Source of the DNA: Gammaproteobacteria bacterium
Lineage (GTDB): Bacteria; Pseudomonadota; Gammaproteobacteria; Natronospirales; REEB76
DNA length: 64,000 nt
Direction: 5' to 3'
Assembly: GCA_035279405.1 (NCBI GenBank)
Contig: DATEHU010000017.1
Coordinates: 186,001-250,000 of the forward strand
Under the pieces are notes generated by a model. It ran no database searches. It worked only from the letters and a program-made list of their open reading frames with translations, and was not told the DNA's origin. A program made the translations under genes and the position numbers. How positions within the stretch are numbered: position 1 is the first letter of the stretch; every line of letters starts with the position of its first letter. This document shows positions 1-64,000 of the stretch, piece by piece.

Positions 1-1
1 G

Positions 2-304
2 TGTGTGGCTTTTGACACGGGGCTGCGGGCAGACGGCCGCTGCCTTGCCTCCGAGGCGCTGCAATCGGTTACTACGGCTACTACCGTGCGGGTGCGCAAC
101 GGTCAGGTGGCCATCACCGATGGACCGTTTGCCGAGACTAAGGAGCAACTGGCCGGGTTCTACATGGTTGAGGCGCGCGACCTGAACGAAGCCATCCAAA
201 TTGCCGCAAAGATTCCGCCGGCGCGCGTCGGCAGTATCGAGGTGCGGCCCATCCGGCCGATCCGCGAAACCGTTGTGGCGGCGCAGGCGCAGCGGCAACG
301 CTGA
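2..304 (+). CDS. YCII/DGPF-domain protein, 5'-truncated by window edge
   Basis: C-terminal two thirds of a YCII-related (DGPF) protein. The signature DGPFAETKEQLAGFY is followed by the family's usual ending (DLNEAIQIAAKIP, then GSIEVRPI). Full-length relatives are about 120 residues and begin with a hydrophobic strand of the type KYLLLIY, which is missing, so the gene starts before base 1; the GTG at position 5 is not a credible start. The fold is a dimeric ferredoxin-like alpha/beta barrel with a presumed but undefined enzymatic role. It is the first of a same-strand row of small enzymes and lies 30 nt before a second DGPF gene. Confidence 0.85.
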   Translation, partial: CVAFDTGLRADGRCLASEALQSVTTATTVRVRNGQVAITDGPFAETKEQLAGFYMVEARDLNEAIQIAAKIPPARVGSIEVRPIRPIRETVVAAQAQRQR

Positions 305-334
305 TTCATTCACCATTTAATAGGAGATACTGCA

Positions 335-760
335 ATGAGAGTTATGGTCATTGTCAAAGCAAACAAAGAAACCGAAGCCGGCGTCATGCCGAAGCGTGAG
401 CTGTTGGAACCCATGGGCAAGTTCAACGAGGAGCTGGTGAAAGTCGGCGTGATGCTCGCCGGCGATGGGTTACACCCCAGTTCCAAAGGCAAGCGCGTGC
501 GCTTCGAGGGCGCCAAGCGTACCGTGACGGACGGCCCTTTCACCGAAACCAAGGAACTGATTGCTGGCTTCTGGATATGGAAGGTGAAATCCATGCAGGA
601 AGCCGTAGACTGGCTAAAGCGCGCGCCTTTTGACGGCGGCGCCGAAGTGGAGATCCGTCCGGTGTTCGAGGCGGAGGATTTCGGCGATGAATTGACCCCG
701 GAGATGCGCGAGCGGGGAGCGCGCATGCGCGAGCAGCTTGCCAAGAATCCGAAGCACTAA
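335..760 (+). CDS. YCII/DGPF-domain protein
   Basis: Complete 141-residue YCII-related protein. The N terminus MRVMVIVKANKETEAG forms the first strand, TVTDGPFTETKELIAGFW (about residues 65-82) is the DGPF signature, and VEIRPVFEAEDFG is the C-terminal strand. A Shine-Dalgarno AGGAG sits 9 nt before the ATG. Proteins of this family often lie beside ECF42-type sigma factors, VOC proteins and RibD-like reductases, exactly the company seen here. The reaction is unknown. Family assignment is firm; function is not. Confidence 0.9.
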   Translation: MRVMVIVKANKETEAGVMPKRELLEPMGKFNEELVKVGVMLAGDGLHPSSKGKRVRFEGAKRTVTDGPFTETKELIAGFWIWKVKSMQEAVDWLKRAPFDGGAEVEIRPVFEAEDFGDELTPEMRERGARMREQLAKNPKH

Positions 761-786
761 ACTAATCACATAATCAGGAAAGCACC

Positions 787-1207
787 ATGCAAATTCAACC
801 GTATCTGTTTTTCCAGGGACGTTGCGAAGAGGCCGTTGAGTATTACAAAAAAACATCTCGGCGCCAAACAAGGAAGACTGATGCGCTATCAGGACAGTCC
901 GGAACCACCACCGCCCGGCATGGTGCCACCTGGTTACGAAGACAAGGTGATGTACACAGAATTTCGCGTCGGCGACACCCAGGTGATGGCATGCGACGAC
1001 GCTACCCAGACCATTACCGGCTTTCAAGGCTTTCGCCTGTCGCTCAGCGTGACGAATGAGGCAGAAGCCAAGCGCGTGTTTGCCGCGCTGGCCAACGGCG
1101 GTGAAGTGAACATGCCGCTCGCCAAAACCTTCTTTTCATCTTGTTTCGGCATGCTCAAGGATAAATTCGGTGTGGGCTGGATGATCATCGTTCCAGCTGA
1201 AAGCTGA
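787..1207 (+). pseudogene. PhnB-like VOC protein split by a +1 frameshift
   Basis: One VOC/glyoxalase-fold gene read in two frames. Frame 1 from ATG 787 (SD AGGAAAG) gives MQIQPYLFFQGRCEEAVEYYKK. The continuation HLGAKQGRLMRYQDSPEPPP... to VGWMIIVPAES at 1207 lies in the next frame. The switch falls exactly on a run of seven A (847-853); with six A the protein is continuous (about 139 residues) and looks normal for PhnB-like proteins (PF06983). The rest of the gene is intact with no other stops, so this may be a sequencing or assembly indel, a recent mutation, or transcriptional slippage on the A-run. Confidence 0.85.
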
Positions 1208-1245
1208 TTCTGCGAGAGATCCGAAACATAAATGGAGAGAAATTT

Positions 1246-1644
1246 ATGCAGTACGCTATTGAAACTGCTCCCGCATCCAAAGCCATGCTTTGGACGGGCC
1301 GCATTATCGTCATCCTGGCCACGCTGTTTTTCCTGTTTGATGCCGCCATGAAACTGTTCATGCCGGGGCTGGTGGTCAAGGCTACTAGCTGGCACGAAGG
1401 CGTGGTGGTCGGTCTCGGCATCATATTGCTGATCAGCACCGTTCTGTATGCCATTCCGCGCACGTCGGTGCTGGGTGCCATTTTGATTACCGGTTATCTG
1501 GGCGGAGCGGTAGCAACCAATCTATTTGTGCCCGTGGCACCGGTGTTGAATATCAGCCTCGCCGTTATCTACGGCATCCTGGTTTGGGGAGGCTTATTTT
1601 TACGCGATCCGCAGTTGCGGGCAATTCTCCCCGTGCGGCGTTGA
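1246..1644 (+). CDS. DoxX-like family membrane protein
   Basis: 132-residue inner-membrane protein with four predicted hydrophobic segments (about residues 18-36, 50-68, 75-95, 100-120). It resembles DoxX-like proteins (PF13564): short N-terminal tail, WTGRIIVILATLFFLFDAAMKL first helix, and charged residues only in the short loops and C-tail (RDPQLRAILPVRR). SD GGAGAG is 7 nt before the ATG. DoxX-like genes are regular partners of DGPF, VOC and SRPBCC genes in ECF-linked clusters. The substrate or partner is unknown. Confidence 0.8.
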   Translation: MQYAIETAPASKAMLWTGRIIVILATLFFLFDAAMKLFMPGLVVKATSWHEGVVVGLGIILLISTVLYAIPRTSVLGAILITGYLGGAVATNLFVPVAPVLNISLAVIYGILVWGGLFLRDPQLRAILPVRR

Positions 1645-1690
1645 TGTGGAATTGTTCGGAGTCATTTGATACTTCATGGGAGATATGGAA

Positions 1691-2194
1691 ATGGAAATGC
1701 AAAAGATTACCCCCTGTTTATGGTTCAACCACAGTGAAGCCGAGGAAGCGGTGCACTTTTACACCGGCATCTTCAAAAACTCGAAGATCGGCAAGATTTT
1801 GCGCTATGGCCCGGAAGCTGGGAAGCAACTCGGCATATCGGCGGATATGGTGCTGACCGTGGAATTCACGCTCGACGGCCAGAATTTCACCGCGCTCAAC
1901 GGCGCCGGCGAGATGCAGTTCAAATTCACCGAAGCGGTTTCCTTTCAGGTATTTTGCGAGACCCAGAAAGAACTGGATCATTATTGGGACAAGCTCGGCG
2001 CGGGCGGTGACCCCAAGGCGCAGATCTGCGGCTGGCTCAAGGACAAATACGGCCTGTCCTGGCAGATCGTACCCACGGTACTGCCCAAGATGCTCACCGA
2101 TCCCGACGCGCAAAAGGCGGCACGCGCGATGCGCGCCATGATGCAGATGAAGAAGCTCGACATCGCGGAACTCGAACGCGCCTATCGCGGCTGA
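1691..2194 (+). CDS. PhnB-like VOC family protein
   Basis: VOC protein of the PhnB / 3-demethylubiquinone methyltransferase-like group (PF06983). The N terminus ITPCLWFNHSEAEEAVHFYTGIF is the first beta-alpha-beta module and KDKYGLSWQIVPTVLPKML is typical of the second. Several in-frame ATGs exist (1676, 1685, 1691, 1697); 1691 is chosen because GGAG at 1679-1682 stands 8 nt before it. The C-terminal stretch DPDAQKAARAMRAMMQMKKLDIAELERAY is usual for this subgroup. It is intact, unlike the VOC gene at 787. No catalytic role is established. Confidence 0.85.
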   Translation: MEMQKITPCLWFNHSEAEEAVHFYTGIFKNSKIGKILRYGPEAGKQLGISADMVLTVEFTLDGQNFTALNGAGEMQFKFTEAVSFQVFCETQKELDHYWDKLGAGGDPKAQICGWLKDKYGLSWQIVPTVLPKMLTDPDAQKAARAMRAMMQMKKLDIAELERAYRG

Positions 2195-2232
2195 TTGCGG
2201 ATCAGTACTTGAAACGGACAGTGAGGAACAAA

Positions 2233-2889
2233 GTGTCAAAACTACGCGTGCAAAGCTTTGGAGTTTCGCTGGATGGCTACGGTGCCGGGCCGGACCAGGA
2301 TCTCGAGAATCCGCTGGGCGTCGGCGGCCCCGAGCTGATGGAGTGGTTCTTCCCCACCCGGGTATTCCAGCAGAAGGTACAGGGACGGGAAGGCGGCGAA
2401 ACTGGCACGGACAACACCATCGCCGAGCAAGGCTTCGCGGGTATCGGCGCCTGGATTCTGGGACGCAACATGTTCGGTCCTGTTCGCGGTCCGTGGCCGG
2501 ACGAGAGCTGGCGGGGCTGGTGGGGCGAGGAGCCGCCGTATCACACTAAGGTGTTTGTGCTGACGCATCATGCGCGCGCACCGCTCAGGATGGCCGGCGG
2601 CACGGAGTTCCACTTTGTTACGGAGGGCATACACAAGGCCCTGGAGCATGCGAGGGCGGCGGCCGGCAGTCTGGACGTGCGCCTCGGTGGCGGCGTGGCC
2701 ACCGTTCGGCAATATCTGCGTGCGGGATTGATTAACGAGTTGCACTTGGCTATCCGGCCGGTCTTGCTGGGTTCCGGCGAGCAATTGTTCAGCGGCTTGA
2801 ATATGCGCGCTCTGGGCTATGAGTGCGTGAAGCAAATTACGGGCGAGCGCGCCACGCATGTTTTTCTGCGCAAGCGCGTCCAGGAATGA
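2233..2889 (+). CDS. RibD C-terminal / DHFR-fold reductase family protein
   Basis: About 218-residue protein of the bacterial bifunctional deaminase-reductase C-terminal (RibD_C, DHFR-like) family. Seen: VQSFGVSLDGYGAGPDQ at the N terminus (nucleotide-binding strand and loop), GAWILGRNMFG in the middle, RLGGGVATVRQYLRAGLINELHLAIRPVLLGSGEQLF near the end. A GTG at 2233 with GAGG 6 nt upstream is preferred; the TTG at 2209 would add an unsupported 8-residue tail. Probably an NAD(P)H-dependent reductase of unknown substrate; followed closely by a paralogue. Confidence 0.85.
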   Translation: MSKLRVQSFGVSLDGYGAGPDQDLENPLGVGGPELMEWFFPTRVFQQKVQGREGGETGTDNTIAEQGFAGIGAWILGRNMFGPVRGPWPDESWRGWWGEEPPYHTKVFVLTHHARAPLRMAGGTEFHFVTEGIHKALEHARAAAGSLDVRLGGGVATVRQYLRAGLINELHLAIRPVLLGSGEQLFSGLNMRALGYECVKQITGERATHVFLRKRVQE

Positions 2890-2974
2890 TGCAGGTTGGG
2901 GCGAAGTCTTCACAACCTTACTGCCTGTCATCAGCAAGCATGACCAAGACCCGCCTCACGACAGGAGTGTTTCC

Positions 2975-3643
2975 ATGAGAAAACTCATTGCATCCACGTT
3001 TGTCTCGCTTGACGGAATCATGCAAGCGCCCGGCGGGCCGGAAGAAGACCCCACTGGCGGTTTTACGCTTGGCGGTTGGATGTTCAACTACGCGGACGAA
3101 AGCATGGATATCTCCACGGCAGGTTTCGACGGCAAGGACCGCGAGCTGCTGCTCGGGCGCAGGACCTACGAGATATTCGAAGCGTTCTGGCCGTATCAGC
3201 CGCCGGATGACCCGATTGCGAAGACGCTCAATACGGCGAAAAAATATGTTGCTTCGCGGACTTTGAGGGTGCTGCGCTGGAACAACTCAACCCTGCTCCA
3301 CGGCGATGTCGTCTCGGCAGTCACGGCTCTCAAGGCCCAAGCTGGGCCGGATCTACAGATAATCGGCAGCGGCAACCTGATTCAAACACTCCAGGCCGCC
3401 TCACTGATAGACGAGTACAACGTGTGGACTTTTCCAGTGGTGCTTGGGCGGGGCAAGCGCCTCTTCAGCGAGACCGCCAAGCCTTCGGCACTGCGGCTCG
3501 TGCACTCCCGGGTTTCGGGCACCGGTGTTGTGATGAGTACCTATGCACCCAGCGGCGATATCCAGCCTGGTTCGTTCGCGAATGCCGAACCGAGCGCGCA
3601 GGAGTTGGCTCGACGCAAAAAAATGGTGGATAAGATGTGGTGA
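2975..3643 (+). CDS. RibD C-terminal / DHFR-fold reductase family protein
   Basis: 222-residue DHFR-fold protein, a distant paralogue of the preceding gene. It begins MRKLIASTFVSLDGIMQAPGG, has LLLGRRTYEIFEAFWP (the characteristic GRxTYE strand-helix), LQIIGSGNLIQTLQAA and YNVWTFPVVLGRGKRLF (the C-terminal nucleotide-binding region of this family). The start is fixed by AGGAG 9 nt before ATG 2975; the open frame runs further upstream without a ribosome-binding site. Likely a cytoplasmic NADPH-dependent reductase; substrate unknown. Common in ECF-linked DGPF/VOC clusters. Confidence 0.87.
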   Translation: MRKLIASTFVSLDGIMQAPGGPEEDPTGGFTLGGWMFNYADESMDISTAGFDGKDRELLLGRRTYEIFEAFWPYQPPDDPIAKTLNTAKKYVASRTLRVLRWNNSTLLHGDVVSAVTALKAQAGPDLQIIGSGNLIQTLQAASLIDEYNVWTFPVVLGRGKRLFSETAKPSALRLVHSRVSGTGVVMSTYAPSGDIQPGSFANAEPSAQELARRKKMVDKMW

Positions 3644-3707
3644 TGTGACGTGGACAGGGTTTACCCCAACTTGCACTAGATTGTATGCACCCTTAACAGG
3701 AGGATTT

Positions 3708-4067
3708 ATGAGTTACGTAGATGGTTTCGTGTTGCCTATACCGAAAAAGCAATTGCCGGCCTATCGCCGCATCGCGCGCAAGGCGGGCCGTATCTGGCGC
3801 GAACTTGGCGCACTGCAATACGTCGAATGTCTTGCCGACGACGTAAAACCCGGCAAGCTCACGTCGTTCCCGCAGGCAGTGAAGCTGAAACCCGGTGAGA
3901 TCGTGGTGTTTTCCTGGATTGTGTACAAGTCGCGCGCGCAGCGCGACCGCATCATCAACAAAGTCATGAGCGATCCACGCATCGCCGACCTGATGGACCC
4001 GAAAAAAATGCCCTTCGATGGCAAGCGCATGTTTTGGGGCGGCTTTAAACCAATGATTTCTCTTTAA
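3708..4067 (+). CDS. DUF1428 family protein
   Basis: 119-residue protein of the DUF1428 family, a dimeric alpha/beta barrel fold. Recognisable features are YVDGFVLPIPKKQLPAYRRIARKAGRIWRELGAL at the N terminus and PFDGKRMFWGGFKP at the C terminus. An excellent SD (AGGAGGA) sits 4 nt before ATG 3708; the frame is open further upstream but without signal. It closes the row of small putative detoxification enzymes. The function of the family is unknown. Confidence 0.9.
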   Translation: MSYVDGFVLPIPKKQLPAYRRIARKAGRIWRELGALQYVECLADDVKPGKLTSFPQAVKLKPGEIVVFSWIVYKSRAQRDRIINKVMSDPRIADLMDPKKMPFDGKRMFWGGFKPMISL

Positions 4068-4107
4068 GAGCATCTATGAAAATGTGCGACGCTGTTTATT
4101 CGGTGCA

Positions 4108-4255
4108 CCTGAAATCCCCCCTTTCGCACTTCGCAATCCTGCTCCGTTCGAAAGTCCAGGGCAGCCATCCGTGGCTGCCCGTTCGGGGCTTCGCCCCTCA
4201 CCCCCCTTTTCAAAAGGGGGGAAGCGCGCTTTGCGCGCGGGGGGATTTGTCCCAA
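4108..4255. repeat. Dispersed modular hairpin repeat, copy R1
   Basis: Non-coding block of consecutive hairpins: CTTTCG/CGAAAG arms (4121-4126, 4149-4154) around a loop containing (minus strand) GGAGCAGGATTGCGAAG; GGGCAGCCA/TGGCTGCCC (4159-4180); GGGGC/GCCCC (about 4185-4197); a C5T4/A4G5 palindrome (4202-4220); GCGCGC/GCGCGC (4224-4238). An inverted relative lies at 44704-44920 and others at 44928-45055 and 58748-58810. No coding potential is convincing in the 304-nt gap that holds it. Confidence 0.85.
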
Positions 4256-4372
4256 GTGAATTTTTCAGCTGTTCCAAGGCAGCGAATAACTTGCGCTTAC
4301 CGGACGATTCGACCCCGCGTCATTACGCTCAGGGCGAACGGTTAATGAACCAGTACCTGCTTGGGTAAATCA

Positions 4373-5839
4373 ATGGCAGACAGCATGACTAAAATCGCCT
4401 CCGCCTCCTCGCAACGCGACCACCGCTGGCTGGCATTCGGCGTGCTGTGTCTGGGCGCGCTCATGATTGTGCTCGACGTCACGATCGTGAATGTGGCGTT
4501 GCCTTCCATCCGCGAGGCCTTGGGCTTCAGCGAAACGTCGCTCGCCTGGGTGGTGAATGCCTATCTCCTTACTTTTGGCGGCTGCCTGCTGCTCGGGGGC
4601 CGGTTGGGCGATCTCTACGGTCATCGCCGCGTGTTTCTCATCGGTCTCGCGGGATTCTCGCTGGCTTCGATGGCGTGCGGCCTGTCGGACTCGCAGGGTT
4701 TGCTGGTGGTGGCGCGCGCGGTGCAGGGCATCGGCGGCGCGGTAGTGGATGCCGTGGCCTTGTCGCTGATGATGAATCTGTTCACCGAGCCGGCGGAGCG
4801 CGCCAAAGCCATGGGTGTATTCGGTTTCGTGTGCGCGGGTGGCGGCAGTGTCGGCGTGTTGTTGGGCGGACTCCTGACCGCCTCGCTCAGTTGGCACTGG
4901 ATCTTCCTTGTGAACGTGCCGGTCGGCGCGCTGGTGATCGTGCTCACGCTGCGCTGGTTGCCGCGCGTGCGCGGCGACACGCTGCACAAGCATCTCGATT
5001 TCGGTGGTGCGGTCACGATTACCGCTGCGCTCCTGCTCGCGGTGTATGCCGTGGTCAACGGCAACAGCGCCGGCTGGACCTCGGCCCGCACGCTGGGCCT
5101 GCTGGCGGCGGCACTGGTGTTGTTCGCGGTGTTTCTGACCATCGAGACCCGGGTACGCGCGCCGCTCATGCCACTCAAACTGTTCCGGCTACGCAACCTG
5201 AGCACGGCCAACATGGTCGGTGTGTTGTGGGCCGCGGCCATGTTCGCGTGGTTCTTTCTTTCGGCGCTGTATCTGCAGTTGGTGCTGGGTTACAACCCGT
5301 TGCAGGTCGGGCTCGCGTTTCTGCCGGCCAATATCATCATGGCGGTATTCTCGGTAGGCTTGTCCGCGCACCTGGTCATGCGTTTCGGTTACCGCCTGCC
5401 GCTCGCGGCGGGATTGGGGCTGGCCGCCGCAGGCTTGCTGCTGTTTGCGCGCGCACCGTTAAGCGGGAACTTTGTGATTGACGTGCTGCCCGGCATGCTG
5501 TTGCTCGGCATCGGCGCGGGCATCGCTTTCAACCCGGTGCTGATGGCGGCGATGAATGACGTCGCGCCGGACGAATCGGGCTTGGCGTCGGGCATCGTGA
5601 ACACCGCATTCATGATGGGCGGAGCGCTGGGTCTGGCGGTGCTGGCAAGTATCGCGAGCGCGCGAACCTCCGCGCTGTTGTCGTCAGGCCATACCCAACT
5701 GGCCGCGCTCAACGACGGCTATCACCTGGCGTTCTTTGCCGGCGCCTGTTTTGCGGCGCTCGCAGCCGCGGTGGGCGCAATCTGGCTGCGGGGCAGAACC
5801 GCGATCACCGTCGACGTTGCGCAGCCCGTCAAACCGTAA
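4373..5839 (+). CDS. MFS drug:H+ antiporter, DHA2 (EmrB/QacA) type
   Basis: About 488-residue inner-membrane transporter with 14 hydrophobic segments expected for the DHA2 family. Motif LDVTIVNVALPSI (about residues 35-47) is the helix-1 signature, GGRLGDLYGHRR (about 76-87) is MFS motif A, and LLTASLSWHWIFLVNVPVGAL matches helix 6. Family members export drugs or other hydrophobic compounds using the proton gradient. ATG 4373 or 4385 is the start; no strong SD is seen. It stands alone, without the periplasmic adaptor (EmrA-like) gene that often accompanies EmrB. Substrate not predictable. Confidence 0.88.
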   Translation: MADSMTKIASASSQRDHRWLAFGVLCLGALMIVLDVTIVNVALPSIREALGFSETSLAWVVNAYLLTFGGCLLLGGRLGDLYGHRRVFLIGLAGFSLASMACGLSDSQGLLVVARAVQGIGGAVVDAVALSLMMNLFTEPAERAKAMGVFGFVCAGGGSVGVLLGGLLTASLSWHWIFLVNVPVGALVIVLTLRWLPRVRGDTLHKHLDFGGAVTITAALLLAVYAVVNGNSAGWTSARTLGLLAAALVLFAVFLTIETRVRAPLMPLKLFRLRNLSTANMVGVLWAAAMFAWFFLSALYLQLVLGYNPLQVGLAFLPANIIMAVFSVGLSAHLVMRFGYRLPLAAGLGLAAAGLLLFARAPLSGNFVIDVLPGMLLLGIGAGIAFNPVLMAAMNDVAPDESGLASGIVNTAFMMGGALGLAVLASIASARTSALLSSGHTQLAALNDGYHLAFFAGACFAALAAAVGAIWLRGRTAITVDVAQPVKP

Positions 5840-5851
5840 GCCGCTGCCCGC

Positions 5852-7201
5852 TCACGCGCGGCGCACGTCCGCGATGTCGATTACGGCCTGCTGCTCCACC
5901 AGTTCGCGCAGCGTGGTTTGGCCGAGTGCGGATTCAATCGCGTGGTCCAGGCGGTTGACCACGGTGTCCACGGCCGGCACGCCCTTGAGATAGGAATCCA
6001 CGTCTTCGGCGCCCGTGGGATTGAGCCGCATGACGTTGACAATATCCTGCAGCGTGATGGTACCCATGTCACGCGCCGGCACGTAGCGGCGGATGCGGCC
6101 GGAGATCAGCATCAGCAGCCCGTTTTCACGCAGGCGCCCCAGCACGTCCAGCACCGATTCGGTGGGCACGCGCAGCCGCCGCGCGAGTTCCTCGCGCGAC
6201 CACGGCGGTCGGCTGTCGTGGTAGCTGCGGCCGACGAGATACATGATGTGCAACGCCAGGCGCTCGAGCGTGCGGCCGCCGACGTCTTCCCGGCCGCGGC
6301 GGCGCACCAGTTCCGGGTTCTGCACGTAGAACGCCACCTGCGCGCCCACGAACAGGATCAGCCAGCACAGGTAAATCCACGCCATGAACATCACCAGGAT
6401 GGCGAAGCCGGAATAAATCAGCGTCAAACGCGTGGACGTAACGGTGAGGGCGGTAAATGCCCAGCCGGTGAATTCCCACAGGATGCCGGCGAATATGCCG
6501 CCGTAGAGCGCGGCACGGAATTGCACGTGGGTGTGGGGCACGAATGCGTAAATGAACGTGAACGCCGCGATCACCATCAGGTAGGGCACCACCTTGGTGG
6601 CGAGCAGCAGCAGATGGCCGGAGACGCCGAACGCCATGATCTGCTGCATGACGGTATGGCTGCTGACCGTGGCGGTGATGGCGAACGCCGCGACCACCAG
6701 CAGCGGGCCGATCAGGATCACGCCCAGATAATGGCTGAAACGCTCGCCCAGAGTGCGCACTTCGCGCACCTGCCACACGTGGTTCAGGCCGGTTTCGACT
6801 TTCTGCACCAACGCCACCACCGCGTACAGCAGCACCAGCAGGCCGATGGTACCGAGCACGCCGGCGCGCACGTGATCCACGAAGTTGAGGATGCGCCCGG
6901 ACAGCACTTCGCCCTTTTCCCCGAGCGGCGCCAGAAAATCGAACAGCAGCGGCTCGAGGTTGTCCTGCACGCCCAGGCCCTTGAGCACCGCGAACACGAA
7001 TGCCAGCAGCGGCACGATCGCCAGCAGCGAGGTGTACACCAGGCTCATGGCGCGCAGCGTGATTTCGCCGCCGGCGAAATCCTGCACCAGCACCTGCAGC
7101 ATGCGCAGCCAGAAGACCAGCAGGCGTTTGTGCACCGGCATGGTGTGCAGATCGCCGTGCCAGATAAAGCGGTCAAACGTGCGGGCGATGCCCTTCAGCA
7201 T
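5852..7201 (-). CDS. YihY/UPF0761 family membrane protein with C-terminal winged-helix domain
   Basis: 449-residue protein. Residues about 30-300 form the YihY/BrkB-like integral membrane domain with six hydrophobic segments (for example LVYTSLLAIVPLLAFVFAVL and VLIGPLLVVAAFAITATV). Residues about 320-440 form a cytoplasmic region resembling a winged helix (WSREELARRLRVPTESVLDVLGRLRENGLL). The family was once called ribonuclease BN, an assignment since attributed to another protein, so no nuclease is claimed. It is convergent with the MFS gene and shares the strand of the next kinase gene, 59 nt away. Confidence 0.85.
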   Translation of the reverse strand: MLKGIARTFDRFIWHGDLHTMPVHKRLLVFWLRMLQVLVQDFAGGEITLRAMSLVYTSLLAIVPLLAFVFAVLKGLGVQDNLEPLLFDFLAPLGEKGEVLSGRILNFVDHVRAGVLGTIGLLVLLYAVVALVQKVETGLNHVWQVREVRTLGERFSHYLGVILIGPLLVVAAFAITATVSSHTVMQQIMAFGVSGHLLLLATKVVPYLMVIAAFTFIYAFVPHTHVQFRAALYGGIFAGILWEFTGWAFTALTVTSTRLTLIYSGFAILVMFMAWIYLCWLILFVGAQVAFYVQNPELVRRRGREDVGGRTLERLALHIMYLVGRSYHDSRPPWSREELARRLRVPTESVLDVLGRLRENGLLMLISGRIRRYVPARDMGTITLQDIVNVMRLNPTGAEDVDSYLKGVPAVDTVVNRLDHAIESALGQTTLRELVEQQAVIDIADVRRA

Positions 7202-7260
7202 GCGCGGTTCCCGGTTTCCGGAGTGCTTAATTCTAGCTGCATTCGGCCCGCCACCACGGC

Positions 7261-8259
7261 TTACCGCTCCAGGTTGAGCGGGGCTTCATCGAGCAACGCC
7301 AGCTGCTCGCGCAGGCTCTGGATGTGCTCTTCCCAGTAGCGCGGCGCATTGAACCAGGGGAAGGCGCGCGGGAAGGCCGGATCGCTCCAGCGGCGCGCGA
7401 TCCAGGCGGCGTAGTGCAACATGCGCAATGCACGCAATGCCTCCATCAGCCAGAGTTCCGCGGAATTGAAGTCGACAAACTGCTGATAGCCGTCCAGTAC
7501 GTGACCGAGTTGTTGCTGCATGTCGGCGCGCGAGCCGGCGAGCAGCATCCACAAATCCTGCACCGCCGGACCCGTGGCGCAGTCGTCCAGGTCAACGAAG
7601 TGCGGGCCGGCATCGGTCCACAGCAGGTTGCCGGGATGACAGTCGCCGTGCAGCCGGATGTGCCGGAATTCTCCCGCACGCTCGAAGTTACGCGCCACGC
7701 CGGCCAGCAACAGATCAGTCACTTCTCGGTAACGCGGCACAAGTTCCGGCGGCAGGAAGCCGCTGTGCAGGATGAATTCCCGCGGTCTACGGCCCAGGGT
7801 TTCAATGTCGATTTTCGGACGGTTTTGAAACCGTCCCGCTGCGCCGACTGCATGGATGCGCCCGATGAAGCGACCCAGCCATTCAAGCTGATCGGGCCGT
7901 TCCAGATCAGGCGCGCGGCCGCCCTGGCGCGGGAACAATGCAAAGCGGTAACCGGCATGGTGCAGGAGCGTCGCGCCTTGCGCATCCGCGAGCGGCGCAA
8001 CCACGGGGATTTCTGCGTCAGTCAGTTCCCGGCTGAAGGCGTGCTCTTCCAGAATGGCTGCGTCGGACCAGCGGCCGGGACGGTAGAACTTGGCGATCAG
8101 CGGCGCACTGTCCTCGATGCCCACCTGATACACGCGGTTCTCGTAGCTGTTGAGCGCGAGCAATCGTCCGTCGCTCAGCCGGCCGGCGGACTCGACCGCG
8201 GCGAGAATGGTATCCGGCGTCAGGTTTTCGTAAGGCGTGGCAGAAGTCACATCGTTCAT
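7261..8259 (-). CDS. srkA: Stress response serine/threonine kinase SrkA (YihE)
   Basis: 332-residue aminoglycoside-phosphotransferase-fold kinase of the SrkA/YihE group. Catalytic loop HGDCHPGN at about 204-211 and the metal-binding DLDD at about 223-226 are intact; the N terminus (LNSYENRVYQVG, then LIAKFYRPGRWS) matches the SrkA nucleotide-binding lobe, and length fits the family (about 328). In E. coli the kinase counters envelope-stress-triggered death pathways. No dsbA follows here, unlike in enterobacteria. Family assignment is strong. Confidence 0.9.
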   Translation of the reverse strand: MNDVTSATPYENLTPDTILAAVESAGRLSDGRLLALNSYENRVYQVGIEDSAPLIAKFYRPGRWSDAAILEEHAFSRELTDAEIPVVAPLADAQGATLLHHAGYRFALFPRQGGRAPDLERPDQLEWLGRFIGRIHAVGAAGRFQNRPKIDIETLGRRPREFILHSGFLPPELVPRYREVTDLLLAGVARNFERAGEFRHIRLHGDCHPGNLLWTDAGPHFVDLDDCATGPAVQDLWMLLAGSRADMQQQLGHVLDGYQQFVDFNSAELWLMEALRALRMLHYAAWIARRWSDPAFPRAFPWFNAPRYWEEHIQSLREQLALLDEAPLNLER

Positions 8260-8333
8260 GTGTGCAGTCTAACTGATGGGCAGACGCGCCACACTTCGGT
8301 ATGCTGGATACGGCATCCTAAGCGCTGCGAGCA

Positions 8334-9140
8334 ATGATCGATTCTTATCCACAACGCATCGTCTGCCTCACTGAGGAAACCACCGAGACGCTGTACTTGC
8401 TCGGTGAGCAGCAGCGCATCGTTGGCATTTCCGGTTTTACCGTGCGTCCGCCTGAAGCGCGCAAAGAGAAACCCAAGGTGTCGGCCTTCACCAGCGCCAA
8501 GATTGAAAAGATTCTGGAACTCAGGCCGGATCTGGTGTTGGGCTTCTCCGACATTCAGGCGGACATCGCCGCGGAACTGGTGCGCCGCGGCATCGAGGTG
8601 CATGTGTTCAATCAGCGCAGCGTGGCGGAAATCCTGCGCATGATCCTGATGCTCGGAGGCATGATTGGCTGTGAGGACAAGCCGGGGACGTTGGTTGATA
8701 AATTGCAGGCCGGCTTGGATGCAATTCGTGCTGAAGCGTCGAAGTTACCGCACCATCCGCGCGTGTATTTCGAGGAGTGGGACAATCCGCAGATTTCTTG
8801 TATCGCTTGGGTGTCGGAATTGATCGGGATCGCCGGCGGCGAGGACATTTTTCCGGAACTGGCGAAGGAACCGCTGGGCAAGAATCGCATCGTCCGCGAC
8901 CCCGCCGAAGTCATTCGCCGTCAGCCGGACATTATCCTCGGCTCCTGGTGCGGCAAGAAATTTCGACCTGAGCAGGTGGCGGCTCGGCCCGGATGGCAGG
9001 CGATTTCCGCAGTGCGCACCGGAGAGTTGCACGAAGTGAAGTCCTCGCTGATCCTGCAACCCGGTCCGGCGGCGCTGACCGATGGCGTGGAGGCGCTGCA
9101 GCGGGTTTTCCGCCGCTGGTCGCAGGCTCATAGCCGCTAG
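8334..9140 (+). CDS. BtuF-like cobalamin-binding protein lacking a signal peptide
   Basis: 268-residue protein of the periplasmic-binding-protein class III fold (PF01497). N-terminal half: PQRIVCLTEETTETLYLLGEQQRIVGIS and IEKILELRPDLVLGFSDIQADIAAELVRRGIEVHVFN; a linking helix; C-terminal half from VYFEEWDNPQISCIAWVSELIGIAGGEDIF. This resembles BtuF and its relatives. The ATG is followed directly by the mature fold, without hydrophobic leader or lipobox, and no permease or ATPase gene is adjacent. It may be cytoplasmic, or rely on a start outside the visible signals; the upstream 70 nt do not encode a leader in frame. Confidence 0.75.
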   Translation: MIDSYPQRIVCLTEETTETLYLLGEQQRIVGISGFTVRPPEARKEKPKVSAFTSAKIEKILELRPDLVLGFSDIQADIAAELVRRGIEVHVFNQRSVAEILRMILMLGGMIGCEDKPGTLVDKLQAGLDAIRAEASKLPHHPRVYFEEWDNPQISCIAWVSELIGIAGGEDIFPELAKEPLGKNRIVRDPAEVIRRQPDIILGSWCGKKFRPEQVAARPGWQAISAVRTGELHEVKSSLILQPGPAALTDGVEALQRVFRRWSQAHSR

Positions 9141-9263
9141 TCGCGCAACGTGCATCCTGCGCTGCGGCTTCTGGGAAACTCGTTGGCGCGTGCCGGGGCA
9201 GGCGAGGGCGAACGCACTTCAATTCTGGGGACACGCGTGAAGAAAATACGCTGGGGTTGAGCC

Positions 9264-9887
9264 ATGTTCCGCAAAAAGAAAAAACCACCGCCACATGAAG
9301 TGCTGGTGCTGTTGCACCATTCCATGGTGCGCGACGTGGGCAAGTCGGTCTCGAACCTGCTCATCAACCTACTTCTGGGGTTCATCGCGTCACTGATGAT
9401 GCTGCACCTGCACACGGATGCGCATGAGAGTTTCCAGAACTACATCAGCGGTGCCATCAGCCCGGATATCCTGCTGGTGCTGACGCCGGTATCCATGATC
9501 CTGATTGGCGCCGAATTCCTGTTTCTGGCGTTTGCGCCTTACGAAAAAGGCCGCGTGCCGAAGCCGTTCACCACCCTGATCCTCGGCATCAAAGATTCGA
9601 TCGTGGTGGTCGCGGGCCTGTCCATGGGCATGGCCTGCGCGTCCCTGCTGCGCAATCCTTACACCGCCTGGAGCGCGTTTCTGATTTCCATGTTTTATTT
9701 CGTGATTGCGTTTTTTCTCGCGTTCCTGTGCTTTGCGCCGTTTTATGCCGATCTCAAGGGGCTGGGGAGCCGGCTGGTATTTGTCGTTGTGGGCGCGGGA
9801 TTTCTGGTGTTGTCGGTCTATTACCCGTATCTCGTTGATCAGATGTCCTCGCTCGGCCAGTGGTTGTCTCCAGCCGCTTTGCCTTGA
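9264..9887 (+). CDS. Unknown membrane protein, four hydrophobic segments
   Basis: 207-residue protein not recognised. A basic N terminus (FRKKKKPPPHE) is followed by a short amphipathic stretch and hydrophobic segments at about 29-48, 68-90, 108-130, 135-160 and 168-188. An acidic/His-rich loop HLHTDAHESFQNY lies between the first two. Codon use matches the neighbours and an ATG follows 'gttgagcc' without a strong SD. It is monocistronic between the BtuF-like gene and a convergent secreted protein gene. A stand-alone inner-membrane protein; function unknown. Confidence 0.65.
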   Translation: MFRKKKKPPPHEVLVLLHHSMVRDVGKSVSNLLINLLLGFIASLMMLHLHTDAHESFQNYISGAISPDILLVLTPVSMILIGAEFLFLAFAPYEKGRVPKPFTTLILGIKDSIVVVAGLSMGMACASLLRNPYTAWSAFLISMFYFVIAFFLAFLCFAPFYADLKGLGSRLVFVVVGAGFLVLSVYYPYLVDQMSSLGQWLSPAALP

Positions 9888-9911
9888 AGCACAGGCTCAT
9901 GGGCAGACGCA

Positions 9912-10652
9912 TCAATCCGCTTTGCACACCGATGACTGCCGGTAGGGCTGGTCCGAGATGAAACGCAGCCTACCGGCGTCCCAATGATAGGTTTCGGTCG
10001 CCAGCGCCGCGGTGACGTCCGGCACTTGGGCTTGTGAGCCATCCTTGAGGTATGTGAAAACGGCACGCGTGCCGGTTATCGTGAGAGTTCGCCCGTCGTC
10101 GCCGAAGCTCACGGCATAGGTCTCGGAGATGAAGCGTCTGGGTGTGCTACCGGAGGCGGGAACATTCAGGCCCTGGTTGTAGCCGTGCTCCCAGAGCGGA
10201 ATGATCTTGTTGTCTTTCAAGGTCGCGATTCGCACGCCATCGTGAACGCAGTCGCCGGTTTCCCGATTCACATACACGAACATCACGCTTTGGCCGAGTT
10301 CCGCCAGCACCGGACCCGTCGATAACTTGCCGATGGCGCCGGTCGGCAGGCCGCCCACGGGCTTGCCGTCGCAGCTCACCGCAAACAAGGCGCCCGATTC
10401 CGGCGACAGCCACGCCAGGCCCATCCAGTACACTGCCGGCCGGCCGGTGCGCAGGACCGAGATCGGATGGTAAATGGCGGAATTTTTCGGGCTGTACTGC
10501 AGGGGCCTGTCCGGATGCGCGCGGTTGTACCAGGCAATCAGGGCCTGCGGTGCAGGCCGGTGACAGGCTTGCGCGGCGTACGCCGGCGCCGAGCACAAAC
10601 CGCCCGCGCATAACAAGCACAGGGAGAAGGTGAGTTTGAAAATCGTGCGCAT
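9912..10652 (-). CDS. Unknown secreted protein
   Basis: 246-residue protein starting MRTIFKLTFSLCLLCAGG with a typical Sec signal peptide and probable cleavage after AYAA (about residue 27). The mature part contains paired Cys (ACHRP near the start, VSCDGKP, GDCVHDG, SVCKAD at the end), suggesting disulfides, and predicted beta-rich segments. The in-frame ATG at 10685 would overlap purC and place residues before the signal peptide, so 10652 is preferred. No domain recognised. It lies 29 nt downstream of purC on the same strand, possibly co-transcribed. Confidence 0.65.
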   Translation of the reverse strand: MRTIFKLTFSLCLLCAGGLCSAPAYAAQACHRPAPQALIAWYNRAHPDRPLQYSPKNSAIYHPISVLRTGRPAVYWMGLAWLSPESGALFAVSCDGKPVGGLPTGAIGKLSTGPVLAELGQSVMFVYVNRETGDCVHDGVRIATLKDNKIIPLWEHGYNQGLNVPASGSTPRRFISETYAVSFGDDGRTLTITGTRAVFTYLKDGSQAQVPDVTAALATETYHWDAGRLRFISDQPYRQSSVCKAD

Positions 10653-10681
10653 CACCGGCTTGCGTGCGACGCTGGCGTGTT

Positions 10682-11566
10682 TCACGCGGTCAAGCGCCGC
10701 CAGGCTTCCTGATATTTTTCCGCGGTTTTGGCGATGACTTCCACGGGCAGATGCGGGGCCGGCGCTTTTTTGTTCCAGTCGAGCGTTTCCAGGTAGTCGC
10801 GCACGTATTGCTTGTCGAAGGACGGCGGGCTGATACCGGGCCGGTAGCTGTCGACCGGCCAGAAACGCGAGGAATCCGGCGTCAACGCCTCGTCAATGAG
10901 CGTGAGCCGGTTGTCTTCATCCACGCCGAACTCGAATTTGGTGTCGGCAATGATGATGCCGCGCTGGCGCGCGTGTTCCGCCGCGTAGTTGTACAACTCG
11001 ACGGCCCTGGCGCTCACCTGCTCGGCGAGCTTGCGCCCCAGTAGCATTTCAGCCTGCGCGTAGGAGATGTTTTCGTCGTGCTGGCCTTTGGGGGCCTTGG
11101 TGGCGGGCGTGAACAGCGGCTGCGGCAGTTGGTCCGCAAGTTTCAGGCCGGGAGGCAGTTCGATGCCGCACACCGCGCTGGTTTTCTGGTAGTCCTTCCA
11201 GCCCGAGCCGATGAGATAACCGCGCACCACCGCCTCGATGGGCAGGGCCGTAAGTTTGCGCACCAGCATGGCACGGTCCTGCAGCAGCGCCAGTTCCTCG
11301 CCCTTCTTGATGAGGTCGCTCAGATCGAGATGCGCGAGGTGGTTGGGTATGATGTGGCGCGTGCGCTCGAACCAGAACGTCGAGATGCCGGTGAGTACCG
11401 CGCCCTTGCCGGGGATGGGATCGGGCAGCACCACGTCGAAGGCCGAGAGGCGATCGCTGGTGACAATCAACAGGTGCTCGGGACCAGCGTCGTAGATGTC
11501 GCGCACCTTGCCGCGGTGAATCAGCGGCAGGCTCTGCAAACGGGTCTCGAATACCACGGCCGGCAT
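10682..11566 (-). CDS. purC: SAICAR synthetase (phosphoribosylaminoimidazole-succinocarboxamide synthase)
   Basis: 294-residue PurC of the longer form. It condenses CAIR with aspartate using ATP in purine synthesis. Visible landmarks: HRGKVRDIYDAG (nucleotide-binding region near residue 18), LTALPIEAVVRGYLIGSGWKDY, IIIADTKFEFGVD, and LIDEALTPDSSRFWP, the family's C-terminal signature. ATG 11566 is the natural start. It is divergent from djlA across 120 nt. Cytoplasmic housekeeping enzyme. Confidence 0.96.
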   Translation of the reverse strand: MPAVVFETRLQSLPLIHRGKVRDIYDAGPEHLLIVTSDRLSAFDVVLPDPIPGKGAVLTGISTFWFERTRHIIPNHLAHLDLSDLIKKGEELALLQDRAMLVRKLTALPIEAVVRGYLIGSGWKDYQKTSAVCGIELPPGLKLADQLPQPLFTPATKAPKGQHDENISYAQAEMLLGRKLAEQVSARAVELYNYAAEHARQRGIIIADTKFEFGVDEDNRLTLIDEALTPDSSRFWPVDSYRPGISPPSFDKQYVRDYLETLDWNKKAPAPHLPVEVIAKTAEKYQEAWRRLTA

Positions 11567-11689
11567 GCGTTGGCATCCTTACAGGTCGGGCGAGCAACAG
11601 GCCGGCTATCTTCCGCGAGCACGGCGTGACTGTCCAGTCGCACACGGCGCTGCGGTTAGAATAGTCGGCCTTCAAAACGCGGGATCGTG

Positions 11690-12478
11690 ATGGGTTGGTG
11701 GGGCGCAATCATCGGTGCGGCGCTGGGCTGGGTCGTGGGCGGTCCGTGGGGGGCGTTTATCGGCGCTGCCGTCGGACTGTTGCTGGCCAGCCGCAGCGTG
11801 CGCGTGCACGTGGTGGGCGGGAATCCGGCGCACGCGCAACAGGTGTTTTTCCGCGCCACTTTCCAGGTCATGGGACACATCGCCAAGGCCGACGGACGCG
11901 TGTCGGAGAACGAAATCCGCGCGGCGCGCGCGGTCATGGCGCAGATGAACCTTTCCGCCGAGCAGCAGCGTGCGGCCATGGAATTTTTCGGGCAGGGCAA
12001 GCAGCCGGAGTTTCCGCTGGACGCCGTGGTCAGCGAATTTCGCCAGGTCTGCGGCGGGTACCCGGGGCTGGTGAGCATGTTCCTGCAGATTCAGATTGCA
12101 GCCGCGCTCGCGGATGGCGGCATGCACCCCGCGGACCAGGCGGTGTTCAACCGCATTTGCGCGCTGCTCGGCATTCCGCCCATCGTGCTGCGCCAATACG
12201 AGGATTTCGCGCGTGCGCGCCCGCATTTTGGCGGCGGCGAAGCACCTGCGCGCGAGCGCAGCGATCATCTGGCGGCCGCCTACCAGACGCTCGGCGTCAG
12301 CGCGACGGCCAGTGATGACGAGGTCAAGCGTGCGTACCGCCGGCTGATGAAGGAGAATCATCCCGACCGGCTGGTGGCCAAGGGCCTGCCGCCGGAGATG
12401 ATGGCGCTGGCCCAGGAGAAGGCCAAGCAGATCAATCTGGCGTACGAAGCGATCAAGATGACGCGCAGCATGAAATAA
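11690..12478 (+). CDS. djlA: DnaJ-like co-chaperone DjlA
   Basis: 262-residue membrane-anchored J-domain protein. An N-terminal transmembrane hairpin with a small-residue pattern (MGWWGAIIGAALGWVVGGPWGAFIGAAVG), a central TerB-like domain (about residues 50-180, with VMGHIAKADGRVSENEIRAARAVM) and a C-terminal J domain with the invariant HPD (ENHPDRL, about residue 222). DjlA stimulates DnaK ATPase at the inner membrane. The ATG at 11690 is used; the GTG at 11687 is adjacent in frame. Architecture and length match the family. Confidence 0.94.
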   Translation: MGWWGAIIGAALGWVVGGPWGAFIGAAVGLLLASRSVRVHVVGGNPAHAQQVFFRATFQVMGHIAKADGRVSENEIRAARAVMAQMNLSAEQQRAAMEFFGQGKQPEFPLDAVVSEFRQVCGGYPGLVSMFLQIQIAAALADGGMHPADQAVFNRICALLGIPPIVLRQYEDFARARPHFGGGEAPARERSDHLAAAYQTLGVSATASDDEVKRAYRRLMKENHPDRLVAKGLPPEMMALAQEKAKQINLAYEAIKMTRSMK

Positions 12479-12528
12479 GCGCGGTTCTTGCCGGACTCGC
12501 GCACAGATGGAGATTGGGGAACAGGGAC

Positions 12529-13290
12529 ATGTCAGACAAGATGCAATACCCACGCATGACGCATGCCAAGCGCACAGCGGACTTTGTTCCGGAGTCGCAG
12601 TTCGGCTTCTGGTTTCTGGGCACCCACACCTGGGAATACGAGGTCGTGCGCGATTCGCTTGCACGGCTGGCGGCGTTGATTGCCAGGCCGCGCAAACGTT
12701 ATCCGGTGGTGCTGGATGCAGGCTGCGGCCAGGGCATGGCATTCAGCCTGTTGCAGGAGCACTTCAGGCCGCGGCGCCTGATCGGTCTGGACATGGATGC
12801 CGCGGTTTTGGCGCGTGCCCGCCGGTTAAGCGAGACGCGCGGCTTGCGGGTGGCGTTACTCAAAGGCGATTGTGCCGCGCTGCCTTTGCCGGATGCCTGC
12901 GTGGATTTGGTGTTCTGCCACCAGACTTTTCATCATCTGGTGCACCAGGAGCGCGTACTCAGGGAATTTCACCGCGTACTCAAGCCGCGCGGAGTGCTGC
13001 TGTTTGCCGAATCCACGATTGAGTACATCGATACCTGGGTCATCCGCTTGCTGTTCCGGCACCCGGCAGCCTCGCAGCGCAGCGCGGCGGAATTTCTGGC
13101 GATGATCCGTTACGCCGGGTTTGCGTTTGACGAGCGCACCTTGGAATTTCCGTACCTGTGGTGGAGCCGCACCACATTCAAGGGCTTGTTGGAAATTCTG
13201 CATTTGCGGCCCACGCCGCCGCGCGGTGCGCGCAAGGAGACGCTGGTTTACCTGGCGGCCACCAAGCTCGCGACTGGAAATCAGTCGTAG
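12529..13290 (+). CDS. Class I SAM-dependent methyltransferase
   Basis: About 253-residue Rossmann-fold methyltransferase. Motif I VVLDAGCGQGMAFSLL (about residues 60-75), the acidic residue after strand 2 (LIGLDMDAAVLARA), motif II-like ACVDLVFCHQTFHHLVHQERVLREFHRVLKPRGVLLFAES is the Methyltransf_11 pattern. The substrate is not predictable. ATG 12529 follows a GGGGAACAGGG region that can act as SD. Its 3' end overlaps the convergent CopD-like gene by 10 nt. Confidence 0.85.
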   Translation: MSDKMQYPRMTHAKRTADFVPESQFGFWFLGTHTWEYEVVRDSLARLAALIARPRKRYPVVLDAGCGQGMAFSLLQEHFRPRRLIGLDMDAAVLARARRLSETRGLRVALLKGDCAALPLPDACVDLVFCHQTFHHLVHQERVLREFHRVLKPRGVLLFAESTIEYIDTWVIRLLFRHPAASQRSAAEFLAMIRYAGFAFDERTLEFPYLWWSRTTFKGLLEILHLRPTPPRGARKETLVYLAATKLATGNQS

Positions 13291-13763
13291 AGCGCGAACG
13301 CGCCCGAGGCGGCCACGAAGATCACGATCAGCCCCAGCACCAGATTGATGAGGATGATCGCGCGGATCTGGTTCATGGCGTGGCGCGCTTCAGATTCATC
13401 GTTGACCGCAACGCCGTGGCGCAGCCGCGGGTAAGGGACGAAAAATACCTGCGCAAACAGCAGCATCATGGCAATGCCGAGTGCCAGCATGATGTTCACG
13501 AACAACGGGGCCTGCCGGAAGCCGCCGAAGGCGTTGAAGATCATGAAAAACCCCGTGACCAGCAGCACCGCGATGCTCGCCCAGACCCAGGGGAAAAAGC
13601 GCCGGAACACCGCCACCCACAGGTGCGCGCGTGCGAGCACGCTGTGTTCGGTGAGCGCCGGGCGCAGCGCCAGGTAGGCAAAAAACATGCCGCCCACCCA
13701 CACCACGGCGGCCAGCACGTGGAGGGCGACGGCGACGGCGTTGCTGATTCCGCTCAGATCCAT
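13281..13763 (-). CDS. CopD-like integral membrane protein
   Basis: 160-residue protein with four transmembrane segments (about 8-28, 52-75, 85-108, 132-155). ALHVLAAVVWVGGMFFAYLALRPAL is the typical first helix of CopD-domain / DUF2269-like membrane proteins, with a conserved His and Trp. Such proteins are linked to copper handling or haem in some cases, but no copper gene is adjacent, so function remains open. Divergent from rpe across about 100 nt. Confidence 0.75.
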   Translation of the reverse strand: MDLSGISNAVAVALHVLAAVVWVGGMFFAYLALRPALTEHSVLARAHLWVAVFRRFFPWVWASIAVLLVTGFFMIFNAFGGFRQAPLFVNIMLALGIAMMLLFAQVFFVPYPRLRHGVAVNDESEARHAMNQIRAIILINLVLGLIVIFVAASGAFALYD

Positions 13764-13866
13764 GAACGTTGCTCCCGGTTACGCTTGCAGTACGGCTGTT
13801 CCGTGGGCCGCACGATAGGGTAAAGTGTAACGCCTGCCGCCACAAAAAAGACCCGCGTAAGCCCGC

Positions 13867-14541
13867 ATGGCAAAATATCTGATTGCGCCCTCGATTTTGT
13901 CCGCGGACTTTGCGCGCCTGGGCGAAGAGGTGGACGCCGTGCTCAAGGCCGGCGCCGACCTGATCCATTTCGACGTGATGGACAACCACTATGTGCCGAA
14001 CCTGACCATCGGCCCCATGGTGTGCGCGGCGTTGCGCAAGCACAGCCCCAAGCTGCCGATTGACGTGCACCTGATGGTCAAGCCGGTGGACCGCATCATT
14101 CCGGATTTTGCCGAAGCCGGCGCGAGCTACATCACCTTCCATCCGGAAGCCAGCGAACACGTGGACCGCAGCCTGCAACTCATCCGCGATCACGGCTGCA
14201 AGGCGGGCCTGGTATTCAATCCCGCGACGCCGCTGGATTATCTGCATTACGTCATGGACAAGCTCGACATGGTGCTCGTAATGTCGGTGAATCCGGGTTT
14301 TGCCGGCCAGTCCTTCATTGCTTCCGCCCTGGACAAGCTGCGCGACGCGCGCCGGCTCATTGATCAGAGCGGCCGCGCGATCCGCCTCGAGATTGACGGT
14401 GGCGTGAAGGTGGACAACATCCGTGAAATTGCCACAGCCGGCGCCGACACCTTCGTGGCGGGTTCCGCCATATTCGGCACCAAGGACTACGCGGCCGTCA
14501 TCAAAAAAATGCGCGCTGAGCTGGCGCTCACCGGGAATTGA
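13867..14541 (+). CDS. rpe: Ribulose-phosphate 3-epimerase
   Basis: 224-residue TIM-barrel epimerase interconverting D-ribulose 5-phosphate and D-xylulose 5-phosphate. Signatures: [35 protein letters not shown] (metal ligands His and Asp), [18 protein letters not shown] (phosphate-binding), and [11 protein letters not shown]. Length and motifs are standard. Its TGA overlaps the ATG of gph (TGATG), so translation is likely coupled. Confidence 0.96.
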
Positions 14542-15245
14542 TGGCCGCAATCCGGCTGGTGACTTTTGACCTCGACGGTACGCTGGTGGACAGCGTACCC
14601 GATCTCGCCGTCGCCATTGACCTGGTGTGCCGGGATCTCGCGCTGCGCCTGCCCGGAGCGGTTGTGGTGCGTCAGTGGGTAGGCGACGGCGTGCGCCGGC
14701 TGGTCAAGCGTGCGCTCACCGGCGGCACGGATGACGAACCCGACGCACAATTGTTCCAACGCGGCATGGCGTTGTTCCACCGCTATTACCGCACTCACCT
14801 GAGCGATCATACGCACCTCTATCCGGGGGTGCGCGCTGTGCTGGACGAACTGCACACCTCCGGCTTGCACCTCGCCTGCGTGACCAACAAGTCGGGCGAA
14901 TTCACTGCGCCCTTGCTGCAGGCGCTGGACTTGCAGCGTTATTTCGGCGCCGTGGTGTCCGGCGATACGCTCGCCGTGCGCAAGCCGGATCCCGCACCGC
15001 TGCTGCATGCCGCGCGCACGCTCGGCGTCGCGCCGGCCGCGGCCTGCATGGTCGGGGATTCGGCGAACGATGTGCGCGCGGCGCGCGCCGCGGGTTTCCT
15101 GCCGCTGGCGGTCAGCTACGGTTATGGCAATGCCGCGGAAGTCGCGGCCATGGTCCCCGCGACGATATTCGGCTCGCTGGCGGAGTTGCCCTGCTGGCTT
15201 GCGGCACAGGATGGTGCGCTTGCAGGACGGGCCGCAAGCCGTTAA
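14541..15245 (+). CDS. gph: Phosphoglycolate phosphatase
   Basis: 234-residue HAD-superfamily phosphatase. Motif I DLDGTLVDS (about residues 9-17) contains the nucleophilic Asp, motif II is TNKSGEF, and motif III/IV is KPDPAPLLHAARTLGV then MVGDSANDVRAARAAG. It removes phosphate from 2-phosphoglycolate, classically arising from DNA repair of 3'-phosphoglycolate ends. The rpe-gph pair followed by trpE is a conserved gammaproteobacterial arrangement. Start overlaps the rpe stop by one base. Confidence 0.94.
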   Translation: MAAIRLVTFDLDGTLVDSVPDLAVAIDLVCRDLALRLPGAVVVRQWVGDGVRRLVKRALTGGTDDEPDAQLFQRGMALFHRYYRTHLSDHTHLYPGVRAVLDELHTSGLHLACVTNKSGEFTAPLLQALDLQRYFGAVVSGDTLAVRKPDPAPLLHAARTLGVAPAAACMVGDSANDVRAARAAGFLPLAVSYGYGNAAEVAAMVPATIFGSLAELPCWLAAQDGALAGRAASR

Positions 15246-15399
15246 TCTCTGCGCCGGTTCTCAGCGAAGCCTTGCCACATGTCATTCACGGTCAACCTGA
15301 ACGGAGCCGAAACAGCCCGCACCTGGCGATGGTGAGGCAGACGTTTTTGCGTTTCCAGGCAAATCGTCGTTTCGGACTGGCTTTCAGGGTGACCGTTTC

Positions 15400-16869
15400 A
15401 TGGATCAGCAGCAGTTTGATGCCCTGCGGGGCGCCGGCTTCAATCGCATCCCCGTAACCCGCGAAATCCTCGCGGATCTCGACACGCCCTTGAGTACCTA
15501 CCTCAAGTTCGCGGACGCGCCGTATTCCTTTCTGCTCGAATCGGTACAGGGTGGCGAGACCTGGGGGCGTTACTCGATCATCGGCCTGCCGTCGCGGGTG
15601 CGCGTCACCTACGGCGCGGGCGAGCTGCACGTGCACAGCCCGGAGCTCAATCAGCACCGGCGGTGCGCCGATCCGCTTGCCGAGATCGAGGCGCTGCGCC
15701 AGCAGGCGCATGTGCCGGCCGTGCCGGGATTGCCGCGCTTCGCCGGCGGGCTGGTGGGATACCTGGCGTTCGACACCGTGCGCTCGCTTGAGCCTCGGCT
15801 CGGCAATGGTGCCAAGCCCGATGCGCTCGGCTGTCCCGACATCTTCCTGTTGCAGGCCGATGAGTTCGTGGTGTTCGACAATCTGCGCGGTACGCTCACG
15901 CTCGTCACCCACGCCGACGCCGGCGATCCTGATGGACTGGCCTACGCCGAGCAGCGGCTCGCGGATTTTGCCGCGCGCCTGCGCGGGCCGCTGCGTTATC
16001 CGAGCGCGGGCGGTTTTGCCGGCAGCGCCGCCGGCGAATTCCAGCCGGGATTCGGGCGCGCGGAATTCTGCCGCGCCGTGGAGCGCGCACGCGCGTACAT
16101 CCGCGATGGCGACATCTTTCAGGTGGTGTTGTCGCAGCGGCTCAGCGCGCCTTTTGCCGGGCGTGCGCTCGATGTGTACCGTGCGCTGCGCGGGCTGAAT
16201 CCTTCGCCCTACATGTATTACTTCAATTTCGGCGACTTCCAGGTGGTGGGTGCGTCACCCGAGGTGCTGGTGCGCGTGGAGGACCGCGAGGTGACGGTGC
16301 GGCCCATCGCCGGCACACGCCGGCGCGGCCAGTCGCCCGCGGATGACGCGGCGCTCGCGGAAGAACTGCTGGCCGATCCCAAGGAGCGCGCCGAGCACGT
16401 AATGCTGCTGGATCTGGGGCGCAATGATCTCGGCCGCGTGGCCGAAACCGGCAGCGTCCGGATCACCGAGCAGATGGCGATCGAGCGCTATTCGCACGTC
16501 ATGCACATCGTCTCCGAAGCCAAGGGCCGGTTGCGCGCCGGCCTTGGTCCGCTGGACGCGCTGCGCGCGGCATTTCCCGCCGGCACCGTGAGCGGCGCGC
16601 CGAAAGTGCGGGCGTTGGAGATCATCGATGAACTGGAGCCGGTGAAGCGCGGCATCTATTCCGGTGCGGTGGGTTATCTCGGCTGGAACGGCAACCTCGA
16701 CATGGCCATCGCCATCCGTACCGCCGTGGTCAAGGATGGCTATCTGCACGTGCAGGCCGGTGCCGGCATCGTGCACGATTCCGTTCCCGAACGTGAATGG
16801 CAGGAAACCCTGAGCAAGGGCCAGGCGCTGATGCGGGCTGTGGCGATGACGAATGGAGGCGCGCTGTGA
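15400..16869 (+). CDS. trpE: Anthranilate synthase component I
   Basis: 489-residue chorismate-using subunit of anthranilate synthase, first step of tryptophan synthesis. N-terminal feedback region: FLLESVQGGETWGRYSIIG contains the LLES tryptophan-binding motif (about residues 43-46). C-terminal chorismate-binding domain: DIFQVVLSQRL, PIAGTRRRG, LDLGRNDLGRVA, FPAGTVSGAPKVRA and GAGIVHDSVPEREWQE are intact. The 154 nt upstream contain no Trp-codon-rich leader peptide that I can find. The partner trpG follows only after an 0.8-kb repeat block. Confidence 0.97.
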   Translation: MDQQQFDALRGAGFNRIPVTREILADLDTPLSTYLKFADAPYSFLLESVQGGETWGRYSIIGLPSRVRVTYGAGELHVHSPELNQHRRCADPLAEIEALRQQAHVPAVPGLPRFAGGLVGYLAFDTVRSLEPRLGNGAKPDALGCPDIFLLQADEFVVFDNLRGTLTLVTHADAGDPDGLAYAEQRLADFAARLRGPLRYPSAGGFAGSAAGEFQPGFGRAEFCRAVERARAYIRDGDIFQVVLSQRLSAPFAGRALDVYRALRGLNPSPYMYYFNFGDFQVVGASPEVLVRVEDREVTVRPIAGTRRRGQSPADDAALAEELLADPKERAEHVMLLDLGRNDLGRVAETGSVRITEQMAIERYSHVMHIVSEAKGRLRAGLGPLDALRAAFPAGTVSGAPKVRALEIIDELEPVKRGIYSGAVGYLGWNGNLDMAIAIRTAVVKDGYLHVQAGAGIVHDSVPEREWQETLSKGQALMRAVAMTNGGAL

Positions 16870-16892
16870 GCGCACGGTGTGCTTTTGAGCGG

Positions 16893-17660
16893 GGATGCCG
16901 CAGACGCCGTCATTGCGGCCCTTTGGCAAGCTCAGGACAGACCGGGCTTCGGCCGAGCCGGAATCCCGTTCGCGCGCAAACTGCGTCACGATTCCCCGTC
17001 ATTCCGGCGAAAGCCGGAATCCAGATCCAGATGACTGGGCGGCCGTTGGCCGCCAACCCATCAAGAGAGCGGGAGTCCGTCCCGCAGCCGGGTGACTTTC
17101 TTTGGACGTGCAAAGAAAGCCACCAAAGAAACACGCCCCGGGGATTCCGCGCCTGGCTGAAACCGAATGGTGGACCATTCGGTTTCAGCCGCGTCCCCTC
17201 GTTTCTCGCCCGGCTCGGGGCGGCGCAGACGGTACATCCTTGTACCGCTGCGCCGGTTCGTCTTCCTGACTTCACCCTGCCCTGTGGGCGGGCCCTTTCC
17301 TCGCCGGGCTGCGAGACTCGGCGCAATCCACGGGGACCTGAAGAGCAAGAGGCGTGGATGGGATGTCTTATTCTTGCACCCGCAGTGCTCGGCACGCTCC
17401 AGCGGGTAAGGAAAAACTGGAGCGCGGCATCGAGCTCATTTGGGTCTTCGATGCCCCTTGGAGACCGCCGCAGGCGGCGGGCTCCGGGGGTGTCCTTTCT
17501 TTTCGTCCCTTTTCTTTGGACAAGCAAAGAAAAGGGACCCGGCTGCGGGATGGGTGAGCCGCGAAGCGGCGAACGCTGTGCCGCTTCGGCACGGCCGGGT
17601 AGCAACCGCTATCTTGATCAAGGCTGCGGCGTAGCCGCACAGATTCTCTTGGAGCGAGAA
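16893..17660. repeat. Composite palindromic repeat block between trpE and trpG
   Basis: About 770 nt of interspersed repeats, without a credible gene despite long open frames. Parts: a 'tcattccggcgaaagccgga' type inverted repeat (about 17000-17026); a module from about 17069 to 17420 that recurs in opposite orientation at 20745-21085; a 36-bp near-perfect palindrome with arm GGCTGAAACCGAATGGT (17155-17190); a palindrome with arms GTCCCTTTTCTTTG / CAAAGAAAAGGGAC (17505-17538); and a tail containing 'aaggctgcggcgtagccgca' (17621-17640) that recurs in direct orientation near 21091. Mosaic of shared modules. Confidence 0.88.
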
Positions 17661-17665
17661 GCAAC

Positions 17666-18268
17666 ATGTTGCTCATGATCGACAACTACGACAGCTTCAC
17701 TTACAACCTGGTGCAATATCTGGGCGAGCTGGGTGCCGAGGTGCGCGTCGAGCGCAACGATGTGCTCACGGTGGAGCAGGTGGCACGGCTCAAGCCCGAG
17801 CGTATCGTGATATCGCCGGGGCCGCGTACGCCGAGCGATGCTGGCATCTGCGTCGAATTGATTCAAAAACTGGGCGGCACGCTGCCGATTCTCGGAGTGT
17901 GCCTCGGTCATCAGGCCATCGGTCAGGCCTACGGCGGCCGGGTGGTACACGCCGCACGCATCATGCACGGCAAGACCTCGGCGATCCGCCACACCGGCAA
18001 GGGTGTGTTTCACAGCCTGCCGGACGCTTTCGAAGCCACGCGCTACCATTCGCTGGTGATCGACAAGCAGACGCTGCCTGAGTGTCTGGAAGTCACCGCC
18101 TGGACCGAGAACGAGGATGGCAGCATCGAGGAGATCATGGGTGTGCGCCACAAGACGCTGCCGGTCGAGGGCGTGCAGTTCCATCCCGAATCCATCCTGA
18201 CGCAGCATGGCCATGCGTTGTTGAAGAATTTTCTGGAATGTCCCCCTCACTCCAGTCTCTCCCCCTGA
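17666..18268 (+). CDS. trpG: Anthranilate synthase component II (glutamine amidotransferase)
   Basis: 200-residue class I glutamine amidotransferase that supplies ammonia to TrpE (possibly also to aminodeoxychorismate synthase). Starts [19 protein letters not shown]. Catalytic triad: Cys79 in [10 protein letters not shown], His173 and Glu175 in [10 protein letters not shown]. The C-terminal residues PPHSSLSP are encoded by the left arm of a hairpin whose loop holds the stop codon, so the original C terminus has probably been altered by that repeat. First gene of a trpG-trpD-trpC run. Confidence 0.96.
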
Positions 18269-18280
18269 TAGGGGGAGAGA
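18256..18280. repeat. Perfect hairpin spanning the trpG stop codon
   Basis: Arms TCTCTCCCCC and GGGGGAGAGA (10 bp, perfect) around the loop TGATA. The TGA of trpG lies in the loop (18266-18268), followed in frame by TAG. This is a widespread type of short repeat; here it could slow or attenuate read-through into trpD or shield the trpD start region, or protect the trpG mRNA end. No T-run follows, so it is not a classical terminator. Confidence 0.8.
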
Positions 18281-18306
18281 GGATCAAGTTCGAGAGGTCA
18301 ATTCAC

Positions 18307-19320
18307 TTGGAAATAAAGGAAGCCATCAGCCATATCGTGGACCGTGAAGATTTGAGCCGTGCCGACATGGAGGCGGTGATGCGCCAGATCATGACCGGCG
18401 GCGCCACGCCCATCCAGATCGGCGGCTTTCTCGCCGGTCTGCGCGCCAAGGGTGAAACCGTCGAGGAAATTGCCGCCGCCGCCACCGTGATGCGCGAGCT
18501 GGCCGTACCGGTGCGGGTTTCACCAGCGCACCTGGTGGACACCTGCGGCACGGGCGGCGACGGCGCGCGGCTGTTCAATGTTTCGACTGCCGCGGCCTTC
18601 GTGGTGGCGGCGGGCGGCGGGCGCGTCGCCAAACACGGTAACCGCGCGATGTCCGGCAGCTCCGGCAGTGCCGATGTGCTGGAGGCGCTCGGCGTGAAGC
18701 TCGACCTGCCGCCCGAACGCATTGCGCGCTGCATTGACGAGCTGGGCGTGGGTTTCCTGTACGCACCCACGCACCACAGCGCCACCAAGTACGCCTCCGC
18801 GCCACGCAAGGAACTTGGCACGCGCACGCTGTTCAACCTGCTCGGACCGCTCACCAATCCGGCCTTTGTGCCGCACCAGTTGCTCGGCGTGTTCGCGCCG
18901 CGCTGGGTTGAGCCGCTTGCCAAGGTGCTGCGCACCCTCGGCAGCCGCCACGTGCTCGTGGTGCATTCCGAAGACCGCTTGGACGAGATCAGCGTGGCCG
19001 CATCCACGCGCGTGGCGGAACTGCAGGATGGCCAGATCCGCAGTTACGAGATCGAGCCGCGGGACTTCGGCATGCGCCACGCGTCGCTCGACGCCTTGCG
19101 CGTGACGAGCGTGCAAGAAAGCCTGGCGCTGATTCACGAGGCACTCGCGGGCCGCGCTGGTCCGGCCTTCGACATGGTGGCGCTCAACGCCGGCGCCGCA
19201 CTCTACGCGGCGGACGTGGTCGCGAGTCTGGCCGCCGGCGTGCAGCGCGCCCGTGAAGTAATGCAGAACGGCGCGGCCGCGCAGCGGCTCACAAGGCTGG
19301 TAGAAACGAGCCGTGCCTGA
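18307..19320 (+). CDS. trpD: Anthranilate phosphoribosyltransferase
   Basis: 337-residue enzyme joining anthranilate to PRPP. The N terminus IKEAISHIVDREDLSRADMEAVMRQIMTGGATPIQIGGFL aligns to the usual first residues of TrpD, so the start is the TTG at 18307, with AGAGG 9 nt upstream, instead of the longer open frame. Motifs: DTCGTGGDGARLFNVST (PRPP binding), KHGNRAMSGSSGSADVLEALG, and HHSATKYASAPRKELGTRTLFNLLGPLTNPA. An in-frame ATG at 18238, inside trpG, is a less likely alternative. Confidence 0.95.
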   Translation: MEIKEAISHIVDREDLSRADMEAVMRQIMTGGATPIQIGGFLAGLRAKGETVEEIAAAATVMRELAVPVRVSPAHLVDTCGTGGDGARLFNVSTAAAFVVAAGGGRVAKHGNRAMSGSSGSADVLEALGVKLDLPPERIARCIDELGVGFLYAPTHHSATKYASAPRKELGTRTLFNLLGPLTNPAFVPHQLLGVFAPRWVEPLAKVLRTLGSRHVLVVHSEDRLDEISVAASTRVAELQDGQIRSYEIEPRDFGMRHASLDALRVTSVQESLALIHEALAGRAGPAFDMVALNAGAALYAADVVASLAAGVQRAREVMQNGAAAQRLTRLVETSRA

Positions 19321-20119
19321 CACCCCCGATATTCTGAAGCGCATCCTCGCAGACAAAGCGCGCGAGCTGACCGCGAAAAGCGCCGCGCGGCCGCTGCACG
19401 CGCTGCGGGCCGCGCTCAAGGACGCACCACCGCCGCGCGGGTTTCTCGCGGCGCTGCAGGCATGCGTCGCGGACGGCAAACCGGCGGTGATTGCCGAGAT
19501 CAAGCGCGCTTCTCCCAGCCAGGGCCTGCTGAGAGTGGACTTCGACGTGGGCGCAATCGCGAAAAGTTACGCGGCGGCCGGCGCCGCTTGTCTTTCGGTG
19601 CTGACCGACGCGGCCTATTTCCAGGGCCGGGACGATTTCCTGGCCACAGCGCGCACGGCCTGCGCGCTGCCCGCGCTGCGCAAGGATTTCATCATGGATC
19701 CCTGGCAGGTGTACGAGTCCCGGCTGCTCGGGGCCGATGCCATCCTGCTGATCGTCGCGGTGCTGGGGGACGCCATGCTGGCTGACCTCATCGCCCTCGC
19801 CGCCGATCTCGGCATGGACGCGCTGCTGGAAGTGCACGACGCGGACGAGCTGGAACGCACACTCGCGCTCGGCGCACCGCTCATCGGCGTCAACAACCGC
19901 GATCTGCGCAGTTTCCATACCGACCTGCAAACCACGCTTGCGCTGCTGCCGCGCATTCCCGCCGATCGCTTGCTGGTCACCGAGAGTGGCATTGCCACCC
20001 GGGCCGACATTGCGCGCCTGCGCGCTCAAGGCGTGCATGCCTTTCTGGTGGGTGAAACCTTCATGCGCGCCGCTGATCCAGGGGCGAAACTCCAGGAGTT
20101 GTTTGGCGGGTCGAATTGA
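19313..20119 (+). CDS. trpC: Indole-3-glycerol phosphate synthase
   Basis: 268-residue TIM-barrel enzyme converting CdRP to indole-3-glycerol phosphate. Landmarks: VIAEIKRASPSQGLLR (catalytic Glu and Lys), LSVLTDAAYFQG, LRKDFIMDPWQVYESRLLGADAILLIVAVL, LLEVHDADELERTLALGAPLIGVNNRDLRSF, and LLVTESGIATRADIARLRAQGVHAFLVGETFMRA. It is monofunctional, without a fused TrpF. GTG start at 19313 overlaps the trpD stop by 8 nt, indicating translational coupling. Confidence 0.96.
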   Translation: MPDTPDILKRILADKARELTAKSAARPLHALRAALKDAPPPRGFLAALQACVADGKPAVIAEIKRASPSQGLLRVDFDVGAIAKSYAAAGAACLSVLTDAAYFQGRDDFLATARTACALPALRKDFIMDPWQVYESRLLGADAILLIVAVLGDAMLADLIALAADLGMDALLEVHDADELERTLALGAPLIGVNNRDLRSFHTDLQTTLALLPRIPADRLLVTESGIATRADIARLRAQGVHAFLVGETFMRAADPGAKLQELFGGSN

Positions 20120-20184
20120 ACAGCGGCCGGATAATTTGCGATTAAAATGACTCGGCGCAGTCCACTGGCAAAGCCGCATCCTGC

Positions 20185-20460
20185 ATGACAACCTTCAGCA
20201 TCGTATTTCTGGTCGCGGGCGTACTCGCCATTCTGTACGGGCTGCTGGTGTTGTGGAGCGCCGCCGGTCGCGGGGGCGGTATGGGGTCGGACGATTGGCT
20301 CAACTCGGAAGAGGTGACGCACAGCAAATTTCACCGCGTCGGGTACCTGAAGCACATGCTGGACCCGGCGCGCAAGAACATCAGTACTGGCCGCAGCAAG
20401 GGCCGCGGCTACGCCATGGTGGCGATCGGCATTGTGTTGATCGTGTTTGGAATTACCTAG
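20185..20460 (+). CDS. Small conserved-looking membrane protein, unknown
   Basis: 91-residue protein with two hydrophobic segments (about 5-26, VFLVAGVLAILYGLLVLWSAAG, and 73-90, YAMVAIGIVLIVFGI) joined by a 45-residue polar, positively charged loop rich in Gly, Lys and His (HSKFHRVGYLKHMLDPARKNISTGRSKGRG). Both ends are membrane-embedded and the loop should be cytoplasmic or periplasmic according to topology. Codon use matches neighbours. It lies 65 nt after trpC and could be co-transcribed. Family not recognised. Confidence 0.6.
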   Translation: MTTFSIVFLVAGVLAILYGLLVLWSAAGRGGGMGSDDWLNSEEVTHSKFHRVGYLKHMLDPARKNISTGRSKGRGYAMVAIGIVLIVFGIT

Positions 20461-20744
20461 CGAGCTGTCATTCCGGCGTGATCCGGGCCTTCGCCGGGAG
20501 GAATCCAGTTCTTGAGCGGCCTTCGGCCGCAACCATCTTTCGAAGCGGGTTCCCGCACCCGCCGGCGGGGCACTTTCGTTTCGGCGAAAGTGCCCAAAGC
20601 CATTCCCCCGGAGCGCGGGTCGCGGAAGCCACGACTGCCCTGCGCGCTTCCTTCGCTGCGGAGTCCCGCCGACAGGCCATCCCTGGCCTGACGGCGGGAG
20701 CGCGAACATCCTGTTCGTGCCCCTTCGGGCTAACCTTGCTCAGT

Positions 20745-21130
20745 CCAGTGCTCGGCTCGCGCTACGGGTATTAAAGACAAGACGGTGGTATGAAGCGCTT
20801 CTTGCTCTTTACAACCCCGTGGATGACGCCGAGTCTCGCAGCTCGGCAAGGATCAGGCCCGCCTGCAGGGCGGGGTGAAGTCAGGATGACGAACCGGCGA
20901 GCGGGCCACGGATGGCCCGTCTGCGCCGCCCCGAGCCGGGCGAGAAACGAGGGGACGCGGCTGAAACCGAATGGTCCACCATTCGGTTTCAGCCCAGCGC
21001 GGAATCCCCGGGGCGTGTTTCTTTGGTGACTTTCTTTGCACGCACAAAGAAAGTCACCCGGCTGCGGGACGGAATCCCGCTATCTTGATAAAGGCTGCGG
21101 CGCAGCCGCACAAAAATTCTTTGGGAGCGT
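20745..21130. repeat. Inverted copy of the trpE-trpG repeat module
   Basis: The stretch 20745-21085 is the reverse complement (with scattered differences) of about 17069-17420. It includes the 36-bp palindrome (20959-20994) that is exactly the reverse complement of 17155-17190, and a palindrome with arms GGTGACTTTCTTTG / CAAAGAAAGTCACC (21025-21058). The final part (21082-21130) instead matches 17610-17653 in direct orientation. Preceding sequence 20510-20740 holds further hairpins such as GCACTTTCG/CGAAAGTGC. No gene is credible in the 697-nt gap 20461-21157. Confidence 0.88.
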
Positions 21131-21157
21131 TGTCAATCGGACGCCTGCCGATTGATC

Positions 21158-21808
21158 TCAAATCCAATACGCCGTTCTGGTCATCACTTTCGATGTCAGC
21201 CGCATGAGCGTGCGTACCGGCGCGGGCATGGGGCGGCCGCCGGCGCGACTGGCCTTGTCGCCGTGGTGGGCTTCGTCGGTTTTCATCTGTTCCAAGATGG
21301 CGCGGCTGCGCGCATCGCCGGTGGGCAGGCGCTGGAGGTGGCCGTCCAGGTGTGCGGTGACCTGGCGCTCGGTTTCCGCGATGAAGCCGAGGCTCCATTT
21401 GTCGCCGGCCAAGCCGGCAGCCGCACCGATGGCAAACGAGCCTGCATACCACATCGGATCGAGCCGGCTTGCGGCGGAGTCGAGTTCACGCAGGCGATCT
21501 TCGCACCACGCGAGGTGATCAATTTCCTCGCTGGCCGACTCCGCCATGCCGTCGCGCACCGTGTCGCTGCCCGCGGTGAGCGCCTGGCCGCGATACAGCG
21601 CCTGGGCGGCGACTTCGCCGGCGTGATTCACACGCATCAACCGGCCGGCAAGCCTTTGCTCATCCGGGCTCAGCTCGTCGGTGGCCAGCCGTGCCGCCGG
21701 ATTGGGGCGTGCCGCAGCGTGGGCAACGGCGGGGAAGCTCGCGTGCAGTGCGCGATCAAACTCGGCCAGCAGCCGGTCGAGTGCCGTCAAATGGCGGGCG
21801 CTGTTCAT
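21158..21808 (-). CDS. coq7: 2-polyprenyl-3-methyl-6-methoxy-1,4-benzoquinone monooxygenase
   Basis: About 216-residue di-iron hydroxylase of ubiquinone synthesis (Coq7, analogous to UbiF). Ferritin-like helices carry the ligand motifs [29 protein letters not shown], and a C-terminal [13 protein letters not shown]. The start at 21808 ([18 protein letters not shown]) matches the family; longer frames extend into the divergent intergenic region. Membrane-associated, acts on demethoxyubiquinone. Divergent from the ferredoxin gene. Confidence 0.93.
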
Positions 21809-21997
21809 GCGCAGATTATAGTGTGCGGGTGTGCGTCGTGCAGTGGCCGCACCGCGAGTTCCATTGTGCACTGGATGGGAATGCCAGGGCCGCGGCGTTT
21901 GAGTGCCACAGGCTGTTGCCGGTCAATACCGGCCGACGCCGGCGAATGGAGTAAACTTGGCGGCGCAATTTTCCCGCTGCACAGCGTTGTTGTTCTC

Positions 21998-22303
21998 ATG
22001 TACTACCACCGGCACATCTTCTTCTGCACCAATCAGCGTACCGATGGCTCGCCCTGCTGCCAGAACCACGATGCGGAACGCATGCGCGCCTACGCCAAGC
22101 AGCGCGTCAAGGCGCTCGGCATCGCCGGGCCGGGCCAGGTGCGCGTCAACCGATCAGGCTGCATGGACCGTTGCAGCGAAGGTCCAATCGCGGTGGTCTA
22201 TCCCGAAGCAGTCTGGTACAGCTACAACGACGAGGACGACATCGAAGAGATTGTGCAGGAACATCTGCTCAATGGACGCGTGGTCGAGCGTCTCAAGATT
22301 TAG
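21998..22303 (+). CDS. Thioredoxin-like [2Fe-2S] ferredoxin
   Basis: 101-residue (2Fe-2S) ferredoxin of the thioredoxin-like type. It begins MYYHRHIFFCTNQRTDGSPCCQNHDAER with the cluster Cys pair spaced by 11-12 residues, and GCMDRCSEGPIAVVYPEAVWYSYNDEDDIEEIVQEH supplies the second Cys pair and the conserved VVYPEGVWY-type strand. This small cytoplasmic protein is frequently found near rplM or respiratory genes; the electron partner is unknown. The upstream frame extension lacks a start signal. Confidence 0.88.
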   Translation: MYYHRHIFFCTNQRTDGSPCCQNHDAERMRAYAKQRVKALGIAGPGQVRVNRSGCMDRCSEGPIAVVYPEAVWYSYNDEDDIEEIVQEHLLNGRVVERLKI

Positions 22304-22447
22304 CTAACAGGCTGATTTGCTGGCGGTTTTGTAAGCTCGCGTATCGGAGTGCACTGTGATAGCACCGTCGCCAAGTGCTTGATTCCTCAAAGGAAGTCGC
22401 GTAACATCGCGCGCCTTTCCGAGACACTTTTTCCGGAGTTCAGGTTC

Positions 22448-22876
22448 ATGAAGACGTTTTCGGCCAAGCCCGAGACCGTGACGCGCGGCTGGTACCTGGT
22501 GGATGCCGATGGCAAGACCCTCGGCCGCCTGGCCACCGAGCTCGCGCGCCGTCTGCGCGGCAAACACAAGCCCGAGTACACCCCGCACGTGGATACCGGC
22601 GATTATCTGGTGGTGGTCAACGCCGAAAAAGTGCGGGTTACCGGGCGCAAGCTGGAAGACAAAATCTACCATTGGCATACCGGTTATATCGGCAACCTCA
22701 AGCAAACCAGCCTCGGCAAGCTGCTCAACGAGCACCCGGAACGCGTCATTGAAATGGCCGTCAAGGGCATGCTTCCCAAGAACCCGCTGGGGCGTGCGAT
22801 GTTCAAGAAGCTCAAAGTGTATGCCGGCGCCGAGCACAAGCACCAGGCGCAGCAGCCCCAGAAACTCGACATCTGA
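22448..22876 (+). CDS. rplM: 50S ribosomal protein L13
   Basis: 142-residue L13. [62 protein letters not shown] is the standard N-terminal half, and [30 protein letters not shown] the C-terminal signature. ATG 22448 matches the family start, 142 residues is the E. coli length. Pairs with rpsI in the universal rplM-rpsI operon; 22 nt separate them. In E. coli the L13 protein represses its own operon. Confidence 0.98.
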
Positions 22877-22899
22877 TTTTCTTACGCGAGAGCTAAACC

Positions 22900-23292
22900 A
22901 TGGCAGTCAGCACCAATTACGGCACCGGCCGTCGCAAAACCTCGGCCGCACGCGTGTTTCTCAAACCCGGCAAGGGCCGCATCCTGGTCAACGGCCGGCC
23001 GCTCGACGAGTACTTCGGCCGCGTCACCTCGCGCATGATCGTGCGTCAACCGCTGCAAGCGGTGAACCAGATTGACAGTCTCGATGTGAGCGTCACCGTA
23101 TCGGGCGGCGGTACCACCGGCCAAGCCGGCGCCATTCGTCACGGTTTGGCGCGCGCCTTGATTGAATACGACACCGTCAATCGCGTACCGCTGCGTAAGG
23201 CGGGTTTCGTTACGCGCGACGCACGTGCCGTGGAGCGCAAGAAAGTCGGTCTGCACAAGGCCCGCCGCGGTCCGCAGTATTCTAAGCGTTAA
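22900..23292 (+). CDS. rpsI: 30S ribosomal protein S9
   Basis: 130-residue S9. [35 protein letters not shown] at the N terminus and the C-terminal tail [21 protein letters not shown], whose last Arg reaches the P-site tRNA anticodon, are both intact. Starts 22 nt after rplM with a GAGAG-type SD. Followed 20 nt later by tRNA-Gln, possibly on the same transcript. Confidence 0.98.
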
Positions 23293-23312
23293 ACTGACGT
23301 TGCCCGTTCCGT

Positions 23313-23386
23313 TGGGGGATCGTCTAACGGTAGGACAACGGACTCTGACTCCGTTTATCTAGGTTCGAATCCTAGTCCCCCAGCCA
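23313..23386 (+). tRNA. tRNA-Gln (CUG)
   Basis: Cloverleaf: acceptor TGGGGGA/TCCCCCA with discriminator G and encoded CCA (23384-23386); anticodon stem ACGGA/TCCGT enclosing loop CTCTGAC, anticodon CTG at the centre, reading CAG; T-arm loop with GGTTCGAATCC. Located just after rpsI and before a terminator. Unlike the tRNA-Ser and tRNA-Pro genes in this window it has no partial copies beside it. Confidence 0.96.
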
Positions 23387-23393
23387 AAGATAT

Positions 23394-23421
23394 AAAGCCC
23401 GCTGATAAGCGGGCTTTTTTT
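23394..23421 (+). terminator. Rho-independent terminator after tRNA-Gln
   Basis: Stem AAAGCCCGCT/AGCGGGCTTT with loop GAT followed by a run of T. Ends the rplM-rpsI-tRNA-Gln unit 8 nt after the CCA end. Confidence 0.92.
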
Positions 23422-23516
23422 ATCCCACAAATGACGTTCATCACTTACTTGCCAACACTCGCCTCGCATCACCCTTGGTCATGCAAACAGTGAGTATTTC
23501 GTTTGGCAGGAGCGAC

Positions 23517-23954
23517 CTAAGCTTCGAACGGATTGAATACAGGGACGCGGGTGCCGTGGTAATGGCGGACATTCCTGGTTACTACGGTCAAATCGTGGGT
23601 AAGGGCCGTGGCTGCGATTTGCTTGTCTAATGCGTTTTCGGGATGGGGTACGCGCAACCGGCCCCATATCTGCGCACTGTCCACATCCAGTGGCAAAATA
23701 TTCTCCGCGTATTCGCCCAGGGTCTTCTGTAGCCAAGTCTCCAGTTGCTGCGCTTGCTGCACATCGCCACGATGACGGATCAGATCAATGCCCCGCCGCA
23801 ACTCGCCGATGGTGATAACTGACAGGTAAACCGGTGTTTGTTCTGCGTTGATACGCTCGAAAAACCGCTTTACCCCGGCATCGGCCTTGCCCTGCTTGCG
23901 AACTTCGCTGATGACATCGGTATCAATCAAGTACACGGGGGACTTCTCCGGCAT
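23517..23954 (-). CDS. PIN-domain toxin, FitB/VapC family
   Basis: About 145-residue PIN-domain ribonuclease. Acidic active-site residues: Asp in VYLIDTDVISEVRK, Glu in SVITIGELRRGID, and Asp in NALDKQIAATALTHDLTVVTRN. FitB-like (tail RNVRHYHGTRVPVFNPFEA). The start is ATG 23954 or GTG 23936, both inside or at the end of the antitoxin gene, so the two are translationally coupled (32 nt overlap). A PIN toxin cleaves structured RNA until bound by its partner. Active-site residues look complete. Confidence 0.9.
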   Translation of the reverse strand: MPEKSPVYLIDTDVISEVRKQGKADAGVKRFFERINAEQTPVYLSVITIGELRRGIDLIRHRGDVQQAQQLETWLQKTLGEYAENILPLDVDSAQIWGRLRVPHPENALDKQIAATALTHDLTVVTRNVRHYHGTRVPVFNPFEA

Positions 23955-24156
23955 CCACCCGTTCGAAGTCATGGTCAGTGCCGACGTTCGGAATGGCGGC
24001 AAGCGTCTGGGCGAAAGTTTTGCGTGCCGGGCTTAAAAGTGCCCGCTTCAAAATATCCCGATGCTCTGCCTCGGCACTGCGTTGATGGCGAGCCGCGCGC
24101 TGTTTGAGCGCCCGGACGATGTTGTCATCCAGATTGCGTACCACAAGGTTGGCCAT
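23923..24156 (-). CDS. Ribbon-helix-helix antitoxin, FitA-like
   Basis: About 77-residue FitA-like antitoxin. MANLVVRNLDDNIVRALKQRAARHQRSAEAEHRDILKRAL is the RHH DNA-binding N terminus typical of FitA; the C-terminal tail (FAQTLAAIPNVGTDHDFERVD...) should bind and block the PIN active site. ATG 24156 corresponds to the family start. Operon order antitoxin then toxin is canonical and autorepression is expected from the family. Confidence 0.9.
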   Translation of the reverse strand: MANLVVRNLDDNIVRALKQRAARHQRSAEAEHRDILKRALLSPARKTFAQTLAAIPNVGTDHDFERVDAGEVPRVLD

Positions 24157-24220
24157 GTCTGTCTCCGTAAGTCCGCATGATTGCAATGATAGCATACGCT
24201 TTTAGATTGGGAGACGCAGG

Positions 24221-24880
24221 TCACGGCATGATTTTTTCCACCCGATCCGCATACCCCACCAGTAGCACATCCGCAGGCCGGCGGGCGAAGATCCCGACCG
24301 TAACCACCCCCGCGATCTGGTTGATTTCAGCTTCCAGCGCCGGCGGGTCTAGGATCGTGAGGCCGTGTACGTCGAGGATTTGGTTGCCGTTGTCGGTGAC
24401 AAAGCCCTGGCGCCAATCCGGCCGGCCGCCCAGTTTGACCAGCTCCCGCGCCACGTAGCTGCGTGCCATAGGAATGACCTCGACCGGCAGCGGGAAGCTG
24501 CCGAGCACGTCCGCAAGTTTGGAATTGTCCACAATGCAGATGAAACGTCCGCTCGCCGCCGCCACAATCTTTTCACGGGTAAGTGCGCCGCCGCCGCCCT
24601 TGATGAGCTGCAGATGCCGGTTGGCCTGGTCGGCGCCATCCACATATACCGATAGCTCTCCGGCAGCGTTCAGGTCCAGCACTGGGATACCGAGTGCCTT
24701 GAGTCGCTGGGTGGACGCCTCGGAGCTGGAAACCGCGCCGTCGAGACGGCTGCGGATGTCCCCGAGCGCCTCGATTAAATAATTGACGGTCGAGCCGGTG
24801 CCCACGCCGATGATGCGGGCGTCATCCAGCCAATTGAGAGCCTCGCGGGCAGCTCGTTTCTTGTTGTCTTCCGCGCTCAT
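24221..24880 (-). CDS. rpiA: Ribose-5-phosphate isomerase A
   Basis: 219-residue RpiA interconverting ribose 5-phosphate and ribulose 5-phosphate. Signatures: [17 protein letters not shown] (phosphate-binding), [46 protein letters not shown] (catalytic Asp/Lys region), [25 protein letters not shown]. Length 219 equals the E. coli enzyme. Single gene; a hairpin between it and the upstream basic-protein gene separates their transcripts. Confidence 0.96.
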
Positions 24881-24911
24881 GGCGGGGATTCTGCGGGTAA
24901 TTCACGCAAAA

Positions 24912-24939
24912 AAACAGGCCCGCCGAAGCGGGCCTGTTT
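24912..24939 (-). terminator. Terminator after the basic-protein gene
   Basis: Stem AAACAGGCCCGC/GCGGGCCTGTTT with loop CGAA; on the minus strand it is followed by a T-run (CCTGTTTTTTTGCG). It lies 18 nt downstream of the stop of the 63-residue basic protein and just upstream of rpiA. Confidence 0.9.
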
Positions 24940-24957
24940 AGCAAAGCCTTGAGGGCT

Positions 24958-25149
24958 TTACATCGCCGCGTCAGCGGCTTTCCTGCGACGGCGGCGACCG
25001 CCTTTCTTCTTTTTCTTGCCGCGGGCCTTTTTCTTGCGGCCACCGGCTTTCTTGCGACGACCACCCTTGCGGGCGGCTTTCTTCACGGCGGCCTTTTTCC
25101 TTCTCTTGGCCATCACCTTGGTCTTCTTCACTTTCGCTTTGCGTTTCAT
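24958..25149 (-). CDS. Very basic Lys/Arg-rich protein, 63 aa
   Basis: 63-residue protein consisting almost entirely of Lys, Arg, Ala and Gly: MKRKAKVKKTKVMAKRRKKA, then blocks such as GGRRKKAGGRKKKARGKKKK, ending RKAADAAM. It has its own SD (GGGAGG, 9 nt before ATG) and its own terminator, so it is expressed as a separate unit, not noise. Composition resembles histone-H1-like or protamine-like nucleic-acid-binding proteins (H1-like tails, AlgP-type KPAA repeats are different). An RNA- or DNA-binding role is inferred from charge alone. A second start at MAKRRKK (residue 13) is possible. Confidence 0.75.
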   Translation of the reverse strand: MKRKAKVKKTKVMAKRRKKAAVKKAARKGGRRKKAGGRKKKARGKKKKKGGRRRRRKAADAAM

Positions 25150-25334
25150 GGTCTGAGATCCTCCCGGTTAGATCACACGCACTTGAGTATATACAAGAAT
25201 ATGCGAATTTCCAGTTTTGCAAGCGTTATTTGCAACTTTGATGTCACAAATCACCAGCAAAACGCATTTTCGAACGTGTTGCAGGTGTGTGTGTTGTGTT
25301 TTGCGCAACAAATTTGATGCGTGCGCGGTTTTTT

Positions 25335-25802
25335 TCAGGTTTGCGCAGCCAATTTGAGGATGTATTGCCAGTGCTTGGCGCTCACCGGCGAGATGGACAG
25401 ACGGTTGCCGCGGCGCAGGATAAGCATGTCTTTGAGTGCGACATGCCGGCGCAGTTCAGTGAGTGTGACCACGCGCATGAAGCGCTTCACCAGGGTGACA
25501 TCCACGCAATACCAGAGCGGCTTCGACAGGGTACTGCGCGGGTCGAAATGATGGTCCTGCGGGTCGAAAGCACTGGCGTCCACATAACCGCTGCGGCTTA
25601 CTTTCATGGTGCCCGCAATGCCCGGTGCGCTGCCACCCGAGTGGTAGAAGAATGCCAAATCGCCTTTGTTTATCTGATCACGCAGCATGTTGCGCACCTG
25701 GAAATTGCGTACCCCGTCCCAGACCGTGGCGCGGCGCGGCGCCCGCGCGAGGTCGTCAACACTGAAGCTCGAGGGTTCGGATTTCATCAGCCAGTAATTC
25801 AT
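25335..25802 (-). CDS. EVE domain-containing protein
   Basis: 155-residue EVE (PUA-like) protein. MNYWLMKSEPSSFSVDDLARAPRRATVWDGVRNFQVRNMLRDQINKGDLAFFYHS is the standard start and core; DPRSTLSKPLWYCVDVTLV and LTELRRHVALKDMLILRRGNRLSISPVSAKHWQYIL complete it. EVE domains bind modified nucleobases in DNA or RNA; the housekeeping form next to the folate cyclo-ligase is widespread in proteobacteria and its role is unclear. ATG overlaps the upstream fau stop (ATGA), so the two are co-translated. Confidence 0.93.
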   Translation of the reverse strand: MNYWLMKSEPSSFSVDDLARAPRRATVWDGVRNFQVRNMLRDQINKGDLAFFYHSGGSAPGIAGTMKVSRSGYVDASAFDPQDHHFDPRSTLSKPLWYCVDVTLVKRFMRVVTLTELRRHVALKDMLILRRGNRLSISPVSAKHWQYILKLAAQT

Positions 25803-26416
25803 GGCGTGCGCACCCGGTTCGCGGCAAACAGGTAAACCTGCTGGTCGGTGACGACGCCATTGAGCGGCACGTCCCAGGGCCGGGGCTCGATATGCTCCAG
25901 GAGCTGGAATTCATAGGCCAAGCCCAGGAGCAGCGGGCGCGTGGCGCCGCTCTTGAGGAAGGCAAACGTATGGTCGTAATAGCCGCCGCCCGTACCCAGG
26001 CGCTGCCCATGGCGGTCGAACGCGACCAGCGGCGTGAGCACCAGATCGAGCTTTTCGGGTGGAATTGCACCGTTCTTGTCGTCGGTGGGCTCGGGTATGC
26101 CAATGCGGTTGGGCTGCATGCGCGTGCCGGGAGTCCAGCGGATGAATTGTAATGTGTGCGTGCGCCCCGCAACCAGGCGCGGGAGATACAGCTGCTTGCC
26201 CTCGTGGTCGGCGTGCTGCATGAACGGCGCCGGATCCATCTCGCCCTCGACCGCCATGTACGCGGCGATATGCCGCGCCGAACGGTAGTAGGCGAGATCC
26301 GCCACCCGCGTTGCGAGTTTCCGAGCCGCCGCGGTGCAGGACGCCGCATCGAGCGCACGCCGACGTGCACGCAACTCGTGGCGCAGGTCATTGCGGTTGG
26401 CGGCAGGAGGAATCAA
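25799..26416 (-). CDS. 5-formyltetrahydrofolate cyclo-ligase
   Basis: 205-residue enzyme converting 5-formyl-THF to 5,10-methenyl-THF with ATP (YgfA/Fau/MTHFS). N-terminal basic helix LRHELRARRRALDAAS, substrate region YMAVEGEMDPAPFMQHADHEGKQLYLPRLV, and the P-loop-like GTGGGYYDHTFAFLKSG with the downstream LLGLAYEFQLL are diagnostic. A TTG at 26416 is the probable start. It begins immediately after the 6S RNA sequence on the same strand, the classic ssrS-ygfA arrangement. Confidence 0.93.
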   Translation of the reverse strand: MIPPAANRNDLRHELRARRRALDAASCTAAARKLATRVADLAYYRSARHIAAYMAVEGEMDPAPFMQHADHEGKQLYLPRLVAGRTHTLQFIRWTPGTRMQPNRIGIPEPTDDKNGAIPPEKLDLVLTPLVAFDRHGQRLGTGGGYYDHTFAFLKSGATRPLLLGLAYEFQLLEHIEPRPWDVPLNGVVTDQQVYLFAANRVRTP

Positions 26417-26417
26417 G

Positions 26418-26607
26418 GGGCGTCTCCCATTGGTGCCGTTACCGGCTTTCGCCCTTGAACCAAAGGTTCAGGTGGAGCCGACCGTGATGCTTTAGGCTTT
26501 CCGCTGCAAGGCGGACCTGCACACCGACATCACTGGGCCAGTTCCGGGGGTTTGATTTAGGCTCAAAGAGTAACCCAGCCCGTATCGCACACCACAGGAG
26601 ACGCCGA
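26418..26607 (-). ncRNA. ssrS: 6S RNA
   Basis: Located between zapA and the folate cyclo-ligase as in other gammaproteobacteria. The minus strand has a closing stem GGCGTCTCC (26605-26597) with GGGAGACGCC (26428-26419), a large central bubble flanked by GAGCC...CCCCGGAACTGGCCC, and the characteristic 3' hairpin ACCTGAACC/GGTTCAAGG, similar to the E. coli 6S 3' region. Size about 190 nt is right. It binds sigma-70 RNA polymerase by mimicking an open promoter. Exact ends need 5'/3' mapping. Confidence 0.9.
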
Positions 26608-26613
26608 GACATC

Positions 26614-26641
26614 CAGATATTGCCACACCCGGGGCGCGCAA
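26614..26641 (-). promoter_or_regulatory. Probable 6S RNA promoter
   Basis: Minus-strand TTGCGC (26641-26636), 16-nt spacer, TATCTG (26619-26614); about 7 nt later the 6S closing stem begins. Fits a sigma-70 promoter, weakly conserved at -35. Confidence 0.5.
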
Positions 26642-26653
26642 CGAAAGAGCGCG

Positions 26654-26962
26654 TCAGTGCGTCAGCGTGGTGCTGTTGGCGCTCGCCAGGCGGTCGTTGA
26701 GCGCCCGCAGGCGCTCGACCAGAGCTTGCTGGGCCTGATCTGTCGCCGACTGATGCTGCAGGATTTCGTGCGACAGGTTGAGAGCCGCCATGACCGCGAC
26801 CCGATCCAGCCCCACGACTTTGCCGCTCTCGCGGATTTCCTGCATTTTGCGGTTGAGCAGCGCGGCGGATTCCAGCAGCGCCTCGCGTTCCTCGTCCGGG
26901 CAGGCGACCTGGTAATCCTTGTCGAGGATGCGCACCGTGATCCGCGCCAACTCGTCGCTCAC
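26654..26962 (-). CDS. zapA: Cell division protein ZapA
   Basis: About 102-residue FtsZ-ring stabiliser. VSDELARITVRILDKDYQVACPDEEREALLESAALLNRKMQEIRESGKVVGLDRVAVMAALNLSHEIL is the globular ZapA head, followed by a coiled-coil tail (QQALVERLRALNDRLA). GTG at 26962 is the start; the longer frame upstream is the antisense-like extension through the preceding gene. The GTGA overlap with the upstream zapB-like gene shows translational coupling. Confidence 0.94.
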   Translation of the reverse strand: MSDELARITVRILDKDYQVACPDEEREALLESAALLNRKMQEIRESGKVVGLDRVAVMAALNLSHEILQHQSATDQAQQALVERLRALNDRLASANSTTLTH

Positions 26963-27192
26963 GCGCTTTCCTCCAGGGACTTGAGGCGCAGAATCATGGC
27001 CTCCACCTTGCCCCGGACCTGCTCGTTCCGGGCCAGCAGGCCCGCGCGTTCCGCGGACAGGGCCTCCAGGCGGTCGCGCAGCGAGCGACTCTCGCCGCGC
27101 AGCCGGGTGCACTGCGCCACCAGCTCTGCCACACGGCCTTCCAGCCGCTTGAGTTCCTGCTCGAGCAGTTCACGGGCGTTTTCGGTATGCAT
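26959..27192 (-). CDS. ZapB-like coiled-coil protein (TIGR02449 type)
   Basis: 77-residue protein that is almost one continuous coiled coil (ENARELLEQELKRLEGRVAELVAQCTRLRGESRSLRDRLEALSAERAGLLARNEQVRGKVEAMILRLKSLEE). Size and position directly before zapA match the small ZapB-like family (TIGR02449) found in Pseudomonas and relatives. A role in Z-ring organisation is inferred from context. ATG 27192 is preferred over the upstream in-frame ATG at 27288. Confidence 0.85.
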   Translation of the reverse strand: MHTENARELLEQELKRLEGRVAELVAQCTRLRGESRSLRDRLEALSAERAGLLARNEQVRGKVEAMILRLKSLEESA

Positions 27193-27345
27193 GCAATCAC
27201 TATAGAGCCGCAGCCGCGGCACGGTCAACGTCGCAAAAATAAAAACTTTGGCATACGGATTGCTGATGCGCGGCCCGGGCAGGTACACATCCGTTTGCGT
27301 GTGGATTACATTAAGTCCCTGCTCCGGTAGCTATCCAAGGTCGCC

Positions 27346-28656
27346 ATGCCACCCGAAGAATTCGTCCACCGCCGCCGCGAACTCATGCGCTGCATGGGGC
27401 CGGGGGCCATTGCCATCGTGCCGGCGGCCCACGAAAAGCTGCGCAATCGCGACACCCAGTACCCGTTTCGCCAGGACAGCGATTTTCACTATCTCACCGG
27501 CTTTCCCGAGCCGGAAGCGGTAGCGGTGCTGGTGCCGGGCCGCAAGCCGGCGGAGTACATCCTGTTCTGCCGCGAGCGCGATGTGCTCATGGAGACCTGG
27601 AATGGCCGGCGCGCCGGACCGGAAGGCGCGGTGCGCGAGTATCGGGCCGACGATGCGTTCCCCATCGGCGACATTGACGACATCCTGCCGGGCCTGATGG
27701 AGCGCTGCGAGCGGGTGTACTACACCATGGGCAATCACCCGGAATTCGACACGCGCGTCATCGGCTGGGTCAACAGTCTGCGTGCGCATGGCACAACCGG
27801 CCCGCAGGCGCCGCAGGAGTTCGTGTCGCTGGATCATCACCTGCACGATCTGCGCCTCTACAAGAGCCGCGCGGAACTCGACGCCATGCGCCAGGCGGCG
27901 GCCATCTCAGTGCGTGCGCACGAGCGCGCCATGCGCACTTGCCGTCCGGGCCTGAACGAGGCCGAGCTGGAAGCCGGATTCCTGTATGAGTTCCGCCGCG
28001 CGGGCGGAACGCCTGCCTACAATCCGATCGTCGGCGGCGGTGCCAACGGCTGCGTGTTGCACTACATCGACAACAACTGCACGCTCATGGACGGCGAGCT
28101 GGTGCTGATAGACGCCGGCTGCGAGTACCAGAGCTATGCGTCCGACGTCACGCGCACATTTCCGGTCAACGGGCGTTACACTCCCGAGCAGCGCGCGATT
28201 TGCGAATTGGTGATCGCGGCGCAGACCGCCGCCATCGGCAAGATGCGCGCCGGACGCCACTGGAACGAGCCGCATGCGGCGGCGGTGAAAGCGCTGACCG
28301 CCGGACTCGTCAGACTCGGACTGCTCAAGGGGCCGGTCGCCAAACTGATACGCGACGAGGCGTACCGGAAGTTCTACATGCACCGCACCGGCCACTGGCT
28401 GGGTCTCGATGTGCACGACGTGGGTGACTACAAGGTGGACGACAACTGGCGCGTCCTGGAGCCGGGCATGGTGATGACCGCCGAGCCCGGCATCTATATC
28501 GCCGCCCGCACCAAGGGTGTCGCGAAACGCTGGTGGAACATCGGCGTGCGCATCGAGGACGATGTGCTGGTGACGCGCGGCGCGCCGGAGGTGCTGAGCG
28601 GCGCGCTCATCAAGCAGCCGGACGATGTCGAAGCCTTCATGCGGCCGGCCGCCTGA
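27346..28656 (+). CDS. pepP: Xaa-Pro aminopeptidase (aminopeptidase P)
   Basis: 436-residue M24-family metallopeptidase removing an N-terminal residue before proline. N-terminal domain with YPFRQDSDFHYLTGFPEPEAVAVLVPG; catalytic pita-bread domain with metal ligands in LIDAGCEYQSYASDVTRTFPV (two Asp), HRTGHWLGLDVHDVGDY (His), and MVMTAEPGIYI plus RIEDDVLVT (two Glu). All five ligands are present. It heads the pepP-ubiH-ubiI row typical of gammaproteobacteria; the ygfB-type gene usually before it is absent. Confidence 0.96.
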   Translation: MPPEEFVHRRRELMRCMGPGAIAIVPAAHEKLRNRDTQYPFRQDSDFHYLTGFPEPEAVAVLVPGRKPAEYILFCRERDVLMETWNGRRAGPEGAVREYRADDAFPIGDIDDILPGLMERCERVYYTMGNHPEFDTRVIGWVNSLRAHGTTGPQAPQEFVSLDHHLHDLRLYKSRAELDAMRQAAAISVRAHERAMRTCRPGLNEAELEAGFLYEFRRAGGTPAYNPIVGGGANGCVLHYIDNNCTLMDGELVLIDAGCEYQSYASDVTRTFPVNGRYTPEQRAICELVIAAQTAAIGKMRAGRHWNEPHAAAVKALTAGLVRLGLLKGPVAKLIRDEAYRKFYMHRTGHWLGLDVHDVGDYKVDDNWRVLEPGMVMTAEPGIYIAARTKGVAKRWWNIGVRIEDDVLVTRGAPEVLSGALIKQPDDVEAFMRPAA

Positions 28657-28701
28657 ATACCGCGTGCGGTGTGAGGAATCAGGAGTGAGGAGTCCAGGAT
28701 C

Positions 28702-30072
28702 GTGAGTTCCCGCGCTGTAAAACGCCGCCGCACCGCTGGTGGCAAAGAGCCACACGCAAAGCGGCAGGCGGCCCGCCATAAAGGCAGGCGCCGGACTTCC
28801 ACGCGGACCAAGGTCCCGAAACCTGCGATAAGTGAGCTGGCGAAATCCGTTCCAGCATTCGATTTCGACGTGCTGATTGCCGGCGGCGGGCTCGTGGGCG
28901 CGAGCCTGGCCGCGGCACTCGCACCCTTGCCGCTGAAAGTGGGTGTCGTGGAAGCGGTGCCGTTCGGCGCTCCCGGCCAGTCGAGTTACGACGAGCGCGT
29001 GACCGCCCTGTCCGTGGGCAGCCAGCGCATCTTCGCGCGCATCGGCGTGTGGCCCGCGCTGGCCGCGGAAGCCGAGTCCATTCGCGAGGTGCACGTATCG
29101 GAGCGCGGGCGATTCGGCAAAACCCGCCTGAACGCGCAGGAATTGGGCACCGAGGCGCTGGGCTACGTCGTACCCAACCGCGCAATCGGCGCGGCGCTCA
29201 GCGCCTGTCTAAGCCGTCAGGCAAACCTGCAGATGCTGGCCCCGGCCAGGGTAACCGGAGTCACGATGCGGCCGGACCGTGTCGTGGCCACGGTCGCAGG
29301 CGGTGCCGAACGGCAGGTGAGCAGCCGGCTGCTGGTGGCGGCTGACGGCGCGCAATCCGAAATCCGCACACAGCTCGGCATTACGGCGCGCGTCTGGGAT
29401 TACGGTCAGAGCGCACTGGTGTGCAATCTCAGCGTCGGGCGTCCGCAGGCCGGGTGCGCTTGTGAACGCTTCACCGATCAGGGCACGCTCGCGCTGCTGC
29501 CCATGGGCGCGGAACGCTATGCGTTCATCTGGACAGCGGAACGCGCGCGGGTCGAGAAATTGTTGGCGCTGCCCGATGCGGAATTCCTGCAAGCGGCCGA
29601 GGCGCTTTTCAATGGGCGCATGGGCGGATTTTCCAGGCTCGGCAAACGCCAGAGCTATCCTCTGAAACTGGTGCGCGCGGCGGCACAGGTGCGCGGCCGC
29701 GCGCTGGTGCTCGGCAATGCCGCGCACAGTCTCAGTCCGATTGCGGCGCAGGGATTCAATTTGTCGTTGCGCGACGTGGCGGCCCTGGTGGACGTGCTCG
29801 GCGGTGCCGCAAAACAGGGTGCCGACATCGGCGCTGCGTCGCTGCTCGCCGCGTACGTCAAAAGCCGGCGCCGCGATCAAACCGGTACGGCCGTATTCAC
29901 GGATTTGCTGACGCGCACCTTCTCCAATCCCCTGCAGTCCGTTGCGTTCGCCCGTAATGCCGGCCTCATGGGACTGGAATTGCTGCCTTTTCTGCGGCGG
30001 CAATTTCTGCGCCGCGGTGCCGGCCTGGCCGGCATGCGCGCGCGCATCACGCGTGAAACCGGACCGGCATGA
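28702..30072 (+). CDS. ubiH: 2-polyprenyl-6-methoxyphenol hydroxylase, UbiH type, with basic N-terminal extension
   Basis: 456-residue FAD monooxygenase of ubiquinone synthesis. FAD-binding motif DVLIAGGGLVGASLAAAL begins only at about residue 55; GALSAC... then VAADGAQSEIRTQLGI (DG motif) and GNAAHSLSPIAAQGFNLSLRDVAAL (GD-like motif) follow. The family normally starts a few residues before the GxGxxG, so the 50-residue tail rich in Arg and Lys (RAVKRRRTAGGKEPHAKRQA...) is unusual. GTG 28702 has a GAGGAG-type SD; no other start codon lies between it and the FAD motif. Stop overlaps the next gene. Confidence 0.88.
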   Translation: MSSRAVKRRRTAGGKEPHAKRQAARHKGRRRTSTRTKVPKPAISELAKSVPAFDFDVLIAGGGLVGASLAAALAPLPLKVGVVEAVPFGAPGQSSYDERVTALSVGSQRIFARIGVWPALAAEAESIREVHVSERGRFGKTRLNAQELGTEALGYVVPNRAIGAALSACLSRQANLQMLAPARVTGVTMRPDRVVATVAGGAERQVSSRLLVAADGAQSEIRTQLGITARVWDYGQSALVCNLSVGRPQAGCACERFTDQGTLALLPMGAERYAFIWTAERARVEKLLALPDAEFLQAAEALFNGRMGGFSRLGKRQSYPLKLVRAAAQVRGRALVLGNAAHSLSPIAAQGFNLSLRDVAALVDVLGGAAKQGADIGAASLLAAYVKSRRRDQTGTAVFTDLLTRTFSNPLQSVAFARNAGLMGLELLPFLRRQFLRRGAGLAGMRARITRETGPA

Positions 30073-31277
30073 AACAGGAATTTGATGTCATCATCGTGGG
30101 CGCCGGTGTCGTAGGTGCGACGCTCGCGGCCGCGCTCTGCGACAGCGGCCTGCGCATCGCGATTCTGGATGCGCGCGAGCCGCCGCGCTTTGATGCGCAG
30201 GGCGAGTGGGATCTGCGTGTGTTTGCGCTCTCGCCGGGTTCGCAGCAGCTGCTCGACGCGGTCGGGGCCTGGAAGTCAATTCCGGCCAGCCGCGTGTGCG
30301 CTTACACGGCAATGCAGGTGTGGGATGCAACCGGTCGCGGGCAAATCAAGTTTGATTGTGCCGAAGTGGGGGAAGAGGCGCTGGGCTACATAGTCGAAAA
30401 CCGGCTGCTCCAGCATGCGTTGTGGCAGCGGTTGGAACAGGCAGGTAACCTCACGGCCATTCATCCCGCCAAGCCTGAAGCCGTGCATTTCGATTCGCAG
30501 CATGTTGCGCTGAGCTTGGAAGGCGGCGAGCGGTTGCACGCGCGCCTTCTGGTGGCGGCGGACGGCGCCGAATCGGCGGTGCGCAAGTTGGCCGGCATCG
30601 AAACCAAGGGTGCGAGTTATCGGCAGCAGGCCGTGGTCGCGCACCTGTCGACGCAAAAACCGCATTGCAACACGGCGCGGCAACGCTTCCTGCCGGGCGG
30701 GCCGCTGGCGCTGCTGCCGCTGGCCGACGGGCGGGTTTCACTCGTGTGGTCGCTGGATGACGCACGCGCCGGGGAAGTCCGCGCACTCAACGATGCACAA
30801 TTTTGCGCGGCAATCACCGAGGCCAGCGAACACGTGTTGGGCGATATCACCGGCACCACAAAACGGACGGCATTCCCCCTGCAAAGACTGCGCGCGCGCA
30901 CGTATGTGCGCCCACGCCTGGCGCTGATCGGCGACGCCGCGCATGCGGTACATCCGCTGGCCGGTCAGGGCATGAATCTGGGATTACTGGATGCCGCCGC
31001 GCTGAGCGCGGTAATCCACGCGGCCGTGGCGTGCGAGCGTGATATCGGTGATCTGGCGGTGCTGCGCCGCTATGAACGTGCGCGCAAAGGCGACAACCTC
31101 GCCATGATTGTGGCTCTGGACGGATTTAAACGCCTTTTCGGCAACGATATTCGACCCGTAGCACTGCTACGCAACGCAGGATTGAACGCTGTGGACCGAT
31201 TTACGCCGCTCAAGAGCGCATTTATGCGCCGTGCCATGGGTTTGAACGCCAAATTTCGACCGCTGACGCGCATGTAG
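30069..31277 (+). CDS. UbiH/UbiF/UbiI-family FAD hydroxylase
   Basis: 402-residue flavin monooxygenase. FDVIIVGAGVVGATLAAALCDSGLRIAILDAREP (FAD motif), LLVAADGAESAVRKLAGI (DG motif), LALIGDAAHAVHPLAGQGMNLGLLDAAALS (GD motif) are perfect. Most likely the C5 hydroxylase (UbiI/VisC) because C6 hydroxylation can be assigned to Coq7 at 21158 and C1 to UbiH; the choice between UbiI, UbiF and UbiM-like specificity is an inference. ATGA overlap with ubiH indicates coupled translation. Confidence 0.9.
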   Translation: MKQEFDVIIVGAGVVGATLAAALCDSGLRIAILDAREPPRFDAQGEWDLRVFALSPGSQQLLDAVGAWKSIPASRVCAYTAMQVWDATGRGQIKFDCAEVGEEALGYIVENRLLQHALWQRLEQAGNLTAIHPAKPEAVHFDSQHVALSLEGGERLHARLLVAADGAESAVRKLAGIETKGASYRQQAVVAHLSTQKPHCNTARQRFLPGGPLALLPLADGRVSLVWSLDDARAGEVRALNDAQFCAAITEASEHVLGDITGTTKRTAFPLQRLRARTYVRPRLALIGDAAHAVHPLAGQGMNLGLLDAAALSAVIHAAVACERDIGDLAVLRRYERARKGDNLAMIVALDGFKRLFGNDIRPVALLRNAGLNAVDRFTPLKSAFMRRAMGLNAKFRPLTRM

Positions 31278-31291
31278 GAGAGTTCGGACCA

Positions 31292-31370
31292 GGGGAGCGG
31301 TGGTATTGCGGGAGTGACGATCCCCGTCGCGAGTCCGGTAATTATCGCAGTCGGGGTGACCGCTCCCACA
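31292..31370. repeat. REP-like palindrome, GGGAGCGG family
   Basis: Outer arms GGGAGCGGT (31293-31301) and ACCGCTCCC (31359-31367), with an inner partly palindromic GTGACGATCCCCGTCGCGA / GTCGGGGTGAC region. Same family as 34085-34160, 41482-41562 and 61090-61255. Lies between two convergent genes and could serve as a bidirectional transcript end. Confidence 0.75.
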
Positions 31371-31415
31371 AGCCGTAATTCCACCCATGCAGTGAAGCAG
31401 CCGGGTGATCGGGAG

Positions 31416-31754
31416 TCACTTCGCCAACAGCTTGTCTATCTTGGCGGCGCAGATGAAGTCATTCTCCGACAGTCCACCGATGGCGTGAGTGGTATAGCGC
31501 ACCAGGCAGTGGCCGTAGCCCACTTCGAGGTCGGGATGATGGCCTTCCTGGTTGGCGATCCACGCAACCGCGTTCACAAAGCCCATGGTGGCGTTGAAGC
31601 CCTTGAACTTGAAGTCCTTGTAAATCTGTTTGGCGTCCGCGCCCAACTGCCAATCGGGTGCGATTTTCCTGAGATAACGCTCGGCTTCTTCGCGGGTAAG
31701 CGGCTGCACGCCGCCTTCGCAGGGGACGCAATGCTTGTCGGCCAGTTCAGTCAT
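31416..31754 (-). CDS. phhB: Pterin-4a-carbinolamine dehydratase
   Basis: 112-residue PhhB/DCoH. Seen: LTREEAERYLRKIAPDWQLGADAKQIYKDFKFKGFNATMGFVNAVAWIANQEGHHPDLEVGYGHCLVRYTTHAIGGLSENDFICAAKIDKLL, with the EGHHPD catalytic His pair. It dehydrates 4a-hydroxytetrahydrobiopterin produced by phenylalanine hydroxylase and regenerates the cofactor. Located 32 nt downstream of phhA on the same strand, forming the phhAB operon. Confidence 0.96.
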   Translation of the reverse strand: MTELADKHCVPCEGGVQPLTREEAERYLRKIAPDWQLGADAKQIYKDFKFKGFNATMGFVNAVAWIANQEGHHPDLEVGYGHCLVRYTTHAIGGLSENDFICAAKIDKLLAK

Positions 31755-31786
31755 GGTGATTCCGTTAGTGAGTTGAATGAAGGGTG

Positions 31787-32596
31787 CTACGCAGCCCAGG
31801 AAATCTTCTTTTCAGTGGGCGGATAGGTGGGAGTGTACAGACCGAGCCGGCGCGCCTCGTTGATCAGGCCGATCAGGTCCATTTGCGCCAGCTTGAACAG
31901 GTCTTCGAGTCCATCGAGGACGAAATACACCGATTGGTAGATATCGATGCGGTAAGGCGTGCGCAAAGCTTCGATGGGATCGAACGGTTTGCGCTGCGGC
32001 AGCGGGCTGTCAATCGAGTAAGGCGTCTCACCGAAGGAGGAGACGATGCCTGCGCCGTAGGTGCGCAGACCCTGAGTGCCGCGGATCAGACCGAATTCGA
32101 CCGTGAACCAGTACAACCGTGCGAGCCACAAATGGTCTTTTTTATCGGCCTTGACTCCAGCCTTGCCGTAGGCGTGGCTGAAAGCCGCGAAACGCGGGTC
32201 GGTCAGCAACGGCGTGTGGCCGAAGATTTCGTGAAAGATGTCCGGCTCCTGCAGGTAATCCATCTCCTCGCGGCTGCGGATGAAGGAGGCCGCGGGAAAT
32301 CTTCTGTCTGCAAGCAGCGCAAAGAATTCATCGAAGGGAATCAGCGCGGGCACCGCCGCCACTTCCCATCCGGTGTGCTTGCGCAACACGGCCGACACTT
32401 CTTCGGGCTGCGGAATGCGGTCGGTCGGGAAATTCATGCGCTCCAGTGCTTCGAGGTACTGCGGGCAGGCGTATTTTTCGGCAATCGGTCGCTGGCGGAT
32501 GATGAGATCGTGCCAGACCGCGTCTTCTTCCTTTGTGTACGGGATGCGCCCGTTCCGGTCGGGAACCTTGGCGGCGTATTTGGTGGCTTTGCCCAT
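31787..32596 (-). CDS. phhA: Phenylalanine 4-monooxygenase
   Basis: 269-residue pterin-dependent hydroxylase making tyrosine from phenylalanine. Iron ligands: two His in DIFHEIFGHTPLL and Glu in RLYWFTVEFGLI; the monomeric bacterial form lacks a regulatory domain, consistent with length. MGKATKYAAKVPDRNGRIPYT is chosen (ATG 32596, GAGG 9 nt upstream); an ATG at 32620 in frame has no SD. phhB follows. Indicates aerobic phenylalanine catabolism or tyrosine supply. Confidence 0.95.
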   Translation of the reverse strand: MGKATKYAAKVPDRNGRIPYTKEEDAVWHDLIIRQRPIAEKYACPQYLEALERMNFPTDRIPQPEEVSAVLRKHTGWEVAAVPALIPFDEFFALLADRRFPAASFIRSREEMDYLQEPDIFHEIFGHTPLLTDPRFAAFSHAYGKAGVKADKKDHLWLARLYWFTVEFGLIRGTQGLRTYGAGIVSSFGETPYSIDSPLPQRKPFDPIEALRTPYRIDIYQSVYFVLDGLEDLFKLAQMDLIGLINEARRLGLYTPTYPPTEKKISWAA

Positions 32597-32693
32597 GACT
32601 GTTTGCCTCGCGGATCGCATGTCGGCAATCCGGCCTGTGTCTTATATAGACCCGTTTGCGTCCCGTTGGTGCCCTGAGGCTGGAGAAAGCGGC

Positions 32694-33929
32694 TCAAGCC
32701 CGGGGTTGGTAATGACTGCGCACATAATCTTCTACGATCTGCTGAAATTCCGTCGCGATTTTGGCGCCTTTCAGCGTAGTGGTTTTTTTTCCGTCCACGA
32801 ACACCGGCGCGTTGGGCTGCTCGCCCGTGCCCGGCAGGCTGATGCCGATATTGGCGTGCTTGCTCTCGCCGGGCCCGTTGACCACGCAGCCCATGACTGC
32901 GACGTGCATGGCCTCGACACCTGAGTAAGCCTGCTTCCAGTCCGGCATGCGCGTGCGGATGTAGCTCTGGATGTCCTGGGCGAGGTGCTGGAACACGGTA
33001 CTGGTGGTGCGCCCGCAGCCGGGGCAGGCCGCGACCAGCGGCACGAAGGCGCGCAGTCCCATGGTCTGCAGGATTTCCTGCGCCACGATCACCTCGCGCG
33101 TGCGGTCGCCGCCCGGCTCAGGGGTGAGCGAGATGCGGATGGTATCGCCGATGCCCTGCTGCAGCAGCACGGCGAGCGCCGCGGTCGAGGCCACGATGCC
33201 CTTGCTGCCCATGCCGGCTTCGGTGAGGCCCAGATGCAGCGGATAGTCACACTGCGCGGCGAGGCGCGTGTAGACGTCAATCAGGTCCTGCACGCCGCTC
33301 ATCTTGCAGGACAGCACGATGTGATCGTGCGGCAATCCAAGCTCCTCCGCGCGTTGCGCCGACAGCAGCGCCGAGGCGACCATGGCCGCATGCATGACTT
33401 CGTTGGCTTCCAGCGGCTGCTTCGATTTGGCGTTATCGTCCATCATCTGCGTGAGCAGTTCCTCATCGAGGCTGCCCCAGTTCACGCCGATGCGCACCGG
33501 GCGGTCGTTCTTGATGGCCACCTCGATGATGGCCGCGAATTGGGTGTCGTGCTTGCTGCCGTGGCCGACGTTGCCGGGGTTGATGCGGTATTTGGCAAGC
33601 GCCTCGGCGCAGGCCGGGTACGCGGTGAGCAGCTTGTGACCGATGTAATGGAAGTCGCCGATTAGCGGCACATGGACGTCTTGCGCCTCGAGCTTTTCGC
33701 GGATGTGCGGCACGGCAGCCGCAGCGGCTTCGGTATTTACGGTTACACGCACCAGCTCGGAGCCTGCGCGTGCCAGGTCCGCCACCTGTTTGACCGTGGC
33801 CTCCACGTCGGCGGTGTCGGTGTTGGTCATGGATTGCACCACCACGGGTGCGCCGCCGCCCACCTGCACCGAACCGATCTTGACCGCCACGCTGTGGCGC
33901 CGTTGTTTGAGATGACCTATATCGTTCAT
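32694..33929 (-). CDS. ispG: 4-hydroxy-3-methylbut-2-enyl-diphosphate synthase
   Basis: About 411-residue IspG/GcpE of the MEP isoprenoid pathway. [32 protein letters not shown] is the N-terminal barrel signature; [15 protein letters not shown] and [12 protein letters not shown] follow; the [4Fe-4S] site uses [12 protein letters not shown] and the [17 protein letters not shown] motif. Longer than the E. coli enzyme (372) by about 40 residues, spread through the middle (for example [19 protein letters not shown]), as in the longer class found in other gammaproteobacteria. Supplies precursors for IspB. Confidence 0.94.
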
Positions 33930-34084
33930 GAGTTGGTCGAGGGAAAATGCACCTGCCAAGGGTCTTCTATGATAATAGATTCACACCGCCTCGGCGGAAA
34001 CCGGGTTTGGCCAAGAGGGTAGAGTTAGGCTGAAGGGCATACTATTGTGGGACCGGTGTCGGATGTATATGGAAATACAAGTGC

Positions 34085-34160
34085 TGCGATAGGCAGGGAT
34101 GCCGGGAGCAGCCCGACCACGATAATGCTGGATGCGCGGCGAATATCGCCGCTCCCACGG
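34085..34160. repeat. REP-like palindrome
   Basis: Palindrome GCGGCGA/TCGCCGC (34136-34152, loop ATA) followed by TCCCAC, the shared core of the GTGGGAGCGGCGA family. It sits in the 261-nt non-coding gap between ispG and the divergent hydrolase gene; nothing else is recognised in that gap. Confidence 0.75.
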
Positions 34161-34190
34161 AATCGCCGCAACTTACACTTGGAATAGTGC

Positions 34191-34820
34191 GTGGCCGCAA
34201 ATAAAGAAACTGTTGTCTTTGTTCACGGCCTGTACATGACCGGCCTGGAATTGGCGCTTTTGCGCCTGCGGGTGGGGCACGCCGGTTTTGAAACCCACCA
34301 AATCAACTACCACACCGTGCTCGAACCGGTGCGCGCCAATGCCGCACGACTTGCGGATTACATCGTAGGTCTCAAGGCGAACACACTGCACCTCGTCGGC
34401 CACAGTCTCGGCGGCCTTGTGATCCTGCGCATGCTGGAGTCCGGAGCGAAAGTTCCGCCCGGCCGCGTGGTTCTTCTGGGCTCACCGGTGAAAGGCAGTC
34501 TGGCTGCGCGCAACTTGGTAGCCAAACATCTCGGCTGGATACTGGGCCGCAGCGGCCCTGACGGATTGGCCGAAGAATACGATCCCAAGTGGAACGGCCA
34601 GCGCGAACTCGGGGTGATTGCCGGCACCGGGGGTTTTGGTTTGAATCCCCTGCGCCATGATTTACCCGAACCGCACGATGGCCTGGTGTCAGTAGAGGAA
34701 ACTCGCCTCGCCGGCGCTACGGATTTCACGGAAGTCAAAACCACTCACACCGGCCTGCTGTTCAATCCCGAAGTGGCGGAGCAGGTGATCCTCTTCATCA
34801 AAAGCGGGCGCTTCGGATAG
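34191..34820 (+). CDS. Alpha/beta-hydrolase, lipase/acyltransferase-like
   Basis: 209-residue serine hydrolase. VVFVHGLYMTGLELALLRLRV gives the oxyanion HG; LHLVGHSLGGLVILRML carries the nucleophile Ser (about residue 69) in GHSLGG; the acid is probably Asp in LPEPHDGLVSVEET and the base His in VKTTHTGLLFNPEVAEQVILFI. No signal peptide, so cytoplasmic. GTG start at 34191; the ATG shortly after is internal. Its last 50 codons are duplicated at 35533-35703. Substrate unknown. Confidence 0.88.
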   Translation: MAANKETVVFVHGLYMTGLELALLRLRVGHAGFETHQINYHTVLEPVRANAARLADYIVGLKANTLHLVGHSLGGLVILRMLESGAKVPPGRVVLLGSPVKGSLAARNLVAKHLGWILGRSGPDGLAEEYDPKWNGQRELGVIAGTGGFGLNPLRHDLPEPHDGLVSVEETRLAGATDFTEVKTTHTGLLFNPEVAEQVILFIKSGRFG

Positions 34821-34895
34821 CATTGAGTTCATGCGCTGGATTTGACTTGGGGGATTGATTGATCAGAATGGAGTCTATAGCAAAAAGGCGATAAA

Positions 34896-35222
34896 ATGAC
34901 ATGGACCGTTGAGACTTTGAATGCAGCAGTGGATGCGGAGCTGGACGCATTGCCGATATCCCTGAAAGCGCGGCTGGCCCGGATTGTGGAGCTGATAGAA
35001 ACCGTAGGCTTGGAGCACGTACACGAACCGCATGTCGCGTATCTTGAAGGCAAACTCTGGGAAATTCGTGCCAAAGCCAAGGACGGGATCGCGCGTGCAA
35101 TCTACGTTACCGCCGCCGGCAAGCGGGTAGTGATCCTGCATGTCTTTGTGAAGAAAACCCAGAAAACCCCGGCCAGGGTCTTGGAACTTGCCCGGCGCCG
35201 GATGCGCGAGGTGACAACATGA
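34896..35222 (+). CDS. HigB/Gp49-like toxin of RelE/ParE superfamily
   Basis: 108-residue phage-derived Gp49-like/HigB-type toxin. MTWTVETLNAAVDAELDALPISLKARLARIVELIETVGLEHVHEPHVAYLEGKLWEIRAKAKDGIARAIYVTAAGKRVVILHVFVKKTQKTPARVLELARRRM contains the LWEIR...RAIYV...ILHVFVKKTQKTP pattern. Probable ribosome-dependent mRNA interferase. Toxin-first order with ATGA overlap to the HTH antitoxin is the HigBA organisation. Confidence 0.92.
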   Translation: MTWTVETLNAAVDAELDALPISLKARLARIVELIETVGLEHVHEPHVAYLEGKLWEIRAKAKDGIARAIYVTAAGKRVVILHVFVKKTQKTPARVLELARRRMREVTT

Positions 35223-35503
35223 CGAAGTTTTCCGATATCAAGAAGCGCTGGATACGGGATTCAGCCTTCCGCCACGAATATGAGGCTTTGGCGGAGGAAT
35301 TTGCCATCGCCCACGAACTGATAAAAGCACGCACACGAGCGGGGCTGACGCAGGCCCAGGTAGCCAAGCGCATGGGCACGACACAAAGCGTAGTGGCGCG
35401 CCTCGAAAGCGGGGCCACCAAACCCAGCCTGCGGACCTTGGAACGCTACGCACGAGCCACGGGCTCGCGGTCGGTAGTCAGGCTGGTGGAAGTGCGGGCT
35501 TAG
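35219..35503 (+). CDS. XRE-family antitoxin, HigA-like
   Basis: 94-residue helix-turn-helix protein. ELIKARTRAGLTQAQVAKRMGTTQSVVARLESGATKPSLRTLERYARATGSRSVVRL is a clear HTH_3/XRE domain (about residues 38-92). It neutralises the overlapping toxin and should repress the operon. The N-terminal 35 residues resemble HigA partners of Gp49-type toxins. Stop TAG at 35501-35503. Confidence 0.93.
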   Translation: MTKFSDIKKRWIRDSAFRHEYEALAEEFAIAHELIKARTRAGLTQAQVAKRMGTTQSVVARLESGATKPSLRTLERYARATGSRSVVRLVEVRA

Positions 35504-35532
35504 CAGATGCGTTGTCGTAAGGCCATCGTCTG

Positions 35533-35703
35533 CATCTGAATTTGCCGGAGCCGCACAAGGACCTGATCACAGGGGAAGAAACCCGCTTGGCCGGCGCCAC
35601 GGATTACACTGAAATCAAAACCACTCACACCGGCTTGCTGTTCAATCCCGAGGCGGAGGAGCAGGTAATTCGTTTTTTAAAATCGAGAAGGTTTGAGCGT
35701 TAA
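35533..35703 (+). pseudogene. Duplicated 3' end of the alpha/beta-hydrolase gene
   Basis: 57 in-frame codons HLNLPEPHKDLITGEETRLA..., then DYTEIKTTHTGLLFNPEAEEQVIRFLKSRRFER and TAA, closely similar to the last part of the hydrolase at 34660-34820 (both protein and DNA). It has no start codon or 5' portion. The HigBA module lies exactly between the two copies. Either the module was inserted together with a partial copy, or a second hydrolase gene lost its 5' part. Confidence 0.88.
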
Positions 35704-35730
35704 CGCCCGTTTTTGGCTGGAAGCGGACAT

Positions 35731-36147
35731 TTATTTTGGACAAGGCCAGGCATCTTCAAAAGCCCATACCACTAAATCGTCCGCGTCTTGGTTAAGTAGC
35801 TGCGTATGTGACGAAAGGTACTTCGAGACTATTACTCCCATTTCAAACATCGTGTAATTGTGAGCAGGTATACAAAAGTGCGTGGCCGCATGTACTTTGC
35901 CTTTGGTTGGTTTCGGCCCCATTTTTTCATTGATGGCATCAGTTATGGACTGATCTATCGACCCTGTAATGACGCCATCAGCGAATAATGTGCATGCATT
36001 CCATTTATCCTTATCCGCATTTATATTATTTAAATTGCAGTACTGTATTAGCTGTACACCTTTTATAATAGGAAATGTTGCATTTGCGCTGTTACTGAAT
36101 ACGCAAGCAAACAAGATAAGAACAAGTGCCCACATCTTCTTATTCAT
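35731..36147 (-). CDS. Rap1a/Tai-family protein, immunity-like, secreted
   Basis: 138-residue AT-rich gene encoding a signal peptide (MNKKMWALVLILFACVFSNSANA) and a mature domain with four Cys: YCNLNN, WNACTLFADGVITG, THFCIPAHNYTMFEMGVIVSKYL, and AFEDAWPCPK. This is the pattern of Rap1a/Tai immunity proteins that bind type VI amidase effectors in the periplasm. No effector gene is nearby. Base composition is clearly lower in GC than the neighbours, suggesting transfer. Family call is by motif only. Confidence 0.72.
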   Translation of the reverse strand: MNKKMWALVLILFACVFSNSANATFPIIKGVQLIQYCNLNNINADKDKWNACTLFADGVITGSIDQSITDAINEKMGPKPTKGKVHAATHFCIPAHNYTMFEMGVIVSKYLSSHTQLLNQDADDLVVWAFEDAWPCPK

Positions 36148-36195
36148 ACTTATTTCTCTTGGCCATAAAGGTCTGCCATTGGCCGTAAGCGGATA

Positions 36196-38775
36196 TTAAC
36201 CGTTCCCGGAAGTCTTTTTCAATTCGTACAAGAGATCCAGCGCCTGCTTGGGCGTGAAATTTTCCACGTCCAATTCGCGTAACTGTGCCAGTGCCGGATG
36301 TTCCGGCGCAAACAATCCCAGTTGCGGTAGCGGAGCTGTAGATGTTCGGTTGTCCCGCTGCTGGGATTCGGCTTCCATGGCGGCAAGCCGACCTTGGGCT
36401 TCGGTGATGACGGCCTTGGGTATACCGGCGAGTGCGGCCACCTGCAGGCCGTAACTCCGATCCGCCGGGCCTTCCTTGACCGCGTGTAAGAACACGAGTT
36501 CGTGTGCGTGCTCGGTGGCGTCGAGGTGCACGTTGGCGCAGCCGTCCACCAGTTCCGGCAGGGCAGTCAGTTCAAAGTAATGGGTAGCGAACAGGGTGAA
36601 GGACCTGAGTTCGCGCGCTATGTAACTGGCCGCGGCCCAAGCGAGCGACATGCCGTCGTAGGTGCTGGTGCCTCGGCCGATTTCGTCCATGAGCACGAGG
36701 CTTTGGTCGGTAGCGTTGTTGAGGATGTTGGCGGTTTCGACCATTTCCACCATGAACGTTGAGCGTCCGCCGGCCAGATCATCGGAAGCGCCGATGCGGG
36801 TGAAGATGCGGTCCAGTGGCCCAAGCACGGCTTTGTCTGCGGGCACGAAGCTGCCGATGTGAGCCAGGATCACGATGAGCGCTGTCTGGCGCATGTAAGT
36901 GGATTTGCCGCCCATGTTGGGGCCGGTGATGATGAGCATGCGGCGCGTATCGTTCAATTCCAGGTCGTTCGGCACGAACGGCGCGTCAATTACCTGTTCC
37001 ACCACTGGGTGCCGTCCGGCCTCGATGTGAAGCACCGGCGCATCGGTCAGCTCCGGCGCCGTGAAACTGAGTGCGGCAGCACGCTCGGCCAGATTGGCGA
37101 GCACGTCCAGTTCCGCGAGCGCCGCAGCGGTTTTCTGCAAATCGCCGAGTTGCCCGATCAGCTTGTCCAGCAGTTCATCGTAAATAGATTTCTCGCGCGC
37201 CAACGCATGCTCGCGTGCCGAGAGAACTTTTTCCTCGAAACTTTTCAATTCCGGCGTGAGATAGCGTTCAACACCTTTCAAGGTTTGACGACGGATATAG
37301 TCGGCCGGCACCTTGTCCGCCTGCGAACGGCCGACTTCGATGTAGTAACCGTGTACGCGGTTGTAGTTGACGCGCAGCGTGGCAATGCCGGAGCGCTGGC
37401 GCTCGCGGGATTCAAGGTCGGTCAGAAATTGATCGGCGTGCTCACTGAGTTTGCGTAGCTCGTCGAGTTCCGCATCGTAGCCTTCTGCAATCACGCCGCC
37501 GTCGCGGATCAGCGCGGGCGGATTTTCGACGATGGCCTTTTGAAGCAGTGCGTGGGTTTCAGGGTGTTCGCCAGCGTCTTGTGCGAGGGTATCAATCAGC
37601 GGTGAATCCAGCGGCTTGATTTGGGACTGCAGCGCCGGCAATTCGCCCAAGGCGTAGCGCAACTGGGCGAGGTCGCGCGGGCGCGCGGACTTGAGCGCGA
37701 CACGCGCGAGGATGCGTTCCAGATCGCCGATGCCGTTCAGGATTTCACGCAGCGCGTCATGGCGGCGGTCTTCCTGCAAAGTAGCGACGGCGTGGTAACG
37801 CTGGCGCAGCAGTGCGTGGTCACGCAGCGGGCGGTTCAGCCACCGGCGCAGCAGGCGTGCGCCCATGGCGGTAACGGTGCGGTCCATCACGCCGGCGAGT
37901 GTGTGCTCCGGCTGACCGGCAAAGCTCGTCTCGATTTCCAGATTGCGGCGCGTGGCCGCGTCCAGGATCAGCGCTTCGTCGCGCCGCTCGACGGAAAGGC
38001 CCGTAATGTGCGGCAGGTTAGTCCGTTGGGTTTCCTGCACGTATTGCAACAGCGAGCCCGCGGCGGCCACGGCAACGGGGAGCTCTTCGCAGCCGAAGCC
38101 GGCAAGGTCGCGGGTCTTGAACTGCGCGGTCAGCAAGCGCGTGGCCGTGCCGGCATCGAAATGCCAGGGTGGGCGATGCCGCGCACCGGGCCGTTCCGTG
38201 ACCGCGCGTGGCAGTACGGCATCCTCATTAAATAAAAGTTCCGCGGGCTTGAGCCGTTCCAGTTCCGCGGCGAGCGCGTCATCGCCGTCCACTTCCAGCA
38301 CCGTGAACCGCCCGCTCCCAAGATCCAATGCGGCAAGACCGTAATGCGGGCCTTGCGCGTGCAGGGCCGCGAGCAGATTGTCGCGGCGCTCCTCCAGCAG
38401 CGCCTCGTCGGTGACCGTGCCGGGCGTGACGATGCGCACCACCCTGCGTTCTACCGGGCCCTTGGCCAGAGCCGGATCGCCGACCTGCTCGCAGATCGCG
38501 ACGGACTCACCGAGCTTCACAAGTTTTGCGAGGTAGTTGTCGAGCTGGTGATAGGGCACGCCTGCCATGGGAATGGGTGCGCCCGCCGATTGGCCGCGCC
38601 GGGTGAGCGTGATGTCGAGCAGGCGTGCCGCCTTGCGCGCGTCGTCGTAGAACAGTTCATAGAAATCCCCCATGCGGTACAGCACTAGGGTGTCCGGATG
38701 CTCCGCCTTGACGCGCAGATACTGGCGCATGACCGGCGTGTGGTCGTTGAAAGCGTCGTCGGGACGATCGGTCAT
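36196..38775 (-). CDS. mutS: DNA mismatch repair protein MutS
   Basis: 859-residue MutS. Mismatch-recognition domain begins [33 protein letters not shown], which includes the Phe-X-Glu region; connector, core and clamp follow; the ATPase domain carries the P-loop [17 protein letters not shown] (about 615-632), [22 protein letters not shown] (Walker B, about 693) and ATHYFELT. The C-terminal dimerisation tail [17 protein letters not shown] is retained. Standard length. Divergent from the pncC-thpR-recA group. Confidence 0.98.
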
Positions 38776-38846
38776 GGCGGTTCCGGTAGAGAGCGGCGAT
38801 GCTAGAGGCGGTCGCCGGAGATGGCAAGCGGTGCTAGGCTGAGCAC

Positions 38847-39365
38847 ATGTCGGAGAGCCGCAATTTCACTGCTTGTGACGATGCCGCGTTGGAAACACTC
38901 GCCAGAGAACTGGGCCCGCGGCTACTGGCGCGCGGCCTGAAGCTCGTCACGGCGGAGTCCTGCACTGGCGGCTGGATAGCCAAAAGCATCACCGATATCG
39001 CCGGGAGTTCCGGCTGGTTCGAGCGCGGGTTCGTGACCTACAGCAACGAGGCGAAGCGCGGCGATTTGGGCGTGGGCGCGGATACCCTGAGTCTGCACGG
39101 TGCGGTCTCTGAGCAGGCCGTGCGCGAGATGGCGATGGGCGCCGCGCAGCGTGGGCAGGTGCCGCTGGCGGTCGCGGTAAGCGGAATCGCCGGGCCCGAC
39201 GGCGGCAGCGCCGACAAGCCGGTGGGCACGGTGTGGGTTGCCTGGCATTGGCCGGATCGGCATGTAAGCGCGCGGCATTTCCAGTTCGACGGCGACCGCG
39301 AGGCGGTGCGCCGCCAAACCGTGGCCGCGGCGCTCCAGGGATTGGTGGATGGCCTCGGCGGCTGA
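38847..39365 (+). CDS. pncC: CinA C-terminal domain nicotinamide-nucleotide amidase
   Basis: 172-residue PncC-type deamidase converting NMN to Na[75 protein letters not shown] and the closing [12 protein letters not shown] are diagnostic; the AESCTGG Ser and the Tyr are catalytic in the family. Single-domain form, without the N-terminal CinA pyrophosphatase. Overlaps thpR by 17 nt and precedes recA, as commonly seen. Confidence 0.95.
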
Positions 39366-39909
39366 CGGCCAGCGGCTGTTTTTTGGCCTGTGGCCGGACG
39401 ATACCCTGCGTCACTCCCTATATAAGGAGACCCGCCACGCCGTGCACACCAGCGGCGGCAAGCCGGTACCGCCGGAGAACTTTCACATAACGCTGGCGTT
39501 TCTGGGTCACTTGGACCCGGACGGATCAGCTGCGGCGCGCGCGGCCGCGGACGCGACCCAAGGCGAACCCTTTGATCTGGTACTCGACCGCCCGGGATTC
39601 TGGCCTGATGCGCGGGTGGTGTGGCTGGCCCCGGCCAGCGTGCCCGAGGCCGGCAGCCGGTTTTCAGCGGACTTGCGCCGCGCGCTGAGAACGCGCGGTG
39701 TAGCGGTGGACCTCCGGCCCTTTCTGCCGCACGTGACGCTCGCGCGCAAAGTTTCCAAGCCGGGAAATCCGGGAACTGTGCGTCCGATCCGCTGGCCGGT
39801 GCGCGAGTTCGTGCTGGTACATTCACTTGCCGCCCGGCATGGCAGCGAATACCGGCCGCTGGTTTCCTGGCCGTTGTGCGCGCCGGCTGCGGCTGCTGCG
39901 GAACTGTGA
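39349..39909 (+). CDS. thpR: RNA 2',3'-cyclic phosphodiesterase (2'-5' RNA ligase family)
   Basis: 186-residue 2H-phosphoesterase. The two catalytic HxT/SL motifs are FHITLAFLG (about residue 44) and PHVTLARKV (about 126). Preceded by RLFFGLWPDDTLRHSLY, the usual start. The ATG at 39349 lies within pncC, suggesting translational coupling. Acts on RNA with 2',3'-cyclic phosphate in vitro; cellular role unclear. Confidence 0.93.
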   Translation: MASAADGQRLFFGLWPDDTLRHSLYKETRHAVHTSGGKPVPPENFHITLAFLGHLDPDGSAAARAAADATQGEPFDLVLDRPGFWPDARVVWLAPASVPEAGSRFSADLRRALRTRGVAVDLRPFLPHVTLARKVSKPGNPGTVRPIRWPVREFVLVHSLAARHGSEYRPLVSWPLCAPAAAAAEL

Positions 39910-39976
39910 AATAATGGTTTTCAGCGGGTTTTCCGTGCAATTTTTCGTCTTTTGGCCCAAAGAAAACAGGTGACCC

Positions 39977-41014
39977 ATGGATGACAATCGCAAAAAAGCG
40001 CTGGCCGCGGCGCTCTCCCAGATCGAGAAGCAGTTTGGCAAGGGATCGGTCATGCGTCTCGGCGACCACAGCGCCTCGCGCGACGTGGACGTGGTGTCCA
40101 CGGGCTCGCTCGGTCTCGACATCGCGCTCGGCGTCGGCGGCCTGCCGCGCGGCCGCGTGGTGGAAATCTACGGGCCGGAAGCCTCCGGCAAGACCACGCT
40201 CACCCTGCAGGTGATTGCCGAGGTGCAGAAGAAGGGCGGCACGGCCGCGTTCGTGGACGCGGAACATGCGCTCGACCCCACCTACGCCGCCAAGCTCGGC
40301 GTCAACGTGGATGATCTTCTGATTTCACAGCCGGACACCGGCGAGCAGGCGCTGGAGATTGCCGACATGCTGGTGCGCTCGGCGGCGGTGGACGTGGTGG
40401 TGGTGGATTCGGTGGCCGCGCTTACGCCCAAGGCGGAAATCGAAGGCGAGATGGGCGACTCACACATGGGCCTGCAGGCGCGCCTCATGAGCCAGGCGCT
40501 GCGCAAATTGACCGCGAACATCAAGCGTTCCAACACCCTGGTGATCTTCATCAACCAGATCCGCATGAAGATTGGCGTGCTGTTCGGCAATCCCGAAACC
40601 ACCACCGGCGGCAATGCGCTCAAGTTCTACGCCTCGGTGCGGCTCGATATCCGCCGCATCGGTTCCATCAAGAAAGGCGAAGAGGTCATCGGCAGCGAGA
40701 CGCGCGTCAAGGTGGTGAAGAACAAGGTGGCGCCGCCGTTCCGGCAGGCGGAATTCGAGATCCTCTACGGCGAGGGCATTTCGCGCGCCGGCGAAATCAT
40801 CGAGCTGGGCGTGCAGCAGAATCTGGTGGAGAAATCCGGCGCCTGGTACAGCTACAAAGGCAAGAAAATCGCCCAGGGCAAGGACGGCGCACGCGAGTAT
40901 CTGCAACAGAACGCCGCAGTGGCCGCGGAAATTGAACAGGCGCTGCGCGACCGGCTCTTGCCCAAGAAGACCAAGGCGCCGGTTGGTGAGCCGCTCGAAG
41001 CCGAAGAAGCCTGA
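39977..41014 (+). CDS. recA: Recombinase RecA
   Basis: 345-residue strand-exchange ATPase. [30 protein letters not shown], Walker [11 protein letters not shown] (about residues 65-74), Walker [13 protein letters not shown], the L1-L2 region [59 protein letters not shown] 'aaaacaggtg' before ATG. I see no clear LexA site (CTGT-N8-ACAG) in the 67 nt upstream. Followed by recX, which overlaps its 3' end. Confidence 0.98.
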
Positions 41015-41480
41015 GGGCGAGGCGGCGCGCGACCCCACGCGCATCCGCGCATCCGCGCTGCGACTGCTGGCACGGCGCGAGCACTCCACGCAGGAACTGA
41101 CGGCCAAATTACTGGCGCGCGGGTTCGACCCGCAACCGGTTGCTGACGTAGTAGCCGCGCTAGCGGCCCAAAATCTGGTCAGTGACGCGCGTTTTGTGGA
41201 AGAATTCGTTGCGTCACGCCTGCGCCGTGGTACCGGACCGGCGAAGATCCGCGAGGAATTGCACGGCCGCGGTGTGGATACGGCGCAAGTGGAAGCCAGG
41301 CTGGCCGAGCATCGCGACGCCTGGGTGGTGAATGCGGAGCACGTCCGGCGCAAGCGTTTTGGAGCGGCACTGCCGCGGGATTACGCGCAACGCGCCCGGC
41401 AGGCGCGTTTTTTGCAGCAGCGTGGATTTACCGCCGAGCAGATCCGACAGGTGATGAAAGGCGACGTAGATGAGGCGTAG
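40986..41480 (+). CDS. recX: Regulatory protein RecX
   Basis: About 164-residue RecX made of three-helix repeats: [77 protein letters not shown] and the C-terminal [18 protein letters not shown]. Inhibits RecA filaments. The start is uncertain: the GTG at 40986 overlaps recA by 29 nt; upstream TTG codons would lengthen the overlap. Confidence 0.9.
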
Positions 41481-41481
41481 G

Positions 41482-41562
41482 AGCGGCGGTGTTGTGGGAG
41501 CGGCGATATTCGCCGCGATTCCAAGAATCGTCGCGGCCGGGACCGCCGCGGGGCGATTAATC
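41482..41562. repeat. REP-like palindrome
   Basis: GTGGGAGCGGCGATATTCGC core followed by CGCGATTCCAAGAATCGTCGCG, then GGGACCGCCGC. Hairpin arms GCGGCGA/TCGCCGC and CGCGATTC/GAATCGTCGCG. Same family as 34085-34160 and 61090-61255. Between recX and alaS; the following 41563-41670 contains 'tgaggaagtgaggaatgagg' direct repeats (also near 28676). Confidence 0.75.
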
Positions 41563-41670
41563 AAGAATTCAAGTGAGGTGTGAGGAAGTGAGGAATGAGG
41601 TAAAAGAAAACCGAGTTGTCTCTTCTCTTATTCCTCACCCCTGACTCCTCACTTCCTCACTCTTATAAAC

Positions 41671-44664
41671 ATGATGACCACCAACGAAATCCGCGCATCT
41701 TTTCTGGAATTCTTTCGTAACAAGAAGCACACCATCGTACCCGCCGCATCTCTGGTGCCGGCCAACGATCCCACCTTGTTGTTCACCAACTCCGGCATGG
41801 TGCAGTTCAAGGATATTTTTCTCGGCCGCGAGAAGCCCCGGCACCTGCGTGTGGCCGACGTGCAGCCCTGCCTGCGTGCGGGCGGCAAACACAACGATCT
41901 TGAAAACGTGGGTTACACCGCGCGGCATCACACGTTTTTTGAAATGCTGGGCAACTGGTCGTTCGGCGACTATTTCAAGCGCGACGCGATTGCCTGGGCC
42001 TGGGAACTGCTGACTAAAGTCTGGAAACTGCCGGCCGACCGTCTCTGGGTCACGGTGTATCACACCGACGATGAGGCTTACGATATCTGGACGAAAGAGG
42101 TCGGTGTGCCGAAGGAGCGCATCGCGCGCATCGGCGACAACAAGGGAGCACCGTACGCATCCGACAACTTCTGGCAGATGGCGGATACCGGTCCCTGCGG
42201 CCCGTGCACGGAAATTTTCTGGGATCACGGTGCCGGTGTGGCCGGCAGTCCGCCCGGCAGCGCAGAATCGGAAGGCGACCGCTACGTCGAAATCTGGAAC
42301 CTCGTGTTCATGCAGTTCGACCGCGATGCGGACGGCAAGCTCACGGCTTTGCCCAAACCTTGTGTGGACACCGGCATGGGCCTGGAGCGCATCGCCGCAG
42401 TCATGCAGGGCGTGCACTCCAATTACGACATTGATTTATTCAAGCATTTGATAAAAGCGGCGGCAGAGGTCACAGGCGCCAAGGATTTGTCCAGTCCGTC
42501 GCTGCGCGTCATTGCCGATCACATCCGCGCCTGTGCATTTCTGATTACCGATGGCGTATTACCCTCCAACGAAGGCCGTGGTTACGTGCTGAGGCGCATT
42601 ATCCGCCGCGCCGTGCGCCACGGTTACAAGCTTGGCCAAGAAAAGCCGTTTTTCCACAAGTTGGTGAGAGTGTTGGACCAGGAGATGGGTGCGGCCTATC
42701 TGGAACTGCACAAAGCCGCAGATCACGTAGATAAGGTGCTATTGAAGGAAGAAGAAAAGTTTAGTGAGACGTTGCAACATGGACTTGTTCTGCTTGAGCG
42801 CGGACTCACTCCTGAGTCTTTCATTATTTCCGATTTTAGAAAGAAAATGCCTGTTGTTGAGACAGGTATTAACGGGGCGACTACAAAAGGAACTGGTTCT
42901 AATGCTATTGGCTATTCGTATGACGCATGTTTTTCGCTAGATAACGATCAAGAAATAGTCATAGATTTTTCGCATCTTAATAGAGATGGTCTCGACAAAA
43001 TTAATGATCGAATTGCTAGAAAACTTGATTTTTTTGAAAAACATGGCGAGTCTTTCCGTATTGCAGAATACATTTTTGCAATTATTGGTGAGATGGCTGA
43101 GTCAGATCTGGAGCGAATTCGGTCACAGCAAAATAAATATCGATTCAAACATCGCGTTCTTAGATTCGGTGCTAAAGAAATTGCGCCAATCAAGATATTG
43201 GATGGGCACATAGCTTTCACACTCTATGACACTTATGGGTTCCCCATAGACCTAACAATGGATATATGCCGCGAACGCGGCATTAAAGTTGATGAGGCTA
43301 CATTTCAAAACGACATGGAAAGACAGCGCGAGCGCGGTCGGGCGGCGAGCCAGTTCGGCGCGGAGTATGCTCAGGACGTGGAAATCACGGGCGAAACGCA
43401 GTTCACGGGCTATGCGACCCTGACGGACAGAGGCAAAGTCGTTGCGCTGTTCCGAGGTAAAGATGCGGTCAAGTCACTCAAGGCCGGCGAGCAGGGCATG
43501 GTGGTTCTGGACCGTACGCCGTTCTATGCGGAATCCGGCGGTCAGGTGGGTGACCAGGGCGTTCTGCGCACGGCCAAAGGTGAGTTCAAAGTCGAGGACA
43601 CGCAGAGGCGCGGCGGTGGCGCGCACGCGCATCTCGGCACTGTGGTCAAAGGTGAATTCAAGCTGGGTGAGACGGTGGAAGCACAGGTGGATGAGAAACT
43701 GCGTGCAGCGACCGTGCTCAATCATTCCGCCACGCATTTGTTGCATGCGGCCCTGCGCAAGGTGCTCGGCATGCACGTAACGCAGAAAGGTTCGCTGGTG
43801 GCCCCGGACCGCTTGCGTTTCGATTTTTCCCACAACCAGCCGGTGACGCCGGAGGAATTGCAGAAGATCGAAGACTTGGTGAACACCGAGATCCGCAACA
43901 ACGCCGCAGCCGACGTGCGTCAGATGGCTTACGACGACGCCATCAAGTTTGGCGCCATGGCGCTGTTCGGCGAGAAATACGGCGACACGGTGCGCGTGAT
44001 GAAATTCGGCGATTTTTCCACCGAACTCTGCGGCGGCACGCACGTGCGGCGTGTGGGCGACATTGGTTTCTTCAAGATAGTTTCAGAGTCGGGTGTGGCG
44101 GCCGGCATCCGCCGCGTTGAAGCGCTCACCGGCGAAGGCGCGGTGCAGTGGGTGCAACAGGTCGAGCGCAAGCTGCACGCACTGGCAGAGCTGACGAAAT
44201 CCAGCGCCGACCGCGTAAGCGAAAAGGTTGAGCAGCTCGTGGACCGCAATCGCAAACTCGAAAAGGAGCTGGAGCAGATGAAGGGCCGGCTCGCGAGCCG
44301 CGAGGGAGGCGACCTGGCTTCACAGGCGGTCGAAGTGAACGGCCTCAAGGTGCTGGCTTCGCGCCTGGACGGCGCGGATGCCAAAACGCTGCGCGACACC
44401 GTGGACCAGTTGAAGAACAAACTCGGCTCCGCGGCTGTGGTGCTGGCCGCGGTCGAGGACGGCAAAGTGCGGCTGGTGGCCGGCGTGACCGCCGACCGTA
44501 CCGCCAAGATCAAGGCGGGGGAATTGGTGAACCACGTAGCGGAACAAGTGGGCGGCAAGGGCGGCGGGCGCGCCGATATGGCGCAGGCCGGCGGCACCGA
44601 GCCTGCAAATCTCGACGCCGCGCTGAGATCGGTGCCCAGATGGGTGCGGGCCCGCCTTGGGTGA
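41671..44664 (+). CDS. alaS: Alanyl-tRNA synthetase with large AT-rich insertion
   Basis: 997 residues, about 120 more than usual (E. coli 876). Intact elements: class II motif [32 protein letters not shown] (tRNA region), editing site [12 protein letters not shown], and [13 protein letters not shown]. Between LLERG (about residue 375-378) and [15 protein letters not shown] (511) there are about 130 extra residues where relatives have about 10. DNA 42720-43320 is much more AT-rich than both flanks (19 G/C of 60 at 42961-43020). The frame is open throughout and the conserved [29 protein letters not shown] is retained. ATG 41671 lacks a strong SD. Confidence 0.93.
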
Positions 44665-44703
44665 ACGCACCATATTTTCTGGAACAGCCGAACCAATGAA
44701 CAC

Positions 44704-44920
44704 CCATGAAAAATCCCCCTGCGCGCCTAGCGCGCTCCCCCCTTTGCAAAGGGGGGCGAGGGGCGAAGCCCCGAGCGGGCAGCCATGGGCACATCGTCAT
44801 TCGATGTGCGGGAGACCAGGGATGGTCTCCCTGGACCCGAACACGAGACAGGATGGCGGAGTGTTCAGGGCTGCCCTGGACTTTCAAACGGAGCAGGATT
44901 GCGAAGTGCGAAAGAAGGGG
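44704..44920. repeat. Modular hairpin repeat, copies R2a and R2b
   Basis: Reverse-complement relative of 4108-4255, with additional nested hairpins: CCCCCCTTT/AAAGGGGGG; GGGGC/GCCCC; GCACATCG/CGATGTGC; GGGAGACCA/TGGTCTCCC; a loop GAGACAGGATGGCGGA between arms CCCGAACAC and GTGTTCAGGG (44836-44870); and a loop GGAGCAGGATTGCGAAG between CTTTC and GAAAG (44881-44914). Non-coding gap between alaS and lysC (448 nt). Confidence 0.85.
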
Positions 44921-44927
44921 CATTTAG

Positions 44928-45055
44928 CAAAATCCTCCCTCGTGCGGGCTGCGCATTCCTGCTTCGCCCGCAAGTCCAGGGCTGCCGTCCTTGGCAGCCC
45001 GCTCACCGCAAAACGGCGAGCCCTCCTTTTTCAAAGGAGGGGACGCATTGGTTTG
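44928..45055. repeat. Modular hairpin repeat, copy R3
   Basis: Opposite orientation to the preceding copy: arms GCGGGC/GCCCGC (44944-44971) around TGCGCATTCCTGCTTC (reverse complement GAAGCAGGAATGCGCA), then GGGCTGCC/GGCAGCCC, then CCTCCTTT/AAAGGAGG. Together with R2 it forms a head-to-head pair upstream of lysC. No promoter or riboswitch is recognisable for lysC. Confidence 0.85.
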
Positions 45056-45112
45056 TGCGGGTATTGGCAAGTTGCGCAGCCCATTTCCAATGAGTGACCA
45101 CGGCGTATCTCC

Positions 45113-46372
45113 ATGGCGCTGATCGTGCAGAAGTACGGCGGCACGTCGGTGGCCGATTGTGCGCGCATCGAACACGTGGCCGACAAGGTATGTGCCGCAC
45201 GCCGCGCCGGTCACGATCTGGTGGTGGTGGTGTCGGCCATGGCGGGCGAAACCGACCGGCTGCTGGGACTGGGCAAGAACCTTGCGCCGCGGCCCAGTCT
45301 GCGCGAGATGGACGTGCTGCTTGCGACCGGCGAGCAGGTGACGATCGCGCTTACCGCCATCGCCATCGAACAGCGCGGCATCAAGGCGCGCTCCTTCACC
45401 GGCGCGCAGGTGAAAATCCTGACCGACGGCGCACACGGCAAGGCGCGCATCGAAGCAATTGACGAGGAGCAGTTGCGCGCGGCGCTGGCCGCGGATTGCA
45501 TTCCGGTCGTCGCCGGTTTTCAGGGCGTGGATGACGTCGGCGACATCACCACGCTCGGCCGCGGCGGCTCGGATACCACCGCGGTGGCGCTGGCCGCGGC
45601 GCTCAAGGCCGACGAATGCCAGATCTACACCGACGTGGACGGCGTGTACACCACCGATCCGCGCATGGTGCCGGAAGCGCGGCGGCTCGAGCGCATCACC
45701 TTCGAGGAAATGCTGGAGCTTGCGAGCCTGGGCAGCAAGGTGCTGCAGATCCGCGCGGTGGAATTCGCCGGCAAGTACAATGTGCCGCTGCGCGTGCTTT
45801 CCACCTTCAAGGAAGGGGCAGGCACGCTGATTACTTACGAGGATACGACCGTGGAAGCTCCCATCGTTTCGGGCATTGCGTTCAACCGCGACGAGGCGGA
45901 AATCACCCTGCTGGGCGTGCCGGACGAACCGAGCACGGCGGCGCAGATTCTCGGACCGGTATCCGAGGCCAACATCGTGGTGGACATGATCGTGCAGAAC
46001 GTGGCGCGCGACGGACGGCTGGATTTCACCTTTACGCTGCATCGCAATGACTGTGCGCAGGCCATGGAAATCCTCGAGGTCAATCGGGCGCGTATCGGGG
46101 CCGGAAGCGTGGTGGGCAACGAGCGGGTGGTGAAGATCTCGCTCGTGGGCGTGGGCATGCGCTCGCACTCGGGCGTCGCCACCCGCATGTTCCAGACGCT
46201 GGCGCGTGAGGGTATTGGCATCCGGCTGGTGGCGACCTCGGAGATCAAGATTTCCGTGGTGGTGGACGAAAAGCACCTGGAGGCCGGGGTGCGCGCGCTG
46301 CATGAGGCTTTCAAGCTGCACGCGGCGCCGCAGCAGGACCATCTGCCGCAGGACTCCCGCAAGCAGGCTTGA
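45113..46372 (+). CDS. lysC: Aspartate kinase
   Basis: 419-residue monofunctional aspartokinase, first step to lysine, threonine and methionine. Kinase domain: [21 protein letters not shown] (ATP site KxGGTS), [41 protein letters not shown]. Two C-terminal ACT domains (about 265-335 and 345-410; for example [30 protein letters not shown] and VSLVG-like [21 protein letters not shown]) for feedback control. Only one start ATG; no alternative beta-subunit start was examined closely. Confidence 0.96.
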
Positions 46373-46517
46373 ATCAGGCTTTGCCGGATTGAGAATCCCG
46401 ACGGAAGGCCGCAGAATACGCACCGCCCCGCGCTCCGGGCCGGGTGGCCGTTAAAACAAGTATAAGGCGGCCTACGCTTCACCAGGTGATTGAGTGCGAC
46501 TTTGCAGGAGTTAAACC

Positions 46518-46718
46518 ATGCTGATTCTCACACGTCGGGTGGGTGAAACCATCATGATCGGCGACAACGTCACCATCACGGTGCTCGGAGTCAAGGGCAA
46601 TCAGGTGCGCATCGGCGTCAATGCCCCGAAGGACATCGCCGTGCACCGCGAGGAAATCTACGAGCGCATCAAGCACGAGCATGAAAATGCCGCGCAGGCG
46701 CCACCCGCAGATAACTGA
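46518..46718 (+). CDS. csrA: Carbon storage regulator CsrA
   Basis: 66-residue RNA-binding dimer. [51 protein letters not shown] is near identical to the consensus, including Arg6/Leu4 and the C-terminal Arg44 that contact GGA motifs. SD GCAGGAG at 46505. Lies between lysC and tRNA-Ser, the standard gammaproteobacterial context. C-tail [12 protein letters not shown] is variable. Confidence 0.98.
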
Positions 46719-46928
46719 GCGTTCCGCCACGCGATTTTGACCGGTCCCGGTCAGGCCGGTATCATCTCGGCCGCGAACACGCGCTTGCTCGAAATCGGTC
46801 AAGCCCGGTTCGCGCTGAAGCGGGTTCGAGCCGGATGCGCGTGCAGTGCATGGGCGCGCGGCTCAAAAGCTTGGCCGCGGCCGTGGAGGTAGCGGCACCA
46901 CGGACGGTCCAGCGATAAAATTTTTGCT

Positions 46929-47065
46929 TACGGAGAGATGGCTGAGCTGGGCTTGGCCGGTGCATGAATCGAACTGCCGGTGGCAGTTCGATCCGGGCAA
47001 GCGCGAGGCACGATGCCGAGCCGGACAACGCACCAGGGATGGTTCACTGCGAGATTCTGTGTTAC
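46929..47065 (+). repeat. Repeat unit upstream of tRNA-Ser carrying a copy of the tRNA 5' end
   Basis: 'TACGGAGAGATGGCTGAG' at 46929 repeats the 5' end of tRNA-Ser (TACGGAGAGATGGCCGAG at 47063) with one change. The 134-nt unit holds a perfect hairpin with 11-bp arms ATCGAACTGCC/GGCAGTTCGAT around GGT (46968-46992), a small GGCA/TGCC hairpin, then 'gccggacaacgcaccaggga' resembling the tail of units at tRNA-Pro. No gene here. Confidence 0.85.
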
Positions 47066-47159
47066 GGAGAGATGGCCGAGCTGGTCGAAGGCGCGCCCCT
47101 GCTAAGGGCGTATACGCGCAAAACGCGTATCGTGGGTTCGAATCCCACTCTCTCCGCCA
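47066..47159 (+). tRNA. tRNA-Ser (GCU)
   Basis: Type II tRNA with long variable arm (ACGCGCAAAACGCGT region). Acceptor GGAGAGA/TCTCTCC, discriminator G, encoded CCA; anticodon stem CCCCT/AGGGG-like with loop CTGCTAA, anticodon GCT reading AGC/AGU; T-arm GTGGG-TTCGAAT-CCCAC. Flanked on both sides by partial copies of its ends. Confidence 0.96.
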
Positions 47160-47162
47160 GTC

Positions 47163-47200
47163 AAACTAAAAAGGGAGGCTTTGGCCTCCCTTTTTAGTTT
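47163..47200 (+). terminator. Long palindromic terminator after tRNA-Ser
   Basis: 17-bp perfect arms (AAACTAAAAAGGGAGGC and its complement) with loop TTTG; T-run inside the right arm on either strand. Can work in both directions. Confidence 0.88.
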
Positions 47201-47204
47201 GACA

Positions 47205-47345
47205 GATGAACGTGGATTCGAACCCACGATGTAGATAGTTTGGTTCGACAAGTTTGCCTGGAGCAAACTTGGACCGCCGAAGGCGGGCCCGCGAAGCGGG
47301 AAGCCCCCCGGGACGGGGGCGAACAATCCCACTCTCTTCGCCAGA
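47205..47345 (+). repeat. Repeat unit downstream of tRNA-Ser with T-arm and 3'-end copies
   Basis: 47210-47228 (CGTGGATTCGAACCCACG) is an inverted version of the tRNA-Ser T-arm. AATCCCACTCTCTTCGCCAG at about 47326-47345 repeats the tRNA 3' end (AATCCCACTCTCTCCGCCAG, 47141-47160) with one change. Between them are hairpins AAGTTTGC/GCAAACTT, CCGCC/GGCGG, and CCCGC/GCGGG. Confidence 0.85.
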
Positions 47346-47348
47346 TAG

Positions 47349-47377
47349 GAAAGGGGCTTTCAGCCCCTTTTTCTTTT
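47349..47377 (+). terminator. Terminator-like hairpin
   Basis: AAAGGGGCT/AGCCCCTTT with loop TTC followed by TTTCTTTT. It directly follows the second copy of the tRNA-Ser 3' end, as if both copies had been transcript ends. 47378-47527 contains no gene. Confidence 0.8.
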
Positions 47378-47527
47378 GAAAATAGCGGGCGATATATTTC
47401 TCTCAAAGTTGGAATAAAGGGTAGCGTCCCGTTTTTCTCGCGTCGGATAGGAGGTGTAACGTGGCCCGGAGACGTCGTAGCGGCGCACCAGTTCGGGATC
47501 AAAACCCTCGATGTCCATAGTCCGTAG

Positions 47528-48160
47528 CTATTTGCGCGCTTGTGCAGCCGGTGCACTCTTAGGCTTGCGGCCCGGGACCGCCGCCGGGTGCGCCGCAGCC
47601 AGTTCTTCATCGCCCACTTCGCGCATCATGTAGTCGTACAGATACTGGAAGCGCTCGGGGGCCTTTCCATCGAACATCGGATCCTCGATCTCCCGCGCCT
47701 GTTCGCGAATCGCTTTCCAGTCCCGGGAGCGGAGCCGCTTGCGTGCCTGCGGAAACACCGTTTGTTCCTCGGTTTGCATGTGTTCGGCCTGGGTCGCCAG
47801 GTACTGCCGGCCGAGCAAGAGCATGCGGTTTCTGCTTTCCGAGCGGCCGGCGGGCAACTGCAGCGCCAGCTCGATGAGCATTTCCTCCAACACGTAGAGT
47901 TCGACGTGCTGCGCGTGCAGCCGCTTCACGAGGTCCTGTACCGGGGCGCCGATCTTGAGCAGCCGGTCGAAGACCAGGTCCTCCTTGGGGTGATGCACCG
48001 CGCTCGGGAATTTGCGCATGTAGTAGAACGCGTTGGCGAGCAGCACGGCATCCGGCACGCCGCCGTTTTCCAGCAGATCCAGCTGATTGCGTATCGCCAC
48101 CTGTACGCGCCACATGTTGCCGTGCTCGTGCTGCAATTTGGTAATCGGGTGCAGGCGCAT
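47528..48160 (-). CDS. Hemerythrin HHE domain protein
   Basis: About 210-residue cytoplasmic protein. MRLHPITKLQHEHGNMWRVQVAIRN, AVHHPKEDLVFDRLL, LHAQHVELYVLEEML and AEHMQTEEQTVFPQA supply the spaced His/Glu set of a four-helix di-iron bundle. ATG 48160 is preferred (start MRLHP). Tail AAAVPGRKPKSAPAAQARK is low-complexity. Binds or senses O2, NO or ROS in relatives. It shares a strand and theme with the next gene (an ATPase carrying a hemerythrin-like domain), and an FNR-type site lies upstream. Confidence 0.88.
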   Translation of the reverse strand: MRLHPITKLQHEHGNMWRVQVAIRNQLDLLENGGVPDAVLLANAFYYMRKFPSAVHHPKEDLVFDRLLKIGAPVQDLVKRLHAQHVELYVLEEMLIELALQLPAGRSESRNRMLLLGRQYLATQAEHMQTEEQTVFPQARKRLRSRDWKAIREQAREIEDPMFDGKAPERFQYLYDYMMREVGDEELAAAHPAAVPGRKPKSAPAAQARK

Positions 48161-48251
48161 GCCGGTATTCCTCTCAAGCCGGGGCGGCAACGGTTGCGGT
48201 GGCAGGGAGCAGCCTGGACGCAGTCTTGCCCTGCGATTCGGATTGGCCGAC

Positions 48252-48293
48252 AGCCTAGTCCGCGCGAACGGGTCCGGACATGATTTAGATCAA
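48252..48293 (-). promoter_or_regulatory. FNR/ANR-type box with spaced -10 for the hemerythrin gene
   Basis: Minus strand TTGATCTAAATCAT (48293-48280), one mismatch from TTGAT-N4-ATCAA, followed after exactly 22 nt by TAGGCT (48257-48252). This spacing puts the box at -41.5, the class II activator position. The gene starts about 90 nt further on. Also lies just 38 nt from the end of the ATPase gene. Confidence 0.7.
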
Positions 48294-48331
48294 GGAATCA
48301 GGCGGTCGGTCACGGCACAGCCGCACGACGC

Positions 48332-50623
48332 TCAGGTCTGAGCCAGACTCTGATAAATCTCTTCTTCCTGGGCGAAATGCAGGCGCAGGATCGCATCCAG
48401 CGCATACAGAATGCGCTGCAAGTCCCGCAAGGTGCCGGGATCGGGGCCTTGCGGCGGCAGTCCCGAAATGAGCCGGTTGAGCCGCTGGTAAAGCACGAAG
48501 ATTTCACGGTGCGTGCGGCTCATCGCGGCCAGCGGGTCGTCACCGCCCAGCAAGGCGGCGACCGCGGGATAAACCTGGCGGTCATCGGCGCGTTCATGCG
48601 GCAGCAGTTCTCGCTGCAGCATGGAATCGAGCTCAGTGAGCATGGATACGCGCTCGCCACCGGGCAGCGTCGGCAGGCGGTCGGCGACCTCCGTGAGCCG
48701 GTCGAGCACCGGCGCAAGCTGCTCGTGGTCAGCGCGCAGGCGTGCCGATTCATCTGCGCTCAGGCTGGAACGGCTGGCACGCAGCGGATGGATGCGCAAG
48801 GCGCGCAGTGCGTTGAGAATCACCGCCACGTCAATGATTTCCTGCAGCAGCGCGCCGGCGAGCGGCGGCAGATAGCCGGCGGCCGCGGCCAGCATCGCGG
48901 CGATCGACAAGCCCATGCCCGCGATTACGCTCTGCACGGCGATGGCACGTGTCTGGCGTGCGATGGAGCGCGCCTCGGCGAGCCGGTCGAGGCGATCCAC
49001 CAGCAGCACGATATCGGCGGCCGCCGCGGAGGCTGCCGTGCCGCGCGCGCCCATGGCCACGCCGACACTCGCAGCGGCCAGTGCGGGCGCGTCGTTCACT
49101 CCGTCGCCGACCATGACGGTGGGTTCCAATGCGCCGGCTGCCTTGATGACTTCAAGCTTGTGTGCCGGTGTCTGCTCCGCCAGCACTTCGTCCACTCCCA
49201 GGCCGGTGCCGATGGCCTCGGCCACATCGCGGCGATCGCCGGTGAGCATCACGATGCGGCGGAAGCCCGCACGGCGCAGCAGGCGCAATGCGCGCGGCGT
49301 TTCCATGCGTAGCTGGTCGGCGAGCAGCAGCGCGCCGGAAAATTCGCCGTTGATGGCCACGCATACCGTCAAACGGCCCTCGGCGGCGACGCGTTCCAGC
49401 AGTTGTTCGGCGCTCTTCGGCAGCGGCGCGAAGTCAGTGATATAGGCGCGCGAGCCCGCGGCCACGCGCCGGCCATTGACTGTGCCGCTGATGCCTGCGC
49501 CCGCGGTTTCTTTGACGTCGGTCGGCAGGTCCAGGGTGAGTGCGCGTGCGCGCGCCGCGCGTACCACGGCGGCCGCGGTCACGTGGCTCGACATCTGCTC
49601 AAGCGAGGCTGTGGCGGCAAGCAGCTCGTTTTCACCGCCCGGCACGACACTTTCGATGGCCACCAGGCGCGCTTCGCCGCCGGTCAGCGTGCCGGTCTTG
49701 TCGAAAAACAGCAGGCGTGCACCGGCCAGCGCTTCCAGTGCGGCTCCACCCTTGACGAGAATGCCGCGCCCCGCGCAGCGCGAGATGCCCGAGACCATCG
49801 CGATCGGCACCGCCAGAATCAGCGGGCAGGGCGTGGCGACCACCACCACCGCGAGTGCGCGCATGGCGTCACCGCTGATGAACCAGGCGATGGCCGCGAG
49901 ACCCAGCGATGCGGGGATGAACCAGAGTGCATAACGATCCGCAAGCCGCATGGCCGGCGCGCGCGAGCGCTGGGCATCCTCGACCAGCTTGACGATGCCG
50001 GCAAAGGTGCTGTCCGCCGCCGTGGCCGAAGCCAACATGTCGAAGGAATCCGCACCATTCACCATGCCGCTGCGCAGCAAGTCGCCTTTACTAAAGGTCA
50101 CCGGCAGCGACTCGCCGGTGAGCGCGGATTCGTCGAGGGCCGCGTGTTCGGTGCTCAGGGCGCCGTCCACCGGCACCACTTCGCCGTGCCGCACCAGCAG
50201 GCGATCGCCGACGCGTACTTCCGCGAGCACTGTGGTTTTCAGTTCGCCGTTCTCGTAGCGGTTGACGGTGCGTGGTACCCGGGCGAGCAGTGCCGACATC
50301 TCTCGCCCGGCGCGCCGCTCCGCGTAACTCTCCAGCAGCCGGCCGCTGGCGAGCATTGCGGCGATCACCGCGGCAGTGAGCGACTGTTGCAAGGCGAGCG
50401 CGCCGGCGATGGCCACCAGTGCCAGCAGGTCCACACCGACCTCACGCCGCCACAAGGACACGCTCACGCGCGACAAGAGTGCCGCGCCGGCCACCACAGC
50501 TGCCGCGCTCCACGCCCAGTCAGCCTCCTGCCGCTCCGCTGCAAGCCACAGGGCAAAGCCCAGGATCAGGCCGCCGATGCAGGCGGCAAAGATGATGAGA
50601 TCGGCATGCCAGCGGATTTTCAT
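48332..50623 (-). CDS. P1B-type metal ATPase with C-terminal hemerythrin-like domain
   Basis: 763-residue metal-exporting ATPase of the P1B-5-like group. Membrane helices at the N terminus without a heavy-metal-associated domain; TGES actuator loop (LDESALTGESLPVTF); metal-site TPCP in VVVATPCPLILAVP; phosphorylation DKTGTLT (about 308); GDGVNDAP hinge; QEIIDVAVILNALR near the last helix. The QExxD/TPCP pair is reported for P1B-5 enzymes, some of which transport Ni/Fe/Co and carry a C-terminal hemerythrin-like domain, as here (about 629-763: ADHEQL, LLPHERADDRQVYP, RTHREIF, LHFAQEEEIYQSL). Start ATG 50623. TATAAT on the minus strand at 50696-50691. Confidence 0.88.
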   Translation of the reverse strand: MKIRWHADLIIFAACIGGLILGFALWLAAERQEADWAWSAAAVVAGAALLSRVSVSLWRREVGVDLLALVAIAGALALQQSLTAAVIAAMLASGRLLESYAERRAGREMSALLARVPRTVNRYENGELKTTVLAEVRVGDRLLVRHGEVVPVDGALSTEHAALDESALTGESLPVTFSKGDLLRSGMVNGADSFDMLASATAADSTFAGIVKLVEDAQRSRAPAMRLADRYALWFIPASLGLAAIAWFISGDAMRALAVVVVATPCPLILAVPIAMVSGISRCAGRGILVKGGAALEALAGARLLFFDKTGTLTGGEARLVAIESVVPGGENELLAATASLEQMSSHVTAAAVVRAARARALTLDLPTDVKETAGAGISGTVNGRRVAAGSRAYITDFAPLPKSAEQLLERVAAEGRLTVCVAINGEFSGALLLADQLRMETPRALRLLRRAGFRRIVMLTGDRRDVAEAIGTGLGVDEVLAEQTPAHKLEVIKAAGALEPTVMVGDGVNDAPALAAASVGVAMGARGTAASAAAADIVLLVDRLDRLAEARSIARQTRAIAVQSVIAGMGLSIAAMLAAAAGYLPPLAGALLQEIIDVAVILNALRALRIHPLRASRSSLSADESARLRADHEQLAPVLDRLTEVADRLPTLPGGERVSMLTELDSMLQRELLPHERADDRQVYPAVAALLGGDDPLAAMSRTHREIFVLYQRLNRLISGLPPQGPDPGTLRDLQRILYALDAILRLHFAQEEEIYQSLAQT

Positions 50624-50724
50624 GCAATTGTTGCCGCGCGGATGTTGATGCAGATTATGGTCCGTTTCGACACGCCCCACTAGGCTGAAAATTATACCGG
50701 CGCGCCGATCACTGTGATTCCGAT

Positions 50725-51069
50725 GTGTTGGCCACCAAGGTGGCGCGCTGGCAATGGCGTACACATGAACAGGTTGACAACCCGCCGCTGAACCGGGTGC
50801 CGCGATTGTGGCATCGGGACCCCGCTGCAATCGGGGTGTGGGTCTGGTGTATCAGCGAGGCCGCGGGCAATTACGGGCAGAACGGCATTTCCGTCGCGCC
50901 GATTTATCCCAACCTGGCCGGCCAGAAAGACGAGTATCTCATCGCCCAACTCAAGGCATTCCGCGACGGCACGCGCATCAATCCGATCATGAATCCCATG
51001 GCCAAGGGCTTGTCGGACATCGACATCGCGAACCTCGCGGCCTATCTGAGCGCACTGAAAGTCCCGTAG
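50725..51069 (+). pseudogene. Cytochrome c remnant without haem-binding motif
   Basis: The last 50 codons ([61 protein letters not shown]) are a standard class I cytochrome c (c4/c553-like) C-terminal half with the axial Met in MNPMAKG. Upstream, where CxxCH should be, the frame reads [12 protein letters not shown]; no signal peptide or CxxCH is found in any frame nearby. Probably a decayed gene, though a miscalled region cannot be excluded. Confidence 0.72.
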
Positions 51070-51135
51070 GCCGCACTGCGATGCCGGCGGTGCCGGCAGG
51101 GGTTATCGGTACGCGCAGGGCAAGGTGAAGCCAAA

Positions 51136-51165
51136 AAAAACGGCGGGCCAGAGCCCGCCGTTTTG
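51136..51165. terminator. Bidirectional terminator
   Basis: AAAACGGCGGGC/GCCCGCCGTTTT, loop CAGA, with A-run before and T-run after. Serves the M13 peptidase gene (minus) and possibly the remnant upstream (plus). Confidence 0.88.
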
Positions 51166-51185
51166 TTTTGCGCCGGGTGGCGCGC

Positions 51186-53231
51186 TTACCAGATCACGCA
51201 ACGCTTCTTGTTCACCATCGGGCTGCCGGCCGGCACGTTGAAGGTCTGCTGGAACTGCGGCAGGTTGGCGAGCGTGCCGTTCACGCGGTAGAGCGCGGGC
51301 GCGTGCGGATCGATGGTGATGCGCCGGCGCGCTTCTTCGGGCCGCGTGTTGCTCGCCCAGAAATGCGCAAAGCCCAGGAAGAACTGCTGGTCCGGCGTGT
51401 AGCCGTCAATCGTGGGCGCGTCCTTGTAGTATGGCGAATTGTGGAACGCAATCCACGCAAGCTTCAGACCGCCGAGATCGGCGATGGCTTCGCCGGTCAC
51501 CAGTTTGCCCTGCACGTGCACGTCGCCGTCCACGGTGTAGCCTGAATACTGCTTGGCGATGCATTTCACGTTCTCGTTGAAGCGGTGCCGGTCTTCGAGA
51601 CTCCACCAGTTTTTGAGGTTGCCGCGGCCGTCGAACTTGCTGCCCTGGTCATCGAAGCCGTGGGTCATCTCGTGGCCCATGACCGCGCCGATGGCGCCGT
51701 AGTTCATCGCCATGGGCGCGTTCGGGTCGAAGAACGGCGGCTGCAGAATGCCGGCCGGGAAGTTGATGTTGTTCATGGACGGATCGTAGTAGGCGTTGAC
51801 CGTCTGCGGAGTCATGTACCACTCGTTGCGGTCCACGGGCTTGCCGATCTTGTTGAGTTCGCGCTCATTCTCGAACAGATTGGCGCGCAGCACGTTCAGC
51901 GCGTACGGACCGCGGTCAATCTTGAGTGCGGAGTAATCGCGCCATTTGTCCGGATAGCCGATGCGCTCGCCCATCATGTCGAGCTTCTTGATGGCCGCGA
52001 GCCGGGTTTTCTTGCCCATCCAGGGAATGGTCTGCAGGTCGTTCTTGAGGGCCACGCGCACGCCATGCAGGATCTCCAGCGCCTCGGTCTTGGAGGACGG
52101 CGGGAACACCTTGGCCACGTATAGCTTGCCCACGGCGAAACCCAGGGCGTCGTCCTCGGCATTTACCACGCGTTGCCAACGCGGCAGCAGTTCCTTGGCG
52201 CCGGTGAGCGTGGAGTGCATCTTGAAGTTCTCGTCCACGAACGGCTGTGAAAGGTAGGGCGCGAACGCATCCACCAGTTGCCAGCGCAAATACACCTTCC
52301 AGTCGTCAATCGGTGTGCGCTGCAGGTCCAGGCCCATGGCCTTGAAGAACAGCGGCATGGCCAGATTGATGCTCTTCAGTTCGGGATGTCCGACGTTGGC
52401 GAAATACTCCTGCCAGTTGAAACCGGGCGTCTCTTTATCGAGTTTCTTCAGGGTCATGATGTGGTAAACCGCGCGTGGATCGCGCTGCTGTACCTGCGAC
52501 ATGGAAGCTTGTGCCAGGCGCGTTTCGATGTCCATCACGGTGCTGGCATCGCGCCCGGCGGCGTACATCGGCTCGCCGAGCAACAGGAATATGTTGGCGA
52601 CGTGGCTGACGTAAGCCTGGCGGATCTTCACGAAGTTTGGATTCTGACTGAGGTAATAGTCACGGTCGGGGAGGCCGAGGCCGCCCTGGCCGGCCACACC
52701 GATCACCTTGCTCGAATTCTTGAGATCCTGCATCTGGCCGAAACCGAACAGGGCGTTTACTCCGATCATCTGCAGGTGGGCGATTTCCGCCTGCAGCTGT
52801 TTCTGGTTCTGGATGGCGTCGATGCGTTCCAGTTCCGGCTGCAGCGGCGTGATGCCGGCCTTGTTGATGGTGGCCTCATCCATGCCGCTGGCATAGAAGT
52901 CGCCGATTTTCTGCGCATCGCTGCCCGCCTGTGCCTGGGTATCCTTGGCGGCATCCTCGAGCAGCGTGTGGATCACTTCCTTGTTGTGCTGTGACACGAT
53001 GCCGAACTGGCCCCACTGCGCAAACGCGGCCGGAATAGGGTTGTTCTTCTGCCAATCGCCATTGGCAAACTCGTAGAAATTTTGGGACGGGCTGACGTTG
53101 CGGTCGAGCCAGTTCAGATGCATGGCCTCGGCCGCAGCCGAAGTGGTTCCGGCAGCGGGCGCATCCGCGCCGAAGCCGGTAAGCGGGACGGCACACAGCG
53201 TGGCCAGGAGCAGGTAGCAAGACAGTCGCAT
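51186..53231 (-). CDS. M13 family metallopeptidase (neprilysin/PepO-like), exported
   Basis: 681-residue zinc peptidase with a signal peptide (MRLSCYLLLATLCAVPLTGFGA) followed by the PepO-type N-domain (NVSPSQNFYEFANGDWQKNNPIP). Zinc motif HEMTH in VMGHEMTHGFDDQG (about 517-521) and third ligand Glu with GEAIADLGGLKLAW; C-terminal CVIW tetrapeptide typical of the family. ATG 53231 excludes the spurious upstream frame. Periplasmic or outer-membrane-associated degradation of peptides. Divergent from the M61 gene across about 220 nt. Confidence 0.94.
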   Translation of the reverse strand: MRLSCYLLLATLCAVPLTGFGADAPAAGTTSAAAEAMHLNWLDRNVSPSQNFYEFANGDWQKNNPIPAAFAQWGQFGIVSQHNKEVIHTLLEDAAKDTQAQAGSDAQKIGDFYASGMDEATINKAGITPLQPELERIDAIQNQKQLQAEIAHLQMIGVNALFGFGQMQDLKNSSKVIGVAGQGGLGLPDRDYYLSQNPNFVKIRQAYVSHVANIFLLLGEPMYAAGRDASTVMDIETRLAQASMSQVQQRDPRAVYHIMTLKKLDKETPGFNWQEYFANVGHPELKSINLAMPLFFKAMGLDLQRTPIDDWKVYLRWQLVDAFAPYLSQPFVDENFKMHSTLTGAKELLPRWQRVVNAEDDALGFAVGKLYVAKVFPPSSKTEALEILHGVRVALKNDLQTIPWMGKKTRLAAIKKLDMMGERIGYPDKWRDYSALKIDRGPYALNVLRANLFENERELNKIGKPVDRNEWYMTPQTVNAYYDPSMNNINFPAGILQPPFFDPNAPMAMNYGAIGAVMGHEMTHGFDDQGSKFDGRGNLKNWWSLEDRHRFNENVKCIAKQYSGYTVDGDVHVQGKLVTGEAIADLGGLKLAWIAFHNSPYYKDAPTIDGYTPDQQFFLGFAHFWASNTRPEEARRRITIDPHAPALYRVNGTLANLPQFQQTFNVPAGSPMVNKKRCVIW

Positions 53232-53451
53232 AAAGCCTCCGTTGAAGGTTCGGCCGGGCGGGGCCGTGGGAATTCCGTTGCGCAAGGGCACGCCGGCGGC
53301 GTGCGGATGTTGGCCAGCCAGGGTAGGCGATGGCGGGGCAGAAATACTAACATAGGCCGTTCCCGCAACGGTCTCCCCCGGGCCCGGCGTCCGCGGAAGG
53401 AATCGTGATTCCACCGCGCCGCCGCGCATTATTAATAAGAGGACTAGCTGC

Positions 53452-55359
53452 ATGAAAATCCGCATTCCCCCCATGTTCGCGGTAACCCTGCTGGCCGTGG
53501 CGGCACTGTCCACCCCGGTCCGGGCCGCGGATCTCACCTCCGCCTACCCCGGCACCCTCACCTTGCAGGTGGATTTGACCGATGCCCCGCGCAAGATTTT
53601 CCGCGTATCCGAGACCATTCCGGTGCGCCCCGGCCCGCTGACGCTTTACTACCCCAAGTGGATCCCAGGCGAACACTCGCCGAGCGGACCGCTGGAGAAT
53701 CTCGCTGGCATGGTGTTCACCGCCAACGGCCAGACGCTCTCCTGGCACCGCGATCTGGTGGACATGTATGCCGTGCATCTCGATGTTCCCCAAGGCGTGC
53801 ACAGCCTGAACGCGGCATTCCAGTTTCTCTCGCCCACCAGCGGCGGGCGCTTCGGCGCGAGCGTGTCGGCCACGCCTGCGATCGTGGACCTCGAATGGAA
53901 CCAGGTGCTGCTGTATCCCGCGGGCTATGCGTCGCGCGCGATCACCGTCGAGCCCAGCGTGAAGCTGCCCCAGGGCTGGCAGTACGCCACCGCACTCGAG
54001 CCGCACAACGGTGCGGGCGGCGAGGTGCAGTTCCACGCCGTGACACTCAACAATCTGGTGGATTCACCATTGATTGCCGGGCAGTATTTCAGGCAGGTGG
54101 ACCTGGACCCGGGTGCAAGCGTGCCGGTATATCTGGATCTGGTGGCCGACGGTCCCGAAAATCTCGCCATCACGCCCGAACAGATCAGCGCGTACCGCAA
54201 TCTGGTCCGGCAGGAAAACCGCATGTTCGGCGCACATCACTACGCCGGCTACCATGCGCTGCTGACGCTCTCCGACAACACCGGGCATTTCGGCCTGGAG
54301 CATCATCAATCCTCCGATGACCGCACGCGCGCCAATTATTTCACCGACGCGGATTCCTATTTGCTGGGCTCCGGTCTGGTTCCGCACGAATACACGCATT
54401 CCTGGAACGGCAAGTTCCGCCGGCCGTACGATCTCTGGACGCCGGATTTCAATTCCGTGCCCATGAAGGACGACCTGCTGTGGGTGTATGAAGGCCTGAC
54501 GCAGTACTGGGGCGAAGTCATGACGGCGCGCAGCGGGCTGTGGACACCGCAAAATTACCGTGAAGCACTGGCACTGACCGCCGCCAACATGGATCACATG
54601 CCGGGACGCAACTGGCGGCCGCTGCAGGACACCGCCGACGAGGCCTCCATCCTGTATTACATACCCGGCGCCTGGCACAACTGGCGGCGCAGTGCCGGAG
54701 ATTTTTACAGCGAAGGCGTGTTGCTGTGGCTGGACGTGGACACGCAGATCCTGGAACTCAGCCACGGACGCCATTCACTCAACGATTTCGCGCGCCTGTT
54801 CTACGGCATGGACAACGGCAGTTATGTGACCCGGACCTATACCTTTGATGATGTGGTCCAGGCACTGAACCAGGTCCAGCCCTACGACTGGGGCGGATTC
54901 CTGCGTCGCATGCTTGACCGCAAGCAATATCACGCGCCGCTGGCTGGCATCACGCGCGGCGGTTACAAACTCGTATATACCGACGTGAAGTCGAAGTACT
55001 TCGAGGCCACCGAAAAGGTTTATGACACGCTGAATGCCATGTATTCGATCGGTCTCACGGCGGACAGCAAGAACGGCGAAATCCGGGACGTGCTGTGGAA
55101 CGGTCCGGCGTACAAGGCCGGCCTGGCTCCGGGCATGACGCTGGTCGCGGTGAATGGCCGGGCGTTCACACCGGAGGTATTCCGGGAAGCCATCCGCGAG
55201 GCCAAGGGTTCGGCGGAACCCATCAAGCTGCTCGTCAAGGACCTGACGTATTACCAGACCTATGCCGTGGATTACCACGGCGGCCTGCGCTATCCGCATC
55301 TGGAACGCGTGGCGGGGACCAGGGATTATCTCGACCAGATCATCGCGCCGTTGAAATAG
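53452..55359 (+). CDS. M61 family glycyl aminopeptidase with PDZ domain, exported
   Basis: 635 residues. Signal peptide MKIRIPPMFAVTLLAVAALSTPVRAA; N-terminal beta domain; catalytic domain with zinc motif HEYTH (312-316) in GSGLVPHEYTHSWNGKFRRP and downstream Glu in LLWVYEGLTQYWGEVM; C-terminal PDZ domain around NGEIRDVLWNGPAYKAGLAPGMTLVAVNGRAF. This is the M61 glycyl aminopeptidase architecture. SD AAGAGGA. The pair with an M13 peptidase suggests a peptide-scavenging function. Confidence 0.93.
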   Translation: MKIRIPPMFAVTLLAVAALSTPVRAADLTSAYPGTLTLQVDLTDAPRKIFRVSETIPVRPGPLTLYYPKWIPGEHSPSGPLENLAGMVFTANGQTLSWHRDLVDMYAVHLDVPQGVHSLNAAFQFLSPTSGGRFGASVSATPAIVDLEWNQVLLYPAGYASRAITVEPSVKLPQGWQYATALEPHNGAGGEVQFHAVTLNNLVDSPLIAGQYFRQVDLDPGASVPVYLDLVADGPENLAITPEQISAYRNLVRQENRMFGAHHYAGYHALLTLSDNTGHFGLEHHQSSDDRTRANYFTDADSYLLGSGLVPHEYTHSWNGKFRRPYDLWTPDFNSVPMKDDLLWVYEGLTQYWGEVMTARSGLWTPQNYREALALTAANMDHMPGRNWRPLQDTADEASILYYIPGAWHNWRRSAGDFYSEGVLLWLDVDTQILELSHGRHSLNDFARLFYGMDNGSYVTRTYTFDDVVQALNQVQPYDWGGFLRRMLDRKQYHAPLAGITRGGYKLVYTDVKSKYFEATEKVYDTLNAMYSIGLTADSKNGEIRDVLWNGPAYKAGLAPGMTLVAVNGRAFTPEVFREAIREAKGSAEPIKLLVKDLTYYQTYAVDYHGGLRYPHLERVAGTRDYLDQIIAPLK

Positions 55360-55399
55360 GTTTGCCGATCGGCAACCACCGGCCGGCGTGCGTTGCGCG

Positions 55400-57232
55400 C
55401 TAAGAGGATTCGGCTTCGCCGGAAGTGCGGCGGCCGCGGCTCAGCCAGCCGTCCTCGGTCTCGGATTCCTCCTGCAAACGGCGTTCGCGGGCGTTGAGAA
55501 TCAGCGTGCGTCCCACATAACCCACAAGCTTGTCCGGGGTGTCGCGGTCCACGACCAACAGCCGCCCGACGCCGTTGCGCAGCATCTTGTTGACGGCGGT
55601 GTGCAGCGTCTCGTCCGGATACGCAACGACCGGATGTGCGCTGCCGGCCTGCAGCAAGGTCATGGTCTGATCGGCGTGTTTTTCGATGGCACGGAAAACA
55701 TCGGTACGCGTAATCATTCCTACCAGCCGGCCCTCGCCGTCGAGCAGCGGGTAACCGCTGTGCCCGATCACGCCCGGATCATGCGCGCCAATGCGCCGAG
55801 CAAGCTCGGAGACCAGCATGTCGGCACCGAGCGCGTGCGGATGACGATCCATGACGCTGGCGACCGCGACTTCGCGCAGCGGGTCCACCTCATACTCAAG
55901 GTGGATTTTCAGCCCGCGGCGCGACAGCCGCTCCGTCATGATGGATTCCTTGAGGTGAATATGTGCGATGCCGCTCGCCACCACGCACACCAGCATCAGC
56001 GGCAGTACGGATTCGTAGTTACGGGTGATTTCGAAGGCAAAAATGATGAGCGCGAAGGTGGCACGCGAAGCGGCGGCGAACACCGCCGCCATAGCGACGA
56101 TGGCATACGCCGCCGGGTCGAGATGCGCGCCCGGAATGACGTGGTTGGCAACGATGGCAAAGGCCCCGCCCAAGGCCGCGCCGCCGGTGAACATGGGCGC
56201 CAGCAGGCCGCCGGAGGTGCCGGAGCCCAGCGATACCAGCAGCGCCAGGCTTTTGAACACCAGCAGCAGCAACAGCATGGACAGCGCCAGGTGATTGTTC
56301 AGGATGTCGGTAATCGTGCCGTAGCCAACGCCCAGCACGCGCGGCACAAAAAAGCCGATGATGCCGAGGCCCACGGCGCCGATGGCCGGCCACCACATCT
56401 CGTCAATCGGCAGCTTTTCGTACAAATCCTCGACCCAGTACAGGCCGCGGCACATGGCCACCGCCATGTAGCCGCACAGCACCGCCAGCACGATATAGAA
56501 GGGCAAGCCATTGATCATGTTGAAGTGCGCGGGGCCGACGCGGAACATCGGGCCGGGTCCGATGAGCACGATGTGCACGGTGGTGGCAAGCGTAGTGGCG
56601 ATCACCAGCGGAATGAACGAGCGCGCGCGGAATTCGAACAGCAGCAGCTCAATGGCGAAAATCACGCCCGCGATCGGCGTCGAAAAGGTGGCGGCCATGC
56701 CGGCGCCGGCGCCGCAGGCGAGCAGCACTTTGCGTTCCGCCGCGGTCATGCGCAGCATCTGGCCGACCAGCGAACCCAGCGCGCCGCCGGTCTGGATGAT
56801 CGGGCCTTCGGCGCCGAAGGGTCCGCCGGTGCCGATCACCAGAGCGGCGGACAGCGGTTTCAGGATGGCGACACGCGGCGCGATGCGGCTCTTGTTGGTG
56901 AGCACGGCTTCCATGGCTTCCGGAATGCCGTGGCCGCGGATCTTGCTGCTGCCGTACTTCGCCATGATGCCGACGATCAATCCGGCGACGGCGGGAATCA
57001 CCAGCACCCAGACACCGAGCGTGTTGACGGTGATGTTCGGCAGCGCGGCTGAAAACCTGTGAAAGTAGGTAAAGTTGGTGATGAGCGCGATGACCACGAA
57101 CAGGATGTACGCGGTCACACCGGCGGCCAGGCCGATGAGCGCCGCCAGCACCGACATGAGCAACAGACGAATTCCGCTGAAATGAGGTACAAACTGCCGT
57201 GCGCGTACGGCAACAGGCGTGCCCTGCGACAT
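55400..57232 (-). CDS. ClC-type chloride channel/antiporter with CBS domains
   Basis: 610 residues. Membrane part about 1-440 with the conserved selectivity motifs GHGIPEAMEA, GTGGPFGAEGPIIQTGGALGS (gating Glu in GxEGP form) and later GSGTSGGLLAPMFTGGAALGG. C-terminal tandem CBS domains (about 455-585; VASVMDRHPHALGADMLVSELARRIGAHDP and LLQAGSAHPVVAYPDETLHTAVNKML). Exchanges or conducts Cl-. Start MSQGTPV; divergent from a MarR gene with a palindrome between them. Confidence 0.92.
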   Translation of the reverse strand: MSQGTPVAVRARQFVPHFSGIRLLLMSVLAALIGLAAGVTAYILFVVIALITNFTYFHRFSAALPNITVNTLGVWVLVIPAVAGLIVGIMAKYGSSKIRGHGIPEAMEAVLTNKSRIAPRVAILKPLSAALVIGTGGPFGAEGPIIQTGGALGSLVGQMLRMTAAERKVLLACGAGAGMAATFSTPIAGVIFAIELLLFEFRARSFIPLVIATTLATTVHIVLIGPGPMFRVGPAHFNMINGLPFYIVLAVLCGYMAVAMCRGLYWVEDLYEKLPIDEMWWPAIGAVGLGIIGFFVPRVLGVGYGTITDILNNHLALSMLLLLLVFKSLALLVSLGSGTSGGLLAPMFTGGAALGGAFAIVANHVIPGAHLDPAAYAIVAMAAVFAAASRATFALIIFAFEITRNYESVLPLMLVCVVASGIAHIHLKESIMTERLSRRGLKIHLEYEVDPLREVAVASVMDRHPHALGADMLVSELARRIGAHDPGVIGHSGYPLLDGEGRLVGMITRTDVFRAIEKHADQTMTLLQAGSAHPVVAYPDETLHTAVNKMLRNGVGRLLVVDRDTPDKLVGYVGRTLILNARERRLQEESETEDGWLSRGRRTSGEAESS

Positions 57233-57286
57233 GCTGACTCCGGGTCGTAAAAATGAATTGCGGGGGTGCCAAAAGGCGCGGTATGA

Positions 57287-57305
57287 TATATCGTATTACG
57301 ATATA
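57287..57305. promoter_or_regulatory. Palindromic operator candidate between ClC and MarR genes
   Basis: 19-bp perfect palindrome: arms TATATCGTA/TACGATATA around a central T (57287-57305). Lies 55 nt before the clc start and 35 nt before the MarR ATG, a position and symmetry fitting a MarR dimer site controlling both genes. Confidence 0.7.
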
Positions 57306-57339
57306 AAACAACGACAGTTATTGCCACACCGATACCCGC

Positions 57340-57765
57340 ATGCACGAGAGCCCGGACCCACGCAAGGTCAGCGATGCCGACTTCGCCACGCTGGCGGAAT
57401 TCCGCTCGGCGTTGCGCAAATTCCTGCGCACCAGCGAGGAAATCGCCCGCAGCCTGGGCCTGACTCCGCAACAGCATCAGGTGCTGCTGGCGATCCGGGG
57501 ATTCCCGGGCGGAACCCCGCCCACCATCAGCCAGTTGGCGGCGCGCCTGCACGTGCGCCACAACAGCGTCGTGGGCCTCGTGAACCGTCTGGCGCGCCAG
57601 CGCCTGGTCAAACGCAGGAATTCGCTGGTGGATCACCGCCAGGTGCACGTGGTGCTGACCCCGCGCGGTTCAGCCATGCTCGACAAGTTGACGCAGACTC
57701 ATCGCATCGAACTGCGGCGTATCGGCAGTGAAATTTCCCGTCTGTTGTCCGAGTTGACGCGCTGA
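57340..57765 (+). CDS. MarR family transcriptional regulator
   Basis: 141-residue winged-helix regulator. LGLTPQQHQVLLAIRGFPGGTPPTISQLAARLHVRHNSVVGLVNRLARQRLVKRRNSLVDHRQVHVVLTPRGSAML is the DNA-binding wing and helices; flanking helices dimerise. Ligand unknown. Divergent from clc, with the palindrome described separately. Autoregulation is likely by family. Confidence 0.92.
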   Translation: MHESPDPRKVSDADFATLAEFRSALRKFLRTSEEIARSLGLTPQQHQVLLAIRGFPGGTPPTISQLAARLHVRHNSVVGLVNRLARQRLVKRRNSLVDHRQVHVVLTPRGSAMLDKLTQTHRIELRRIGSEISRLLSELTR

Positions 57766-57886
57766 GCGCGCCGTTCTTGCGGGCATCGGCTGGCGTGCCG
57801 CGCACGCCGCCAGTTGGCAAAACCGCGGAATTCCGACGCGTGCCATCGGCTATCATCTGCGCACCGGGCAGACTCAGGTACGGGCC

Positions 57887-58609
57887 ATGCTGAATCCCAA
57901 GCTGGATGTGGCGCATTGGGCAAAGAATTTTGCCGTAGCGCGCCGCGTCCAGATTCAGGATGTATTGCTCCCGGAAGCAGCGGAACGGCTGTACGCATGC
58001 CTTGCCCACGAGGTGCCGTGGGGCATCGCGTTTACCGACGGCGTGCAGCCCAATTTCCTCAGTGCGCAGGAGGTTGCCGGATTCCGCCAGCAGGATTGGC
58101 TGGCTCTGGTCAACAAGGCACAGGCACGCGCCATCGGGGAACGCCAGTTCCGGTTCATCTACAACAGCTACAAGATGGTGGAGGCCTACAAGCAGCACCG
58201 TGATCCGGGGCTGATCCTGCATCATGTGCTGGAGTTCATCAATTCCGATGCGTTTCTGGGGTTGATGCGCGGGGTCACGGGCATCACGGATATCAATATG
58301 GCCCTGGCCCAGGCGACGCGCTATCTGCCCGGCCACTTTCTGACCGCGCACAACGACATCATTGACAAGGAAAACCGGCGCGTGGCCTATGTATTGAACC
58401 TGACCAAAGACTGGCGCGCGGACTGGGGCGGATTGCTGCAGTTCACCGACGGGCAAGAGCACGTGATCGCCACGTTCATGCCGACGTTCAATTCCCTGAC
58501 GCTGTTCGAGGTTCCGATGTGGCACCACGTCAGCTATGTGAGCCCATTTGCTTCACAGGGCCGTTACGCGATCACCGGTTGGGGCATGGCGCGCGCCGCC
58601 GCCACTTAA
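57887..58609 (+). CDS. 2-oxoglutarate/Fe(II)-dependent dioxygenase (prolyl hydroxylase-like)
   Basis: 240 residues. Jelly-roll core with HxD at 155-157 (FLTAHNDIIDKENRRVAYVLNLTKDWRADWGGLLQF), distal His at about 213/214 in EVPMWHHVSYV, and Arg/Tyr for 2OG in GRYAITGWG. N-terminal helical extension. Resembles the 2OG-Fe(II) family PF13640 and the OGFOD/prolyl-hydroxylase type. Substrate unknown. Ends in a stop at 58607-58609, then repeats. Confidence 0.88.
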   Translation: MLNPKLDVAHWAKNFAVARRVQIQDVLLPEAAERLYACLAHEVPWGIAFTDGVQPNFLSAQEVAGFRQQDWLALVNKAQARAIGERQFRFIYNSYKMVEAYKQHRDPGLILHHVLEFINSDAFLGLMRGVTGITDINMALAQATRYLPGHFLTAHNDIIDKENRRVAYVLNLTKDWRADWGGLLQFTDGQEHVIATFMPTFNSLTLFEVPMWHHVSYVSPFASQGRYAITGWGMARAAAT

Positions 58610-58622
58610 GGCGGGACTCCCA

Positions 58623-59000
58623 ACGGATTGGTCGGGGTGACAGGGCGCAGCCGGTGATTTAGACGGATGTCCGGTGGACATCCGTTCCGGCTGCGCGCCC
58701 GCACATGGGTGAGCCGGATGTAGGCGAAGCACAGCTTCGCGCCGGCGAACGGGCAGCCAGGGACGGCTGCCCTGGACTTCCGAGCGGAGCAGGATGCGCA
58801 GCTCGGAAGTGCGGGCCGGTAAGCGCATCAGGGATGACTCAGTGAGCGAGAAGCAGTGACGATTGGTCGGGGTGACAGGGCGCGGCGGGCGATTCAATTG
58901 AACAGCCGGTGGCGGTTCAATCCCGCCGTGCGCCACGCCATGGATGGCGTGGCCGGTAAGCGCACCAAGGAAGGTTCTGTGAACGGGAAGAGCACGGATT
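58623..59000. repeat. Tandem repeat units carrying copies of the tRNA-Pro 3' end
   Basis: The 19-mer GATTGGTCGGGGTGACAGG, which is the tRNA-Pro 3' end (59000 region, minus strand), recurs at about 58625 (last bases) and 58861. Between copies: hairpin ACGGATGTCC-GGT-GGACATCCGT (58663-58685, perfect), R4 (next entry) and tails; then hairpin ATTGAACAGCC-GGT-GGCGGTTCAAT (58897-58921, one mismatch) and GCCACGCCAT/ATGGCGTGGC. Each unit ends in 'gccggtaagcgcaycarggaw'-like sequence. Confidence 0.87.
58748..58810. repeat. Modular hairpin repeat, copy R4
   Basis: GGGCAGCC/GGCTGCCC (58751-58772) followed by CTGG and a perfect hairpin with arms ACTTCCGAGC/GCTCGGAAGT (58776-58810) around GGAGCAGGATGCGCA. 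Same module as at 4.1 and 44.8 kb, here inserted in the tRNA-Pro repeat unit. Confidence 0.85.
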
Positions 59001-59076
59001 GGTCGGGGTGACAGGATTTGAACCTGCGGCCCCTTGGTCCCGAACCAAGTGCTCTACCAGGCTGAGCTACACCCCG
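59000..59076 (-). tRNA. tRNA-Pro (CGG)
   Basis: Minus strand CGGGGTGTAGCTCAGCCTGG...: acceptor CGGGGTG/CACCCCG, discriminator A, encoded CCA (59000-59002); anticodon stem CTTGG/CCAAG with loop TTCGGGA, anticodon CGG reading CCG; T-arm CAGG-TTCAAAT-CCTG. Downstream (lower coordinates) are tandem copies of its 3' end. Confidence 0.95.
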
Positions 59077-59253
59077 CGAGGCCGCGTACTATAAAGCAAG
59101 GTCAGGGGCCCGGCAATCGCGCTCCCGCATGTCCGGGGAAAAGAATTAATCCGGTTATTGAGACGGGCCCACTGAGATGGGTTTCCCCGCCGCGCCTGCC
59201 GGGACCATCACCGCGTGTGACCTGCGTAAGGCCACTTTCCCCGGCCAGACTGG

Positions 59254-60264
59254 TCAGGTGCGCCGTTCCACCGAGAAATCCGCCAAGTCCACGAGTGCGG
59301 TCTTGTACACGGTTTCCGGCAGCAGTTCGAGGGCCGCGATCGCACGCTCGCGTTCCTGCTGGGCACGGCTCAGGGTGTATTCCAGTGCGGAGGTGCGCCT
59401 GAGGATGGCCAGGATGCCGCCCATGTCCGTGCTTTCGCCGGACTCAATCGCCGCGCATATGCGTTCGCGTTCGGCCTTGGTGCCGTGTTGCATGGCGTAG
59501 ATCAGCGGCAACGTGGGCTTGCCTTCGGCGAGATCGTCGCCGTTGTTCTTGCCCATCTCGGCGGCGCTCGCGCTGTAGTCGAGCGCGTCATCAATCAACT
59601 GGAAGGCGCTGCCGAGGTGCAAGCCGTAGCGGCCGAGGGCCGCGGCCTGCGTTTCCGGCCGTCCGGTGATGATTGCGGCCAAGTGCGCGCCGGCCTGGAA
59701 CAGGGTCGCGGTCTTGCGCCGGATCACCTGCAGGTAGCGCGCCTCGGTGGTCTCGGGATCGTGGGCGTTGAGCAACTGCATGACTTCGCCTTCCGCGATC
59801 AGGTTGGTGGCGTCGGCGAGGATGCGCATCACACGCATGTCATCGAGCGCCACCATCATCTGGAAGGCGCGCGAGTACAGGAAGTCACCCACCAGCACGC
59901 TGGCCTCGTTGCCCCAGATGGCGTTGGCGGTCTCGCGCCCGCGGCGCAGGCCGGAGGCGTCCACCACGTCGTCGTGCAGCAGCGTGGCGGTATGGATGAA
60001 CTCGATGATGGCGGCGAGCTGCACATGACGCTGGTCGGCGACTTCGCAGGCGCGCGCCGCAAGCAGCACCAGCAATGGCCGCAGGCGCTTGCCGCCGCCG
60101 TTGATGATGTATTCGCCGAGCTGACTGATGAGCACCACGTCCGAGTGCAGCGCCTTGCGGATCAGGCTGTCGGTGGCGCGGAAATCCGCGTCCACCATGG
60201 CGCGCAGTGCCGCCAGTACCGGAGCCTGGCCGGCGGAGGTGACGGAATCGGGGGCTAGAACCAT
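59254..60264 (-). CDS. ispB: Octaprenyl/polyprenyl diphosphate synthase
   Basis: 336-residue trans-prenyltransferase making the side chain of ubiquinone. First aspartate-rich motif LLHDDVVD (about residue 86), GGGKRLRPLL, second motif LIDDALDYSA (about 214), plus LVGDFLYSRAF. ATG 60264 (MVLAPDSV) is preferred; an upstream in-frame ATG has no signal. Divergent from rplU, the conserved gammaproteobacterial arrangement. Confidence 0.94.
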   Translation of the reverse strand: MVLAPDSVTSAGQAPVLAALRAMVDADFRATDSLIRKALHSDVVLISQLGEYIINGGGKRLRPLLVLLAARACEVADQRHVQLAAIIEFIHTATLLHDDVVDASGLRRGRETANAIWGNEASVLVGDFLYSRAFQMMVALDDMRVMRILADATNLIAEGEVMQLLNAHDPETTEARYLQVIRRKTATLFQAGAHLAAIITGRPETQAAALGRYGLHLGSAFQLIDDALDYSASAAEMGKNNGDDLAEGKPTLPLIYAMQHGTKAERERICAAIESGESTDMGGILAILRRTSALEYTLSRAQQERERAIAALELLPETVYKTALVDLADFSVERRT

Positions 60265-60416
60265 GAGCAGTATCGGGCTACGGCCGGAGCGGCACGTGCA
60301 GGCGATGCTAGGGGTGCCATGGTGGGGTGTCAAGGCGCGTACGCCCGGTTTGACCGCTATCGCCCAAGGCCGTAAAATTCGCGCCCTTTGACGGCATTTT
60401 GTGCTTTGGAGTTCCC

Positions 60417-60734
60417 ATGTACGCGGTGATCGAGACCGGTGGCAAGCAATACCGGGTGAGCGAGGGCGACCTGATTCGCTGCGAGCAGCTTGCGGCCGAA
60501 GCCGGCGCCGCGGTGACCTTTGACCGCGTGCTCATGGTCGGGCGCGATCAGCAGGCGCCACTGCTGGGCACGCCGTACGTTGCCGGCGGCAAGGTTACCG
60601 GAACCGTCAAATCCCTGGGACGCGGCGACAAGATTTTTATTTTCAAGATGCGCCGCCGCAAAAATTACCGGCGCCGTGCCGGCCACCGGCAGCACTACAC
60701 CGAAGTCCAGATCACCGGCATCCACGCCGGCTGA
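60417..60734 (+). CDS. rplU: 50S ribosomal protein L21
   Basis: 105-residue L21: MYAVIETGGKQYRVSEGDLIRCEQLAAEAG, then RGDKIFIFKMRRRKNYRRRAGHRQHYTEVQITGI. SD is weak (GGAG at 60408 region). Co-transcribed with rpmA 18 nt on. Confidence 0.98.
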   Translation: MYAVIETGGKQYRVSEGDLIRCEQLAAEAGAAVTFDRVLMVGRDQQAPLLGTPYVAGGKVTGTVKSLGRGDKIFIFKMRRRKNYRRRAGHRQHYTEVQITGIHAG

Positions 60735-60752
60735 GCATCGAGGCACGTATCC

Positions 60753-61010
60753 ATGGCACATAAGAAAGCTGGCGGCAGCACCCGTAACGGCCGCGACTCC
60801 GAGTCGAAACGCCTCGGCCTCAAACTCTATGGCGGCCAGGCGGTGAACGCCGGCGGCATCATCGTGCGCCAGCGCGGCACGCAGTTCCATGCCGGCGCGA
60901 ACGTGGGCATGGGGCGTGACCACACGTTGTTTGCCAAAGCCAATGGCAAGGTGCAATTCTCACTCAAGGGCAGGCCGCAACACCGCATCGTGAGCGTGGT
61001 GGCGGATTGA
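60753..61010 (+). CDS. rpmA: 50S ribosomal protein L27
   Basis: 85-residue L27: [69 protein letters not shown]. Second gene of rplU-rpmA-obgE, with the terminator and REP element before obgE. Confidence 0.98.
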
Positions 61011-61037
61011 GCTTCGCCCATTGCCCAGCAGCGCAGA

Positions 61038-61062
61038 AACCCCGGCTGGCCCGGGGTTTTTT
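61038..61062 (+). terminator. Terminator after rpmA
   Basis: ACCCCGG/CCGGGGT with loop CTGGC followed by a T-run. May partly uncouple obgE from rplU-rpmA. Confidence 0.88.
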
Positions 61063-61088
61063 GTCGCTGTTGGAAATTTTGGTACTGA

Positions 61089-62288
<1,200 letters not shown>

Positions 62289-62525
62289 GTATGCAGTGTC
62301 CGGGCAGAAGGGGTGCACACGCACACTGCAACTGTTGTGCTCGGAGGAAGCCCGCACCCGGCAGGGCGCCGGCAGCAGGATTATTCGCTGACTCGACACG
62401 CCCGGGTCCATCGCGCATGATGTATGCGTGGTCATGGATGTGCTGCGGCCCCGGCGCTTGACCAGCAGATCTCGCTTGTAAGCCCGGTGCCGCGTAGCCA
62501 ACTTCACATTGCGCAGGCGAGTGTT

Positions 62526-63116
62526 ATGCAAATGCCGACCACCGAGTGGAAGCCCAATCCGCCGGGCCAGGCTCCAGCCGATCCCGCCGGACAAGGCAAT
62601 CATTCCCGGTTGCATGCGTTCAGCCGTGAACAATTATTGGTATGCGGCCGTGGTGAACTGTTCGGCGCGGACAATGCGCGCCTGCCGGCGCCGCCGCTGC
62701 TCATGTTCGACAGGATCACGCACATCGCCAGCACCGGCGGCGCCTATAACAAAGGCGAGATCCGGGCAGAACTGGACATCCGCCCGGATCTGTGGTTTTT
62801 CGAGTGTCATTTTGCCGGCGACCCCGTAATGCCGGGCTGCCTCGGTCTGGATGCGATGTGGCAGCTCAGCGGTTTCTTTCTTCCCTGGCTCGGCGAACCC
62901 GGCCGCGGCCGGGCGCTCGGCGTAGGCGAGGTCAAGTTCACGGGACAGGTGCTCCCCAGCGCCAAGCTCGTACGCTACCAGATTGACGTACGGCGGGTGA
63001 TGCACGGGAAATTGCCCATGGTGATCGCCGACGGCAGCACTTTTGTCGACGAGCGCCTGATCTATGTCGCCAAGGACATGCGCGTGGGATTGTTCCAGTC
63101 TGTCGAGGGCCTGTGA
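62526..63116 (+). CDS. fabA: 3-hydroxydecanoyl-ACP dehydratase/isomerase
   Basis: 196-residue FabA, which makes and isomerises trans-2-decenoyl-ACP for unsaturated fatty acids. Active-site His95 in [25 protein letters not shown] and Asp109, then [22 protein letters not shown]. About 24 residues longer than E. coli at the N terminus ([22 protein letters not shown]). ATG 62526 has GAGTGTT only; a later start is possible near SREQLL. fabB follows 1 nt later. Confidence 0.94.
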
Positions 63117-63117
63117 A

Positions 63118-64000
63118 ATGAAGCGCGTGGTGGTGACCGGCATGGGCATCGTTTCCTGCCTGGGCAACGCGGCCGACACCGTCTCGCGCGCGCTGCGCGA
63201 GTTGCGTAGCGGCATTCGCGCGATGCCCGATTACGCCACGCGTGGCCTGCGCAGCCAGGTGGCGGGTGTTCCCGACATCGATCTGGATGCCGCCATCGAA
63301 CGCAAGTGGAAACGCTTCATGGGTAACGCGGCGGCCTACGCCTACGTCGCCATGCGCTCGGCGATTGCCGATGCCGGTCTCGCGATGGAGCACATCCGCC
63401 ATCCGCGGGTGGGCGTGATCGCCGGTTCCGGCGGCGGCTCGTCGCAGTGGCAGATCGAGACCGCCGATCTGCTGCGCAACAAGGGGCTGCGCAAGGTCGG
63501 GCCGTTCATGGTGCCGCGCACCATGTGTTCGACGGTATCCGCGACGCTGGCTAGCGCGTTCGGCATTCTCGGTCTGAGTTATTCGATATCCGCGGCCTGC
63601 GCGACTTCGGCACACTGCATCGGCGCGGCCGCCAATCTGATCCGCAGCGGCGCACAGGATTTGATGTTTGCCGGCGGCGGGGAGGAAGAGCACTGGAGCA
63701 TGAGCGCCCAGTTCGACGCCATGGGTGCGCTAGCCGCCAGCCACAACGACCGGCCCGCTGCGGCCTCGCGCCCGTATGACGCCCAACGCGATGGCTTCGT
63801 CATCGCCGCGGGCGGCGGCATGCTGGTGCTGGAGGCTTACGAGCACGCGCGTGCGCGCGGTGCCGACATCCAGGCCGAACTTGTCGGCTATGGTGCCGCA
63901 TCCGACGGTGCCGACATGGTGGTGCCGAGCGGCGATGGCGCGGTGCGCTGCATGCAGATGGCGCTTGCCGATGCCGGGCGTCCGGTGGATTACCTCAACA
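63118..64000 (+). CDS. fabB: Beta-ketoacyl-ACP synthase I, 3'-truncated by window end
   Basis: The first 294 codons of Fab[18 protein letters not shown], active-site Cys161 in [20 protein letters not shown], then [22 protein letters not shown]. The catalytic His pair lies beyond 64000. Immediately after fabA (stop TGA 63114-63116), as in the fabAB operon. Condenses acyl-ACP with malonyl-ACP, required for unsaturated fatty acid elongation. Confidence 0.95.

Follow-up and report, generated by a model that had tools for sequence, protein, structure and literature searches.

The window, that is, the whole stretch of 64,000 nucleotides that was analysed, carries an intact tRNA-Ser(GCT) gene on the forward strand (47066–47159; ARAGORN and Rfam), and upstream of it there are, in this order, a copy of the tRNA 5' end, a hairpin module of about 107 bp, here called E, and the intact tRNA. 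The copy lies 134 bp upstream of the gene and represents a leftover tRNA-Ser 5' end (T1, 46929–46950, +, 22 nt, one mismatch against 47063–47084), while the first 18–19 nt of the intact gene are its counterpart, T2. The preliminary description of this DNA had reported that the tRNA-Ser start is repeated upstream as TACGGAGAGATGGCTGAG at 46929, which is correct: GGAGAGATGGCTGAGCTGG (46932–46950) differs from the gene start by one mismatch in 19. The unit adjoins csrA (PF02599), csrA followed by tRNA-Ser being an ordinary gene order that is also found in relatives.

The module itself (46948–47054, +) scores 97.8 bits with a covariance model and has a covarying structure. Its first stem (46951–47002, +) consists of outer arms (46951–46960 and 46993–47002), a 5'-side bulge and an inner hairpin at 46968–46992; the latter is the perfect hairpin ATCGAACTGCC-GGT-GGCAGTTCGAT already seen between the two copies, which is now recognised as part of this longer arm. 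The second hairpin, GGCACGATGCC (47007–47017, +), has a loop without GGA in the tRNA-Ser copy, and the third, ACC[AGGGAT]GGT (47032–47043, +), has a loop of the CsrA/RsmE-binding form (consensus from PMC4005645) and is the only ANGGAX-type loop of this unit. Compared with shuffled sequences, the 98-nt body folds much better, as DNA (z −4.5, 0 of 200 shuffles as good) and as RNA (z −2.8).

Two more units flank this arrangement, both absent from the preliminary description. Before the tRNA-Ser unit there is a decayed older unit of the E family (46821–46919, +; 20.7 bits, E = 0.025), which retains GCACCACGGACGGT at 46895, and downstream of the tRNA there is a unit of a second repeat family (47213–47343, +), composed of an inverted T-arm copy (47213–47228), hairpins and a copy of the tRNA 3' end (47325–47343), to which the E model gives only a weak match (47227–47328, 17.5 bits, E = 0.095). 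A putative tRNA-Ser promoter, supported by consensus match only (TTGACC, 17 bp, TATCAT), lies at 46737–46765 (+), and the same motif stands directly 5' of tRNA-Ser in genomes of the same genus without the unit (L014, L016). As far as can be judged from the sequence, the inserted units now appear to separate the original promoter from the gene.

A second site is the tRNA-Pro(CGG) gene on the reverse strand (59000–59076; ARAGORN and Rfam). From the outside inwards, there is an outermost antisense copy of the tRNA-Pro 3' end (T1, 58626–58644, +), a first unit enlarged by additional hairpins (58642–58849, +), a second antisense 3'-end copy (58861–58879, +) and a second unit (58877–58986, +). The likeness between the tails at tRNA-Ser and tRNA-Pro that had been pointed out earlier is genuine, as the model that gives 97.8 bits to the tRNA-Ser unit also gives 110.7 bits to the second tRNA-Pro unit and 50.2 bits to the first (the match spanning 58642–58739, with another of 23.5 bits). 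This model, R1, was built from eight units, including the tRNA-Ser unit and the second tRNA-Pro unit, and not the first. The claim of one module shared by two unrelated tRNA genes, on opposite sides of them, holds under this single structural model, with the tRNA-Ser unit at the 5' end in sense and both tRNA-Pro units at the 3' end in antisense orientation; its scope was too narrow, since the hosts include 23 tRNA types, 5S rRNA and several protein genes. The tRNA-Pro hairpin is imperfect, with one mismatch in its arms, and the suggestion that hairpin arms could echo a tRNA arm was not borne out: no systematic echo was found, and the arms vary freely with compensating changes.

BLAST with the tRNA-Ser unit against the same genome returned relatives beside tRNA-Lys (two genes), tRNA-Ser(GGA) and tRNA-Arg(CCG), and upstream of ftsA. 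With model R1, about 42 copies of E were found in the source genome (E < 0.01), 7–37 in each of eight other genomes of the genus and 13 in a genome of the same family; in the rest of the order there were single matches at most (E ≤ 1e-6). The genomes of the genus are all drafts or assemblies from metagenomes. No E match was found in IMG/VR or in phage and plasmid collections, and the only known RNA families above threshold were tRNA and 6S. Covariation backs the proposed structure: both partners change in 25 of the 27 pairs, 92.6% of cells are paired (68% in shuffles) and the covariation score is 0.47 (0.12 in shuffles, and at most 0.07 with the partners slid). These values are subject to the caveat that the model itself guided the alignment and that the family members are related. 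Only about 2% of the paired cells are G-U, so a DNA hairpin fits at least as well as an RNA.

The left and right flanks of 156 units from about ten genomes (G000–G008 and G011) were compared. A clear direct copy, with T1 on the left and T2 on the right, was present in 93 units. Mismatched controls gave 11 of 150, and some of these possibly matched because they were the same gene from a different species. About half of the units lack either a clear T copy or a tRNA host. Together with the copies found in the source genome, these counts place the similarity far beyond chance, and thus beyond the short GC-rich likeness that would have refuted the preliminary description. At 22 of the 30 best loci of the source genome a tRNA lay within the fetched flank (approx. 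1.5 kb). T2 lies within a tRNA in 75 units; it mostly starts no more than a few bases from the gene terminus and ends at few positions, namely at nucleotide 17–18, the D-loop GG, in sense units (39 units), at nucleotide 29–30 in a few (Phe, Trp, Met), and 14–16 nt from the tRNA 3' end in antisense units (26 units, the tRNA-Pro units among them). E occupies a fixed position a short way inside one end of its host gene (tRNA, 5S or protein-coding), typically directly after GG; outside E lies T1, the cut-off end of the gene, and inside it T2, the end that is intact. Apart from tRNA genes, the hosts are 5S rRNA (L291), the starts or ends of murG, sucD, sufC, sufB, sdhE, xthA, rpe and ftsQ, and a gene with CDVLAVRL encoded at its 3' end; protein-gene names were given by eye from the translated ends, except rpe (Pfam). 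Stacked units occur, and the identical nucleotide holds different E copies in sister species.

The clearest evidence from a filled and an empty site is one locus, rpe. The gene is uninterrupted in the window (13867–14541, +; PF00834) and is filled in the sister genome G002 by a unit that follows a GG whose counterpart lies near 13921, so that the comparison of strains for presence and absence that had been proposed gives a positive case. In G002, the left flank and the first 55 bp of the gene are native (93–98% identical to the empty site); they are followed by E, a new start codon and the beginning of rpe in other codons. The right copy is 61% identical to native rpe over 100 bp and 96% identical thereafter, with the protein largely kept, and the divergent tract extends approx. 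30 bp past the junction. Since the left side matches the empty site and the right side has diverged, T1 is native, and we take T2 to come from elsewhere. That T2 is a foreign or recoded gene start is inferred from this divergence; no donor of the replacement end was found in 274 genomes, the best match being 81% over 74 nt. An origin without mobility, by tandem duplication in place or by slippage of replication at the hairpins, could account for the arrays in which whole units are repeated with identical tails (L138, L156 and L159), but not for one body dispersed over about 42 loci nor for a site that one sister genome has empty and another has filled. These two facts refute it as the main cause, and it is scarcely credible as an explanation.

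At protein genes, T1 and T2 are not the same version of the gene end. In 15 units, the differences between T1 and T2 fall on third codon positions in 67 of 94 cases, and 65 codon changes are synonymous versus 15 non-synonymous; as the codon counts were typed by hand from alignments and some units are orthologous, P-values are indicative only. The peptides of T1 and T2 are MAKYLIAPS and MPQPYFIAPS for rpe, and MNEISRL (the type of the genus) and MNEYGRM for sdhE, and because of these variants T1 is not merely a decaying duplicate. At the CDVLAVRL gene in three sister species, T1 is 92–98%, E 67–83% and the right side 27–72% identical, and every T2 encodes the same peptide with other codons. At loci shared between sister genomes, T1 is 82–98% and E 50–97% identical, and the right side often 27–75%.

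A miniature transposon with target-site duplication, whose T2 would be held by selection while T1 decays, would leave direct repeats at its flanks, and the units do have these: the pairs are identical in 42 of the 75 tRNA units, and T1 is decayed in some units (L143, L229). However, the length of the repeat is not fixed and follows the gene end, from 16 to approx. 70 bp, the right copy in rpe is not native, and T1 in protein genes keeps natural variants instead of decaying. For protein genes this explanation is largely refuted, and as a general account we regard it as quite improbable.

Integrases that use tRNA genes leave a native remnant on one side, restore the gene end on the other and act at D-loop and T-loop positions, and integrative elements in protein genes with diverged but synonymous ends are also known. 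Phage-style integration, in which a recombinase acting in trans would insert a small circle carrying a gene-end attachment site, with T1 and T2 as attL and attR, would therefore explain the native T1, the restoring T2 and the positions of insertion in tRNA genes, and has precedent for the synonymous ends in protein genes. Against it, a reciprocal crossover would keep the native bases of rpe, whereas in this single clean pair these are replaced for approx. 30 bp past the junction, and one body would have to serve at least 23 tRNAs and several protein genes. E resembles phages and islands in having a leftover gene end on one side and a restored one on the other, but unlike them it has no genes, is only about 110 bp long, has many targets per genome and, in rpe, replaces the gene on one side only. 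This explanation is therefore unlikely, although it retains some chance of being right.

The account that we think somewhat probable, though far from certain, is that E is a mobile non-coding module of approx. 80–110 bp, similar in design to the tRNA-linked repeats (TLRs) of E. coli, and that it goes in directly behind a GG and carries a replacement gene end along. To hypothesize, the outer end of E, which would be either single-stranded and folded or aided by an enzyme acting in trans, would be joined to the target GG, and the travelling replacement end would then pair with the gene by homology and be resolved 0–35 bp further in; with such a resolution the gene would survive. Although clean pairs are few, a one-sided, homing-like event fits better than a target-duplicating transposon or a reciprocal integrase, given the pattern of an outer junction fixed after GG, an inner junction seemingly resolved by homology and a gene end seemingly carried in. 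That copies are short and identical at tRNA genes and long and diverged at protein genes would, by inference, also be favoured by survival alone, because repeats that are both long and identical are lost by recombination. The analysis found no circle, no product of excision and no enzyme for mobility, the only enzymes sought being Y1 transposases; these do not track copy number, and PF01797 is absent from G003, G004 and G005, which hold 28, 37 and 8 copies, respectively, and are incomplete genomes. If the reading with a replacement end is true, a minimal element can enter essential genes harmlessly, with a working gene end included.

At least one hairpin with an NNGGAN hexaloop is present in 138 of the 156 units, mostly ANGGAX closed by C-G, and loops of the ANGGAX type number 197, on 111 different stems, compared with 7.6 in shuffles. 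ANGGAX is the high-affinity consensus of CsrA/RsmE (PMC4005645), and RrB, one of the tRNA-linked repeats of E. coli, has been shown in vitro to bind both CsrA and Hfq (PMC8144298). By analogy to RrB, this suggests that E RNA may bind CsrA through its ANGGAX hairpins, for which there are no binding data. Like CsrB/RsmZ-type RNAs, E bears ANGGAX loops directly on a stem, but unlike these it has at most about two such loops per unit, at many loci and in both orientations. Together with the conserved structure, these loops and the behaviour of RrB could also mean that the units are host regulatory RNAs, i.e., CsrA-binding sRNAs released by cleavage of tRNA or mRNA leaders, which selection maintains and which have little mobility of their own. 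However, GGA is equally frequent in antisense (29 of 32) and in sense units (39 of 46), which makes the loops a property of the module rather than a means of host-gene regulation; turnover between sister species is fast and G-U pairs are scarce, and we give this possibility only a slight chance.

TLRs of E. coli include the 178-bp repeats of tyrT and rrA/rrB/rrF (Egan and Landy 1978 and Rudd 1999, as cited in PMC8144298). Our searches of the literature on tRNA fragments, D-loop integration and intergenic repeats gave nothing relevant, and the link to TLRs came through the second repeat family, which is widespread in Gammaproteobacteria and related to rrA/rrB/rrF. A query of this family from L015 matched 3,914 of 5,426 E. 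coli genomes, with 85% identity over 72 nt to rrB-type repeats. Two matches that were inspected (E. coli and Klebsiella records) lie just after 5S rRNA and end with a copy of its 3' end, which is the position of rrA/rrB/rrF. At tRNA 3' ends the family has the layout GGTTCGA-hairpins-GAGTAATCC and then a copy of the tRNA 3' end, and before all of this stands an inverted T-arm copy, specific to the tRNA concerned; its loci are 47213–47343 in the window, which has the TLR layout, and L008, L032, L034, L037, L043 and L046. It shares one array with E at tRNA-Arg(CCG) (L127). The family also occurs within the D-loop of tRNA-Ser, after GA (L015 1343–1370, L028 1343–1510, L032 4999–5260), and in L028 and L032 the native tRNA sequence goes on for approx. 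10–12 nt past the far side of the insert, before the tail.

E shares with TLRs a place beside tRNA and 5S genes, a gene-end copy of 16–19 bp, tandem arrays and GGA hairpins. The TLR trait of an 18–19 bp distal copy of the 3' end of the upstream gene is not met by the tRNA-Ser unit, where the 5' end is copied, and the tRNA-Pro units have a 3'-end copy at the far end as in TLRs, but in antisense; unlike TLRs, E is also found in protein genes, where a replacement gene end accompanies it. Judged by sequence criteria, E is built like a TLR and yet is not a member of that group, because its consensus has no match in the 5,426 E. coli genomes and the 5' instead of the 3' end is copied at tRNA-Ser. 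We raise only tentatively, and hold to be rather doubtful, the wider idea of a distinct mode of DNA mobility, with a gene-less hairpin, an outer end joined to GG within an essential gene and an inner end resolved by homology with a recoded gene end that comes along, of which the enterobacterial TLRs would be old traces. TLRs of E. coli have been known since 1978 without an accepted function or origin. This lineage seems to hold a counterpart in kind that is active or was so recently, is present in many copies, uses either end of a gene and also targets protein genes, and with at least one clean filled/empty pair the origin of such repeats becomes directly testable.

E resembles REP/REPIN elements with RAYT in being small, dispersed, gene-less hairpin DNA, but differs in being flanked by copies of host gene ends, and Y1 transposases are missing in some of the copy-richest genomes, which are incomplete. 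A HEARO/IscB guide RNA was considered since the target copy precedes a structured body, and was rejected because the restored tRNA target would equal the would-be guide, with self-cutting as the result; RF02033 (HEARO) gave no match to the unit, and control genomes were likewise silent. The bridge RNA of IS110, integron attC sites, casposons and group I introns would not explain a replaced, recoded gene end, and were set aside.

Identical E copies with a tRNA-Leu end stand at two contig ends of G000 (L122 at the start of C26, L123 at the end of C48), so the assembly probably breaks at the E repeat. The window also contains a 6S RNA gene (26420–26603, −; RF00013, 97.9 bits). Long-stem ANGGAX hairpins occur at 4159–4180, 17230–17247, 20673–20919, 44810–45000 and 61111–61126, in stretches rich in other repeats, and the model does not call them as E units, except for a weak match at 4144–4204.
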